Part shown: piece after piece, positions 1 to 64,000 of the stretch
Numbering within the stretch: position 1 is the stretch's first letter
How the letters are laid out: every line of letters begins with the position of its first letter
Source of the DNA: Pleurostoma richardsiae
Taxonomy: Eukaryota > Ascomycota > Sordariomycetes > Calosphaeriales > Pleurostomataceae
Reading direction: 5' to 3'
Length of the DNA stretch: 64,000 nt
NCBI GenBank assembly: GCA_030052745.1
Contig: JANBVO010000053.1
Coordinates: forward strand, 1 to 64,000
Notes under the pieces: model-generated
Databases searched by the model: none
Seen by the model: only the letters and a program-made list of their open reading frames with translations
What the model was told of the DNA's origin: nothing
Position numbers and translations under genes: made by a program

Positions 1-459
1 GATATGAGGAATTGGGATGTGTGCGGGGAGATGAAAAAAGTGGGGGGCGAACACGAGCTTGCAATAGACAGTAGCGCAAACCCCCGCCAATCCAATTGCA
101 TCACCAGACCAAGTTTCGGCTGGTTATGCGTTAGTTAATGCTCCTTTAATTGCATACGTTCCGTATCGTACTATGGTATGTGCCCGTTCACCTCACGGTT
201 TTCCGCCATGTGTCAATCACAGCATCTCGTCTCATTGTCACCGTCATCCATCCGTCGTGCCTGCATCTTGGGTAGGTCCCTGAGCTTAGGAGCTTGGCAA
301 TAATTGGGCGATGTGACTGGTCGACTTCTTGGACGTGGTTGTCGAAACCGTTCGGTTCTCTGTCCCACCCGGAGCCTCACGAAGCTTATACTTTCGGGGT
401 CCAACGTCTTTGGAGGTATCAGCTCTCAGTTTGACTTTTTCCTCGGGTGTAAGAGTAAG
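1..459. other. Left-edge non-coding stretch
   Basis: No gene could be supported here. Short open frames on both strands lack family motifs. The right end holds the 5' leader of the hydrolase-like gene that follows. Confidence 0.5.
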
Positions 460-1816
460 ATGCAAAGATGGCCAGCTGCGCGTCTCTCGATCCGCTCTCC
501 TTGCACACTGAAACCCCGGAGGCTGCTGAGCTCCGCCGCCGCCGCGCACGTAGAGAGCATCAGTGTGCCGTGCGCGTCGTCCGGTAGTGTCACGGTGAGG
601 TGCGTAAACCATCGGGCTTCCCAACTATGGCGTCTCCAACTCGTCTTTCTGCCGTGAAACTGTCGTCTTTGATCCCGACTCACCCGGATACAGCCTCCAC
701 AATGTGAGCCACCACCCGTCGTCTGCTCCTCTCCTGGTCTACCTGCCCCCGTTCTCTCTGCCGGCCAGCGAGGGACTGGCGGGCCTGCCTCCGCTCTTCC
801 ATCCGTATCCCACCGCAGCCATCCACTACCGCTGGCCGGACACCGCCAAGGCCCTCGAATCCCTGTCCTCCGGCCGGCTCCTGCAGTGGCCGACGCCCCT
901 CCACGACACCCTCTTCGGCTACGACTGGATCCTCAACAACCTGTCCCGGCCGGGCCTGCAGCGCCGCGACATCTACGTCTGCGGCTCGCACCTCGGCGCC
1001 GGTCTGGCCGCCACTCTCGCCCTGACCGAGTCCCACCCGCACCAGTCCATGGCCGTGCGGGGACTACTCGCCTACAACGGTATCTACGACTGGACCAGCT
1101 TCCTGCCCGACCACCCGGTCAACCGGGCCAGGAGCCACGGCCTCGACGCGCTCGAGGGGGCGGATCTCCCCGAAGAGGGCTCGGCTTTCGGCTACCTCCG
1201 GCAGCTCATGCCCGTGCTCTTCGGGACCCCGAGCAACCTGTTCGACCCGTTCGCCAGCGCGGTCCTGCTCTTCCGCACGGCGGGCATGCTGGTCCCGGAG
1301 TCCTTCACCGCCAGCTCCCCGAACCTTCCCCCGTCGCTGCTGGACGCCATCGACGAGCTGTCGGGCGAGCCGCTCCACGGCGACGACGGGACCGTCCCCG
1401 GTGTCGATGTCGAGACGGCCCCCAAGGCGCCGCGCAGGGGATATCTCGCCTTCCCGCCGCGGCAGTCCAGCCTCCGGATCCCGGAGGCCCTGCTCCTGCA
1501 CGAGTCGGCTGCACCGCCGCCGCCACCTGGCAGTTGGCGCAGGCGGCGGAGGTCGATGAAGAAGGCAAGGGCGGGGCGGAACGACTTCGAGAGCCAGGCC
1601 GCAGAGCTGGCGGGCTTGATGCGGCGAAGCATCGACAAGCTGGAGCTCAGGGAACGGATGAAGTGGGACGATGAGTTTGACGGGTGGGAGGGCGAGGCCC
1701 AACGGCGGGTGAGGGTTGGCGATGTGGGCAGAGTGGGCGATGGCGGGTTTGAGCTGGGCGAGAAGGGAGAGGAGATGGCGAGGGAGTGGCTAGAGGAGAA
1801 GTTGGGCAGTGGATAA
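460..1816 (+). CDS. Alpha/beta-hydrolase-like protein, function unknown
   Basis: Two exons are proposed, 460..599 and 694..1816, joined across a 94-nt intron (donor GTGCGT at 600, acceptor ACAG at 690-693). They give about 420 residues. The join restores a continuous segment reading SGSVTVSLHNVSHH, which neither frame holds alone. The body contains LLVYLPPFS, a YRW motif, HDTLFGYDWIL and CGSHLGAGLA, then AYNGIYDWTSFLPDHP. This resembles a fungus-wide family of alpha/beta-fold proteins. The expected GxSxG elbow appears as G-S-H-L-G, so a catalytic serine is not evident and hydrolase activity is doubtful. The C-terminus is Arg-rich and helical. The start is uncertain. ATG 460 is in frame with the splice, but ATG 468 opens a different, protein-like frame ending near 585, which hints at a frameshift in exon 1. 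Body confidence is good; start confidence is low. Confidence 0.6.
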
Positions 1817-2679
1817 AAGACTATTCGACTCTTTCGCCACGTAAGCAGGGGGAAAACGCGCCTGAGAGAGACTATGAGCTGGCCGTTTTGCGGAGTATAT
1901 AGTATACCCAGCCTTTGTTATCTAGAGATGTAAACATCTGTGGCATCTCGAACCCCACTGTCCCTCACCATGTCACGATCATCGAGGTGATAGGAATTTT
2001 ACAAGTTTATACATTTCTAGTCTGACAAAGCCATCATCACTATTATTGATGTAGAGCTCATGGCTAAGAGCTTCGTTGCGATTGTGCTTGCATCATTGCC
2101 TGCAAGACGATTGACAGCCTGCCGAGTCCCTCCACTGCGACGGCTATTTTCCGAAGGCCATGCGACTTGCCGAGTCCCTCCACTGCGGCTGCCAGTATCT
2201 GTGAATGTAAATGACGGCACGCCGAGTCCCTCCACTGCGACGGCTAGGTGATCAAAGACGATTTCGCTGAGTCCCTCCATTGTGATGGTCGAAATCACCA
2301 GATCCGACGCTCCGATGGGGAGCCTCTACACAGACAAGGCCAGGCGTGGCCATCTGGTGAGAGTGAGGAGACAAAACGCAAGAAGTAGGCCACATCGGGC
2401 CAAGGCAAAAGCAGACCTCGCCGGACCATGAGTGAGTACTCGTACAAATGGTATAGACGCAGCAGACCGGCTCTCACAGACTGAGTCCAAGGCGTCACGC
2501 ACTCCAGCGAAGTCGTCAAATCAATACGTCGCCCCGATCCAATCCAGCATCTTGCAAACAAGCTGCACGGCGAGTAGCCCACCCTTGAGCGCGAGCTTCA
2601 CAAGTCTGTGCGTGATGACGGCGATGACCCAGACAGCCGTGACGCTGGCCTCCACGACGCCTCTAACGAAGTGGGCTAG
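1817..2679. other. Intergenic stretch with short repeats
   Basis: This lies between the hydrolase-like gene and the 3' end of NOT4, so both transcripts converge here. Apart from the repeat array at 2121-2291, no coding feature is supported. Confidence 0.5.
2121..2291. repeat. Four-copy short repeat, about 50-bp period
   Basis: A unit beginning GCCGAGTCCCTCCACTGCGA recurs at 2121, 2169 and 2221, with a decayed copy at about 2266 (GCTGAGTCCCTCCATTGTGA). Start-to-start spacing is 48, 52 and 45 bp. Two copies continue into CGGCTA. The DNA between copies is unrelated. The unit lies just downstream of two convergent gene ends. Confidence 0.85.
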
Positions 2680-5600
2680 TCAATGGCCGCCGCCCAGGCT
2701 AGAGGTGAGCATAAGTCGCCGGTTCCGCTTAATAACCTGGTTCACGGTTTTCTCAATCCTCTCCGAGTCCTTGCGCGCGGCCGCCAGCGCCACCTCGATC
2801 TCCTCGAGACTCATCTTCTTAAAGTTGTCGATGACGCTACCGACGGCCGCACTGCTGCTCTTAGCTGTAGTGGTAATGGCCGAGTCGCTGATCGTGTCCA
2901 TAGGACTGGTGGCGGAGTTGGCCGCTAGGCCGGAGAAATCATCGCCGGAAGTGGCGGTTGTTGGGAGGGTGTAGGCATCGGAAGTGGGCGTCACCGCGCC
3001 GGGGATGCCGTTGTTGGCGAGGTTGAGAATCATAGGATTCAGGGCGTTGAGGGTATTCGCCGCGTGAGAGGCGGTATTGCCCTTAGCAGCGCCAGTCGCG
3101 AAGGAGGGGCTTCCGGGGAGGTTGAGACGCGGCAGGACAGCTTGGTTGATATAGCCCAGAGCCTCCTCACGCGTCATCTTGCTCACCGGGTCCGAAGTGT
3201 ATGTGTTCGGGGTCTGCGGGAAGTAGCTCGGCGGCCCATTCGAGACAGCGCGACCCTTAACGACACTGAACCCGTGGCCAGCTTCCTGGCGATTGCAGAC
3301 AAACGAGGCAGGATTGGAAGCGTCTTTGGCGAGGCGAGACTGCAGTTCCAGGTAGCGGTCTTCCTCCTCTCGGGTGAGATTACGAATGCAATCACCATTT
3401 GGCGTCAGCATCACCCGACAGCCGTCAATCACCTTGCGAACCACCTTGCCTTCCGCAAGAGCAGCTCGATCCTCTTCAGTGACCATCTGCTTCACCGTCG
3501 GGAAGGCTGACGTGGAGTCTTCCTTAGGATAAGAGGGGCTGTAGAACTCATTGCGATGAGAGGTGCCTGAGACAGGCTTAAGGAAGCTCAGAGTGTCTGG
3601 ATCTAGTCCATCTGCGATGAGTTCCTGGAACAGGGTGGCAGGCGAAGGAGCACGAATATCGGGATCCGCTCCCGCTGCAGTAGACTCGACAGACTTTCCG
3701 CCTTCCTTGTCTTTAGCCTCGATGTTGTATTTACCGGTCCGGCCCCTAGATGACACGGGTTCCTCCAAGCTCATTGACTCGTTGACAGCTTGGCGATAAG
3801 CAGAGGACTCCTCCTTGGCGGGCGGCAGCGCTGGCTGGATCGCAGGGGTTTGCGGTCTGCTCTGCATAGGCGTAGCGGTAGAACTAGCCGGCTTTTCAGT
3901 CTTCTCTTTCTCCGGCTTCTCTTTCTTCTGCTTCTTCTTTCGGCCAAGAATGGGCGCAATCTCGATCTCGGGCTCTGGCTTCGGCTGACTAGTAATCAGC
4001 GCCGACTCCTTTTTGTGAGCGTCCTTGCGCTGCTTGCGCTGCTGGCTCTTGGTGGTGGATCTGACAGCTGCAGATCCGATTCGCGAAGGCGGAGGAGAGT
4101 TGGTGCGGGACGCAGAAGCAGACGCGGAGATGATTGAAGCAGTGTCTGAAATCGCCTCGCTAGCCGGAGTCTCAGGTCGATGACCCGGGACCCCCGAGGA
4201 GCGAGCTGACGAGCCGGCCATAATGCTGCTGCCTGCAACTGATGCTGCAACCGATGCTGCAACCGACGGGGGTGCTTCAGTTCTGGGAGTTGATACGATC
4301 TTGATGGTCTTGGGCGCGGAACGCATTACCGGAGATGGCGCTGAAGCTGTTGTGGGGGTGGGCAGAGAAGGAAAAGACGCCTGATCTGTGACCGACTTTT
4401 CCGTTGCGGAGGGTGGGTTGGAGCTCTTGGGGGAAGGCGCGGCTTTGGTGGCTGCTGCAATGTTGAGGATACCCGGAACCGGCTTTTTGTCGGCCTTCTT
4501 TTCAGCCTTCTTGTCGGCCTTCTTGTCCGTCTTCTTCGGTGCAAGGGCCTCCGCAGGAGCGCCGACAGTTGGCTCAACTGGCATCTTCTTGCCTGCCGTG
4601 GAAGTCTTGCCGGAAGATACCTTCGGCGGAGCCACAGCAGCAGCAGCTGGTTGAGAGCTGCCCAGCTTGGCAGTATCTAGAGCCGGGAAATCCTCATCCT
4701 GTAGGACCTTCTTACCCTTTGTCGGGTTGGACTGGGACGCAATATCCTTTGAAAGACCGCTCTCAAGTGCAAGTGCTTTAATGCTCTTCTTGGCGTCGGA
4801 TCCCACGACACCAGCAGAGGCCTTCTTGACGGCCTTATCACCCGCAGACGGCGAAGCAGGGTGAAGAGGAAGGACAGGGACTGGTGCAGCAGCCTGGGAC
4901 GGACGAGCAATAGTCAAGGAGCCGGGCACTGCCGCCTGAGGCACCGCAGGAGACAGGTGTGGGTGAGGAAGTCCGAGACCCGGCGGAATCGATGGGGTAC
5001 CAACACGGGCAAACTTAGTATAGTCGCTCGGAGTAGTCGATCCGAGCAGCTCGGAGGGCTCATCAGATACAAGAGCATCGACGCTCGTGGTTGCTTCGTC
5101 AAGAGAGGGCAACTCGTCGTCTATGACAAGTTAGCAAAACGTCCGAAAGAGGCTGACTGCGGAAAGGAAGTGCCGAAGAGGGGGAAAGGATAGGGGTGAA
5201 AGCAGCGGCAACCCTAGCTAGCTACACTATGTATATACAGGGGTGCTCAGGGTCACGTCATGCTCGCCGCCGTCGTCTTCCAACAAGGAGCTTTAGTTAC
5301 AGTTGGCACGGGGTGGCTCAAGGGAAGTTGGTATATTTGCCGAACAATGCCAACCCAGCCCGAAGTTTTCGGAAATTGGGTCTGTGAGTTAACGTACATG
5401 GATAACCTTGAGGAAGACGAAGATGGCTTGCCTGACGTGACCCTGCGCCCAAAGCATGCGAGGATGTCGAAAGCACCAAATGTAGTGGTTCTTGGAATCC
5501 AGGGAAATATCGTCGAGACAATCCCTCATTCCCGAAAAGCAAGTGACGCCCATGCAAGCTCGGCTTGTCCAGCCAGCGCCGTTTTGTAATGCTCGCTCAA

Positions 5601-8291
5601 ACAATAACAAGGAAAGATCTTCGTCTCCCTTTGTGATGAAACCGTTGACCTGTTTCTTTCTTGCCTCGAACGCCTTGATAGCCCATGGTGCAAAAGAAAA
5701 CAGTGAAGAGCAATCCGCGCCCCCATAAATCGTGAAAGCCCTGGCAGTCGCTTGGACTACCACCTCCCATACTGCGCGTTGTACATCATGCTAGGGTTGT
5801 ACCCACCTGACGACTGACCAGCGAAAAGTCCCTGTCCGACTCCGGCATTGCTCTGCTGCTGGTGTTGCATTCTCGCCTGCAGGATACTCGGGTCCGCAAG
5901 ATCTACTAAGCCACTCCCCCCAGAGGAGGAAGTGTTAGCATGTCTGTGCTTCTTCCCCTTCTTCTTCTGCTTCGAACCAAAGTCTTGGAATGCTCCAGGC
6001 TGCGAACCGTAGAGCGATGCCAGGAGGCCGGAAGCAGGAGCCGGGGTCGAGGAGGTGGAGGGTGGATACTGGTTAGGAAAAGAAGAAAACATGTACTCAC
6101 GCTTTCCTGCATCGTGAGCCTGACTGCCAACCCCACCTCGACCACGGATGAGACTCTGAAGAAGTTCATTAGAATCCTTAGGAGCCGCCCCGAATCCGGA
6201 ACCGCCAAAGCCTTGGCCGAACATGTTAGGCGGCGTCCCAGTTGACTTCAGCCCCGGGGGAGGTCCAGGCATGGAGGTGGCATAATACTGGCCACCAGGT
6301 TGAGAATGGAATGCAGAAGGCATCATCGACGACTGCTGTGCCATGATCTGTCGGTTGGCTGCCAGTTTCACCGACGTCGAGGACGCCGAGCTGCTGTCAT
6401 TGGCGAAGCTAAACCGGGATGCTTGGCGATTGTGTCCCTGGCCTTGAAACAGAGTCGACTGTACACTCGAAATTCCAGGCGGAAGATGCTCGACAAAACT
6501 TCCTGGCTGGCGGAGAAACGGCTGTTGAGGGGTCATTGTCCGAGAACCAATCGAGCCAATGTTGGGGCCCGTCTGACTGTAGCTGGACCCGATAGCTGGG
6601 CCGAAGAGTCCTTCGGCATTCGTGCGCTGAATCGGGGGCTGTGCACCTGCCCGGCGCTCAACCAAGCTGCGCACGTCTCGGCTATTGTCACGATCCTCTG
6701 GTTCTCCGCCCAAGGCCAGACTTCCGCTGTTCTCAGGTTCGTCGTCCGATGCCTCTAGAGCCGCTGCTAGCTGCTCCTCCTCCTCCTGGGAGGCGCTTAG
6801 GCGAGCTTCTTCTTCCAGCCGCATCGCTCTCCGCTTCTCCGCGCCTCGGAGATCAAACAATGGCGGGAAAAGATTTGCTATGTTTTCAGGCTCTCCCGGG
6901 AAAGGCTCGGGACAATCAGCCAGAGCAGTCATGCAATGGTTGAACAGGACCTCAAATGGGGTCTCCTGTCGTTTCACAGTGACAGTAGGGGCCTGGGTTG
7001 CTGTCGGCTCTGCAGGCGCCGATGAGCTCGACTCCTCATGTGGACCGGACTCAACAGCTTCCTCAGTCGTCTCCGCGGTCACAGGTAGAGACATGGACAC
7101 CGCCGGGCTAGATGCCGCACCGCTAGTCGCATGGCTCCCCCGGCGACTTCGAATCTGGTTGCTGCGAGCCCAATTGGCAGATGAAGGGAGAGCTGATCCA
7201 TCGCCATTCTCAGATCCTTCTTTGCTCGAGGATCGCACCATTGGCGGTGCAGCTGACTGTGCAGGTGGAGGATGCACCTGCTGCCGTGAAGCGGACCGCG
7301 AAGAGGGGCCAGCATTGTTAAGCGGACGCTGGGTATGTATGCTGTTCAGGGAGGACAAGTCCTGCCGAGTATAGCTATCCTCTTCGTCACCGAGCTCGTG
7401 GAGGAACATGCATTGCCGATTCGTGCACTGCTCGTGTCGTAGCCAGGCTGAGCAGTACTTAGTTGTTCCAAGCTGGGCCTTCAGAACCCTGTCGCCGTTC
7501 TGGGAGCCGTTGACAGCCTGAATGCAGCGTTGAGCATCCTCCTTCTTCTCGAAAGTGACATAGATTCCAAGTGACTGGTTCTGGCCATCCGAGGTCTTGC
7601 GGTTACTGATGGATATTTTCTGGATGTTACCGTACTGGCCGAAGAATTCGGGTTTCCGCAAAGTCTTCAAGAGCTCGTCTTCTCGCACGGTCGGCGTCAA
7701 GCCAGTCACGTAGACTAGATTCTTCTGCACGACTCGGATGCCGACCAAGTTCTTGCGACTCTCTTTCTCTGCATCGCGCTTCTGGACTTCTTTTTGTCCT
7801 TGTTGCTCAGCTCGCTTCTTGCGGTTTTTCTGCATATTCGCACGGAATTCGGCGACCCTATCCATCTGTTAGAAATGCTACCGAACCGGTGGCCAGAGTG
7901 AGACAAACTCTTCTGCAGTGACAACCTTCCACTGAATTGTCTTCTCGTCGTAGGGTCTTCGACACGCAGGACAGAGGCCGTTCATATTGGTTCGGATATT
8001 ATTGAAACAGAACTGGCAGACCTGGATGGTGAAGTCAGCTGGGCGACGATTCTTGGCGAAGAGCGAAGAAGCAAGCATACCTGGTACCCACAAGGACAGG
8101 GTCTGAAATTCCTGTCCGAGAGGTCAAACTCCTCAATACACAGAGGACTAAGGGAATTATTTGTTAGACGCGTCAAAGCCTTCATCACAGGTGGACAAAA
8201 GAGCACTGCGAGATGCCGGAGTGTTGGAGTCCCGATGGGCGACTTACCAGGTGTCATCCTCCTCGTCGATGAAGGTATCTTGCGGCGCCAT
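2680..8291 (-). CDS. NOT4: CCR4-NOT complex E3 ubiquitin ligase subunit NOT4
   Basis: Proposed exons, in transcript order, are 8248..8291, 8081..8147, 7909..8021, 5807..7857 and 2680..5120, giving about 1571 residues. The first three exons form a C4C4 RING with Cys at 15, 18, 32, 34, 39, 42, 54 and 57, spaced as in human CNOT4. The 51-nt intron 7858-7908 joins a coiled basic segment to an RRM (KNLVYVTGLTPTVREDELL) and a C3H zinc finger (YCSAWLRHEQC...CMFLH). The rest is low-complexity Ser/Pro/Gln-rich sequence, ending in a conserved-looking coiled segment (SLEEIEVALAAARKDSERIE). NOT4 ubiquitinates ribosome and mRNA-decay targets within CCR4-NOT. The N-terminal half is certain. The last join (donor GTGGGT at 5806, branch CTAAC and acceptor at 5121) is phase-compatible but implies a 686-nt intron, so the 3' half could be spliced differently. 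Confidence 0.88.
5121..5806 (-). other. Unresolved long intron region in NOT4
   Basis: On the minus strand this region ends in a textbook branch site and acceptor (GCTAAC, then TTGTCATAG) leading into a phase-2 exon. The exon frame upstream runs to a stop at about 5758. Donor GTGGGT (5801-5806) matches in phase. A second strong donor, GTACGT at 5393-5398, is also phase-compatible and could close a small internal exon, but I found no matching acceptor for it. Confidence 0.5.
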
Positions 8292-8670
8292 CGTGAGAGA
8301 TTTCGAAGGAGACAGTGTAGAGATGGAAGGGTGCGAGAAACGTCGACTGGGACGGGTCGGGGTTGAGGGTGAGGTTTGTGACGGCGAAGTGGCGATGAGG
8401 CTGATCCAGGTCGCGCTAGAAGGTGATTTTGCCGCAGTCCCAGCCGCAAATGGCGAAGGCTGGGAAATGCAAGGGCAGATGGGGGATATGATAAAGGAAG
8501 ACCACAGAACGCCTCGAGGTATTGCGAGCGGAAAGGCGATGTCCTGGGTCCTCAGCTGCGGTTTGGGTTGGAGAGGGAAAGTCGGTAATGAGGGTGCCGG
8601 GGAAGGTGGAAAGAACAGGAGTTCAAGAAGCAGAGCAGAGCCTTTTCGCGAGGATGGCTCGTCAGAATGC

Positions 8671-8692
8671 ACTAGTCCCTAAGTGGACTAGT
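8671..8692. repeat. Perfect 8-bp inverted repeat in divergent promoter
   Basis: ACTAGTCC and GGACTAGT flank the 6-nt spacer CTAAGT. It lies between the divergent NOT4 and NDUFS3-family genes, in the 885-bp shared upstream region, where no gene was found. It could be a dimeric factor site or chance. Confidence 0.5.
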
Positions 8693-9010
8693 CGGTTGCC
8701 CATGCCACGGAAGCTCGAAGCTGCACGTGTCTGGTCACTGTTGGAGACTTCTAAATGGACCTGATTTCACTGGCGCGTCGGGTACCCCTCAAGTATACAG
8801 CCACAGCCGAGTACAAAGAGCCACCCAGATATCCAAGCAACCTAGGTAGAAGTAGGTACTCACAGGAGGCAGCGAAGTTTAGAGTACCCAAGAGATGATT
8901 TCGATAAGTCTGGCATGGCGCAAGTAAATTCACAGCTGTCTTATCAAAGACTACCTTGGTACCTAGTCTGAAAGCGCCCTGCCTTCCTTATTGGAACACT
9001 CCAGTCCGCT

Positions 9011-9047
9011 CACGTGATTTATCATGTGATCTCAGAGACTGGCCAAT
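9011..9047. promoter_or_regulatory. CACGTG and CCAAT motifs upstream of complex I gene
   Basis: CACGTGAT at 9011 is followed by an imperfect second copy (CATGTGAT), then CCAAT at 9043-9047, about 130 bp before the start codon at 9177. CACGTG is the Cbf1/bHLH core and CCAAT the Hap complex core. Hap control of respiratory genes is established in fungi; its use here is inference. Confidence 0.4.
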
Positions 9048-9176
9048 GGGCAAGCTCGGGATTGGGGATGCGACTTTAATCATTCCCGACATCATTCACT
9101 CTCGGCAAAACCGAGTTGCTGGACAGAAAGCGGGAGTTCTGCCATCAATTGGCCTTCCCACAGCACGATATAAGCC

Positions 9177-10114
9177 ATGGCGACTAAGCTTTGCCGGAGC
9201 CGGGCTCTGGCGTCGGCTCTACGGCCAGCAAACCCGTCCCTCGCCGCTCGGAGCGAGGCAGCGGCGCGATGCTTCACCACGACCCGCAGCAATGCCGGCT
9301 ACAAGGTCGCCATGCCCAAGGACGCGCCCAACTTGCGCCACGCGCCTCGCCCGCCGCAGGGCGAGCTGAAGGCTCCTCCTGTCAACCCGGCAGACAAGTA
9401 CCAGTTGAAGGCCGAGGACATGCATCGCTACGGCGCTTGGCTGATGGCTTGCCTTCCCAAGTACATCCAGCAGTTCTCTGTGTGGAAGGATGAATTGACC
9501 ATCTACATCTGCCCCTCGGGGACCATCCCAGTCTTCACCTTTCTAAAGTGTTCGTGGAATCGCAGAGAGTCCCCTGCTGCACTTCCGCTGACGAGTCAAT
9601 TCTAGATAACACCTCCGCCGAGTTCACTCAGGTCAGCGACATCACCGCCTGCGACTTCCCCACCCGAGACCAGCGATTCGAGGTTGTCTACAACCTAGTC
9701 AGCGTTAGGCACAACGCGAGGATCCGCGTCAAGACCTACGCGGACGAGGCCGCGCCAGTCCCCAGCATCACCGGCCTCTTCGATGGCGCCAACTGGTACG
9801 AACGCGAGGTCTACGACATGTTCGGTGTCTTCTTCGTCGGCCACCCGGATCTGCGCCGCATCATGACCGACTACGGCTTCGAGGGCCACCCGCTGCGGAA
9901 GGACTTCCCCTTGACTGGTTACACTGAGATCCGGTATGACGAGGAGAAGAAGCGTATCGTCACGGAGCCGCTGGAGCTCACCCAGGCGTTCCGCAACTTT
10001 GAGGGAGGCTCGAGCGCGTGGGAGCAGATTGGAACGGGCAATGACCAGAAGCCGGAGACGTTCAAGTTGCCAACGCCGAAGCCTGAGGAGAAGAAGGAGG
10101 AGCCGAAGAAATAG
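9177..10114 (+). CDS. NADH:ubiquinone oxidoreductase 30-kDa subunit (NDUFS3/NuoC family)
   Basis: Exons 9177..9549 and 9606..10114 give 293 residues. The 56-nt intron has donor GTTCGT, a CTGAC branch and acceptor CTAG, and its removal restores [18 protein letters not shown]. The protein is the peripheral-arm core subunit of mitochondrial complex I. It starts with an Arg/Ala/Ser-rich presequence typical of matrix import, then the family body with [10 protein letters not shown]. The hallmark NuoC signature follows: [35 protein letters not shown] and KDFPLTGY. The tail is Lys/Glu/Pro-rich. It is divergent from NOT4 with about 0.9 kb between start codons. Identification is firm from the signature. 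A shorter donor at 9548 would break phase and was discarded. Confidence 0.95.
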
Positions 10115-10992
10115 ATGCTGTAACCCGACTATGTACATATGCTGTATGCAACTGTTACAACACTTTTTTCACGCTCTTACGTCCTCGCTATTGATGTGTT
10201 GTCTTTCCGTGTCGAACGAGGCAACAGTCTAAGCCGGTCAACCACGTCCCATTCTAATACGTACATCAGTTATCCAGCAATGTGTGGACCGGGTTGGGCT
10301 GTCCATTGCCGACCGGTCGATATTGCCCTCGTTCCACAACGTAGCTTAGATGTTGGTTTGAGTGAACCTTCCACGGCTTCAAATTGTTACAATGATTCAA
10401 CGCTTGGCATTAGAGTAGGGCCTTTTGTGAGTCTACTTGATCCAAGACCCTTGCATACCCTGAAATCCAACAGCCGGCCACCTTTCTCAACGCCGTAGGA
10501 GGCCGGCATCGCAAGCTAGATTCAAGGATTTGTCGACCGAGATTCATACAACCATTATCTTACTGAAGACGTATTGTGTCCTCCGTTTTTCGTGTCGTAT
10601 CCATCTCGCTAATATAGCCTTCACTGCAGCCCACACTCGCAGAAAAGCACGTATTGCTGTGGCTCCAGATTCTCATAGGCACAATTCCTCAGATTATTCT
10701 GCAGCTCAACCAACCAAGCGAGTTTATCTACGGAGTATATTGCGTTGCCGTACAGGGGCTATGTATCCTTTCTAGCGACTACCTGCTGTTCGCGACGTTT
10801 TGGCGAAGCGTCGGCCTTAACTTGCACAATTGGCATCCGCTCAGGAACCGAACCTTATGTCTGTCTACTCCGTGGTTGTCAAGAACCAACAGATCCTACT
10901 CTGGCAGCTGACTTCATCGAGTCACCATTCTACCAGATGGATGGAAAGCGTGGTCAAGCTCTCCACTGAAGCGGATAGCTCCCTAACACGCC
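10115..10992. other. Intergenic stretch
   Basis: No supported gene. Several open frames of 80-120 residues overlap on the plus strand but lack recognisable domains or introns. One copy of the 9-mer TACGGAGTA is at 10729-10737. Confidence 0.5.
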
Positions 10993-11000
10993 TATATAAA
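10993..11000 (+). promoter_or_regulatory. TATA box (TATATAAA)
   Basis: TATATAAA is followed by a pyrimidine-rich CTTCT/TCATC leader and the ATG at 11210. The spacing of about 210 nt suits a fungal promoter with a long 5' leader. Confidence 0.5.
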
Positions 11001-11209
11001 GCCGCTCATCCACAACTCTTCTGCCCTTCTCATCTGCAACTTCTTATCTCTCTACATACACAGAGATCCCCTGCTACACACAAAGGCAGCTGCTAACATC
11101 ACGTCTTCACGCTCACCCTGTGGCCAAACTATCAGTCAGCCTCCGCTAAACTGGACACTCTTCGCAGCACACTTTCCTCTTCTAAAAAGTCTAAGAGACC
11201 AAGGCCAAG

Positions 11210-11476
11210 ATGTTTTCCGTTGGTAACGTTGCTGCCAACTCGCGGAGGGACTCCAGCGAGGACCTCCCCCGAGTCAAAGAGCTGGAGAGCCGCTACTGCT
11301 ACCTGCGGGATCCTCTGCTTGACTACGAGGATGACACAGAATTCCATGACGCCATCCGTCAGATGGTCCTGGATATACCTGCAGGACGCGATATTCCTCG
11401 CTCACTGTCTTCTGACCTGGGGCTGTCGTCAAAGAAACACACACTCCGCCGGATCGTCTCGGGGATTTTCAGCTGA
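11210..11476 (+). CDS. Small orphan protein, 88 residues
   Basis: The ATG at 11210 (AAGATGTT) opens an 88-residue frame beginning MFSVGNVAANSRRDSSEDLP. It holds charged segments, such as LLDYEDDTEFHDAIRQM, then SLSSDLGLSSKKHTLRR. No signal peptide, membrane segment or known domain is visible. Support comes from a TATA box 210 bp upstream and a CT-rich leader. After the stop, another frame reads as protein-like (about 11530-11660, with FMEEPTTTVGNLLCDLL), so a longer spliced product is possible, but no phase-compatible donor was found. Function unknown; it may be a stress-type small protein or a non-conserved ORF. Confidence 0.4.
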   Translation: MFSVGNVAANSRRDSSEDLPRVKELESRYCYLRDPLLDYEDDTEFHDAIRQMVLDIPAGRDIPRSLSSDLGLSSKKHTLRRIVSGIFS

Positions 11477-12390
11477 GCGAGCATGGCTGTCTGACATTCA
11501 GGCGGTGACCGTTCTGCAGGGCTCCTCAAGGTGTTTATGGAAGAGCCGACGACGACGGTGGGCAACCTACTCTGTGATCTCTTACCTGTGAGTCACGGGC
11601 TGTACGGGCTGGAACCTTCCTCCGGGGCTCTTCCGGGCCTCCTGGTTGGGGCATCCTGATCACCGTAAAACCTGGTTCAGCCTGAGTGCATATAAACTAT
11701 ATCCACCCACGTACAAAAGCCAGAAGGAGAACCTGGCATTATGGAGGTCGTGCATTGGTAATGAGTCTGGATAGAAGAGATCACCCTATAGTTGGGCGTG
11801 TACTCTGGGCGACGTGAAAAGGTGCTACGGGGCTGCAGGTTCTGGGTGATCTTTTGCTTTTCCCTTCAACTTCTGTTACATTTGTCTTCTAAGATGTATC
11901 AGTCTTTCTTCAGTCATCAGAATCCACGCAACTGCGAGTCAGCTGGCCCAGACACTCTGCTGAGATCTCGCAGATTGGGAGAATTGTCGTACATGTATAG
12001 ATGCTCAACTGCAAGCACAATAATACAGTTCTCCCAACAACATTTTGATATTCGATATCAAAACTTGTGCAATGTATCGCGCATACTCGCAGCTTAGGAT
12101 GTACATGCTAGACAACAACTTTTTCTTCAGGACAATACGTGTCACCAACTTTCTCTGATCGGGGTACTAGATTGTATCGAACCTCATGGCTCTCATTGTA
12201 GGTACAACTTTTCACAGCTAGGTATATAAATCAAGACTACCTAAAGACACCTTGCCGAGCCAGATATCATTTGTATAACTCGTGAACATCACACGTAAAC
12301 CATGACAAGTCCATCAAGGAGACCTCCACCTTCACCTCTCCCTCTTCAAGAGCGTATGTCCAGACTGGGGTAATGCCGCCGGCAAGCCGC
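11477..12390. other. Intergenic stretch
   Basis: No gene is supported, apart from the possible continuation of the small ORF up to about 11660. It contains a perfect palindrome at 12043-12063. Confidence 0.45.
12043..12063. repeat. Perfect 9-bp palindrome with 3-nt centre
   Basis: TTTTGATAT and ATATCAAAA flank TCG. It sits in AT-rich DNA between the small orphan ORF and the 3' end of the BIM1-like gene. It could form a hairpin or be a protein site. Confidence 0.6.
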
Positions 12391-13504
12391 CTAAGCAGAC
12401 CTGACCGAATGAGTCTCCGTCTGCTTCATGTTGGTCGTGGGCAGCGTCGGCTCGGCCTTGTGAGACTTGCGGCGGCGGAACACAACGAAGGCGATGGCAG
12501 CCACGATGAGGAGCGACGCGACGACCACGCCGACGGCGATGCCTGCCTTGGCTCCGCCGGAGAGGCCATCCGACGAGGACTTCGACGAGGTGGCGGCCTC
12601 GGTGGCAGAAGCGGCAGCGCCTGTTGCGGCGCTCGTGGCGGCCGGAGTGGCAGCCGAGGTAGCCGCCGAAGAGGTGGAGGCCGGCAGGGAGAAGTCGTCA
12701 GCGGTGACGTTGAAACACGGGACCTGGATGTCGAAGTCGCTGGCCTCGACGAAGGTCTACAGGGAGTTGCTAGATTAGCTATGGTTCTCTTTAGAGTAAG
12801 GAGATGGTCGGTGTAGGGGTGATCTTACAATATCGGCACAGGCATAGAAGGACTGGTTGTTGCCGCCGTTCTCGCTGTCGTACTTGGCCCAGTACTCGAG
12901 CTGGATAGTCGCGTTGGTGCCAGCAGTGACGGTGCTAGGGATGGCAGCGATCTTGTAGCACTGGTGTCCCGGCTCGACCTCGGCGACGTCCTCGACGATC
13001 TCCTGGGTGAAGTCACTCTGGGCAGTCGGGTCTACGGACATTCAGATATTAGCGACTCGGGAAACATTGTGAGCGACGTTTAGGGAAGTATCTATAGCAT
13101 GGGGTGATAGGAAGATACAGAGGGAATATGAGAAGAAGTACTAACTGCTAGAGTACGAGATAGAGAACTCAACATCGTATGCATCATCAGCGATGGACAA
13201 GGCAACGGAACCCTGGGCTGTAGTTTGATGTCAGCACGACTTTTCGTTGAAGAGCAACATACCTCAAACATAGATTTGTGTAAGGGCTGTTAAACTCACA
13301 TAGCGGGAAGATGGTGCGGTTTACAACACCGGACGAGCTGCCACAGGGGGCAGTGTTGTCTGCATCAGCGCTCCATGGGCGGTCATCCGGCCAGAGGAAG
13401 GCCACAGGTCCCATGATGGAACCCTCAGCGCCTTCGCCATGAGCCTCCTCAGCGGCCATGATGAGGCTGGGCAGGATCGCAAGGGACAAGAGTGCGGAGC
13501 GCAT
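12391..13504 (-). CDS. BIM1-like (X325) copper-protein relative with membrane tail
   Basis: Four exons (13300..13504, 13146..13217, 12829..13031, 12391..12756) give 281 residues with every phase matching. A signal peptide ends near LIMAAEEAHG. The domain reads GPVAFLWPDDRPWSADADN, then APCGSSSGV and NRTIFPLSQGSVALSIADD, EPGHQCYKI, NQSFYACADITFV and VPCFNV. Cys residues could form the paired disulfides of the family. X325 proteins are LPMO-like but mostly non-oxidative; some take part in copper uptake. After a Ser/Ala/Thr-rich linker comes a membrane helix (KAGIAVGVVVASLLIVAAIA) and the basic tail FRRRKSHK, so it is a type I membrane protein rather than an obvious GPI protein. The family call is from memory of the motif set; the cargo is unknown. 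Confidence 0.85.
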
Positions 13505-14606
13505 GTTGACTGTTTGCAGGATGACACTTGCAATATGCAGGAGATTAGGGGGCAGGGAAGGTTAGATGCAGACCTGGCGGGGGTTACGATGCAGGCGAGA
13601 TACTTATACTTTACTGGCGTTGTCATAGACGTACAGGTATGTAGGTAGACTAACAACGGCGCACGATGCATGTCCGATGCAGAAGCGGCCCAGGTAGGTA
13701 GGTGGGAGCTCTTCGATAACCGGCCGGACGCGGGCGTATCCAAGAAGCTGAGTGAGAGAACCTGTTCTCGAAGCCGTCCTCCTTGGCCATCCCGCCAACC
13801 TCGTTATTGGCAGAGCAACTTACCACCGTAGGCTGGATAGGGGCAAGGGGCCGTGGCGCCAAGGAGCCATGCGATGGGTTGATGGGTTCGCTTCTCCTCA
13901 TTCTCGCCGAGAGTCACCTTCCTGAACCGATGTTTCTCCATCCAGCCTTCTTGGCCCCAGCGCCCCATTTACGAGGTATTCACACGTGAAAATATCTGTC
14001 CCTAGCATAGCGACGTTGATGGTTCGTGAGGTCGTCTCCATAAGCATAGCCGCTAAGGAAGCATAAACCTAACCTTGAGCACGGCGTCTGCCCCTTCGGC
14101 TAACGGTCCGAGTTTTCATAGGCCTAACAGTTAAGGGAAAGGAACGCTTGGAGGCTGGAAGCCAGCCTGCCGAAGTCCCCACCCATCTCGCTCTCGCTCG
14201 TGATGGTGTAGGAGTTGTCGGGCGATGTCGCTTGCCAAGTCTGGGTTATCTGATGGCGCCAGGAGAGCGCTAATGCACTCGTGTCGGACAGGGATTTCCA
14301 TCTAATCTAATCAGATCATCTGATGGAACCACCATTACACACCTTCTCCACCATGGCCCAGCCAAGGTGACCGGATTCATCCTTCGCCAAGCCAATGGTC
14401 GCGAGAACTCGACCTCATCCGGGCTTGGGTGTGGCCGAGAGGCCGAGTCCGAGCCCGGGCTTGGCTCCAATGGTCGAACCTTCTGGTCTGGAGAGCTTGA
14501 GGCAGTTCTTCAGCCATGGGCATGTAATTTCGGTCCTCGGAGAGGTGTGCGCGTCTCCTTTGTTGACGGTGAGCAGGGGGCCTGCATTGCTTGCAGAGCG
14601 TACGTC
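13505..14606. other. Intergenic stretch between divergent genes
   Basis: This is the shared upstream region of the BIM1-like gene (minus) and the surface-protein gene (plus). Overlapping short frames look spurious. GTAGGTAGGT-type runs occur at about 13630 and 13690. Confidence 0.5.
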
Positions 14607-14612
14607 TATAAA
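14607..14612 (+). promoter_or_regulatory. TATA box (TATAAA)
   Basis: CTATAAAGC lies 148 bp upstream of the ATG at 14755, with a C/T-rich leader between. Confidence 0.5.
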
Positions 14613-14754
14613 GCCCAGATACCAAGCACACCATCTTATCCTTTCCGCTGCCCCCGACTCCAACCAGCCTGCAACCTGCCAACTGCCCCTGATTAGCACC
14701 TGCTCAGTCACTCGTTACTAGTTCTGCATTCCCTGCCCCCACGCACCCAACATC

Positions 14755-15619
14755 ATGCGCACTGCCCAGTCTTTCGTCGGCCTAGCGATTGCCGTCGCTG
14801 CCGCGTCCGCCACCGCTATTGGCAGTGAAGATGTCGTCTTCACCATGCTGCTGAAGCGCCAAGCGCCTGGCACACCAGCCTACAACTGCCACGATAACTG
14901 CGGTAAGCTCACACCATCTTCTGGACTAGGCTCCGGATAGTTGCTGACATAATAAATTCCAGGCCAGGCCATCATCCAGGCGAGAAACAGCGATGATGTC
15001 TGCAATGACGAGATCTTCTTGACAGACTATGCCAACTGCCTCCAGTGCTCCGGCCCCGACAACGAAGACATCTGGAAGTACTACGGCACGACTCTCAGTG
15101 CCTCCGCCTCCACCTGTGGCTTGTCGACCACGCCACTGTCTGGCGACCAGCCGGACGTCGGCGCTGCCATTGCCGCTGGCTCGAGCACTAGCTCGACCGC
15201 TGCCGCGACCTCGTCCGCGACGGCGGCTCCGGAGACCACTTCTACCTCTGCTGCGGAGGCTACGTCCACAACGGAGGCTGTCGAGACCACCTCCACAGAA
15301 GCTGCTGAGACAACGTCCACGGCAGCTGCTGAGACGACCACGGAGGCAGCGAGCTCGGCTGCCTCGTCGGCCACTGTCGCGACTAGCGCCGTAGTGTCGT
15401 CGAGCGTCACCGTCGCCCTCGGAACTGGAACGGGTGTGCCGACCGCCACCGCAACGGTGAGTCCTTCTCATATCCTTTCCGCATTAGTGATCGTATTGCT
15501 AACTAACACGTCAGACCTCTGGTTTGGTGCAGGTGACTAACGCTGCCAACTCCAACTCTGGCAAGGCTTTCGGCGTGGCGGGCGCCATGGCCTTTGGCGC
15601 TGTGTTCTTCGGCCTGTAA
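14755..15619 (+). CDS. Ser/Thr/Ala-rich cell-surface protein, likely GPI-anchored
   Basis: Exons 14755..14902, 14963..15456 and 15515..15619 give 248 residues with matching phases and consensus donors (GTAAGC, GTGAGT). A signal peptide (MRTAQSFVGLAIAVAAASAT) and a possible KR cleavage site precede a compact Cys-containing domain (YNCHDNCGQAIIQAR, DVCNDEIF, NCLQCSGPDNEDIWKYYG, STCGL). A long Ser/Thr/Ala/Glu linker with TTSTEAAET-type repeats follows, suited to O-mannosylation. The C-terminus (NSNSGKAFGVAGAMAFGAVF) is a hydrophobic tail after small residues, consistent with a GPI signal. The layout is typical of fungal wall proteins. No enzymatic domain is visible. The role may be wall structure or surface interaction; function unknown. 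Confidence 0.8.
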
Positions 15620-16713
15620 TATAGCGGCAGAGACTACTGCTCAACAACGTTGACTGTTTTCAGTCAAGGTGTACTAATAGTAATCCTGTCGGATAATATA
15701 TAAACTGTTCTGAGGAGGAAGCATCTCTTGTTTGCAGTAAGGCTATTGTACCAGCCGTTTTGAACTAAGAGATAGAAATATCCACAAGCCCTCAAACCTC
15801 AAGTTTGCAGGAACGAAGAAGAAAGGTGAAATGAAATGCTTATTGGCGCTCCTGCGTACCTGGGCCGAGTGGCCACTAGTACTCGCGACACTTAGGACTC
15901 TTCAAATCTGGCTCCATTTCCGTCTCTCTTTCGTGCAATGAGTTTGGCTTGTTGACGACTTCGCCAATTCCACAAGGCCAGACTTGCGAGAGAAAGCTAT
16001 GGAAGCGCAGTTTCAGTTGGTAGGGCTCCTAGGCTGTGCGCTGTGCAGTGTGCACCATGCCGCCCCTCGTGTCTCTCGGACAAAGAAGGGCCATAGAGAT
16101 CGCTGTCCGACACGGCCAGGCATCGGCAACAATGGAGATAGGGGAAGGTAAAGAGGGGCATTGTGTGCTGCTGCAGAAGGTCCCACTAAGCGCGGAAAGA
16201 GTTTCTAATTTACCGTGATTATGACGGATTCGTCCTCATTCCAGTGGAAGCCAGCGTTGGCGTATCCAGTTTCGACTATTGTTACTGTCTTACCTTGACT
16301 GATCTCATTGTCTCCTCCCGGTGCAGTGATCACTCATTCATTCTGATGGCTTTGAGTGGTCCTTACGTCTCACTCAGGCGCGTGGAGGAAGTCACAGGTA
16401 CCGGTTTCCGCCACCAGACTCGTGCTGAATGTATGGCTTCTAGTGACAAAGGGTGCAGATTGTGCAAGTTCCTCATTTTGATTGTCTGCAAGGAAGACTG
16501 TAATTAAGACCTGGGCTAATATGGATCACCTTCATATTTTCTGGAGCTTTCGAAATACATAAATATTAAAATATCTTATAAATATTGTGACTGCTGTTTA
16601 GCTGGCGTTGTACTCTTCTCCCTGACAACGAAGAAATCTGAAGGACTACTATAACAAGTTCGTGTACAGACGAGTCACACCTGCTTAAGCCATATAATCA
16701 GCCATTGCATTCA
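15620..16713. other. Intergenic stretch containing repeat copy A
   Basis: Between the surface-protein gene and the broken regulator. No gene is supported. The notable feature is the direct-repeat copy at 16295-16403. Confidence 0.5.
16295..16403. repeat. Diverged direct repeat, copy A
   Basis: Starts TTGACTGATCTCATTGTCTC and ends near CACAGGTACCG. It aligns over its whole length, with few gaps and roughly 80% identity by eye, to 23210-23320 in the same orientation. The two copies bracket the broken regulator/transporter pair. Confidence 0.8.
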
Positions 16714-18113
16714 AGGCACCAGCCCATATGTCAAGTCTGACAATTGATTCCAGAACTCAAGGCCTTCATACTGCTCCTCGCCATGGTTAACTACGGGTTC
16801 CACTAATGCCATATTTGAATTAGTGGCACCCGGATGGAGCTTCGACAAATACCAGTGCTCGATGCCTTGATATGCTTCGGCATACTCAGAGAAAATAGGT
16901 CGCCCGTGGAGGAGAATTCTACATCGAGGAAAACAGAGGCCGCTGGCTGCCTCGGAGAGTTTGTTGAGCTGCTGTAGAGTGTCCGGGAGGTTGTACATGG
17001 TCCGCGCGGTGTCCAAGTCCCACATTGTTCGGCATCTCAGGTGTGTAGGCTCAAGCAACCCATTCTTATCACCATAATTGAAAGGCTCGAATAAGCGGAT
17101 GCGGACTGCGGCGCAATGGGTTTTCAAGAGATCTAAATAAAGACGTCAGTGATTCCTCTGTATGGCAATTGCAAGGCACGTACGATTTGACTTTAGGTGA
17201 TCAGGTAGCTGGTGCACATACGCGTCCAACTCATTTCGAATGGAAGCGACAGCTATAGGGTGAAAGCCCCCGAAGGGCTTTCCGGAAGTGACCTCGATTG
17301 TTTCCCAAAAAGTATCTTTCACCTTTGTTGCGATTCGCTGTATGCATACAAGGTTCACCAGCAATGCGTCAGTGGGATATACTTGGTTCTGGATGAGCTG
17401 ATCACACCAGTAATCAAATTGGGAGATATATCTGAGCCTTGATCGCTTGTTGAGAAGACTGCTGAGTCTAATATAGTGATTGGTGAGTTTTGTATCAGCA
17501 GAAGAAAGGATAGGTTGGAAAGCTCACGTGGACGTTATGTAGTACACGCCCAAGACAGTTCGACGATCATCGCTTGTTTGTTTTGGTTGAGGGGGAAGGT
17601 CAAGACGACAGTCTGGTGTGCAACTTGTTGCCGAAACCAATTCTCAACGGCAGCAGATAGTTTTGGTTCCGGAGGCCGACAAATCAACAATATTGTCTTT
17701 AGCAGGAGCGGTTTGTCCTTATACATGTCGAAGGAATTGTGGCAGGGTATAGGAACGAACGGGAACTGAGGAAGCATGACTGTCATATATTCCTTGAGGA
17801 CTTGATCCGCCTCGGAGAACGAAATTTGAAATCCTGGGATGATGGTAAGCGAGTCATATCGCGATGGAGAGGGTGTTTCGAGGGGCTCTATCGATGGCAC
17901 TGAGGCATAGTCTTGGTACATGGCCGGTGTTGTCGCTGAGGGAATGCCATCGATGGACAACGGCGGGTGCTCAGTCGATCGATCGCTGCGGGCTATACGC
18001 TCTCGATCTGGACTTAGAATGATCATGATGACATCCAGCTTCTGTTCGATGACTTTTGCGTGATTTTGAAGGGGTTCTTCAAGCTTCTCGCAGTTCAGCT
18101 CCCTAGTTAACAT
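16711..18113 (-). pseudogene. Truncated fungal Zn2Cys6-type transcription factor
   Basis: The readable start, LNCEKLEEPLQNHAKVIEQK, resembles the linker after a zinc cluster, and ENWFRQQVAHQTVVL begins the fungal TF middle domain. The sequence then jumps frame to DDRRTVLGVYYITST, a motif that family members carry after roughly another hundred residues. This suggests an internal deletion with frameshift at about 17,560-17,590. Later exons read NKRSRLRYISQFDYW, YPTDALLVNLVCIQRI, then LFEPFNYGDK to a stop at 16711. Introns with normal borders separate them. No CX2CX6C cluster exists in the 166 bp before the divergent transporter, so the DNA-binding domain is gone. An unusual active protein or a mis-sequenced locus cannot be excluded, but three independent defects favour a relic. 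Confidence 0.75.
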
Positions 18114-18278
18114 TGTTGTTTCTCATTCATTGCTCCTTTGACCCCTTAATAGCAACTTATCATTCAATATCCTCGCGCCTGAGTAAGGTCCGTCCTAGAC
18201 CATCCTCTACCGGCCTGAAAACAACATCGCCTTGCTTCCCGCTCGATCCATCCCTCTCGTCTAGACAATACCGTCGAA

Positions 18279-21200
18279 ATGTATGATCAATCTTCATCTG
18301 ACGAAAACAAGACGCCTCCGCGCACAATAGCCATCGACAGTTCACCCTTGAAGTTAGACCGGACCGCGACGTTCAGAGACTACCTGGTCAGAGTTCTCTC
18401 CAGGATAGATGTTGGTTATATACTCACATTCCAGCGCATCTTCACATATGGAAATGCCTGGGACGTCATCGTTTACGCCGCCGATATGCTGGCTGCTGCC
18501 GGAGCTGGACTCACGACGCCCTTGATGTTCGTCCTATTCGGTACGCAGATCAACTCTTTCTTCCTGTAACCATACTTGACTAACATCTACGCAGGTGATT
18601 TTGTCGGTAAATTCAGTGGCTTCGTGAGTGGACAAGTTGATCAGGACCTCGGTGGGTTCGACGATAGTCTTGACCAGCTCTGGTATGCTATTCGCCTCCA
18701 CACCTTCTCTCAGTTATCTAGGAAGTCTATTAACGCGCTATAGCCTCTATGTCTTTACCTTATTTCTTGTGCGTTTCGGTCTCGGCGCTATCCACAAGTT
18801 TGCCTTTCGCATGACTGGGATTCGACTTTCGGCCGCAATCAGACTCCACTACCTCAAGCACCTCTTTGGTCAAAGCATCCATGTGTTAGACTCTCTGCCA
18901 CCGGGTCAAGCCGTCGGCACCATCACGGCTACCAGCAACATCCTCCAGCTTGGCATCTCCGAGAAGCTCGGTATTTTCGACGAGTACAGCTGTCTCATCA
19001 TTGCTGCTCTCATTGTCGCTCTAAAGTAGAACTGGGAATTGGAACTCGTTACATTGTCAGGGTTCGTAGTCATGGTGCTTGCTGTTGGAACCATCTTCCC
19101 ACTTACAGTCAAAGGTCAAGCGTGCCAGGCCAAGTCAGAAGCGCAAGCAGCGACTATCGCCAGCGAAGCGTTTGCGAGCATTCGAATGATAATGGCGTAC
19201 GATGCGCAACATCAAATTGTTCAAAAGGATGGCTTCTTTATTCAAGAGGCAAAGAAGCACGCTCGAGCTACCAGCCCGCTCACATCCCTCCAATTTGCGT
19301 TGACCGTAGGTGATAGGCACATGTCGGGAACCACCAACATACAGAGCTAATTTGTATAGTTTTTTGGTGTCTTCGGCACTGTAGCTGTCACCTTCTGGTA
19401 TGGCACTCTGATCTTTACCAAGAATAGACTGGATAACGTGGGAGTTATCATTGTGTAGGACGACCAACCCTTTTGGAGGCACTCTAGGGACTAACGCACA
19501 TATAGGGTCTTACTCTCCCTAACTACTATTTTCTTTTCACTTGACCGTGTTTCGCCACCTATGCAGGCTATTGGAAAGGCTACGCTGGCCGCCTGCGAGT
19601 TCTTTTCCGTCATCGACACTGCTCCACCTGAGAGAGGCTCGCTCAGAGAGCCCGAAGTCTCGGCAACCAGAGACATTATTTTTGACAAGGTTACCTTTGC
19701 GTACCCAAGCCGACCCGACCTCAAGATCCTCGACCAACTAGACTTGCGAATCAAAGCTAGAAAAATCACCGCAGTCGTTAGTCCATCTGGTTCCGGCAAA
19801 AGTACTATCGTTGCTCTCATTGAGCTGTGGTATACTCGTTCACAGCAGAATGTCATCGCCAAGGCGACACAAAAAAACAATAATCAAAAAAAGAATAACG
19901 TCCAAGGCAGCAATGACAGCGACGTTGAGCTAAGCACGGTTGAGTTGCCAGAGACGAAAACCGCAGTCGAACTACAAGGCACAATCCGGACTCGTGGCTG
20001 TTCGCTAGACGATATCGATGTTAAGTGGTGGCGATCTCAGGTCGGACTTGTTCAACAGGAACCTTTCTTATTCAATGATACCATATACGGGAATGTCGCT
20101 CATGGCTTGATTGGATCTCCTTGGGAGGGAGCGTCGCAGGAACAGAAGAGGCATCTTGTCAAGGATGCATGCCGAGAAGCATTCGCCGATGAGTTCATAG
20201 AGAAACTCCCCCAGGTATGCATTATATTTGTTCAGCAGTAGCGAGATTGACGACCGCTAATCAGTTCCTCAGGCATACGATACAAACGTCGGCGATGGTG
20301 GCGCCAGACTCTCTGGTGGCCAACGCCAACGCATGGCCATCGCCCGGTCCATCATCAAGAAGCCATCTATTCTTATTCTCGATGAAGCCACCAGTGCGAT
20401 CGACGTCCGCGGTGAGCGAATAGTACAGGCCGCCCTCGATAAGGCAGCCAAGGGCCGGACGACAATTGTAATCGCCCACCGACTGGCTACAGTCAAGAAC
20501 GCGGATCGTATTATTGTTCTCAAGAAAGGCATAGTCGTTGAGTCTGGGACACACGAAGGTCTCATCGCCATCAATGACGGCGTCTATGCTGGACTTGTCA
20601 AGGCCCAAGCTCTCTCTCTGGGAGACCCTGCACAAGGAGAGGTCGATGATGATTTTGAGGCTGCTGGGCTTAGTAGCCTGATCTCTGAACAGACTCGAGC
20701 AGGATCTGAGTACGGTGACAACCTCAGCGACATCTATAAAACTGAAGGTGGAAAAAGCCGTGGCTTCTTTACAATTTTGGTCGGTTTTTCTATGAGTCCA
20801 AGACGTACTGGGCTATCATGATTTTCTCCTTGATCACTTCCGGCGCCGCCGGTACAGCACAGCCATTATACGCCTGGCTCTTTTCCAAGTCCATTGATCT
20901 CTTCAAGTACCAAGAGAACCACTCTCGGCTCATGGACGAGGTGGATTTCATGGCTGGTATGTGGACTGTCTTTGCGGCTTCGGCAGGTATTGCCTACTTC
21001 TTGACTTTTGTCTCTTCAGGCCGCGTGGCCTCTTTCATCCGTGCAAAGTACCAGATGCACTACTTCGAGTCACGCATCTTTCAACCAGCGGCGTGCTTTG
21101 ATGAGGATGGCCACTCTCAGGGCACATTATCGTCTCGGGTCAGGGATGACCCGCTGAAACTGGAAGAAATGGTGGGCACCAATATCGCACAGGTCTGCAT

Positions 21201-22464
21201 CGCCGTGAGCAACATCATCGGCGGCATTGCCATGGCCTTTTCCTATAGTTGGAAGCTCACACTTGTGTCGATATGTGCCGTTGTGCCGGTCTGTATCTTC
21301 TCGGGCTATATCCGCTTCCGATACGAGCTCTTGTTCGAGAAGATGAACGATGAGGTCTTCGCAGAGAGCTCCAAATTTGCTTCCGAAGCAATTGGCGCCT
21401 GCCGTACTGTGGCATCCCTCACGCTGGAAGAGACCATTCTAACTCGCTTCGAGAAACTTTGCCGCGACCACGTCCATGCTGCATACAAGATGGCTCGTTG
21501 GGTCAGCATCGTCCTTGGATTCTCTGACAGCGCAACTTTAGCTTGCCAGGCGCTCATATTCTACTACGGTGGCCGACTTCTTGTCCGTGGCGAGATTGGA
21601 ATTATGGGGTTCTTTGTCTGCTTGATGGCCATGATGAATGCTGCTGAAGGATTTGGCCAGAGTTTGAGTTTCGGCCCCAACGTTGCCCAGGCGACCGCAG
21701 CGTCGAATCGCATCCTCGACGCAAGATCATCGCGCTTATTGGAGAAGACTGGGGAGGATGATATTCCAAACGCCGCAGGCGGTATCAAGATTGAGCTTCA
21801 ATGAGGCGGATATTTCAGATGTTGACATTTACACCTACCGCAAGCACCTATCCTTAGTCGCACAAGAACCTGCTCTCTTCCAAGGTCAGATGTCTCGCTG
21901 CCCCCAGCTTTCCTCACATACTAACTCCCGTAGGAACAATTCGAGAAAATATTCTTCTTGATCTTGATTCTAGCAATATCACAGACGGTGAGCTCCATGC
22001 CGCATGTCGTGATGCCTCCATCCACGATTTCGTGGTTTCCCTTCCCGAAGGTTATAATACGGATATTGGACCTCGGGGGATCTCCCTCTTGGGCGGGCAG
22101 AAGCAGCGTCTTTCCATTGCTCGTGCACTTATTCGCAAACCTCAGGTACTCCTTCTCGACGAAGCCACTAGCTCCTTGACTCGGAGAGCGAGAGACTCGT
22201 CCAGGCGGCTTTCGAACGCGCGGCTAAGGACAGAAATATCATTGCAGTTGCGCATCAGCTAGCTACTGTACAGAATACGGATTTGATATTTATGTTGGGC
22301 GAAGGGGTCCGTCTATTAGAGAAGGGAAGCCATTCAGCTTTTGAGGAAGAGAGGCACCTATTACCGAATGGTACGTCTTAAATACCAATCTTCAATTTGC
22401 GTAGGATGAAACAGACGGCTGACAAGAAGGATAGTGCCAAAGTCAGGCTCTTGACCAGGAATGA
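18279..22464 (+). pseudogene. Broken full-size ABCB-type (MDR-like) ABC transporter
   Basis: The layout is TMD1-NBD1-TMD2-NBD2, as in fungal multidrug and secondary-metabolite exporters. The start is MYDQSSSDENKTPPRTIA at 18279, and introns fit at about 18540, 18690, 19305, 19460, 20215, 21885 and 22371. NBD1 keeps [20 protein letters not shown] and IAHRLAT, but its Walker A reads SPSGSGKST. Lesions: in-frame TAG at 19027, where a Tyr-Asn-Trp motif is expected; one base lost near 20785 (VGFSMSP for an expected FFYESKTYW frame); about 80 codons with the NBD2 Walker A deleted at about 21800; one base lost near 22179 (SSLTRR for SSLDSESE); one base lost near 22340. The ancestral end is readable as GTYYRM plus CQSQALDQE and TGA at 22464. 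Five defects make function impossible as read. Confidence 0.88.
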
Positions 22465-23798
22465 TTTTGCCAAGAGAGAGAGACCGAACTACACTCTCGC
22501 TGGTAATGTCGCCTATGGCATGAGCCCATAGCTTCACAGCTCAAGCTCGGGAGCTGAGGCTGAGCTTCCATTCCTTTTCTTTTTGTCCTCCGTTCTTGAA
22601 ATTAAAAAACTTATCATAGCCATCTACCCAGTTTTCTTCTATAATTTATAATCTAGCAAGACTCGCGAATAGATATAGACCATTAACAGCTCGAGCGGGT
22701 GATCTCACTACTAGAAAGGTCATGGATTTATACTGTCCGTAGGACAATCAGGTAGCTACGACAAACTGAGTTTCAACTCGTCTCCTGATTGGTTGACTTT
22801 GGCGGGTCCAAATGACGGCCTACCATTGGCTCGTCGCAAAGTAGGGTCCTGGATAAATGTCCGAGAGCTGTGATACCAAACAGGAGGTATCTCAACCGCG
22901 GGAGAGGCCACATGAAGCAACAGCGATAAAGCACCCGGGAGCAACGGCCGTAGAGCAACCGCCCAGGGACAGAAGCCACAGAAGTGGCCGTAGAAGAGCC
23001 TGGAAACGGGGACACGGAAGCCGCAAGACGTGACGTACCACAGGAAGCGGAGAGCAAAGGCCCGGTAAGAAGGGTCCGGATGCCACAGGAAGGCCGTACT
23101 ATGTAGGAAGACCCGGCCCAGTGATTAAGGGCCCGCCCGGGAGCAAGGGAGGGCCTGGCAGTCATAGGAAGGGTCGTACCTTCGAAAGGTCTAGGAACAA
23201 GTCGTCAGCTTGACTGATCGCATTGTCTCCTCTCGATTCAGTGATCACTCACTCAATTCTGACGGTCTTGTGTGATCCTTCAGGTCTCACTCAGGTACGA
23301 GGAGGTAGTCGCAGGTACCGTCCATTGCGCCATCAAGCGGTGCGGTACGTGGCCGGTACCTTAGGTGAGTCATCTGACGCAGCCACTCAGGTGGCGTGCC
23401 GCGCCCGCCGCCGCCTGCGAGCCACCTGGATCAATCGACGACCGCCGACCGCATCGACCATTCATCATCCTGCCCTGCCTGACCTACCTCACTCACTACC
23501 CACCTAACCTAATGCTTTCCTGGCTGCCTTGACTTCCCTCCCTCTCCTCCACCTCCACTTGACCTACGTGGCCCATCGACGAGCCAGAATCCCGGACTGC
23601 AGACTCCGTCTCCTCGTTTTCACAGTTATCATCTCATCGCCTCTCCCGCCCCACTGCTCATCCGTCTCACCTTCCATGAACGACCGACCGCAGCGCCATC
23701 TTCCGGGCGTAACCTTCCGTGCTACTCGCTCCTGCTCTCGTCTGATGCCGCGATAGCCCGGCCCGCCCGCCCGCGCGCCATCCACATCCGGAGCCGAG
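22465..23798. other. Intergenic stretch with repeat copy B and GC-rich tract
   Basis: The left part is AT-rich. About 22880-23170 is a GC-rich, purine-heavy tract with recurring CCGTAGAG/GGAAGC-like words and no sustained reading frame. Copy B of the direct repeat follows at 23210-23320, then the C/T-rich leader of the next gene. Confidence 0.5.
23210..23320. repeat. Diverged direct repeat, copy B
   Basis: Starts TTGACTGATCGCATTGTCTC, includes CAGTGATCACTCACTCAATT and ends at GCAGGTACCG. It matches copy A at 16295-16403 in direct orientation, 6.9 kb away. Confidence 0.8.
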
Positions 23799-24758
23799 AT
23801 GGTGCGCTCTCATCGGGACAACCTAAGCAGCACCAGCGCCAGCGCCACCAGCCGGCCTCGGACGGACCGCTTCTCCCCACCGGGCCCCGGCGAGTACTAC
23901 TCGCCATCGTCATCGCCTCCGCTGTCTCCACCTCCTCCCTCCCGGCCCCGAACCCGGCGGCGTCCTCGCACCCCGGAGACGCCGCCGACGCCGCCGCCTC
24001 ACGCAACGGGACCAGGACCGGCGCTCTCGCCACCATCACCGTCAGCACCAGCTCATCCGTCATCACCATCATCACCAGCGGCACCACCCATGCCGGCGGC
24101 TGCCGAGGACTACGTCGACGTCTTTCCGGCCTCGGACCTGGAGATCGCCGAGAACGGGCGCCTGGTCAGCCGAGAGGACGTGACGCAGCAGTTGATCCGC
24201 GTGTACGTCGAGGGCCGCGAGCTGTCGGTGCTGCTGGGCCATGCGTCCGCAGAGTGGTGGAACAGCCCCGCCACCCGCGCGCAGCGTGCCTTCGTCAGGG
24301 CCCAGCTGGCCGCCGCGGGCAGGGGGGCGTTTCGGGTCGCGAGGAACGCGCTGGTCGGTGACGGCGGCAGCAGAGTGCCGGCTGACGACTTCGACGACGA
24401 CGGCTTCGAGGATCGTCCGGCGACGGCGGTCGAGGAGAGGTCTGGGTCGCTGGTTGGCTATTATGCGCGCGGGGCGGTCCGAGGGCTTACCGGCGGCGTG
24501 TTCGGGGGCGTGACGCCGACGCCTGCAGCGAGCTCTACGCAGTCGAATCGGCCGTCGGAGGACTTTGCAGATGACGATTTTGACATGGGCATGTTTGACG
24601 CCATCGAGGCGGAAGAGGCCGATGACGATCAGGGTACTAGGAGCGCTAACCAAGACCGCCCCCAGCAGGACGAACCAGCTGCCGGTATGATGTGGGATGT
24701 TGAGGACGACGAGGCGGGGCTGGGGCTCCTCCCTTTTGGAGACAACGATGAATGGTGA
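23799..24758 (+). CDS. Pro-rich/acidic orphan protein, 319 residues
   Basis: Single exon with ATG in the context GAGATGGTG after a pyrimidine-rich leader. Residues 1-105 are Ser/Pro/Thr-rich with Arg runs, likely disordered. Residues about 108-200 (from YVDVFPASDLEIAENGRLVS through EWWNSPATRAQRAFVRAQL) look like a folded helical domain. The C-terminal third is acidic (ADDDFDMGMFDAIEAEEADD) and ends GLLPFGDNDEW. No signal peptide or membrane segment. I do not recognise the family. The even composition and codon use suggest a genuine gene, possibly a nuclear or scaffold protein. Antisense frames here reflect GC bias. Confidence 0.7.
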   Translation: MVRSHRDNLSSTSASATSRPRTDRFSPPGPGEYYSPSSSPPLSPPPPSRPRTRRRPRTPETPPTPPPHATGPGPALSPPSPSAPAHPSSPSSPAAPPMPAAAEDYVDVFPASDLEIAENGRLVSREDVTQQLIRVYVEGRELSVLLGHASAEWWNSPATRAQRAFVRAQLAAAGRGAFRVARNALVGDGGSRVPADDFDDDGFEDRPATAVEERSGSLVGYYARGAVRGLTGGVFGGVTPTPAASSTQSNRPSEDFADDDFDMGMFDAIEAEEADDDQGTRSANQDRPQQDEPAAGMMWDVEDDEAGLGLLPFGDNDEW

Positions 24759-26258
24759 TAGGGGCTGCGGAGAATACTTTGTGCATTGGACATTACGGCT
24801 AGGACTATTTTTCTGCATGGTGCTCGGTGTCGACGGCTTTATCCAGGGTTTTCTCTCGTCTTTGGCGTTTCAGGATGGAAGACATGGACATTGGCTGGCT
24901 TTAGGAGTTGCGGTGGTCTTCGACTCTGGCATTACGGTATGGGACTGTGACCTTGACATTGCGATCAGACGACAGATATCCAGAGCTAACTTATTGCAAA
25001 GATACCATTCGACTCTATTTGTTCTTCTCTACCATTTTTTGAAAGCATTAGCATGAGGAACTAAGGTGTTGTCGTTCCTGGCGGCCTGCCCCCAGCAAGG
25101 ACCTTCGCAAGGCTTTGAGGTGCGAAGGCAGCTCCCGGCCAAACAATCTGAACTAGATATTGAACAGACCAAACGGGTACTTATGGCTCACAACGGTATC
25201 TCACTTGATGGCCTAGCGATCATCACCAGAACGAGAATATGGGGAAGCTTGGGCGTCCAGTACTAATAAGGCTACGGAGGAGCCAGCCTCCTCGTCACCG
25301 GGTGGGAGTCTCCCCGAGATATGGCAACCTTTGCACCCAATGCTGCTGGTTTTTGTTGCTTTGGGAGACGTAGCGAACAGCTGCGACATATTACTAGATG
25401 TGACTGAAATTCATAATTCGCGGACTATTTAACATACCTAAGCAAGATTTAGCTGTGGGCGTAAATACGGACAGAAAAGCTCTCTATACAAGCCGGAGTC
25501 ATATTAACAGGGGGGCTTATGGAAACCAAGAGCCTAAAAGGAGAATGCGCTCCCTCTAAATATACAAGTCTTCTCATACCTTCGCCCTCGATCTCGGACA
25601 ATGATCTAGTACCAGCCTAAGGAAATATTGCTGCCAGCAGGTCTCATTTGCCATCCGCGCATCGGCTTGCGGCTGAGAACGGACACCCCCGACTGTCGGG
25701 CCAAAGCCGGTGGAGAAAGGTTTCGCTCTGCCGGGCCCGCCGGGAGAAATATAGCCCTGGGCAGCCCCGGGTCAATCCGCGCTTAAGCAACGCGGCCGGA
25801 TCTTGGAGATGCGCGGTGTTGGGAGCGATGGACTCCATGAGCTCTTGATTGCGAAGGTGAGTAAGCTAACAGCTTGATGAGACAGTTGTATTCTCTTTAA
25901 GATCTTTTTAGAGCTGCCAAACGTGACATCTCTCCTTTAAGGAGTTTTCTTCCTGAAGTACTCCGTAAGTACGGAGCGACAGCACCCGAGAAGGGGGGAG
26001 AGTCTTTAACCGGGCTGGTGCAGCTCCCGTCCCCACGGGGTGCTGGTAGGGCGGGACTACCTGGAGCGCGGCGTAAGGTTGAACCAATTACCGCGGACCC
26101 GTTCCGACGTAAAGCATGCTCAACCCTCTTCCCCGCATCGGCGGCCCAGCTCTGGAGCTTCTCGAGGTGTTTAATAGGCATTAGGTACGGAGGTAGAGGA
26201 TAATAGTGACGCCAGGAACGATCCGTGGTAGTTAGTCGATGAGCGAAAACGGAGAAGC
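24759..26258. other. Intergenic stretch
   Basis: No gene is supported over 1.5 kb. The region includes a palindrome at 25961-25976 and a GC-rich patch at about 25640-25820 that resembled structured RNA but gave no convincing fold by eye. Confidence 0.45.
25961..25976. repeat. Palindrome CTCCGTA-AG-TACGGAG
   Basis: Perfect 7-bp arms around AG. The left arm overlaps one of at least five TACTCCGTA 9-mers in this window. Confidence 0.6.
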
Positions 26259-26411
26259 ATGTTTGCAACTTCTCGTAGAATTTCACTCTTCTCACAAGCT
26301 TCTATCGTACAACCCTCATCATCTCGACATCTACGGTCCTGCGTGTTGTTGAACATTTCCTCCCGGCACTTCCACCATCCCTCTCCACGGTCCCCTCTTT
26401 CTCCAAAAAAG

Positions 26412-27587
26412 ATGCCCCTCCACCACTTGATGATCGGGACATGGACGCCCCCCGGCGCCATCTTCACGGTGCAGTTCGACGACGAGAAGCTGGAGCTGAA
26501 GCTGGTCAAGCGGACGGAGATCCCCCAGGACGAGCCAATATCATGGATGACCTTTGATGTAACTACCCAAGAAAACCCCCCCTCAAGAGACAAGCACGCG
26601 CCCGCTCACAACTGCACGCAGCACGCCAAGAAGAACCTCTACGGCGCCGCCATGAAGAAGTGGTCCTCCTTTGCCGTGCGCTCTCCCACCGACATCGTCC
26701 ACCAGGCCTCGCACCCCATGCAGCACGACCCCGCCGCCGCCTCCCCGGCCGCCAACACCCGCGCCATCTTCCTCCTCGCCGCGCGCAGGCCCCCCTACGC
26801 CGTCTACTGCAACCCCTTCTACAAGCACGCCGGCGCCGGCGCCGTCTTCGCCGTGGGCGGCACCGGCGCCCTCGAGCGCAACGTGCAGAACTACGCCTAC
26901 GACCCCAGCAGCGGCATCCACGGCATGGTCTTCGACCCGTCCGAGGCCTTCCTCTACAGCGCCGACCTGCAGGCCAACCGGCTGTGGGTCCACCGCAAGG
27001 CCGACCCGGAGGGCGCCGGCGCGGACGTCGAGCTCGTCGGCAGCGTCGAGGCCCCGGACCCGGGCGACCACCCGCGCTGGGTCGCCATGCACCCGTCGGG
27101 CAACTACCTGTACGCGCTGATGGAGGCCGGCAACCGGCTGTGCGAGTACGTCATCGACCCCGCGACGCGCATGCCCGTGTACACGCACCACTCGTGGCCG
27201 CTGATCCCGCCGGGCGTGGTGGCGCGCGACCCGGCGACCGGCAAGGGGCTGTACCGGGCGGACGTGTGCGCCGTGTCCTTCTCGGGCCGGTACCTGTTCG
27301 CGTCGTCGCGCGCCAACCGGTTTGACCTGACGGGCTACGTGGCGGCATTCGCGCTGCGGGACTGCGGGAGTATCGAGCGGCAGATATGCCTGATCCCCAC
27401 GCCGACAAGCGGGGGCCACAGCAATGCCGTCTCGCCGTGCGACTGGAGCGACGAGTGGCTCGCCATCACGGACGACCAGGAGGGGTGGCTGGACATGTAC
27501 CGCTGGAAGGACGAGTTCCTGGCGAGGGTGGCGAGAGTGAGGATAGCCGAGCCGGGCTTTGGGATGAACGCCATATGGTACGACTGA
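26412..27587 (+). CDS. 3-carboxy-cis,cis-muconate lactonizing enzyme (beta-propeller type)
   Basis: Exons 26412..26558 and 26622..27587 give 370 residues. The 63-nt intron (donor GTAACT, acceptor GCAG) is a multiple of three with no stop, so an unspliced frame adds 21 residues; removing it restores SWMTFDHAKKNLYGAAMKKW. The protein cyclises 3-carboxymuconate in the protocatechuate branch of the beta-ketoadipate pathway. It is the eukaryotic seven-bladed propeller family, unlike the bacterial enzyme. Visible blocks are HHLMIGTWTPPGAIFTVQFD, YAVYCNPFYKHAG, GIHGMVFDPSEAFLYSADL, HPRWVAMHPSGNYLYALME, YRADVCAVSFSGRYLFASSR, GGHSNAVSP and WLAITDDQEGWLDMYRW. ATG 26412 is the family-like start. The frame stays open to ATG 26259, adding a basic Ser/Arg-rich leader. 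Sound by motif; start choice open. Confidence 0.9.
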   Translation: MPLHHLMIGTWTPPGAIFTVQFDDEKLELKLVKRTEIPQDEPISWMTFDVTTQENPPSRDKHAPAHNCTQHAKKNLYGAAMKKWSSFAVRSPTDIVHQASHPMQHDPAAASPAANTRAIFLLAARRPPYAVYCNPFYKHAGAGAVFAVGGTGALERNVQNYAYDPSSGIHGMVFDPSEAFLYSADLQANRLWVHRKADPEGAGADVELVGSVEAPDPGDHPRWVAMHPSGNYLYALMEAGNRLCEYVIDPATRMPVYTHHSWPLIPPGVVARDPATGKGLYRADVCAVSFSGRYLFASSRANRFDLTGYVAAFALRDCGSIERQICLIPTPTSGGHSNAVSPCDWSDEWLAITDDQEGWLDMYRWKDEFLARVARVRIAEPGFGMNAIWYD

Positions 27588-27856
27588 TGGATCTAGCGGG
27601 GAAGACAGGGAGGTTGTCGATTTGTGCATGGCATCGAGGGCGGGCTGCAGAGGTGGACCGCCTACAGCCCGCGCACCTACAGTCGGATATTCTTGTGATA
27701 GACAATGGTAGCTTTGTAAGGTCTGCGAGATGAAGGATACACCAGCGCCATGTATTTATCGTACTGGTACATGTTGCTACAAAAGATTAGCTGCCGACCA
27801 CGCCAAGGAGACTGCCCAGCTCGTCACAAACGGACCCAGTCGGACAGCCCGCCGTA

Positions 27857-30293
27857 CTATTGCTTGCCGCCCTTCCTTTTCTTCCGCCGGTTCTTCTTCT
27901 TTCCGCCATTACTCCCAGCATGTGACTGATCTCCGTCATTTGAGGGCCTGGCAGCGGATCCTTCTCCTTCTGCTTCTTCATCGTGGCTGCCCGCATCAGA
28001 CTCGACCGGCACCAGCGCCAGGTGGGTATGGCTGCCGTGCTCTGCCGTGGTCGAACCGCCTTCCTCATCATCGTTTGAGCTGGTGGTCTCGAGGACAACT
28101 TTTCTTATACCTCTAGACTCAATAATGTTTTCGGTTATGCTTCCACTCCGGACAAACCCTATCCGAGGGGGCCTGGGTGTCGAATGCTCGGATCTCGACG
28201 TGCTGACGCTCTCTGTGCTCGACGTATGAGCTCCGCCGGGACTCGTTTCAGGATCTAAATTGCTCGCGACGGCGGAAGTTTGTATCTGTGTCTGGGTTCC
28301 GTGGTCGTGTTGATCAGGAATGGGTGTCGCATCGCTGTGTGCTTCAGGTGTTGGACTACCATGCGTTTCTGACGGCAGCATTGACCCGTAGCTCTGCTGA
28401 ACAGCACGGGCCCCGTCCTTGGGCGTAAGCTTTGACGGAAGGAGCCCTGTCCTCTCGTCTTCGTCAATATCATCCAGCCTCTCCTGGATTGCGTGCTGCA
28501 TAGACGGCATAACACGCTCTTGACCATTGGTCAGCACTATTCCTGGCTTTATCTTCACTGTTGTCGAGCGGGTGCTCTTTGGGTTCGTGGCAGGGTTCGA
28601 GGGTCCCAGGTGCTTCAGGTGCGGCATAACGTCCTCTAAGTTCCTTCGGATGGGCAAAACGGGTTCGAGTCCCCTGCCATCCGCGTTTGCTGATGTCCGC
28701 CTGAGGAGGACCATTGGCGGTTTCGGGCTGCTCGAAAGATCCCCGGAGTCAGCCGCCCCGGACATGGCTCCTAACCGACTGTATGGGACATCCTGGCCAC
28801 CTGCGTCGCCTGGCTTCGCCCCCTTGATATCACCGCTCATCGACGAGATACGGCCCGACTCTGCGCCAGACAACCGCCTATGGAGCCTGGCTTTCGGTGC
28901 AGGTGCAAGTCTCCTAATAGCCTTGTGGATATCGATATACACATCAGACTCGTCGATGATTTCCCTGCAAGTATATTAGTAGCAAGTTCATTTAATCGAG
29001 GTTAGGAGTGAGACCTACTCTCCAATCAGTTCCTCGATAACATCCTCGAGCGTGACAACGCCAAGTGCACCATGGTCTTCTCCCGGGAACTCAGACACCA
29101 AGACCATATGCGACTTGCCCTCCTGGAAGAAGTTGATAATGTCTAGACAACTTGTCTCTGGCCGCGTTTCCGGAAGAGTCGCCAGCGCAAAGTCTTTAAC
29201 GAGTCGGGCGTCTTCCGGATCATATGTAATAAGGATCTTGACCAAAAGCATGCCGATGAAGTTTGTGGGGTTCCCCGTCTCGTGGATCGGTATCCTTGAG
29301 TATCCGGCGGACAAGATTATGTCCATTGTCCTCTCATCGAGAACAGTGTCTTCAGACATGACGAACACATCCTCCATGGGTGTCATGACGGCTTGGACCG
29401 GCTTCTCCTTCAGATCCAACACGGCGCCAATAATGGTCACTTCGTCTTGGTTCAGGCGTTCGGAGACCTCACCCAAATTCCTGTGTAGGGTCACGAGCGT
29501 CTTTAGTCCACTCTTCTTGTAGACAGTTCCATGGTCCTCTCCAAGAGCCCAGTCGAGGAGCTTGGCGGTCGGCCATGCAACGGGGGCCATGATGTACATC
29601 AAGAGGAGAACTGGCTTCGACATATATCCGCCAATCGGGAGACCGTATCGTACGCATACTGACTGGGGGACGACCTCGCCAAAGATCACTGTTCTCAAGA
29701 GTCAACGCGCGTCACGCAGGTGAAGTGTCTGGACATGGACAGAAGACTTACCGATCAAGACCGTAGATCCAATTACAGCAGCCACACCACCTCCGAGGCA
29801 ACGATCCAGGACGACAGGCAGAGTCTCGTTCACTATCACGTTACTAAGGAGCAGTGTAACCAGGACCCAGTGCTTTCCCCGCTCGAGGAGATCATAGACC
29901 CTTCTTGCATTCTTCCGTTGTGGCTCGGTCGGGTCTCGCGCGAGTACTTGAAGGTAGATGCTGTCCTGGCCCATAAGACTGCCGTGTCTGTTAGCGATGG
30001 CAGTACTCGGGAGGAGGAATAGTAGGCGCAGGGGAAACTCACGCTATGGTCAAGCCGGCAAATGCGCCTCCCAGAAGAACCAGAACAATGGAAGCGACGT
30101 AGAGCACCCAGACGTTAGCCCCGCGACTCTCGTTACCGTCATGAAGCTGGTCAAGCGCGCGAATGGGAGCTGCCGAGGCTGTCAAGCCCATGAGAATAAT
30201 CCTCGAAGCTGCTAGGACGGCTGGGCGCGCCATAGCCAGCCCGCCGTGGGAAAATCCGGCAGCGGCGCGGCCACGACATCTTGCATTCGCCAT
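27857..30293 (-). CDS. Mam3/CNNM-type DUF21-CBS membrane protein
   Basis: Exons 30043..30293, 29752..29978, 29019..29688 and 27857..28964 give 751 residues, all phases matching. After an N-terminal hydrophobic segment comes the DUF21 transmembrane domain: [59 protein letters not shown] and [24 protein letters not shown] pair follows ([60 protein letters not shown]). The C-terminal 350 residues are disordered, Ser/Thr-rich and end in a basic [14 protein letters not shown] tail. The yeast relative Mam3 is vacuolar and affects manganese and mitochondrial morphology; animal CNNMs handle magnesium. The transported ion here is inference. The gene converges with the lactonizing enzyme. An upstream ATG at 30347 would add 18 residues. 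Confidence 0.92.
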
Positions 30294-30963
30294 CGTCTCG
30301 TTTGATCGATCGGTCTGGGGCGGATGTCCCGGCTGATCGGTCGGCAAGGAAGAAAAGCGACGTAGATTATCGGCTCCTCAGCCGGAGAGCTGCTGCCGAT
30401 CAAAGTCGGTCTCTCCGGGGCTTGCGGCGGGGATGTCGAATGGTTGTTTGCTTGGACGACGTGGATGTGGATGAAGAGAGCTCGGGACAGAAGCAGCTCA
30501 TGAAATTGTGGGGCTGTATGTTAGTAGTCTGGTAGTGTAGGGGAAATTTAGGCGGAGCTCTTAGCGCTGCAGGTCTCGGGAACGGTCATGATCCTGACAT
30601 GACGCACTACAGATCGGCAACAGTATCCGCGGATCTTAACACACGCCTCATGGAGTACCTTAGCAGCTACGACTTTGATATACCGTATACACATGCAGAC
30701 ATGTTAACGCAGCACGACGGACGACATCACCAAAAGACACATGTTGCTAGAAGGTGCCGTTCAGAATCCTGCAGCTTGCGGTACCCTCTAAACGCCGTGA
30801 GAGGAGCTGCCAAGCTCGTATCTCTCGATGGGATGGTCTGTCGCCTGCCGAGATTAGGTTGCACTGATATACAGCAGGGGAATGATTGGCGAGCTCTCAA
30901 TCCATGTTTTCCCTACAGCTGTCACCAATGGACATGAGCTGTGGTATGCGACAGCCAACTTCA
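30294..30963. other. Intergenic stretch
   Basis: Upstream region of the Mam3-type gene and 3' flank of phosphoglycerate dehydrogenase, which is on the same strand. Nothing else is supported. Confidence 0.5.
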
Positions 30964-32712
30964 TCAAAGCCTCACGAGGCTCACGTCTAAAATGCCGTCT
31001 GACCTGGCAAGGTCGTCCAGGACACCCTTCGTCACCTCCCCAGCCACGCCTAGGATCATCAAGGCCTCGTTCCCACCGTGGACATTCTTCGCCTCCTGCA
31101 GACGCGACTCTCCGTTCGCTTGCCCGAGGTCCAGACTGGCGACATGCATGAACCTGATATTGATTCCATGCCTGCCCAGCACAGTCCCGACATCACCAAT
31201 CTTGCCCGGTTCATCATAGTTGTGGAGAAGCACGAGTGTGCCTTCAGGGGTGAAGTTGGCCGCAAACCGGTCCAACTTCGAGATATACACGCACCGTCCG
31301 GACACATATCCCTCAATGACCTGCTCGTTGGCCGCGTCGCCGTTATGCGAACGGAGCGTCACCTGACTGGCATAGGTCAGCCCATCGCGATCGCTCGCGC
31401 GGATCTCGTCAACGGCGAGCCCCTTGTCCTTGGCAATCAGTGCTGCATTGACCATGTTCACGTCCCTGCCACCAGCATCGCTTATCGGAGAGAGCAAGCC
31501 CCTTACCAGCGCAGCAAACAGGGGTCTGGTGTTGGAGATGCTCGCCAGCTCGCCCTGGTAGACCAGCTCGAAGCGGCGACCTCCCACCATCCCGCCCTTG
31601 CTGCCGCCGAAGTGCTGCGTGTATAACCCGCCCATGCGCTCTATGAGGCGAACGAACGGCTGCAGCTTGCGGTATTCCTCCGGTAGAATGAGGGGAGCGT
31701 TCACGGCGGATGTGGGCAACCCACCCTGCAGAATCTCCAGGACCTGGGCGCAGACGTCGAGGGAGACGTTCTCCTGCGCCTCCACGGTTGACGCGCCGAG
31801 ATGCGGTGTAGCTACCACCTTCGGATGCGCCGCTAACCGTGCAGCTGCTGAGCCAGGGGTAGGCGGTTCGGCTGTGAAAACGTCTATGCCTGCCCCAGCA
31901 ATCCATCCCTCATCGAGTGCTCTAAGTAGGGCCTCCTCATTGTAGACCCCGCCTCTGGCCACATTGAGGACCCTCGCGGAGCTCTTCATCATCTTGAACT
32001 CCTTTTCCCCCAGCAGATCCAATGTGCTTGCCAGTAGCGGAGTATGGATGGTCAGGAAGTCCACACTGGGCAGTAATTCGTCAAGCCCGCTTACCATCTT
32101 CACTCCGGCCTGGGCCGCAATCTCGGCGCTCGCGTACGGGTCTACCGCAAGCACTTTCATGCCCAGTCCGGCCGCCGTGGTGCGGGCAACCTTCAAGCCT
32201 ACCTTTCCCAGACCCACTACGCCGAGCGTCTTGCGGCCGACCTCGACGCCGACCAGTCCGCTCCGGTCCCATCTCCCGTCCTTCACCCCGGCATCCCCCT
32301 GGCTGACATTCCGCGCCACGGCGAGCAGCAGCGCGACGGTGTGCTCTGCGGCGGCGACGACGTTACCGGCGGGTGAGTTGACGACAACGATGCCGCGCTG
32401 GGTAGCGGCGTCAACGTCGATGTTATCGATGCCCACACCAGCGCGAGCCACGACGCGGAGATTCCGGGCGGCGGCGAGGACGGCGGCGGTGACTCTAGTA
32501 GCAGAGCGGACGATCAGGGCATGATAGTTAGCGACGAGCGATATGAGATCCTCCGGAGAGAGGCCAGCTCGCGTGTCCACGTCAAAGTGTTGCTCAAGTA
32601 GGGCCAGGCCATCGGGCGAGAGGGTCTCTGGGACGAGGACCTTGAGGCGGTTGGACGCCGCGGCGGAAGTTACGAAGTCGGTGCTTGTTGCTGATGGAGC
32701 CATTGGTGGCAA
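30964..32712 (-). CDS. D-3-phosphoglycerate dehydrogenase, long ACT-domain form
   Basis: Single exon, 582 residues. It oxidises 3-phosphoglycerate with NAD+ in the first step of serine synthesis, in the cytosol. The N-terminal substrate domain (LKVLVPETLSPDGLALLEQH, RAGVGIDNIDVDAA) and Rossmann fold (GVVGLGKVG, residues 164-172) are intact. Catalytic Arg253 (NVARGG), Glu282 (TAEPP) and His304 (TPHLGAST) are at expected spacing. Residues about 330-480 form the allosteric-substrate-binding-like domain (VNAPLILPEEYRKLQ, GGRRFELVYQGELAS). The end is an ACT-type domain (LVLLHNYDEPGKIGDVGTVL, GINIRFMHVASL). This long architecture occurs in bacteria, archaea and plants and also in some filamentous fungi, unlike shorter yeast Ser3/Ser33. 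Two in-frame Met at positions 1 and 4 make the exact start unimportant. ACT-mediated serine feedback is plausible. Confidence 0.95.
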   Translation of the reverse strand: MPPMAPSATSTDFVTSAAASNRLKVLVPETLSPDGLALLEQHFDVDTRAGLSPEDLISLVANYHALIVRSATRVTAAVLAAARNLRVVARAGVGIDNIDVDAATQRGIVVVNSPAGNVVAAAEHTVALLLAVARNVSQGDAGVKDGRWDRSGLVGVEVGRKTLGVVGLGKVGLKVARTTAAGLGMKVLAVDPYASAEIAAQAGVKMVSGLDELLPSVDFLTIHTPLLASTLDLLGEKEFKMMKSSARVLNVARGGVYNEEALLRALDEGWIAGAGIDVFTAEPPTPGSAAARLAAHPKVVATPHLGASTVEAQENVSLDVCAQVLEILQGGLPTSAVNAPLILPEEYRKLQPFVRLIERMGGLYTQHFGGSKGGMVGGRRFELVYQGELASISNTRPLFAALVRGLLSPISDAGGRDVNMVNAALIAKDKGLAVDEIRASDRDGLTYASQVTLRSHNGDAANEQVIEGYVSGRCVYISKLDRFAANFTPEGTLVLLHNYDEPGKIGDVGTVLGRHGINIRFMHVASLDLGQANGESRLQEAKNVHGGNEALMILGVAGEVTKGVLDDLARSDGILDVSLVRL

Positions 32713-33615
32713 TGATCTGGGCTGCGCGGCGTAAGATCTCGATAGACGCCTAAGCTTTGCTTACTGGTAACCGAATATGAATCTTAGACGTGGAAGGTAA
32801 GTTTCAACGCTTCTGTGTTCGGATTCTCGAGACCTGGAGATCGAGGCGCCGTTGGTTACATATAAAAGGGACAAGCAGAAGTTTAAACAGCAGCGAGGAG
32901 TGTGTGACTCCTGTATTTAATAGAGTAACGGACGCCACAGGCAGCGCTCTGATGCATTCCCGCACAGAAGAGACAAACCTTGCGTTGTCCCCGTGGTGGG
33001 AGCAGCACAAAGAGGCCGAGTTCGATTCGCACAGACGCGCAAGGTGAGCGGTATGAGGCAATTGCATCATATAACAGCGCCAGCACACACGCGGGCACCG
33101 CATACAATGACGGCGGAGTGCAGGAGGTTCGCCCCCAGGGACGGCAGCGAGAGGGCAATATTTGTCGCCTGCAGCAGTGTAAGTCATTCGGAGGGAGGCA
33201 CGAGACCGTCAGTAGCGCGTCTTACCCCACGTTGTGCTATTGCCATCCCGGTGCATCCCCCGCAAATATTCCCCAGGCGAGAATCCTCAGGGCGGGACTT
33301 CATTGGAGATGTAGAGTCGTAAGGGGTGTGGGTAACATTAGGACGGCCGGTACCTATTGGCAGCCAGGATTCCGAAAAGGGGAGATGGGAACACCATTGG
33401 ACACAGGGAGCCGACTGCTTCCTTTGATGGGATTTGGTGTGTATCATTGAGTGGTGGGCTACGCAACTGTTCTGAAGAGCCCGTTCCTGACAGGACACCT
33501 TGATGGTCTCTCTCCACCTCCTAAAACTTGTTGGTATCGCTCTCTTGAGATCGTCTGAATTCCACAACTCTTCGCTTTTACCACCGCAGCCACGATCGCG
33601 TCCTCCGTGAGTGAC
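32713..33615. other. Intergenic stretch
   Basis: Upstream of phosphoglycerate dehydrogenase and 3' of glyoxalase I. A plus-strand TATAAAAG at about 32860 has no convincing downstream gene. Short frames overlap on both strands without domain signals. Confidence 0.45.
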
Positions 33616-34849
33616 CTAGAAGTTGTCCTGGCCCGTGAAACGCTCGTTCTGCACAATCTCAATCCAGTAACCATCCGGATCCAGGACGAAAGCCACGTTC
33701 TTCATCCGGCCGTCCGTCAGCCTCTTCTTCCAGTTGACGCTCATGCTCTCGAACCGCTCGCACGCCGAGTCAAGGTGGTCCACCGAGATGCCTTTCACCG
33801 GTTAGCGCCTCACTCGCATGGCATCGGGGAAAGGGGGGTGGACTTACAGATGTGGCCGAAGCCCTGCGGGCCCTTGTTTCCGTCATGGTAGGCGAAGTTG
33901 GGGTCCTTCTCCGTGCCGTGGTTCCACGTCAGCTCGAGCAAGCCCTCACGGTCAGCTGTTCCTGCGCCGCCCTCTGGGAGTCCTTTGGTGCCCGGATATC
34001 CAAGGAAGTACAGGGTGAAGCCCGCGCTCGGGTTGCCGCCCTCGCGCAGCAGCGTCATACCCATGACCTCCTGGTAGAACTTGAGGGACTTCTCCGCATC
34101 TTTGACGCGGATCATGGTGTGGTTCTGCGAGTTTCCCGAGTCAGAAAGCGCATATGGCTGTCAGAACCAGGGCTAACAGGCATCGCTCACCATCAGATAC
34201 GTCGAGGGGTCCGTCTCCTTCACATTCTCAGTCTCTTCGACCGGCTTCCGGCCGATGATCTCAACCCAGTAGCCGTCGGGGTCGAGAGCGAACGCGATGT
34301 TGCGCATGCGGCCGTCGGTCAGCTTCTTCTGGAACTTGTACCCGGCGTCCTCGAGGCGCGTGCAGGCGGCCTGGATGTTGTCGACGCTGATGCAGGTGTG
34401 GCCGAAGCCGCGGTGGGGCTCGACGTTGCCGTTGTTGACCTTGTACTCCGGGTCGCTCTCGGTGCCGTAGTTGTGCGTCAGCTCGATGACGCCCTCGCGG
34501 TCGAAGACGGAGTTGCCGTGGGACGGGGCCGAGGGCGAGTCGTAGGCCAGGAAGTACAGATCGAACTTGGCGTCGGGGAACTCGAGCTTCTTGACGAGCT
34601 TCATGCCCAGGAACTCGTAGAACTTGACTACGGGAGGTGTACCGGCTCGTTAGCTGGTGGCTGCTGGTTGGTATTGGGCAAGCTCCTGTCCCGGCTGGCA
34701 GACATACCCGACTCCTTCGGGTCTTTCACCCGGATCCTGATCGACGTCCCCTCTGTCAGCGACTTGGCGCAGGATTGTTTTCCGTATAGGTACGTAACTC
34801 ACATTGAGTGGTTGAACTTATAGTTCTTTGTGTCTGTGGTCGTCGCCAT
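33616..34849 (-). CDS. GLO1: Lactoylglutathione lyase (glyoxalase I), two-domain form
   Basis: Five exons (34803..34849, 34708..34736, 34191..34627, 33848..34124, 33616..33791) give 321 residues with all phases matching. Exon 2 is only 29 nt and supplies IRVKDPKES. The enzyme converts the hemithioacetal of methylglyoxal and glutathione to S-lactoylglutathione. Two tandem VOC domains are visible, as in yeast Glo1. Domain 1 has His14 (FNHSM), Glu in GVIELTHNYGTE, His in GFGHTC and Glu in DGYWVEIIG. Domain 2 has NHTMIRVKDAEKSLKFYQ, LLELTWNHGTE, GFGHIC and DGYWIEIVQNERF. Both sets of metal ligands are present, so both sites may be active. No targeting signal. Confidence is high. Confidence 0.95.
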
Positions 34850-36076
34850 GGTTGCGAGGAATCGAAGGGGCGCTGATACGGACGGAGAAGCTTCCGAGAG
34901 CTTTCGTTAGCCGAAAGATCGCTAACTGATGATAAGCAGGGGGCCACCGTACCTCCTTGCTTGAATGACTTCCTGAGGAGTGAGGATTGCAATCTGAGCC
35001 TCTGCGCAGCTCTGTACGGATTCATGCACGCTGTCCTGCGAGCAATTGGCGTTGTTCTACGGGCTACTATGCGAAGCTATACAGAAGAGGGGCTTCCTCG
35101 CTATGGGCTCCAAATGTTATCGCCGAAAACTGGCCCCTCCTGGCCCCTCCAGCTCGCACTGCACGATGTCATCAGCACGTGTGCCCCACTTCGGATTTCA
35201 GATGCACAGTTGTAATGCACAAATACCCAGGGATGCGCTGGATGGCTTATGTCATCCACTCAAGTACCAGGGTGTGCAATAAGCTTAAACGACTTTCGCG
35301 GATTGAGCTCGGCCGAGTTGCCAGCTCGTCTCTCATGATCTCATCTAAGGTGAGCTTGTTTTCCACCAGCTGCTGGATCTCAGACATCCACTAGGCGCAA
35401 TGATATCCCTAGTAGAGGAATGGTACCCGAGGAGAGTCCACTCTCAGCGGACGGACGGTGGTGCCGCAGTTTGGCTTCGTCCGTCCTCGTCGTCGGCTTC
35501 TTCTGTCGGCAGGATCGCCACGCGACTGAACGTTGTAATCCTCTCGTCATGATCTCTCTGCCCTGCAAGCCAGGCGGCTAGAACGAAGCGCCACAGATGA
35601 AGGACACTTGCAGTTTTCACCACTAAGCATGCGAAGAGCCAGGACCAGCAAAGCAAGTGCTTCATCGTTGATGTCAGGGCCCATTGCTGACTGCTGAGAA
35701 CTCCTAACGCCGTATTCGCGCCCAGCAGCCTGGGTCCGATGGGCCCTAGGCTCGTCATAGTTCTTGGTGGTACCGAATAAGGAAGTTGGCGAATTCTTAT
35801 TTCCGAGAAGAAAGGGGCGATTAGCAGCAAGCCCCCGGATCCGACAGTCATGGACCCTGTGCGAGATCAACGACGTCATGACGGTCCACGCGCTCAGTGC
35901 CCTATCGCGCATCCACCAGTCCTGCCAGTATAGGTGATGGCGATTCTCCAGTCACATATATAAGGCCAATGGCTCCGGTGATGTTGTGATATTCTTGGTA
36001 GGTTCTGTTCCATTGAGTCAATATCTGTCTGTATCCTCTCACAGTACAAATTACCACGCCCTCAGCAACCAATAAA
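34850..36076. other. Divergent promoter region
   Basis: Between the glyoxalase I start (minus) and the alcohol dehydrogenase start (plus). Overlapping frames at 35380-35912 have no recognisable domain. TGGCCCCTCC occurs as a tandem pair at about 35130-35152. Confidence 0.5.
35958..35965 (+). promoter_or_regulatory. TATA box with adjacent CCAAT
   Basis: TATATAAG is followed directly by GCCAATGG, about 112 bp upstream of the dehydrogenase ATG at 36077. This is strong core-promoter spacing. Confidence 0.55.
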
Positions 36077-37218
36077 ATGGGTTATCCGGATACATTCACG
36101 GGCTTCTGTGTCGATAGCCCAAAGACGTGGAATAAGTTCCATAAGGATGAGCTGACGCCTAAGCCATTTGGCCCCAATGACGTCGATGTTCAGATCGAGG
36201 CCTGCGGTGTGTGTGGCTCGGACGTCCACACTGTCACGGGTGGTTGGGGAGAGTACAAGGGCCCCTTGTGTGTCGGCCATGAGGTTGTAGGCAAGGCCGT
36301 CAAGGTGGGAGACGATGTTAAGGGCATCAAGGCTGGCGACAGAGTCGGCGTTGGTGCTCAGGTGTGGTCCTGCCTCAAGTGCCCTCAGTGCAAGAGCGCG
36401 AACGAAAATTATTGCCCTCACCTGGTTGGTATGTCTTACCCTCAACCCCTTAGATGTAAGGGCATCAATGTTAATACGCTGCAGATACGTACAACGCTAG
36501 CTATCCAGACGGTAGCAAAGCACACGGTGGCTTTGCCAATTATATCCGTGCTCATGAATACTTCACCTTCAAGATCCCAGATGCCCTTCCGTCGGATGCT
36601 GCAGCGCCATTACTGTGCGCCGGATTGACGACATATTCGCCTCTTGTGCGAGCGGGTGTTGGCCCAGGCTCCAAGGTTGCAGTCATCGGCGTAGGCGGCC
36701 TGGGCCACCTGGGCATACAGTGGGCGGCTGCCCTCGGCGCGGAGACATACGCCATGACGCACTCGCCTTCCAAGGCGGACGACATCAAGAAGCTCGGCGC
36801 CAAGGAGGTCATCGTCACGACCAAGGAGGGCTGGGCGGAGCCTTACGCCTTCACCTTCGACTTCATCCTCAACTGCGCGGACATGACCAACGAGTTCGAC
36901 ATGCAGACGTACCTGTCGACGCTCAGGGTCGGCGGCGAGTTCCACATGGTGGGCCTGCCGGACCAGCCGCTGCCAGAGCTGAAGGCTTTCGACTTCACGT
37001 CCAACGCCGCCAAGATCACTGGCAGCCACATCGGCAACCACCAGGAGATGGAGGGGTTGCTGAAGCTGGCTGCGGAGAAGGGCGTGCGGCCGTGGATTGA
37101 GACCATTGATATCTCGGAGGAGGGCTGCAAGCAGGCGATCGAGCGCCTGAACAAGAACGATGTCCGGTATCGGTTTACGCTGACTGGATTCGACAAGGCG
37201 TTTGGGACGAAGGAGTAA
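36077..37218 (+). CDS. Zinc alcohol dehydrogenase, NADP(H) cinnamyl/ADH6-like
   Basis: Exons 36077..36428 and 36485..37218 give 361 residues; the 56-nt intron (GTATGT, GCAG) yields CPHLVDTYNASYPDGSKAHG. The MDR fold is complete. Catalytic zinc ligands are at Cys46 (GVCGSDVH), His68 and Glu69 (CVGHEVVG). The structural zinc set is Cys99, Cys102, Cys105 and Cys113 (CLKCPQCKSANENYC). The Rossmann motif reads VIGVGGLGHLGIQWA. Ser/Lys residues after beta-2 (THSPSKADDIKKLGA) are typical of NADP preference in the CAD/ADH6-7 group, which reduces aldehydes broadly. The C-terminus reads YRFTLTGFDKAFGTKE. The substrate cannot be told from sequence. The neighbouring glyoxalase I also handles reactive carbonyls, but shared regulation is only a guess. 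Confidence 0.93.
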
Positions 37219-38092
37219 GTGATTACGGCACATACCTGTGTAAAATAGGCGTCTTGCGGGCTGGAAAGGCCCTGGTCTAAAAAGTTGTCTTCATTTGGCT
37301 ACTACCCAAGGTGCTCGACTTCGCATTGCTTGTTGTTTCATGTCGCCTCGAGATCATTTCACCTTGAAAAGGTCCGGGGAGATTAGGTACAAAAAAAGAG
37401 TTACGCAAGCTGTCCAGTTCAGAGTGAGAGCGCCTCTAGGCGAAGACGAGCAAAGCAAGGGGTGTACCTAAGGTAGTGATTCAACAACTTAGAAATTCCC
37501 TTACAGGTACTTTGTGTGCCTGACTAGAAATCTCAGCGTCAAGGGATACCAAGTGACTCCAGGAAGTGATATGATGACTCTTCCAACTGGTGAAGTGTAG
37601 AGTCGTTGCCGAGTTGCCTCACTAACAGACTGGTCCGTCTGCGAAACCTCAAAGGTCACTTCACCTGACGTTTAACGACACGGCATAACGTTTGGTAGCC
37701 GCCACTTTACGCGCTTCGAGCTTGGGGAGACTAATTTTAGTGAGACCCCGCGCTTTTAGCGGCACTTGCGGCCCTGATCCACTCATTGTGTGACTGGCAG
37801 TTGCAGCTGCCAGCACCGACTCGCCGCATATTAGGCCCATTTGGGCGAGCGCTGAACTACACCTACCGACCGACCTTTGTCCACTATCAACAACCACGAG
37901 AGGCCGATCATGAAGATGTAACCGCAACGCAGCAATGATATGCGCGAGTCTTTCATCCCATCAGTGTCCGATCAACAGATCCGTTCACGAAACCTCGTCA
38001 TCCGAACCAGCTGAACAGAGTTGAGACGCAAGGCTCGGCGGCTACGTCGACGAAGTGGTGGTGCCGCCGCCGCCGGATTGCCAAACCCGGGC
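37219..38092. other. Intergenic stretch
   Basis: No gene is supported. It includes the leader of the next gene. A Lys/Arg-rich reading frame just upstream of its ATG (about 38021-38092) could be a non-AUG extension. Confidence 0.5.
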
Positions 38093-40263
38093 ATGATGGA
38101 CACATTCTATGCCACAGCCAATATGGACTACGACGAAATAGCAGTTATGGACGCTACGGAAGATGCTGGAGACAAGACGGGAGCCGGAGGCACCCGAGTC
38201 ATCGAAAGATCGCCAATGAAAAAGACACGCTCACTGTCGGATGGAGGAGGGACGCCTCAGAAACTATCACCTTCACCTCACATCATAGAAGCCGCGCGCA
38301 GGACATCTAAGGACGATACATCTCTTCCGGGCTCAACACCCGTCACGACACCCGTCACGCCTCGGCGGTCCGAGTTCCCTTTGCGCGGCAGTGGTTTTTC
38401 GCTGCAGATGCCGCCTCGAGCCTCGACTCCTCCAGCCCAGCAGTCTTCGCCCTACGTCAAGCCCGCACCTCTCTCTCCAAAACTCGACCACTCACAGATA
38501 TACGCCTCGCCGACCACGAATATCCTACCTCGCCGCTCGCGCGGCCTCGACTTCTCTAGAGCGGCAACGAGCCTTCACCACTCCACGCTGGCGGAGCAGT
38601 CATCACCGGACTCCTCGCCCACGATGGGCGGTCGAGCCATGAACATCCCACATAGAAGAGGCGGAGAGTATGGCGGCACAGAGCAATCCTCAAATTCGTT
38701 ATGGTCTGTGATGGCGAACCACGACCGGATGCACATATCCAGTTCGCTGGGCAGCACTACCAACCTCGGCTCCGATACTTCGTCGACTTCCGACGACGAC
38801 GACCTCATGGACGAGGACATGATGGACGAAGCATACATCACCACACCTCAGGTCACCAAGACAGGAACGCCTATGGGCGTCAACTCTCCACACGCGGCAT
38901 GGGCGGTAGGTGGTGGCTCGCCCGCGGTCAACAGCCTGCTATCTTTCCAGCAGCGCCAGCGCCCACGCAAGCTGCCCAAGAAGAAGGTGATGGGATCACA
39001 TGGTCTGGGCTTTCACCCTTCTACTATTTCTTCACAAAACCTATCCAAATCACCACCAACTAATCTGGCGTCCTTCGGAAATATCGCGTCAACGAAGGAG
39101 ATCCAGGCCCCGCATGCGCGCAGGGAGAGCATCAGCTGGGCTGCGAACCAGTTACACATCTCTGGCAGCGAGAGCGATGAGAATATGAAATCCCAAATCG
39201 ATGTCGACGGAGTTCTTGGTCCAGGCGCGGATGCTCAGAACCGCGTCATCCGGCGAGTAGTTACTCGCCGGGGCAATCTTCTGGTAAGCTCTAACCATCC
39301 TTCCACCTTGACAGAGGTCGCTTGTGCTGACACTGTGATCAGCCCAAGACGAAGACTTTTGCACGGATCCGCGCCGCCCTTGCAGAGGAAGGCGCGCCGA
39401 TTGAAGCGGAGTTTCGGCGCGAGGCCGAGGTTGTCCGTCAAGTACTGGAGAGCGACATGGACCTTGAACCGCGGATTCCTCCGCCCGCCCTATCGACAGC
39501 TACCACGCGGCATTCTAGTCCTAACCTGACCGCACAAGAACTTAGAGACGACGTCCCGGATGAGGTCATGGCGCTGGACCCCAGCGGCCTCGGCCTCCCC
39601 GGCACCTTCAAGCAGCAAGCGCTGAAGAACTCTAAAGGCAAGGTCTTCTGGGACACCTTCTCCGACTCGAGCAGCATGGGTGGCTCTCGCACGACCCCTC
39701 CCCCGGCCGCCTTCCTTCCCCGCGGCTCCTCCTCCGGCCTCAGCATCGACGACGTCAACATGGACTCCCCGTCCGCGAGCTCCGGCCCCACGGCCGGCGG
39801 CCGGGACGGCTTCGGCAAGGACGGCTTCATCTTCCCCATGAACACCGGCACCAGCAGCAGCGGCGGCGACACCCCGCAGCAGGGCAGCGGCCCGGCGTCC
39901 GGGTCCGCAGCGGTCCCGCCCAGCGCCGCCGAGATCACGCGCCGCATCAACAGCAAGCGCCGCCGCGACGACGACTTCGACCCCGTGAGCTTCAAGCGGC
40001 GTGCCGTGTCGCCGGGCATGAGCGTGCACAACTCGCCCATCATGCAGAGCCCGCTGCAGCACGCGCCCTGGGGCGGGTCGCGGCCGGGTAGCAACGGCGG
40101 CGACAAGAGCGGCGGGGCTAGCGAGAGCGGGAGCCTGGTCGGGGATGGCGGCGGAAACGGCAAGGCCGGCGCGAGGGCCGCGAACAGTGGGCACAAGGCG
40201 AGGGTTGGATACCAGGGGATGGTGGATACGAACGACGGGATCACCAGGTTGAGCATCGAGTAG
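38093..40263 (+). CDS. Ser/Pro-rich orphan protein, about 703 residues
   Basis: Exons 38093..39283 and 39343..40263; the intron (donor GTAAGC, CTGAC branch, acceptor TCAG) joins RRVVTRRGNLL to PKTKTFARIRAALAEEGAPI. The product is mostly disordered, Ser/Thr/Pro-rich with many SP and TP sites (RSPMKKTRSLSD, TPVTTPVTPRRSEF), so it is a likely target of proline-directed kinases such as CDKs or MAPKs. Acidic (SDDDDLMDEDMMDEAY) and basic (RQRPRKLPKKK) patches and the KRRRDDDFDPVSFKRR cluster suggest nuclear location. The block around the splice, through EFRREAEVVRQVLESD, looks like the conserved core. I do not recognise the family; a transcriptional or cell-cycle regulator is a guess. The ATG is preceded by an open Arg-rich stretch without an ATG, so an upstream exon is possible. 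Confidence 0.75.
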
Positions 40264-41038
40264 GCGACGGCGACGGCGACGGCTCCCAGATTGGGAATGG
40301 TGGCCCGGGGTGCAGAGGTGGACGAGTTCGACACAAGAGGCGCCACGTTGTCTCGCAACGACTGCCGTCAAAGGTGCAGTTGCTCTGGCGTGAAGCGCGC
40401 CATATTCTCAGGAGACTGTTACAATTTTGCTTCATATGATCGGTACGGGGAGTTCAACAGAATGGCATTCCAGAAGGCGTTCTCGGCATCCGTCCGGCTG
40501 AGGTCTTTCCTCTCGGAGGTAGGGGAGCTCATATGCACCACATGGAATAGACCTACAAAATAATAAAGTATGATCACATAATGATTACAGCCCAGGCCGT
40601 GGTAGTAGGAATGTTCAATGCTCGCGAGCCATCTTTTCGGCCTGTGTTGCACAGGCTACTTCTATAAGGCAATCCGTCACCTATCGTAGGCAGCTTTGCA
40701 TAACATGTGCATTATCATGCTCGAGACGCCTCGCTGTCCTCTAGCAGAGTCCATCACAAAACACTCGTGCGACTTCGACATTCATGATGGCTTGGCACGA
40801 TGGCCTCTGAAAACACCCAGGCCCGTCTCTCCTCCAGCCTTGTCCGATTCAGCCATCGATTCATCATGTCGATCTACAGCGCCATGGGCCTCCCGAACAT
40901 GCCCAGCCCTGCCACACTCGCCTTTTCACCCCAGCGATCTGACAGCAGTTCCCAGAACCATGGATGAGCCGCAGGTCTCGCATATAGCAACCGTTAAATT
41001 CGTCTTGCTCCCCTGCCAGCTTTTCATACGGAACTCCC
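40264..41038. other. Intergenic stretch between convergent gene ends
   Basis: 3' flanks of the Ser/Pro-rich orphan (plus) and the roadblock-like gene (minus). Nothing else is supported. Confidence 0.5.
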
Positions 41039-41866
41039 TCATACGCCGATCCCCTCCTCCGGCATGCTCAGCATCCCCAGCCTGTCGTCCAGCCACCTCG
41101 CCAGCTCCTCGACGTGCCTCCGCATCGCGACCACCGCGGCCGTCGCCGCCGCCGCCGCCGCTCCAGCCGAGGACGCCGTCGTCGTGGCCGTGGCCGCCGA
41201 GCCGACCGTCGCCACGCCCGTCGCCACGCTCAGCACGCTCGCCGCCTCGGACGGCGACCCGATCGGCGGCGTGCTGCCGGCCGGCGCCGCATGGTGGTTA
41301 CTCGCGGGAGGCGCCGCCGCGGCGGGCGGGAGGTGGCTGTGGCCGTGGCCGTTCGTCTCCGGAGCGGGGTGCTGGTGCTGGTCGCCCTGGGCGTCCACCG
41401 GGCCGAAGCACACGAACAGCATCCCGCACCGCAGCCGGCGCATGACCACCACGTTGCCGCTCTCGAGCTGGATCGTCACCGCCGAGGGGCCGTCGTAGCC
41501 CCCTGACGCCTCCCTGGTCGCCGCCCTGCCGTTCTCGTTCCCTCCCCCACCACCACCATTATCCGGCTCGCCGGGCGGGGAGGCGCTGCTGCTGCTGCTT
41601 CCGCCGCCGAGCGCGGCGTCGACGGCCCTGCGGCCGGCCCGGCCGGCGTGGATGGCCCAGAGGGAGGAGGCGACGGTGGCCTGGGTGCGGAGGACGGAGA
41701 CGGGCAGCTGCGCGGCGGGGGAGCAGGCGTAGGAGAGGATCTTGCCGGTGGGGGTGAGCAGGAGGGCCGAGGTCAGCTGGGCGGAGAGGTTGGCGCGGAG
41801 GAAGGAGGTCAGGCGCTTGGTGAGGAGGAGGGGAGGGGGCTGCAGCGACGACGGGGAGGTGGCCAT
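41039..41866 (-). CDS. Roadblock/LC7-like domain protein
   Basis: Single exon, 275 residues. The N-terminal stretch (LTKRLTSFLRANLSAQLTSA, then LLLTPTGKILSYA, and QATVASSLWAI) and the later block VTIQLESGNVVVMRRLRCGM followed by LFVCFGP match the strand/helix order of roadblock/LC7 proteins, including the lysosome-associated LAMTOR2/Ego complex subunits. Between these halves sits an inserted low-complexity Gly/Ser/Asn loop (about residues 90-120). A His/Pro/Ala-rich segment and an Ala-rich helix precede the C-terminal helix (RRHVEELARWLDDRLGML). Roadblock proteins dimerise to scaffold small GTPases or dynein. The family is my inference from pattern; which complex it serves is unknown. The insertion makes it about twice the usual domain length. 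Confidence 0.65.
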   Translation of the reverse strand: MATSPSSLQPPPLLLTKRLTSFLRANLSAQLTSALLLTPTGKILSYACSPAAQLPVSVLRTQATVASSLWAIHAGRAGRRAVDAALGGGSSSSSASPPGEPDNGGGGGGNENGRAATREASGGYDGPSAVTIQLESGNVVVMRRLRCGMLFVCFGPVDAQGDQHQHPAPETNGHGHSHLPPAAAAPPASNHHAAPAGSTPPIGSPSEAASVLSVATGVATVGSAATATTTASSAGAAAAAATAAVVAMRRHVEELARWLDDRLGMLSMPEEGIGV

Positions 41867-42680
41867 TGCTGTATAAGAGAAGGCTGCGGCTGCTTCCGGG
41901 GTCCGGGAATGATTTATGGTAGGTTTTTCTGGGTGGTTAAGTCTTGAGCAGTCTGCGCAGCAGTCGTGGTGATGATTTATTGCGCCGCCGGTGCGGCGGA
42001 TGCGATTCGCGCCCCAGTAGCGACTTAGAGCCTTGTAGGGGATCTATTCCTGCATTTCTTATGTCTCTCTGGGGCGGTGAGAGTCTCGCGGGCTGGAGCT
42101 GAGTGAGGTTGCACGAGCTGTGATCGTCATCGCCGGGGGGTTCAGTCTCAATGGGAGGTGGTACGGGACGGAACAGCGCCGCTTGAGCTTATCGAGATTC
42201 GTACGACCCTACTACTAGTACGTAACGCCTGCAGTGATAGAGTCACCCCGCTGTGAGCCTGTGACGAGTGCCCCCAAAAGTGCCGGGGCCACTGCGAGGC
42301 TCGTTCGCAAAGTGGAGCATCTCAACTTCCTTCGAGCATCCCCGTATTGATCTGCAGGCCACGATTATCTAGTTCTCAACTCTTGGCCCTTGCGAGCCAC
42401 GGATCATGGACGGAACTTCAGTAAATGTCTTCTCGCCTCTACTCAAATCTCTAATCTCAACCTCCATATTTTTGTTGTCACGACGTGTACGAGTGCACTA
42501 CAACTGCAAATGCGCCAGGTGACGTCGCTTTCTCTCTGAATTCTTCTGTGGCCAATGTCGTCAAATCATAGGATTTTATTTCGTTGTTGTCTTACTCGAG
42601 ACATCGTGGTTGTCTACCGATATTTTACATACAATTGCATCTCTTCCCCTAAGCAGAGATCTCTCACGCCATTCGAGTCT
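41867..42680. other. Intergenic stretch
   Basis: Upstream of the roadblock-like gene and 3' of the carboxylesterase; no gene is supported. Confidence 0.5.
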
Positions 42681-44246
42681 TCAAGGATACGTGATATTCA
42701 GCGACACGCACGGAGCATCCAAATCCGGAATGCTGATAAGCGACGAAGCCGTCCCGTTCCCAAAGACTATGGCGCTCCCCGTGGGCTCCCAAGCGGGCCA
42801 TCCCATCGCAGGCAGGCCGTTGACCGGGTCCTTCATAAACGCGAGGTACAGGTCCTGCCAGTGCGCCGAGGTCGCCGCTTCCAGGGGCGTCGAGGGCCCG
42901 CCGTACTCGGCGTAGGTGCCGAACAGGAGCGGCAGCTCCGAGGTGTGGTACGCGCCCTCCCACGGCCGCGGCGAGATGTTGCTGAAGTTGGCCGTGTTGA
43001 AGTAGCGGAAGGACGTCGTGTTGGTGCGGTACAGCAGCTGCGACGAGTACGACGCCGGGCACCACTCGCCCGAGAGCGTCTTCTGGTGCACCACCGTCAT
43101 GTTCGGCCCCGCGGCGCCCGGCCACGCGATGAGCGACGCCTGCTCGTTTGCGTTGTTGCCGATGATGGCTGGCAGCTTGGCGAACTTGCCGGCGAGCGCG
43201 CGCGCGGTGTTGTCGCCGAACTTGGTGACGTTGTCGACGATGGGGCTGAACTTGATGGAGCCGTTGAGGTACAGCGGCTCGTAGAACTCGATGATGTCGG
43301 TCATGTTGACCTCGCGCAGGCAGTCGACCTCGGCCTCGGCCGACAAGTTGCCGCAGCCGAAGTGGCTGGCGACGAAGCTGAAGTTCAGCTGCTGGTGGTC
43401 GTTGTTGACGCCGGTGGCGAACACGGAGCCGGAGTGCTGGATTATGCCCTTGACGATGGGGTCGTCCGGGTACGCAAAGTTGTACATGTCGACGCTAGCT
43501 GCGCCGGAGCTCTGGCCCCAGAGCGTGATGCGCGAGGGGTCACCACCGAAGGCGGCAATGTTGTCTCGCACCCATTCCACGGCCGCGCGCTGGTCCATCA
43601 AGCCAACATTCTGCTCCGTGATGTTGATGCCACGGGCATTAGGGAACCCGAAGATATTCACCCGATAGCTAGGGTTGCCTCGTCAGCTAGAGGCCACGGA
43701 CAACTTGAGGAAAGACGGGTTTACGTACTTGATCGAGACGACAATGTGTGCCTGGGTGCGCTCAACCCATTGGTCCGGAACGAAGCCATTCGTCAAGAGG
43801 CCGCCCTCGTAGAACCCTCCGCCGAAGATCCAGACGATCACAGGCAATGGTTCGCTGGCCTGGCAGTTTCCGGGCTTGTAGGGAGTCCACACGTTCAGCG
43901 TGAGACAGTCCTCTGACACAGGGCCGTAGGGTTGTAGCCACGGCGTGTCGTAAGTATATACAGAGGGACTGTTCTCCTTCGTCAGGAGAAACTGGGGGCA
44001 GGATGGCCCTGTCTGGGTCGCGTCTATGCGCGCCTCTGGCGTCTTCTTCTGCGGGGCCAGGAACCGGAGCTTGCCGACAGGAGGCTCGGCAAATGGGACT
44101 CCCAGGAACTGGGCGACGTGCGGCGCTGAGCCGTTCAGCATGCCGTATACCTGGCCAACTGTGGTGTCGATTTGCAGCGTCCCGACGGCTCCGACGAGAG
44201 CGCCCTGGGACGCGAGGGCCAGCAACAGGGACTTCATGATGAACAT
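42681..44246 (-). CDS. Secreted type-B carboxylesterase/lipase
   Basis: Exons 43729..44246 and 42681..43668 give 501 residues; the 60-nt intron (GTACGT, CCTAG) restores VVSIKYNYR-like sequence as VVSINYRVNIFGFPNARG. The start MFIMKSLLLALASQGALVGA is a signal peptide. Family landmarks: FLGVPFAEPPVGKLRF, SEDCLTLNVWTP, the oxyanion-hole strand VIVWIFGGGFYEGG, MDQRAAVEWVRDNIAAFGGD and the nucleophile elbow GQSSGAASVDMY. The acid is probably the Glu in GNNANEQASL and the base the His in GAYHTSELPLLFG. Several NxS/T sites suggest N-glycosylation. It hydrolyses carboxylic esters outside the cell; the substrate is unknown. The elbow reads GQSSG instead of the common GESAG, a known variation in fungal members. 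Confidence 0.93.
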
Positions 44247-46121
44247 AATGGTTGACGCTCTACCACATAGGTAATTCCTACCGGCACCGGGTTGCAGGAT
44301 ACGGCCACTGCCGCGGCTTTTATGCTTATGCCAACATTCATCAAGCGGCAATATCTCTAAGTGGTCTACCGTAACATCATATCACACAGATGACCTCCAC
44401 CGCCCGGAACAACCCAAGGCTCTCTTCCAAGACTTCCTAGCAGAGTCTTGATTCGGGCCTTTTGGACCACCGGCGAGGGGTTCCCTGATGAAAACATGAC
44501 CGGACTGCTCTCTTCACCGCCCGACAGTGGCAGAGAGCCACCCCAGACGGCTAGAGTGAGGGGAGCTGTGGGGAAGCGTGGGGAGTTATGGAGGGCTGGG
44601 GGGAGAGTAGCTCAGCCTTCTTGACAGCATCTCCAAGGCGTCACAACGCCACAGCTGGTTTTTCAGTGCCGGGCCGAATCCTCCATGCTATTGCTCGGAC
44701 TTGCCCCACTGCGTCTGTCAGATCCCAGAGGCCTCTATACTACGTCTCGGGAAACCTGGATGGCCCAAGAGCCGTTCCTCAAGCATCTCAGGAAGGTGAA
44801 AGGGAACAGAAGGGCACCCGACTGACCCTAAGTATGACGTCGGGAACAAGGCAAGTCGAGGTTCTTCTGTATGTCTCAATAGGCAAGGCCTAGTTAGAGT
44901 CTTCTCTGCGGGGAATTTCCAGTGTGCTGGGACAGTCTGTTCGGCAGAAGGCAAACCCGGGACTCGGCTCGGTTGCATGATTCCGGACACCACGTGAGTC
45001 TACCATCTCAGCCATGCTGCATGCTCCGTCCCGGCCGGAGCCTACCCACCTCGAGTGCTCTCATATTCTTATTCATGATATGCGTCGGGAGTGCCAAATT
45101 CATAAGCCTACTAATTCATCTACAGTAGCTCCGCGTCCGGCTGTCGTCAGGCTTCTCGAGTCGGCCCTATGTCAACATGTTCAATATGGTCCGCTTGGCT
45201 TGGCAGACCACAACCGGCAGACATCCGCCGAGCATGGTTCGGCTTGGGGCCGCTGGTGGTGAAGTTTGTCTCCTTCCGGTAATTTTTTACCGAGGGATCA
45301 TCACTTCATACTAGACTCTCGACTGCTCGAAGGGTTGACCGGCGTCCTTGCGTTTGAGTAGTGCTGGGCTGATCTCAGGCCTCCGCTGCATTGTCTCACG
45401 GCTTCACCTACTTGACTACCTGGGCAGCCTCCTGCATCCTAACAGAGATCACCAGTCGCAAGAGAGCCTTTCCACCAGTCCCTCATATTCATCTATCTAG
45501 CATTTGTCGTGATGGCAACTCCAAAGGGGCTGCCTTTCGCGGGATGACCAGCAGTTGGTTACGCCTTGTTTTGTGCACCCGAAACTGTGGGTGGACGTAA
45601 TGGCAGCCCTTCCGGGAACGGTAACCCGCGATGCCTCCCTCACGAACAAAGAGCGCTTGTCACCGGAGGCTACCCACACGATCACTTACGGTCCACTTGC
45701 CGGCAGTTTCTTGACTTCCATGTAACTAGGAGATGCTTGAGACTACCAGAATTCGCTTCTATGTTGAGGCGTGGAGCGTCGCTCGAAACTCGGATGCATC
45801 TCATGACAGACAAAGAATATCTAATGGGAAGCCATGATATTTGAAAAGTCATGCTAACACAAAGGCTGAGAGATACGCCTGAGGTCTTTGACAGAACGCC
45901 TCTCATCATTCCTGGTAACAAAGGACCACAGAACGAAACCGTCATTGCCAGAACTGGCCGCTGGGATCATTCTCCTGAATCTTGATACTCAGACGAAGTG
46001 CAAGTAAATACTTGCGTTCTTCCTTCTATTGCTTGGATTATCAACATCCTTCAAGAGCAGGACTCCTAGGAGTAGTCTCGGGCAAATCATACACCACCAT
46101 ATCCATCACCACACCAGCACC
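44247..46121. other. Divergent promoter region
   Basis: 1.9 kb between the carboxylesterase (minus) and the pseudokinase (plus). Scattered frames of 60-100 residues show no domains. Confidence 0.5.
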
Positions 46122-47453
46122 ATGGACTTCCAAGAGCAGCAACAGAAGCTCAGCCCCGAGCAGCGGCGCGCCGCCTTCCTCGACGCCTCCCCGAAGCACG
46201 ACTACGAGATCTCCAAGAAGGTCGCCGACGGCTGCTACCTCGTCCGCCGCAAGGCCGACAACGCGCTCTTCCTGGGCGAGCCGGTCCTGGACGCCGGGTG
46301 GCGCGCGCGCGACGCCGACGGCACGCTGCGGCGCATGCTGCACCGCGGTGCCGGCGAGCCCGTCGCGGGCCTGCTCAACCACGAGAACCTCGTGTCCGTG
46401 GCCGCGCGAGTCGACGGCCTCGCCTTCGACGGCCAGGCCGGCGCGCAGGACGAGCACCTCCTGCTGTGGGACTTTTGCGACCGCGGCACGCTGCGCACGC
46501 TGGTCGCGGAGCCGCCCGTGCGGCCTACCGCGGCGGGCTTCCTCCCCGAGAGCCTGTGCTGGCACGTCGCGCTGAGCCTGCTCCGGGCGCTGGCGTGGCT
46601 GCACCAGGGCGTGCGCGAGCGGCTGCTCGCCGAGGGGGAGGAGGCGGTAGTGGTGGAGCTGGGGCCGCGCGAGCGGGAGGATGTCGCCGCCGAGGCGTAC
46701 GCCGCGGAGGATGACTGGCTGCCGGTGCTGCACCGGGAGCTGACGCCCCGGAACGTCTGGTTCCAGGCGCCGAGGGGCACGGAGACGTACGGGCTGTGCA
46801 AGCTGGGGAACTTCGGCAGCGCGGTCGTCGCCGGGCACGCGTCCGGGTCGGGCGCCGGGCGGATCGTGACGACGTGGCGGGGCGATCCGCCGCTGGAGAC
46901 GATGCGCCAGCGGATGGACATGGAGAAGACGGACCAACTGCCAAATGTGAGTGCACCTCCTTATCTGGAGCTACACTTCTATCGTCTCCCCACCCAGTAG
47001 AACACGCCGTCATCAATGTGTGACTAACACGGCGAGCAGGAGGAGCGCCCCTACACCGACGGTACCGAACTCTGGTGCCTCGGCCACATCCTGTACCTCA
47101 TGATGTCCGGGCGGTCGCTGATCCCCCTGCAGCCGCATGAGTGCAACCAGTGCCGCTGTCGACACATGAACACCAGCGGCGCGACGTGCAAGGAGCGGCA
47201 CGACGCGGACGCGGCGATGCTGCAGGCGGCCGTGGGATCGCTCAACGACTACACGCAGGGCCTACGCTCACTCACTGTCGCCCTGCTCATGGGGTACCAC
47301 AGGGACACGGTGTGGCGTGCCGACTACGCGCTGCGGATGGCCCGGGGGTGGTGTCGCCGGTGGAGGCGGACCACCTCAGCAGGCAAGATCTATGTCGATC
47401 TTGAGGACGACGAGAGGCTGCGAGCGAGGAATAGGGCTGCTGGGATTGCTTGA
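46122..47453 (+). CDS. Protein kinase-like protein, probably a pseudokinase
   Basis: Exons 46122..46946 and 47040..47453 give 412 residues; the ATG lies in ACCATGG context and the intron uses GTGAGT and GCAG at phase 0. The N-lobe starts YEISKKVADGCYLVRRKADN without a clear glycine loop or VAIK lysine. The hinge reads LLLWDFCDRGTLRTLV. The catalytic loop reads LHRELTPRNVWF (HRD changed to HRE, Lys changed to Thr), and the metal-binding DFG is NFG in CKLGNFGSA. A C-lobe tryptophan motif, DGTELWCLGHILYLMMSG, is kept. All three phosphotransfer residues are altered, so catalysis is unlikely. The pattern resembles expanded NEK-like degenerate kinases of filamentous fungi. Between helices there are Glu/Ala-rich insertions. 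Function unknown; it may be a scaffold or allosteric partner. Confidence 0.75.
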
Positions 47454-49345
47454 GACGCGATGGGAGATCGCCTGGAGTTATTGGGGATTTCTGCTCTTCG
47501 TTGACAAGATTAGGATCCGGCTGTTAGTTACCCTGACGCATGGGAACTCTCCATGGGAGTTTTTTGTTGTCTTCATACTGGACTTAGGCAAAGAGCGTCC
47601 CTGGTTTCGTCGAGTGAGGCAACTGATCGTGCACATTGCAAAGCAGAGCAGTGGATGGGTGGAATGCTCAATAGCCCTGGGTTGGCGGTGGTCTCCGGGC
47701 TAGTCACTATACAGTCTGCCACCTGCACGTAGGATTCGCTATGGTAGTATCTAAAGGGCTAGAAAAGAGTTCCGGTCATGTATAAGCTATGCTGATGTGT
47801 TTCTCTGAAGAGTTGTTGGACCGTTTGAGGAGTCGTGTCATCAACCGAACCGCCTTAAAACTCCGAGAGGAATCCCTAGTGGGCACGAGGCATTGTGACC
47901 ATATGATCAAGATCCGCACTTGAGAGCTCGCTGCCCTGATTACTCCTCGCATGAACCGTTAACCAGGGCAGTTCGAGGCTGAAGTGAGGCACATGCTCGT
48001 CTGCCTGTAAGCACAGGAACAAACCTACTTTGCCTCATCCGTCAAGTACTTTCCGGAGCAGTAAGAGCCAAGAGCGCTAGGAAGAAGCTATGTCTCCTCT
48101 TTGCATATTCCTGATAAAATCTTCTATCTAAGGGCAGCTGAGTTCGAGTGTCTTTCGTTCACTGGTGAGTTTACCCTAACAGGAAACCAGATACGTGTCG
48201 GGTCTCGAGGTGGTTGCTGACTGAGTTGCGTCTTCGACTCCGGCCGGACCGAAACTCTCCCTCTCCAGCGACAGACATGCCGACGTGCGTATCACACAGC
48301 CGTGGACAACTTACACCGAAATCCAGCTGGAAAATAGGCGTATCATCTCATGGATATGCTGAAGTGTCGCTGAACCAGTTGCCCTCTCTGCCACACCATA
48401 TTCCAAAATAGGTGCTCTCGCTGTGGGCCCTATAGCGCAGGTAGAGCAACTGCAAGTCGCAGAGTGACTGCAGTACTACGATCGTGTCTGGTTGCGGTGA
48501 ACGCACAGTTTCGTGCATGTTTCAGGGCACTTCAGTCTCGTCGGGATCGACGGGAAACGTCAGCACAGGGCGGAAAGGTTCCGATCCACGCAGCCGTAGG
48601 AGGGCAAAATGCGGTGAGCGGACGGTGTAGTGTAGCTCTCTCGAGCAGCTGCTGAAATATACTAAGAAGATGGATGATGAATGATACACGTGGGTGCAGA
48701 TAGCGTCACTCGCAGAGGGATCTAGAGCGTCATGGACTTAGAGACAGCCTCGGCTAGCGCAGTAGTGTGGATGTTACCGAAACGCATGATGCCCTCCAGA
48801 GCTCTCGCGACGAAACTTGCCTACTCCGTAGAGTTACCCACCTAATTACCCGCCTCTGAGTACGAATGGCACAATCAGAAGTGACTGAGTAAGCTGTATA
48901 TAGAGCGTGTCACTCTCCCAGAATACATCATCAACGGGGAAAGAGACTGTGACAATAGCAACACTTTGATAAATTAAGCTGCGAAGGTACCATCTAGAAA
49001 GGACCCATCACAGCAACCTCCTTCGTAGAACCCCTGTCGCCTCCATCATTAAAAGCGACAAGGTAGACTCATACATAGCAGCATCTCTGCTCAAAAGTCT
49101 CCCCTTCCGTAAAATGTCTAAGCAGGCCAAGACAACAGGATGGATATTCTGGGCCCTCATAAACCCGGGAGGGGAAAAGCCAAAGCCCTTGCAAGATAGA
49201 GACGACTCAAAATCACGATGTTCCCTGTAGAACCGACCGAACCCGTTATCCGTTTCCCCGTTCCAGACGCCGTTGCTCATTTGACTCCTGGCCACGCCGA
49301 TAAGACCCTTTCCATTCTATGACACGAACCGCTCCCTGGCTCTAT
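47454..49345. other. Intergenic stretch between convergent genes
   Basis: 1.9 kb with no supported gene. It includes a TACTCCGTA 9-mer at 48822 and a weak tRNA-like segment at about 48424 that I rejected. Confidence 0.5.
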
Positions 49346-51112
49346 TCACTTCTTCGCCACCGCCGCCGCCGCCGCCGTCTTCGGCGCAGGAGCGACAGCA
49401 GGAGCCGCTGACTCCCGCACGGTGAAGACATGCCGGCTCGCGAAGCCCTCCTCGGTCGAGACGTCGACCTTCTGGCCCGGTGGCACCATCTCGTGGCGCA
49501 GGTCCCAGCCCAGCCGGCGGCACAGCTCGGCGACGACGACGTCGCAGTCGCCCAGCAGGTCGATGTCGAAGTTGACGTGGCTGACGGGCGTGCGGGAGAT
49601 GTAGATCTGCGGTATGTGCGGCGGCAGGTAGGGCACGACCTCGGACACGGGCGCGACCTTGAGCGAGGTGCCGATGACGATGACCAGGTCGACGAGGTCG
49701 CGGTCGTGCTGCGTCAGCCGGCGCGAGAACTCGTCCGGCAGCGACTCGCCGAAGAAGGTGATGTCCGGCTTCATGATGCCGCCGCGCGAGGGCATGTCGT
49801 ACTCGGAGTCGGACGCGCTATCGTTGTCCCCGGGCCGGCGCCTCACCTTCTTCTCCGTGCCGTCGCGGATGATCTTGCGCTTGCGGCTGTTGGTGGTCGG
49901 GCGGCGCGGGGCGGCGCACGAGGGGCAGCGCGGGATGCGGCCCATCTTGATGTCCGGGAAGATGTCCTCGCCGGGGACCTTGTAGCCGCACGTTATGCAG
50001 CTGGCAGTGGCGAAGGAGCCGTGGCACTGGACGAGCTTCTCGGGGTCAATACCCGCCTTCGCCTCGAGATTATCGATGTTTTGCGAGTAGTTGGTGAGCA
50101 GCTTGCCCCTCTGTTGCAGCATGGCGATGAAGGCATGGGTCGGCGAGAACTTGCCGGTGGAGGGCATGATGTCTCGGGCGACCGAGTAGAAGATGGTGGG
50201 ATCCTGGCGGAAGACTTCAATGTCGAACACCTCCTGCGGGTCGTTGAGCCCCAGATACTCAAGCTTCGAGTACAGACCCGTTCCCTTTGAGCGGAAGTCG
50301 GGGATGCCGAGCGAGGTGGAGATGCCGGCGCCCGTCAGGACGATGATGTTCTTTGACTTCTGGAGCAGCTCGACGGCGTCGTCGAGCGAGTTGTACTTGA
50401 CGAGCTTGGCGCGCTTGGAGAGCTCGCGGCTCAGAGCCAGGCTGAGCAGACTGTAGTAGGCATCGTCTTCCTCGCCCTCGAGGAATGCGGGAGGGCGGAT
50501 GCCGAATGCCGTGAGCAGCTTTTTTGCCGTAATGACGCCAGCATCCACGGTGCGCTTGCAAAACTCCTCAGGGCCGATGGCCCGCAGCTGTTGGCGGAAG
50601 GCCACCGCCTCGTCTGGCGTGCAGGCATTGATGTCTACCACAACAGTCAGTCAAACTGTCTCTCGCCGACACGGGACAAACAAACAAAAAGGAGCTTGGG
50701 AAGAATGACTCAGGAAATCGAAAATAGAAAACAGAATAACGTGAAAATGATAATGACGATACAAGTTGCAGCTGATCCTGACAAAAAGACGCAACGGTGA
50801 AAAGACTCGGAATTTTCAGGCCTTCGCCGCAACTCCGGTGGCACCACTTGTCACTTGTCACTCACCATCAGTGAAGAATTTGTCCTCAGCGAGGTCTTCG
50901 AGGGCATCCTCAAAGAGCGACTCAGTCTCCCACGAGTCACCCAGGTCGTTGACGCGCTCTTCAAGCTCGTTGACCGTGCCGTGGACAACACCACGCTTTA
51001 TGTCGTTCTTGATGTCCTTCAACTGCTGCTTCTCATCGAAGTCAACCATCTCAGTGACCTGCGCGCTGGGCTTGCGCCCTGCGGTCTTGGGTCTGGGTGG
51101 CATCTCGGCCAT
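49346..51112 (-). CDS. Sir2-family NAD-dependent protein deacetylase
   Basis: Exons 50866..51112 and 49346..50634 give 511 residues; the 231-nt intron (GTGAGT, GGTAG) joins FFTDG to [16 protein letters not shown]-binding [15 protein letters not shown] starts near residue 184. [10 protein letters not shown] follows, with catalytic His287 in VQCHGSF. The zinc ribbon uses Cys295/298 (SCITCGY) and Cys319/322 (CPSCAAP), with a 40-residue basic/acidic insert after it ([19 protein letters not shown]). FFGESLP and [17 protein letters not shown] complete the fold. The N-terminal extension and overall size match the class I Sir2/Hst1 group that deacetylates histones and supports silencing. The C-terminus ends in an Ala/Lys-rich tail. 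Nuclear location is likely from the Lys/Arg insert. Its exact paralogue identity cannot be fixed here. Confidence 0.95.
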
Positions 51113-53671
51113 GCGGCGACAAAGATGGGGGTGGATATTTAGAGAAACTTGAAGGCTTGGAGGCTTGGGAGGTTGAGATGGTTGGAGCGGTGATGCTGGC
51201 TGCGGTGATGGTAGTGTTGATGGTTTGGGGGTGGTGGTTGTTAGTGTGGTGGCAGTAGTGGTGACGACAGAAAGCAGCGGGTGCTACAGAGGAATGGGTG
51301 CAGTCCCAGGTTTGCAGGCGAAACTCGGGAATTGACAGATTGCCTGATACCAAAAAGGTGGGTGATGATCTTATTGTTGACAGGGCGGGAATGGAAAGTG
51401 ATGAGCGTGGGCGTGCGAGGTTGCGGAAGAGGCGAGTGCAGCCAGGCAGTGTGGAGAGGCGCTGCTTCAGGCGGGAACAACAGAGTGCACCCGCTGTTTG
51501 CGCGGTGGGCGGCGAGTTGACGAAGAGGGCGAGAACAGGCGGGTGCGCGTGTATACACGTCCTTCGTGTCTTGCAGACAACACCAGGATGAACTGGGCGA
51601 GAGTGACCTTGAGCCCCGAGGCCTGGCGACAAGACAGGCGACTGCGACTCAGTCGATGCGGTAGTGGACCCGCGCGATGTGAGCAGCAAGTACAGCGACA
51701 GCCAGCCAGCCAGTCGGTCCCCTTTTCCCTTTTTTCCCCCCAAAGAGGCGGGAGCACGGCACAACAGTAGAACAGGCAAGTCTCTTGGGGTATCAGAGAA
51801 CAACAATTCAGGCGAGGCCAAAAGAGAAAAAGAATGCAGGCGGCGAGAGAATGTTATGGTTGCCGACGGTGAAGTGCGCTTTTCACCGAGTGCTGCACTT
51901 TGCGAGTTGAAGAAAGAGAGAGAAGGTTATGGTTTCGTAGTCGAAAACGTTTGAAACTTATGGCGCGCTTCCGCTTCCCCCTTGGGTGGTGGTGGCACTT
52001 TTTTTTTTCCTCTTGGGTCTCGTCCAACAGTCTTTCAGTCTTTCACTCACGCACTCACGCACTCCCACACTCACGCGGCGCCGGCAAGCCCAGCCCAGTC
52101 CAGCCGAGTGTGCCAGATAAGTAACAACAACAACAATAAGCGAGAGAGAGAAAAGAGTCGTTAGTAACATGACTGAATGACGGCCACACTCTCCATGCAT
52201 CTATCTTGTCATCTTTGCATATCTATGTATCTAGCATCTACGCTATACATATCCGTGTCTACCAGATGCCATCTATCTCTCTTCCTAATGGTATTTGACT
52301 CGGTCTGGTTTCTCCTGCATCAGTTCGTATCTGATGAGTGCACCAGACCGACGGTATGGTATGCCAAGGTGGCCTAGCAAGACATCCGCAGATACTGAGA
52401 TAACACAGACAAGGACGGAAAAAGAGTGTGAACAAACAGATTCCGAGGCGAAGCCGTTCTCTCCCGTTTTTAGCCTTCTTTCCACCCAAAGGCTTTATCG
52501 CCCTCCCCCGAGTGTTGGAGTCGTCTTAAAGTTTCTTCCCTCTCTCCCCTTCCGTTTCCATCTTCCTTCCTCTTCCCCGTCTCTCTGCCTCTTTTGACAT
52601 CATCCATCATCCCGGTCTCAATGTCCATCCGTAGTCAATAGGTAGGCAGACACTCAATTGCTGCCTGCACTACTGACTCCTTTCAACCTGGGATTACGTG
52701 TACAGGTAACAACAGGTAGGACATGATTGTGCCTAGACACCCGCATGCCAGGTCTCGTGACAGTTTGTGCTCGACAGTGTTGACGCCCTTCACCCGTGCT
52801 CGTGGGGCCCGTGATTCCGGCAGTGGCGGCGGTACACCCGGCTACGTTGGTTCTCGATCGGCGGCAGGTCCGGGCCAACATCTGGCTCTCTCTCGTAATC
52901 GGTGATAAACAATTCGCTAGTTTCCTATTGTCATGTGAATAGTAGTGATTTGACCTCCCCTTTCACCGACTCTTCACCCTTACCTGTCAAGGTACCTAGG
53001 GGGAAGTTCACCGGGTGGCTCCCCCATGTGCGCCGCTCATTAGAACCTACCTAGGGAGGCACCTCTAGCAGAGCTTCAGTCTTATCAGCCACTAGTCTCG
53101 TCCATGCAGGCTAGCGATGTTGACTTCATCTACCTCGAGGCCGTCAATCTGCTGCTTGTCGTCTCTTAAGTGACCCGGTAAGTGTAGTGACAGATGGATA
53201 GATAGCCACTTGTTGTACCAGGGCAACCGAGACAGCATCACCGAACGAGCCATTTATGCAACACACACAAACACACGCACGCCTCTTCAGGCCAAAGTAT
53301 TAACAGTACTGGTAATCTCTGCTCGATGAGGTCACTACTCTATGACTATGAATAAAACAACATGCCTTTTTTGTTCTTTCTCCCGGCCCTGGACCGCAGC
53401 TGTATCTTCCGAGCAGGGCGGGGCCTCTGTCGAGAAAACGCCAAAACTCCTTGCCTATTTCTAGAGTTTGTCAAGAGAAAAAAAAAGCCGAGCATCTCAA
53501 GCGTGCTCTCCCCTCCCTCTAAAACCCCTGTGTGTTGCAGGCCCGCGGCTCTCGGTGTGAGTGTACAATGCTCCGATAAGCCGGACTGGCCGTGCCGCCC
53601 AGGGAGGCCGGCGGCGAACGAGTGTGCAGAAACCTCTATGTACTTCGGCGAAACGCAAAGGAAGAAAACAC
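51113..53671. other. Long upstream region of the sirtuin gene
   Basis: 2.56 kb without a supported gene, between the sirtuin start and the calcium ATPase stop (both minus strand). It is rich in AG/TC simple sequence (GAGAGAGAAAAG at about 52140, a T-run at about 52000, CACTCACGCA repeats at about 52045). The length suggests an extended promoter, a long 5' UTR with introns, or an undetected non-coding transcript. Confidence 0.45.
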
Positions 53672-56600
53672 CTAGGAAAGCGACTTGCGCGCCGCTGGTG
53701 GCTGTGGCACGCTCAACCGCGGGACGTCCGAGGAGCTGCCCTCAGTCATCTCCTGCGGCTCGTCGTGGATGACATGCGCGCCGGCGACACCCGACGAGGC
53801 GTCTTGAGCTCCGCTGTCATCTCGTGTCACCAGAGGTGACGACTGGCGCGGGAATTCCCGCTCCGAGCCAGTGCGGTCTATAGGCGACCAGCCAGCGCCA
53901 ACGCTGCCAGCAATGATACCCGCCATGACCGTGGTCGCACCAAGGGCCGAGTTGGATCTCGACCGCATCGACCTCGATCGCTTTCTCGAATCAGGAGTGC
54001 CAACCGAGCCGAAGCTGTTCTCCCTAGTTGGAGTTTGCGGCATCTTGACAGAATTGGACCGAGAATGCTCCCGGGAGTGAGACGGGCTCCTGGACTTGGG
54101 AATGAACGTCTCGCGCGGGTGCGCAATGGCGAACTTCAAGTTGTTGATACGCCCTCCCTTCAACCGCTTCAGGAAGGCGAGCTCATCCCTGACATCGGCA
54201 AATGGCTCCGGATAATCTTTGAATCGTTCGTCGTCGTCCGAAATCATGACTCCCGGGGACTTCTTGGAGTGTGCTCTCCGCCTGATGCACTCGGGCACTA
54301 TCTTCACCACTAGCGAGTCCGGAACGAGGCGGATGATCATGCCGACAGGGATGGAGATGAAACCGAGGACTATGGCATAAGCCCACATGGCGGGAGTTTG
54401 TCCGTAGTCGGATATATTGAAGGGCTTTCCGCCGACCATCACAATCAATACCTGGCCGCCACACATAATGAGGTTGATGCCGATGAAGAACCAATTTTGC
54501 AACAGTCCCTCAAAGATATTGAAGCCGTTGTCCAGACGTCGATTACTGTGACCACGTTAGTTTTCATTGCTCAGTGGCGAACAACAGAATTCCGCGCTGC
54601 ACTTACTTCCACTGGTTGAAGATTTGCATCCAGACGAAGGTGTTGAACACCAGAGTCTGGATCTCGGAATCATGGACGACTGGATCATAAGCCGGCAGGA
54701 CGCCAGGGGCGCCGAAATAGATGAGAAAGGTGATGGCAAGTTGGTAGATGGATTGGCCGATGATCATCTTCCACATAGTGACCGAGATGATGGACGAGCC
54801 CCGGCGTTCGGGTTTGCGCTTCAAGACGCTCTCTTGCGGAGGATCCGTGGCCAGCGCCAGTGCAGCCAGAGTGTCCATGATGAGGTTAACCCACAGCAAT
54901 TGCACTGCGGTTAGCACACTGGATTCGGACGAGCTCGAGACGGCGGAAACGAAGGTTAGCACGACAGCCGTGACGTTGACGGTGAGCTGGAATTGCAAGA
55001 AGCGTTTGACGGCATCGTTGACGGCACGACCCCACTTCAAAGCCTTCACGATAGAAGCGAAGTTATCATCCATGAGGATGATAGCGGACGCTTCCTTGGC
55101 AACTTCGGTGCCGGCAATGCCCATCGAGAAGCCGACGTCAGCCAGCTTCAGAGCCGGGGCGTCATTTGTTCCATCTCCGGTAACGGCAACAGTCTCCCCC
55201 TTGTTCTTCAGAAGGCCAACAAGAATACGCTTGTCCTCCGGGCTTGACCGCGCCAAGACATGCAACCGGGGTAGGAGCTCTTCTTGCTGGGAGGTGTGCA
55301 AATTACGGAACTCTGGGCCTTCCATAACGATACTGTCAGGCTGAAGAATGCCACAGTCCTCGGCAATGGCCTTTGCCGTAAGTTTGTTGTCACCGGTGAC
55401 CATACGGACGACGACACCGGCACCTTGGCACTGCCGCACAGCCTCTCGAACGCCTTCACGGAGCGGGTCCTTGATGCCGACCAAGCCGACGAAGACCATG
55501 TTCTTGAAGATGTCCTCAAAGACAACCTCGTCGCGCTCGCCGTCAGCGCGGCGAGCTCGCAAGGGGGGCCATCGGTCGAAGTCACGATAGATGATGCCAA
55601 TAGTTCGCAGTGACTGGGTGGCGTAGTTCTCGATAAGACCAGTTATTGTCTCCCGGTTCTCATCGGTCAGAGGAGCAGGTGCAATACCCTTCGAAGGATC
55701 GCGTATGATTTGCGTACACTTCGCCAGAACGATCTCGGAAGCACCTTTGACGTAGAGCCGCGCCTTGCCGTTGGGGAGCTGGACAACGATGCCCATGCAT
55801 TTTCGTCCAGAATCGAAGGGAATGAGCTGCAGGATCTTGGCGTTCGATCGTTCCTCGCTGACAGGGCCCATTGCAAGGTGCTCCTGGGCGAAGATAAGGA
55901 GAGCAGTTTCCGTCTTTGAGCCGATAAACGTCATCCTGCCATCAATTTCACCCTCAAATGCAGTCGAATTGAGCGAGATAGACTTCAAGAGCAGCTCGCG
56001 TGTTTCGGGACTGAGCATCTTGACAAGCTCAGCAGCGCTGATATCCCCATTCTCAGGCGAAGCTGGAGTTTCGGGCGTCTCAGGATCTTGATCAGAATCA
56101 TCAGTGTGCTTGGTGCTGCCAAATCGGTGACTAGTTCCAATGGTACCAGCAACGATCTGCATCTTGTTCTGGGTGAGTGTGCCGGTCTTGTCTGAACAGA
56201 TAGTAGTAGCATTTCCCATGACCTCGCAAGCTTTAAGATGGCGAACTAGGTTGTTGTCCCTGAGCATTCGCGTAGTCGCAAATGCGAGTGCGAGCGTGAC
56301 AGCTAGAGGAAGACCCTCAGGAACGGCTACCACGATGATCGTGACAACGACAATGAAAATATTCAAGAACTGTTGACCCTTATCGGCTGGCGTGACGCTC
56401 TTAGGCTGGTTCGGCAGTCTCGCAAGGAACTCGATGAAAAGAACCAGGAAGAGAAGCAGACCGGCTGCACCTCCCAACTTCGCAATGTACTCGGCGATGA
56501 CGTTCAGCTTCGACTGCAGAGGTGTTATCTCTGGGTCATCGTTCAGAGACATCAGAGTCTTGCCGTAGCTAGAATAGACACCAGTGGACGTGACCAGAAA

Positions 56601-58151
56601 AGTACCCACGCCTTCCATGACGCGCGCACCGGACTGGATGAAGGGGTCCATCTTTCGAAGGTCGTCGTGGTTTTCGATCGCAGCCATGACCTCGTCCGCA
56701 GATCTCTTCCGGATGATGTCGGATTCGCCAGTCGCCTGGGACTCGTCACACTTGACATCAAACCCTTGAATCAGGACACCATCGACCGGAATCATGTCGC
56801 CGGGGTCCAGATGAACGACGTCTCCGACTAAGATATCGAAGACGCTGATCTCCACCGTCTTACCCGAGCGGATGACCTTGACGTCGCGATCTTGCTTCTT
56901 CTTGTTTAGCTTTGCAAACTGCCGTTCTTTCTGGTAGTCGTTGAGCGAGCCGACCACAACCACGATGACGATTGCCACAATAATGGCCACACCCTCAACC
57001 CAGTCGACCGCGGGGTGCTCCGCGTCGTGTTTGGTGCCAAAAGTCTGATAGAGACCAATTGCCAGCGAGACCACAGCCGCAACAGACAACAGTATCAGGA
57101 CCTTGTCATTGTATGTGATCCACATCAGCTGCAGGAGACTCTTTCCTTTCTTCTCCGGTAACCGGTTGTCCTTGAAGACACGCTTTCTGTCGACAAAGGG
57201 TTGATCCGGTCCGGTCTGTTGAGGGTGAGACCCTCCAGCGGGCGACGAAGCAGATCCTGTGCCGTCACCGGGGCTTTTCTTTGAGTCGTGACGGGTGACA
57301 TCGCTGAAGGACACTCGACCCTCCAAATGGACCTCATCCACGCTTAAACCAGCTTTCCGGTCAGAGCGGAGTCCCTTCTCCAGGCCGTCAAGTCCTCCCA
57401 GTTTATAAAAAGCCGACAGGCTCTTCGGATTGAACATCTTATTGAGTTGGCCCGGAGTGAACGCAAACGGATTGTCCTCGACCTCGAAATCTTCCTCTTT
57501 ACCCTGGTCGGGTTTCAGCGCGTTGGGATCATTCATGATCTTCTCATACTCCGAATCGCTCCCGCCTTTCACGCTGTGATCTCCCTGATATGACGCGGTG
57601 CCCAAGACTGTTTCACCCTGTGAGGACGTTATCGATCGAGATCCTTCGGTAGAATCGATGCTATTCTGTCTCTGCCGGAGGTTCGGCACCGCGAGAAAAT
57701 TCTGGCTCTTGTCGTTTCCTCTCGAGGTAACGGGACTAGAAACATTATGTGGGCTCGTCGGGCGGCTTTCTCTGCTCTCGAAGGATGGCGCCGTTGCTAA
57801 CTCGGGTCGTCCATCGAAGGACGTTCCACCGCCTGCCCTCTGGGAGCTTGACCAGCTATGTGTTAACGGATCGATCGTCGTCGACGGGCTGTGACCATCA
57901 TCTGGAGGGGACACTGGGTCGCTGGCACCCGGCCGCCCTGGAGCACCTTCGGGATCCATTTCGCGTGACGGTGTGGCGTTCACGGCTGTCGTGTCTATGG
58001 TGATGGTTGGGCTGTTGACATGGCGTTAGGCTGGGGTACGAGAGTATAGAGACAGGGTTGAATATATGATGGTGTGGGATGGGAACGCTGCGACTTACGC
58101 TCTAGGCCTCCGCGTGGGCGTATTTGCCGTGTCATCTTTCTTGTCCGCCAT
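53672..58151 (-). CDS. P-type Ca2+-ATPase, PMC1/NCA family
   Basis: Exons 58099..58151, 54607..58011 and 53672..54545 give 1443 residues. The short first exon (MADKKDDTANTPTRRPRA) is placed by phase, giving RAPTITIDTTAVNATPS. The phosphorylation site Asp625 lies in CSDKTGTLTQNKM. The TGES-like loop reads ATGESD, the calcium-site helix PEGLPLAVTLALAFATTRM and the hinge VTGDGTNDAPALKLADVGFS. The 54546-54606 intron restores FNQWNNRRLDNGFNIFEG. The enzyme pumps cytosolic calcium into vacuoles or out of the cell. The N-terminal 200 residues and C-terminal 250 are Ser-rich and disordered; the C-terminus holds RSRSPSHSREHSRSNS-like arrays suited to kinase control. Calcineurin control is known for yeast PMC1, but no site was proven here. 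Confidence 0.96.
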
Positions 58152-61100
58152 GGTGAGGAGGATCTGGTCTCAAGGTCGCCCGCCCCGACACAGCCGCTGG
58201 GGGAGGGCCAAAGGGTGTGTGGAGAGAAACAGGGCGAGGCTGAGTCTGGTAGAGATGCAAGGGGAGGAGACGGACGTCGTTTCAGTCGTTGTCAGACAGC
58301 CGGGACCATTGCGATTGCTGCGCGGAGAGGTGAAGTTGAGGACCTGTCCGGGAGAGGGCAGCAGACGCAGGAGAGACGGACCGTCGAGTCTATTCGCAGG
58401 GGAAATGGCGATATTTGGCAGCCATCAAGTGATACTTGAACGGACTGATCGTTGGGGCAAAGAGAGGGCAATGAGTGAAGAGAAGAGGAGAAGCGCCGCC
58501 CTGGAAGAGTGGAAGGTAGAGAAGAAGCTCAACAGCACCAAGATTCTGCTGGAGGAGAGAGTCGTGTGTACATCTGCTGCGCCTGGTTGGAGGCCAGGAG
58601 TTAAACCTGTTGCTTTGCCGCTCTGGGCTCTTCGCACTTGGCAGCGAGGCTGTGCAAGACGCCAAGCCCGAACAAGCTTAGCGCCACGGGCGACCAAGCA
58701 GGGGTGCTCCACACCATTATCTCGCCTGCCAGTTGCAGTCCCAGCCCCACTCACGGGCCAAGTACCCTCCCGCCTTCCTGCAGAGGGAGGAAACACCACA
58801 AGATTGGAGGCCCGTGCCACCCCAGCCTCCGAGCCCCCAAGTGAGGACGTCCCCGATGCCGTGGACAAAACGGTCCTGCAAACGGACGCCAGGACAGAGA
58901 CGGAATGTGGGCAAGAGGCAGCGATGGAGAAGGTCAGTTACGGGGCCGGGGCCGGGGCATCGGACATTGTCAACATGGAAATCTTCTCGGTTCTCTCGTT
59001 AAGAGTGTCTACTCCGTAGTTCCTCCGCAGCGGTGCTCTCCTCGAAACCTTCACCAGCAAGGCGGCGCACGGAGTACCTACTCCGTAAAGAATAGTGAGG
59101 CCGCCAGCCGGCGTGATGGCAACATTACGCAGCTAAACCTAGGCAGTCAGGCGGTCCAGAGCATTACCAATTCAACCTTGGGCTTTTTCAGCGTCTTGGA
59201 CCGGGCAGTGCAGCGCGAAGGTTCAAAGTTCAAAGGCCGGGAGAATTCCAACGCTTGGCACTGAGTGCACTGGAGTCCTCAATCCGTATCGCCCTTTGGC
59301 CCTCCCGCCGCACTGGTTCTTTCGCAGGGCCCATGGGCTCTCCGTCCAGCCTAATACAGAGCTGCCGAATGTGGAATGGGGCTCCGATACTAAACCTACA
59401 ACCCCAATCTCGTCAGTCACCCACGTCCTATAGCAGAGCAATAGGGGTCAAACAAGGGCTACGTCGGATGACAACTGTTTCACGGCTGTCAAAGAAGCCG
59501 TGCCGGTCGATTTTGCCGCCTTGTCAAGAGCGTGTGAAGACGACTGCTTACTGCGTATATCAAGAACTCGCGGGAAATGCCATCCTACAATTGCGGCATT
59601 TGACATTGTCAGTCGCTCGCTTGGCGTGTTCCGTGTCTGTCGCCTCCATGCACTTCTTGGCCCGGACTGCTCAATATTAAAGTACCAAGACAAGACTTGT
59701 CGAAGTCGCGCTACAACTCTCGGCGCGTGTTGATCCCCTTCCTATGGCTTGTCGGTACGTGATAGGACCAGCAACACCATGATTTTGTTTCATGAAACGC
59801 TGCTGTTTCTGACTGCCGGACATGGCGACGGTCTGTGCGGAATGCCTCGATCGAGGCAGCGTGTAGCAGGATCGCGATGATGGTTGCATTGGCTCACGTC
59901 GTTACCACGACAAGGTCAACCACCCTCAACTCCTACTTCGTGCAACCTGTTCGAACACCCATGAGATGCAGCAAGAAACGGGATCGATCATGCGGGGTCT
60001 GACTAGGCGCCCTGCTCGGACGGACACCTTGTTCAAGGCGAATCGACAGCTTGGCCTACTCGATAATGCCGGGAACATGCCCGACCACCTCGTGTCGCCA
60101 TCATTCAAGAAAGCATGATGGTGGTTTCGAAAACGGAAGGATTGGAGTTGGGTAGGACTGGTGGTGAGACTGCCGCCCTGTTACGGAAGTGGCTTGATGC
60201 CGCCCTGGCCATGCGCTAAAGTCCTCACCATCAGGGCATCTGATGCTGCTCGACGCATCTTAGGCTCTTGGCTGTGAAGTCATCATTGACAGAAGAGCTT
60301 CGATCCATCTCTGTATCGGAAGCCGCTTGTCCTCTGCTTGATGACGTTGGGCGGCCGCTGACGACTACACGTATTGTTATCCCCATCCTAATCTCGCATG
60401 ACGGAGATGAATCTCTCGAGAGACAAAGGTGAGCCAGGATGTCTTGGTTACTGCCAATCAGCTTGTCACCGAATGAGAAAACGGTCCCACCGGCCAACAC
60501 CACCGTTCACGGAGATCTCTGTTTTGGACCCCACGGCGGAACGGGGCCGCAAAAGGAGTTGAAATGCTGGTAATTGAGCCATGTCAATGCCGTTGCCGAC
60601 TTTCTAGAAACCTTCCCTCTATGCACGCGACTGCAACATGTATCTCTGGTTTTCGGACTATGGCATTTCCGGCCGGGAAACGAGACATCTTGATACTGGC
60701 CTCAAAACGCATGAGTTATCGGCTCGTCCTGGCTGATATCGGATCATGATAACGGCATCGAGGGACCGCGGTAATCGCCATTCCGGAGCCGGACATGCGG
60801 AACCACATCGAATATCTTATCTACAACTCCGATTCATGCAAGTTACTAACCACGGCGGAGTTGAATCTCCAAGATGACATTTGCACCTAAGCCCCGCGCT
60901 CATAAGCAAACTTGCTCGGTCGTCATCTTCATGCGCCAGGCGTTGTCATACCAAGAGGTCGCCGTGCGAGGGCAACACGGTGCCGGCTTCGTCGGTGTCT
61001 CGGATGACGAGGAGAAAGCGCTCAGCCTCGCCCTCGTGATCATACGGCGACATCTTTCTTTCTCACTCTTTTTGCCTCCTTCGCTGTTTAGCTGCGCGGT

Positions 61101-61339
61101 GTCTTGGCCACGGATCGTCCGTAGATCCCGTCGGGTGCAGTTCCCGGCCATTAGGATTGTCTGGAAGTTGCTGTCCGATGCAGGCGACTCGCGTCTCCGG
61201 CCTCGGCAGAGGCTGAGCAACAGCCCTTTGTCCTCCGTCGGGCACGGCGAGCGATTTTCTCTTTCGCAGGCAAGATGTATGATCATCGGGGTCTGTTTTG
61301 ACCATCATGTGAAATATCGTCAGGACCATGAGCACGATA

Positions 61340-61866
61340 TTAGCCAAGCCAATGCCGACAAATGAGCCAAGCAGGCCGGCCGAGTTGTTCGGTCCATTCC
61401 GTCGCGATCGGCCCCCACTTGATTCCAGACTCGTCAAGCGCAACACTAATGAAGCGAAAGACGCCATTGCACCACCAATAGCAGTGAGTTTGCCACGAGT
61501 CGACGGCACACAACAAAGCTGCAGAGAGAGCTTATCCAACAGGTGGAAGGCACCGTGCGTCGATATGCCTGGGGAACCACAGAACGAGGCTGTGCAAGCC
61601 TCGTGAAGCGCCGAGATTTGGCCAATCGCCCTTGGCGTCTGATCTCGTCAACACTCTGGCCTCTCGTCTCCTACCTGCTAGGCAGGTAGGCAGGCAGGCA
61701 GACGGGCGGGCAGGCAGTTTAGTGAGCTCTCCTCCTACTTACGGGTCTCTTCCTTTCCGAGCTTCCTGTACAGGAACTTGGAAACGAGCATATGTCCCGC
61801 AGCGTGGCCGATAACAGATTCGGTGAGGGGGTTTACAGGCGCCGAGAGCATCGCCTCTCCTGGCAT
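61340..61866 (-). CDS. Possible small two-exon gene, weak
   Basis: Exon 61743..61866 starts at an ATG and reads PVNPLTESVIGHAAGHMLVS, then KFLYRKLGKEET before a consensus GTAAGT donor. A phase-compatible acceptor (CTCTGCAG) opens exon 61340..61518 with GIKWGPIATEWTEQLGRPAW near its end, giving about 100 residues. A different frame over the second exon encodes a possible membrane helix (SFVGIGLANIVLMVLTIFHM), so the second half is unsure. No family recognised. It could be a decayed or genuine small gene. Confidence 0.22.
61681..61717. repeat. GGCA-type microsatellite
   Basis: GGCAGGTAGG, then CAGGCAGGCA-type tetranucleotide units with interruptions (GACGGGCGGG). It lies inside the putative intron of the weak two-exon model and forms a small inverted repeat with CCTACCTGC just upstream. 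Confidence 0.7.
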
Positions 61867-62261
61867 CGACGAAGTGGAGCTGATCTACGAGCTTCTCCAA
61901 GTCTCGGGAGACTGTCGTAACACTGCGTGCGAAAGTACGGACCATGCCCTAGCTTTGCTGCCAAGAAGCGTTGCACTTTCTCCTCATCGAGACCGTGTTC
62001 AGTTTCACTCTCTCACCTAGCATTGTGATGTAGTTGTCGATGGCATGGGCTGCCTCCGAATCTCTTGGCAGAGCTGGCTTTTCGATGACTTCGAATCATG
62101 GGCGGCGGAACCGCATTCGCGACCATAAGCTCGTGTCAGGCTGGGATTGACGCAGGTTGCTCTGTTGATGCTCCAAAGTACGGTGTGATATTCCAAGGTC
62201 TTCCTAGCGCCAGTGATCTCCTCTCGTATCGAGTCTGCAGAACTACCAACACCAACCACCC

Positions 62262-63680
62262 TTACCGCCTCCCCAGGTCCACCTCCTTCACCAAGACCAT
62301 CTTCTCCTCCCCAGCGCCCTCGCTCTTCTTCCCCTCGAGCCCGACGAACGGCCCAACGGCGAGGCTGAGCACCCCCTCCCAGAACCCCGCTACTACTCCT
62401 CTGAGATCCCCGCCCGTCTGCTTGAAGTCCGGGAACGCGTTCACCTCGAGCAGCCACGCCGTGCCCTCCCCGTCGACCAGGAAGTCCAGGCCGAACACCT
62501 CGAACGCCCCGGCTCCCGGCTGGAAATGCACCATCATGCCCCTGGCCGCCGCCTCGAACAGCTCCCCCGTCACCGCGCACACCTGCGCGAACACGCCCTC
62601 CAGCTGGCCCTCCCCCAGGGGCAGGTCCCAGAAGCGGCGGACCGCGCCCTCCGCTAGGGGGGGCGCGCCCTCGGCCTGCTGGAGGCACGTGTTGGTGAGG
62701 TGCGCGGCCAGGTCGGCGGCGTCGCTGCTCCAGGGGTCCGCGTAGGCTGCGCCGGCGAAGAGCGCCAGCATCTCGCGGTAGACGTAGACCCTGAGGCTGC
62801 CGACGCTCAGGACGTAGGTGCGGATGTGGAACTTGCGCCCGTCGACGAGCAGCGGCGGGTGGATGTACGGCTGGGCGACGAAGTGGCGCAGGTGTGACGC
62901 CGTGATGTAGTCCCGCTCCTCATCGTCGTCATCGTTCGCGCCTTCCCCTGACTCGTCCTCGCCCTTGCCCTCGCCCTCGCTGGCATCGTCATCTTCGTCG
63001 TCGCTTTCAGGTAGGCCCGCCTCCCACTCGTCGAATATGCCCTGCAGCTCCTCCATGGTGGAGAAGAGTCTGATGCCCTGCCCGCGATCGCTCATGCTGG
63101 GCTTGAGGATCCACCACTCCCTGTCCTTCGGGTCCTTGGGACCGCCCGTCCGACCGTCAACGGTGGCCTCCTCCTCCTCGCCAAGGGTCTGCGCCTCGCT
63201 GGCTGATACCACTCCTTCGTTCCGCTCCATGCTGGCCCGCAGATCCCAGGCCTCGACGAGGGCGTCGTCCAAGAACTCGGCGTAATCCACTTCGAAGGCC
63301 TCGCTCCTCCTGACGTGCGTCTTCAGGGGCGACTCGGGGTGCTTGGCGACCCAGTTGTCGACGGTGGCGGAGAGGAAGTGTTTCCGTATGAGGGCTTTGC
63401 GGATCATGTAGCTGTTGACCAGGCAAGAGTTGGGGTGCATGGCCGCGTAGTCGAAGTCGATGGTCTCATAGGGCATTATCTGCAGGATCTTGGCCTCCGG
63501 AGAGGGAACGAGTTTCGCGAGTGAGACTTCTGGCGTTTCGCTGGGCGTATTCGCCTGCGGCAGAGGGATGAGGGTCAAGCGGTCTTCTGGTATCAGAGAC
63601 TGCAGTGCCTCTATTATGAGCGGCTGGACATATTCGTCCTCGTACGCAACTACTGCGTTCAGGTGGTCCATCTTCGGCAA
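62262..63680 (-). CDS. Tubulin-tyrosine-ligase-like ATP-grasp protein (Pby1-type)
   Basis: Single exon, 472 residues, starting MPKMDHLNAVVAYEDEYVQP; the second Met, three codons in, is equally possible. ATP-grasp/TTL features: YAAMHPNSCLVNSYMIRKAL, the lysine strand WWILKPSMSDRGQGIRLF, FVAQPYIHPPLLVDGRKFHI, RTYVLSVGSLRVYVY, HLTNTCLQ and the metal-binding end FGLDFLVDGEGTAWLLEVN followed by AFPDFKQTG. A 40-residue acidic Asp/Glu insert (ESDDEDDDASEGEGKGEDES) splits the fold after the lysine strand. TTL enzymes ligate amino acids to protein C-termini. The yeast relative Pby1 is linked to P-bodies, and its substrate is unclear. Fungi mostly lack a canonical TTL, so the substrate here is open. 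Confidence 0.9.
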   Translation of the reverse strand: MPKMDHLNAVVAYEDEYVQPLIIEALQSLIPEDRLTLIPLPQANTPSETPEVSLAKLVPSPEAKILQIMPYETIDFDYAAMHPNSCLVNSYMIRKALIRKHFLSATVDNWVAKHPESPLKTHVRRSEAFEVDYAEFLDDALVEAWDLRASMERNEGVVSASEAQTLGEEEEATVDGRTGGPKDPKDREWWILKPSMSDRGQGIRLFSTMEELQGIFDEWEAGLPESDDEDDDASEGEGKGEDESGEGANDDDDEERDYITASHLRHFVAQPYIHPPLLVDGRKFHIRTYVLSVGSLRVYVYREMLALFAGAAYADPWSSDAADLAAHLTNTCLQQAEGAPPLAEGAVRRFWDLPLGEGQLEGVFAQVCAVTGELFEAAARGMMVHFQPGAGAFEVFGLDFLVDGEGTAWLLEVNAFPDFKQTGGDLRGVVAGFWEGVLSLAVGPFVGLEGKKSEGAGEEKMVLVKEVDLGRR

Positions 63681-64000
63681 TTGCTTTGCAGACTGCCCAC
63701 CGGTTTGGTTTGGTAATTTGCTCTCCCTGATGGGAACAGCTGTGCCAGATTCTGTAGGTTCTCTGGAGACAAAAGCGCAGTGTGAGAATGCGTCTTTACC
63801 GTATAAAACGAGGAAGCCAAAGGGCGGTCGCGTCTCGAGGCGCTTCAGAGCAGATGCCGTCTATTTCTAGATATGCTTCTATGACTCTATCCGAAACCCC
63901 ATTTTGTGGCTAGCACAGCCAAAAAATCATGACGCTCCAGACATGTACGTGATGCTTCACCGACCAAACAACAGCAAACGCGCGCCAAGGGGGACCAGGA
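63681..64000. other. Right-edge upstream region
   Basis: 5' flank of the TTL-like gene; no further gene is supported before the window ends. Confidence 0.5.

Follow-up and report, generated by a model that had tools for sequence, protein, structure and literature searches.

In the part of Kovalchuk and Driessen (2010, PMC2848647) that deals with them, full-size ABC-B transporters are described as extensively amplified in Pezizomycotina, and putative pseudogenes are noted in several fungal ABC groups. The exporter gene studied here has the alternating order of transmembrane (TMD) and nucleotide-binding (NBD) domains, TMD-NBD-TMD-NBD, and the sequence similarity common to full-size fungal ABC-B transporters in the same source. 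Unlike these, it is broken. It was placed in ABC-B as a whole and not in any subgroup.

The best sequence matches in the PDB were ABCB proteins, namely P-glycoprotein (9nfi) and the a-factor exporter (7qkr). The locus was not recognised in the literature, which was searched by subject and not by organism name. The window (the whole stretch of DNA that was analysed, 64,000 nucleotides) is carried by contig C86 (211 kb) of a genome of 39.4 Mb in 136 contigs.

Paralogues and neighbouring genes

The nearest paralogue of the ABC gene in the genome was C1 (52% and 44% for two pieces), followed by C52 (40%, best piece). Over same-strand exon pieces, C1 (pieces within G000:C1:1611447-1615622, locus L025) is 31–62% identical to the ABC pseudogene, and two zinc-cluster regulators, C62 (L026) and C104 (L027), are 28–46% identical to the regulator remnant in the linker, middle and C-terminal regions; because of these distances, lesion sizes are estimates, and some gaps in the regulator could be old differences. 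The aligned exon pieces of C1, which are pieces only and not a full gene model, showed no noticed break, unlike the ABC pseudogene.

The gene arrangement also differs. The ABC pseudogene has a regulator alongside, whereas no regulator relative was found among the open frames in 9.9 kb around the C1 locus. Similarly, no ABC gene relative was found among the open frames in 9.9 kb at each of the C62 and C104 loci.

No near-identical copy of the pair was found in the genome, and the other DNA matches were 66–72% over 140–369 bp. This rules out that the pair arose recently by duplication of a gene from another place in the genome. A 501-bp stretch of the regulator, when searched against the genome, matched only itself. 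Searches of viral_contigs and genome_contigs gave 3 and 14 pattern matches, respectively, with 0 confirmed; these collections are not fungal and hence little informative.

The coding part of the left neighbour ends at about 15620 (read by eye), and the right neighbour is an open frame starting at 23757. The families identified by the profile scan in the neighbourhood were an RNA-recognition motif protein, a complex I 30-kDa subunit, a lactonase-type propeller, CNNM, 2-hydroxyacid dehydrogenase, alcohol dehydrogenase, SIR2, P-type ATPase, tubulin-tyrosine ligase, carboxylesterase and glyoxalase; core biosynthetic enzymes are absent from this list. The closest match of the complex I subunit was a chain of entry 7zm7, which we take to be from Chaetomium thermophilum. 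Together with the shortness of the introns, this match agrees with a filamentous ascomycete as host, perhaps a sordariomycete. A first-pass annotation of this DNA had described the neighbouring genes as intact. For the part of the neighbours that was covered, this holds in two examples: the P-type ATPase is a single, unbroken frame of 1140 codons, and the four domains of the 2-hydroxyacid dehydrogenase lie within one unbroken frame.

The suggestion that a biosynthetic cluster or its substrate had vanished found no support. The core families looked for (polyketide synthase, peptide synthetase, terpene cyclase and prenyltransferase) were absent from the 134 scanned pieces of the window, which holds 187 frames of at least 110 codons, part of them scanned. 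One of 105 scanned open frames of the window matched the copper acquisition factor BIM1-like domain (E 8.1e-10).

Lesions in the exporter and the regulator

The coordinates of the features are collected in Table 1. The lesions of the ABC gene were called by aligning the exon pieces of the C1 paralogue to the window.

Table 1. Positions of the two genes, their lesions and introns, and the bracketing repeat in the window
Feature	Position	Strand	Remark
Left copy of bracketing direct repeat, 110 bp	16294..16403	+	84% identical to 23209-23320
Bracketed segment, 6805 bp	16404..23208		GC 0.496
Zinc-cluster-type regulator remnant (linker, middle and C-terminal parts)	16711..18113	-	Paralogue alignments
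Kept GT-AG intron of regulator	17133..17183	-	Ends checked
Kept GT-AG intron of regulator	17468..17527	-	Ends checked
Full-size ABCB transporter pseudogene	18279..22464	+	TMD1-NBD1-TMD2-NBD2 order
Kept GT-AG introns of ABC gene, first three	18541-18594, 18683-18743, 19306-19359	+	Ends checked
In-frame TAG inside TMD1	19027..19029	+	C1 alignment continues past stop
Kept GT-AG introns of ABC gene, last three	19455-19505, 20215-20272, 21885-21933	+	Ends checked
Frame change somewhere before TMD2	20711..20790 (about)	+	Alignment to C1
Loss of ~60 codons with frame change, NBD2 Walker A region	21764..21823 (about)	+	Versus C1; size estimated
Frame change after NBD2 Walker B region	22164..22190	+	Alignment
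Frame change near C terminus	22330..22352	+	Two frames each match parts of C1 end
Right copy of bracketing direct repeat, 112 bp	23209..23320	+	84% identical to 16294-16403

Five of the six ABC pieces scanned were above the curated Pfam cut-off for ABC_membrane or ABC_tran, and the sixth (19030-19350) reached 27.5 bits against a cut-off of 28. The two ABC transmembrane domains of a full-size transporter were recovered, with PF00664 found in three pieces: the sixth piece just mentioned, 18628-19026 (46.7 bits) and 20746-21801 (146.3 bits). NBD1 was present in the Pfam scan and split over two exon pieces. A second complete nucleotide-binding domain was not found, as NBD2 is without its Walker A region and its frame is altered. 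Compared with C1, one position differs in the Walker A motif of NBD1 and one in the signature motif of NBD2. After the Walker A motif, NBD1 contains a long polar insertion rich in asparagine and lysine (~19830-19990), which is longer in the C1 paralogue at the same place.

With the Walker A region of NBD2 lost and several breaks in the frame, the exporter is not expected to work. Judged from its sequence, 18279-22464 is a remnant of a full-size ABCB transporter and not a working member.

The premature stop is a TAG, and the host looks like a filamentous ascomycete. In the passages of PMC7306014 on stop codons, A-to-I editing in the perithecia of filamentous ascomycetes is reported to convert premature stops of some annotated pseudogenes to tryptophan codons, and UAG to UGG is named for edited normal stop codons. 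It is nevertheless extremely unlikely that the stop is changed in transcripts by such editing, because editing could neither restore the Walker A region nor mend the frame changes.

The two genes lie head to head with 165 bases between their ATGs. Both genes are where the first-pass annotation had placed them, and this distance was given correctly in it. As none of the three regulator pieces matched a Pfam family, the assignment of the regulator rests on the C62 and C104 alignments, in which it resembles zinc-cluster factors outside the zinc cluster. The N-terminal zinc cluster of a Zn2Cys6 transcription factor was not found in the remnant. The CxxCx6C half-motif was present upstream at both paralogue loci searched (C62 and C104); in contrast, it was absent from the stop-to-stop frames of at least 15 residues in 15500-23500, a search that a motif split by an intron would escape. 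A strict pattern of the full zinc cluster also had no match in the window, but as it missed the paralogues too, it is no evidence, and the half-motif was used instead. Relative to C62, the regulator lacks two stretches: an estimated 70–100 codons near 17550-17640, where the frame also changes, and about 48 codons by estimate near 17020-17060, where the frame is kept.

Altogether, five lesions were counted in the ABC gene and three in the regulator with respect to paralogue pieces of the same genome. Some frame changes are near short homopolymers, and small indels could partly be assembly errors. However, errors of assembly or sequencing in genes that work are a very unlikely source of the lesions: the ~60-codon loss over the catalytic region, the missing half-motif and the two further losses in the regulator are atypical of base-calling errors, and the P-type ATPase and 2-hydroxyacid dehydrogenase neighbours are unbroken. 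The earlier claim that both partners carry inactivating changes was borne out by these alignments to paralogues of the same genome.

In total, eight introns have intact GT-AG ends; six of them belong to the ABC gene and two to the regulator. The kept introns rule out a retrocopy; together with the broken frames, they are the features of non-processed pseudogenes. A RIP-inactivated repeat was ruled out for the pair, as both genes had a negative composite RIP index (-0.80 and -0.59) and no near-identical second copy was found. Over the whole bracketed segment, the index was -0.54. This agrees with the previous statement that the lesions are mainly small indels and deletions and not RIP: one is a stop, and the rest are losses or frame changes. 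The index was positive (0.16) in only 1 of the 64 kilobase bins, 15001-16000, which adjoins the pair on the left and lies outside it. GC3 of the pair was 0.56 and 0.54 versus 0.59–0.89 in 11 window frames; the C62 paralogue has 0.52, so the low values are not unique.

Very probably, the locus is a non-processed, decayed pair of a regulator and an ABCB exporter, both inactivated by deletions or small indels and one stop. Long open pieces persist in it, and the remains might have been repurposed, with the TMD2 frame (352 codons) or a regulator fragment still expressed as a truncated protein that has a function, or with the locus acting as a regulatory RNA. We consider this improbable, as a young pseudogene is expected to keep long open pieces and no Rfam match at the gathering threshold was found in 15000-24500.

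The bracketing repeat and the low-GC segment

The pair sits in a low-GC stretch bracketed by a direct repeat, and this observation is new here. The first-pass annotation was right in what it observed but somewhat understated, as it included neither the flanking repeat nor the losses inside the regulator.

The two repeat copies differ by 16 substitutions and 2 gaps (K2P 0.164). Their alignment scored 114 bits, compared with a best value of 23.8 in 60 crude two-base block shuffles. No third place of the repeat was found in the genome with stretches of 301 bp and 1001 bp or with a 24-base pattern allowing up to three mismatches (read backwards as a control, the pattern gave 0 and 0 matches); as the search skips very common words, it could have overlooked weaker relics. 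That the repeat is a structured element was ruled out because its fold was no better than that of shuffles (z -0.75 and +1.00). Directly before the right copy, the intergenic stretch 22870-23208 is purine-biased (65%) and fairly rich in GC, and it contains a weak 24-bp repeat in two copies.

The GC content of the bracketed segment is to be compared with a median of 0.565 in 229 overlapping window segments of 6805 bp, the lowest of which (0.493) starts at 16001. A transposon or the cargo of a DNA transposon was ruled out, as 16250-16750 and 22450-23360 shared no inverted match of 11 bases, the scanned window pieces contained no transposase family and, as stated above, there was no Rfam match; tandem repeats were only short and low-scoring (4 rows).

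Two histories of the segment have to be weighed, and both are compatible with a dead pair. In the first, an ancestral, vertically inherited pair decayed in place, and the repeat has nothing to do with it, being a local duplication of intergenic sequence. We give this close to an even chance. Introns and head-to-head order were kept, and GC is low around paralogues too (0.514 at the C62 locus and 0.523 at the C52 locus). On the other hand, the only places found for the repeat are those that flank the segment, and it is in this segment that the window reaches its lowest GC.

The other history, raised by the repeat at the edges and by the low GC, is an inserted or accessory segment; it is absent from the interpretation in the first-pass annotation. 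That the segment was inserted is a tentative proposal, which we hold to be less likely than not. The repeat and the segment fit an insertion in which a long target was duplicated, or crossover of a circular molecule, and they also fit a local duplication.

Order of events and what the locus may mean

A rough clock was derived from stop codons. In the 4560 scored coding bases of both genes, about 1.6 new stops are expected per 1% neutral substitution. The single stop fits less than about 3% substitution; the probability of at most one stop is 0.04 at 3% and 0.003 at 5%. Half of the repeat divergence is 8%. This suggests a loss of function later than the separation of the two repeat copies. Provided that the repeats were free to drift, the genes would have been under selection for most of the time since the repeats formed. 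The clock assumes neutral repeats, one rate and a transition weight of 2, and it ignores indels. Moreover, the stop count is biased down, since the clock used segments that had been selected for being open frames next to the lesions.

The explanation that we favour for the sequence of events is as follows. A regulator of the zinc-cluster type would once have stood head to head with a full-size ABCB exporter, the two sharing a short upstream region, presumably with shared regulation and a function in export. The pair may have arrived, or have been rearranged here, as a unit in the low-GC 6.8-kb segment. The pair would then have worked for some time before selection on it was lost, which we infer to be the cause of decay, and the regulator would be left without the DNA-binding part that its paralogues keep. 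The scenario in full is somewhat unlikely. In it, a 6.8-kb regulator-exporter unit entered intergenic space and duplicated a target of ~110 bp, by staggered-break fill-in or by a single crossover of a circular molecule; it was long used and later given up, and the bracket would date the arrival and the lesions the loss.

Putative ABC pseudogenes have already been reported in fungal genomes (PMC2848647). As a pair of pseudogenes the locus is ordinary, and its bracket is of modest interest. If the bracket marks an insertion, one locus would hold two clocks, for the arrival and for the loss of a regulator-exporter pair. It would then be a testable case of gene turnover without signatures of RIP or of a transposon.
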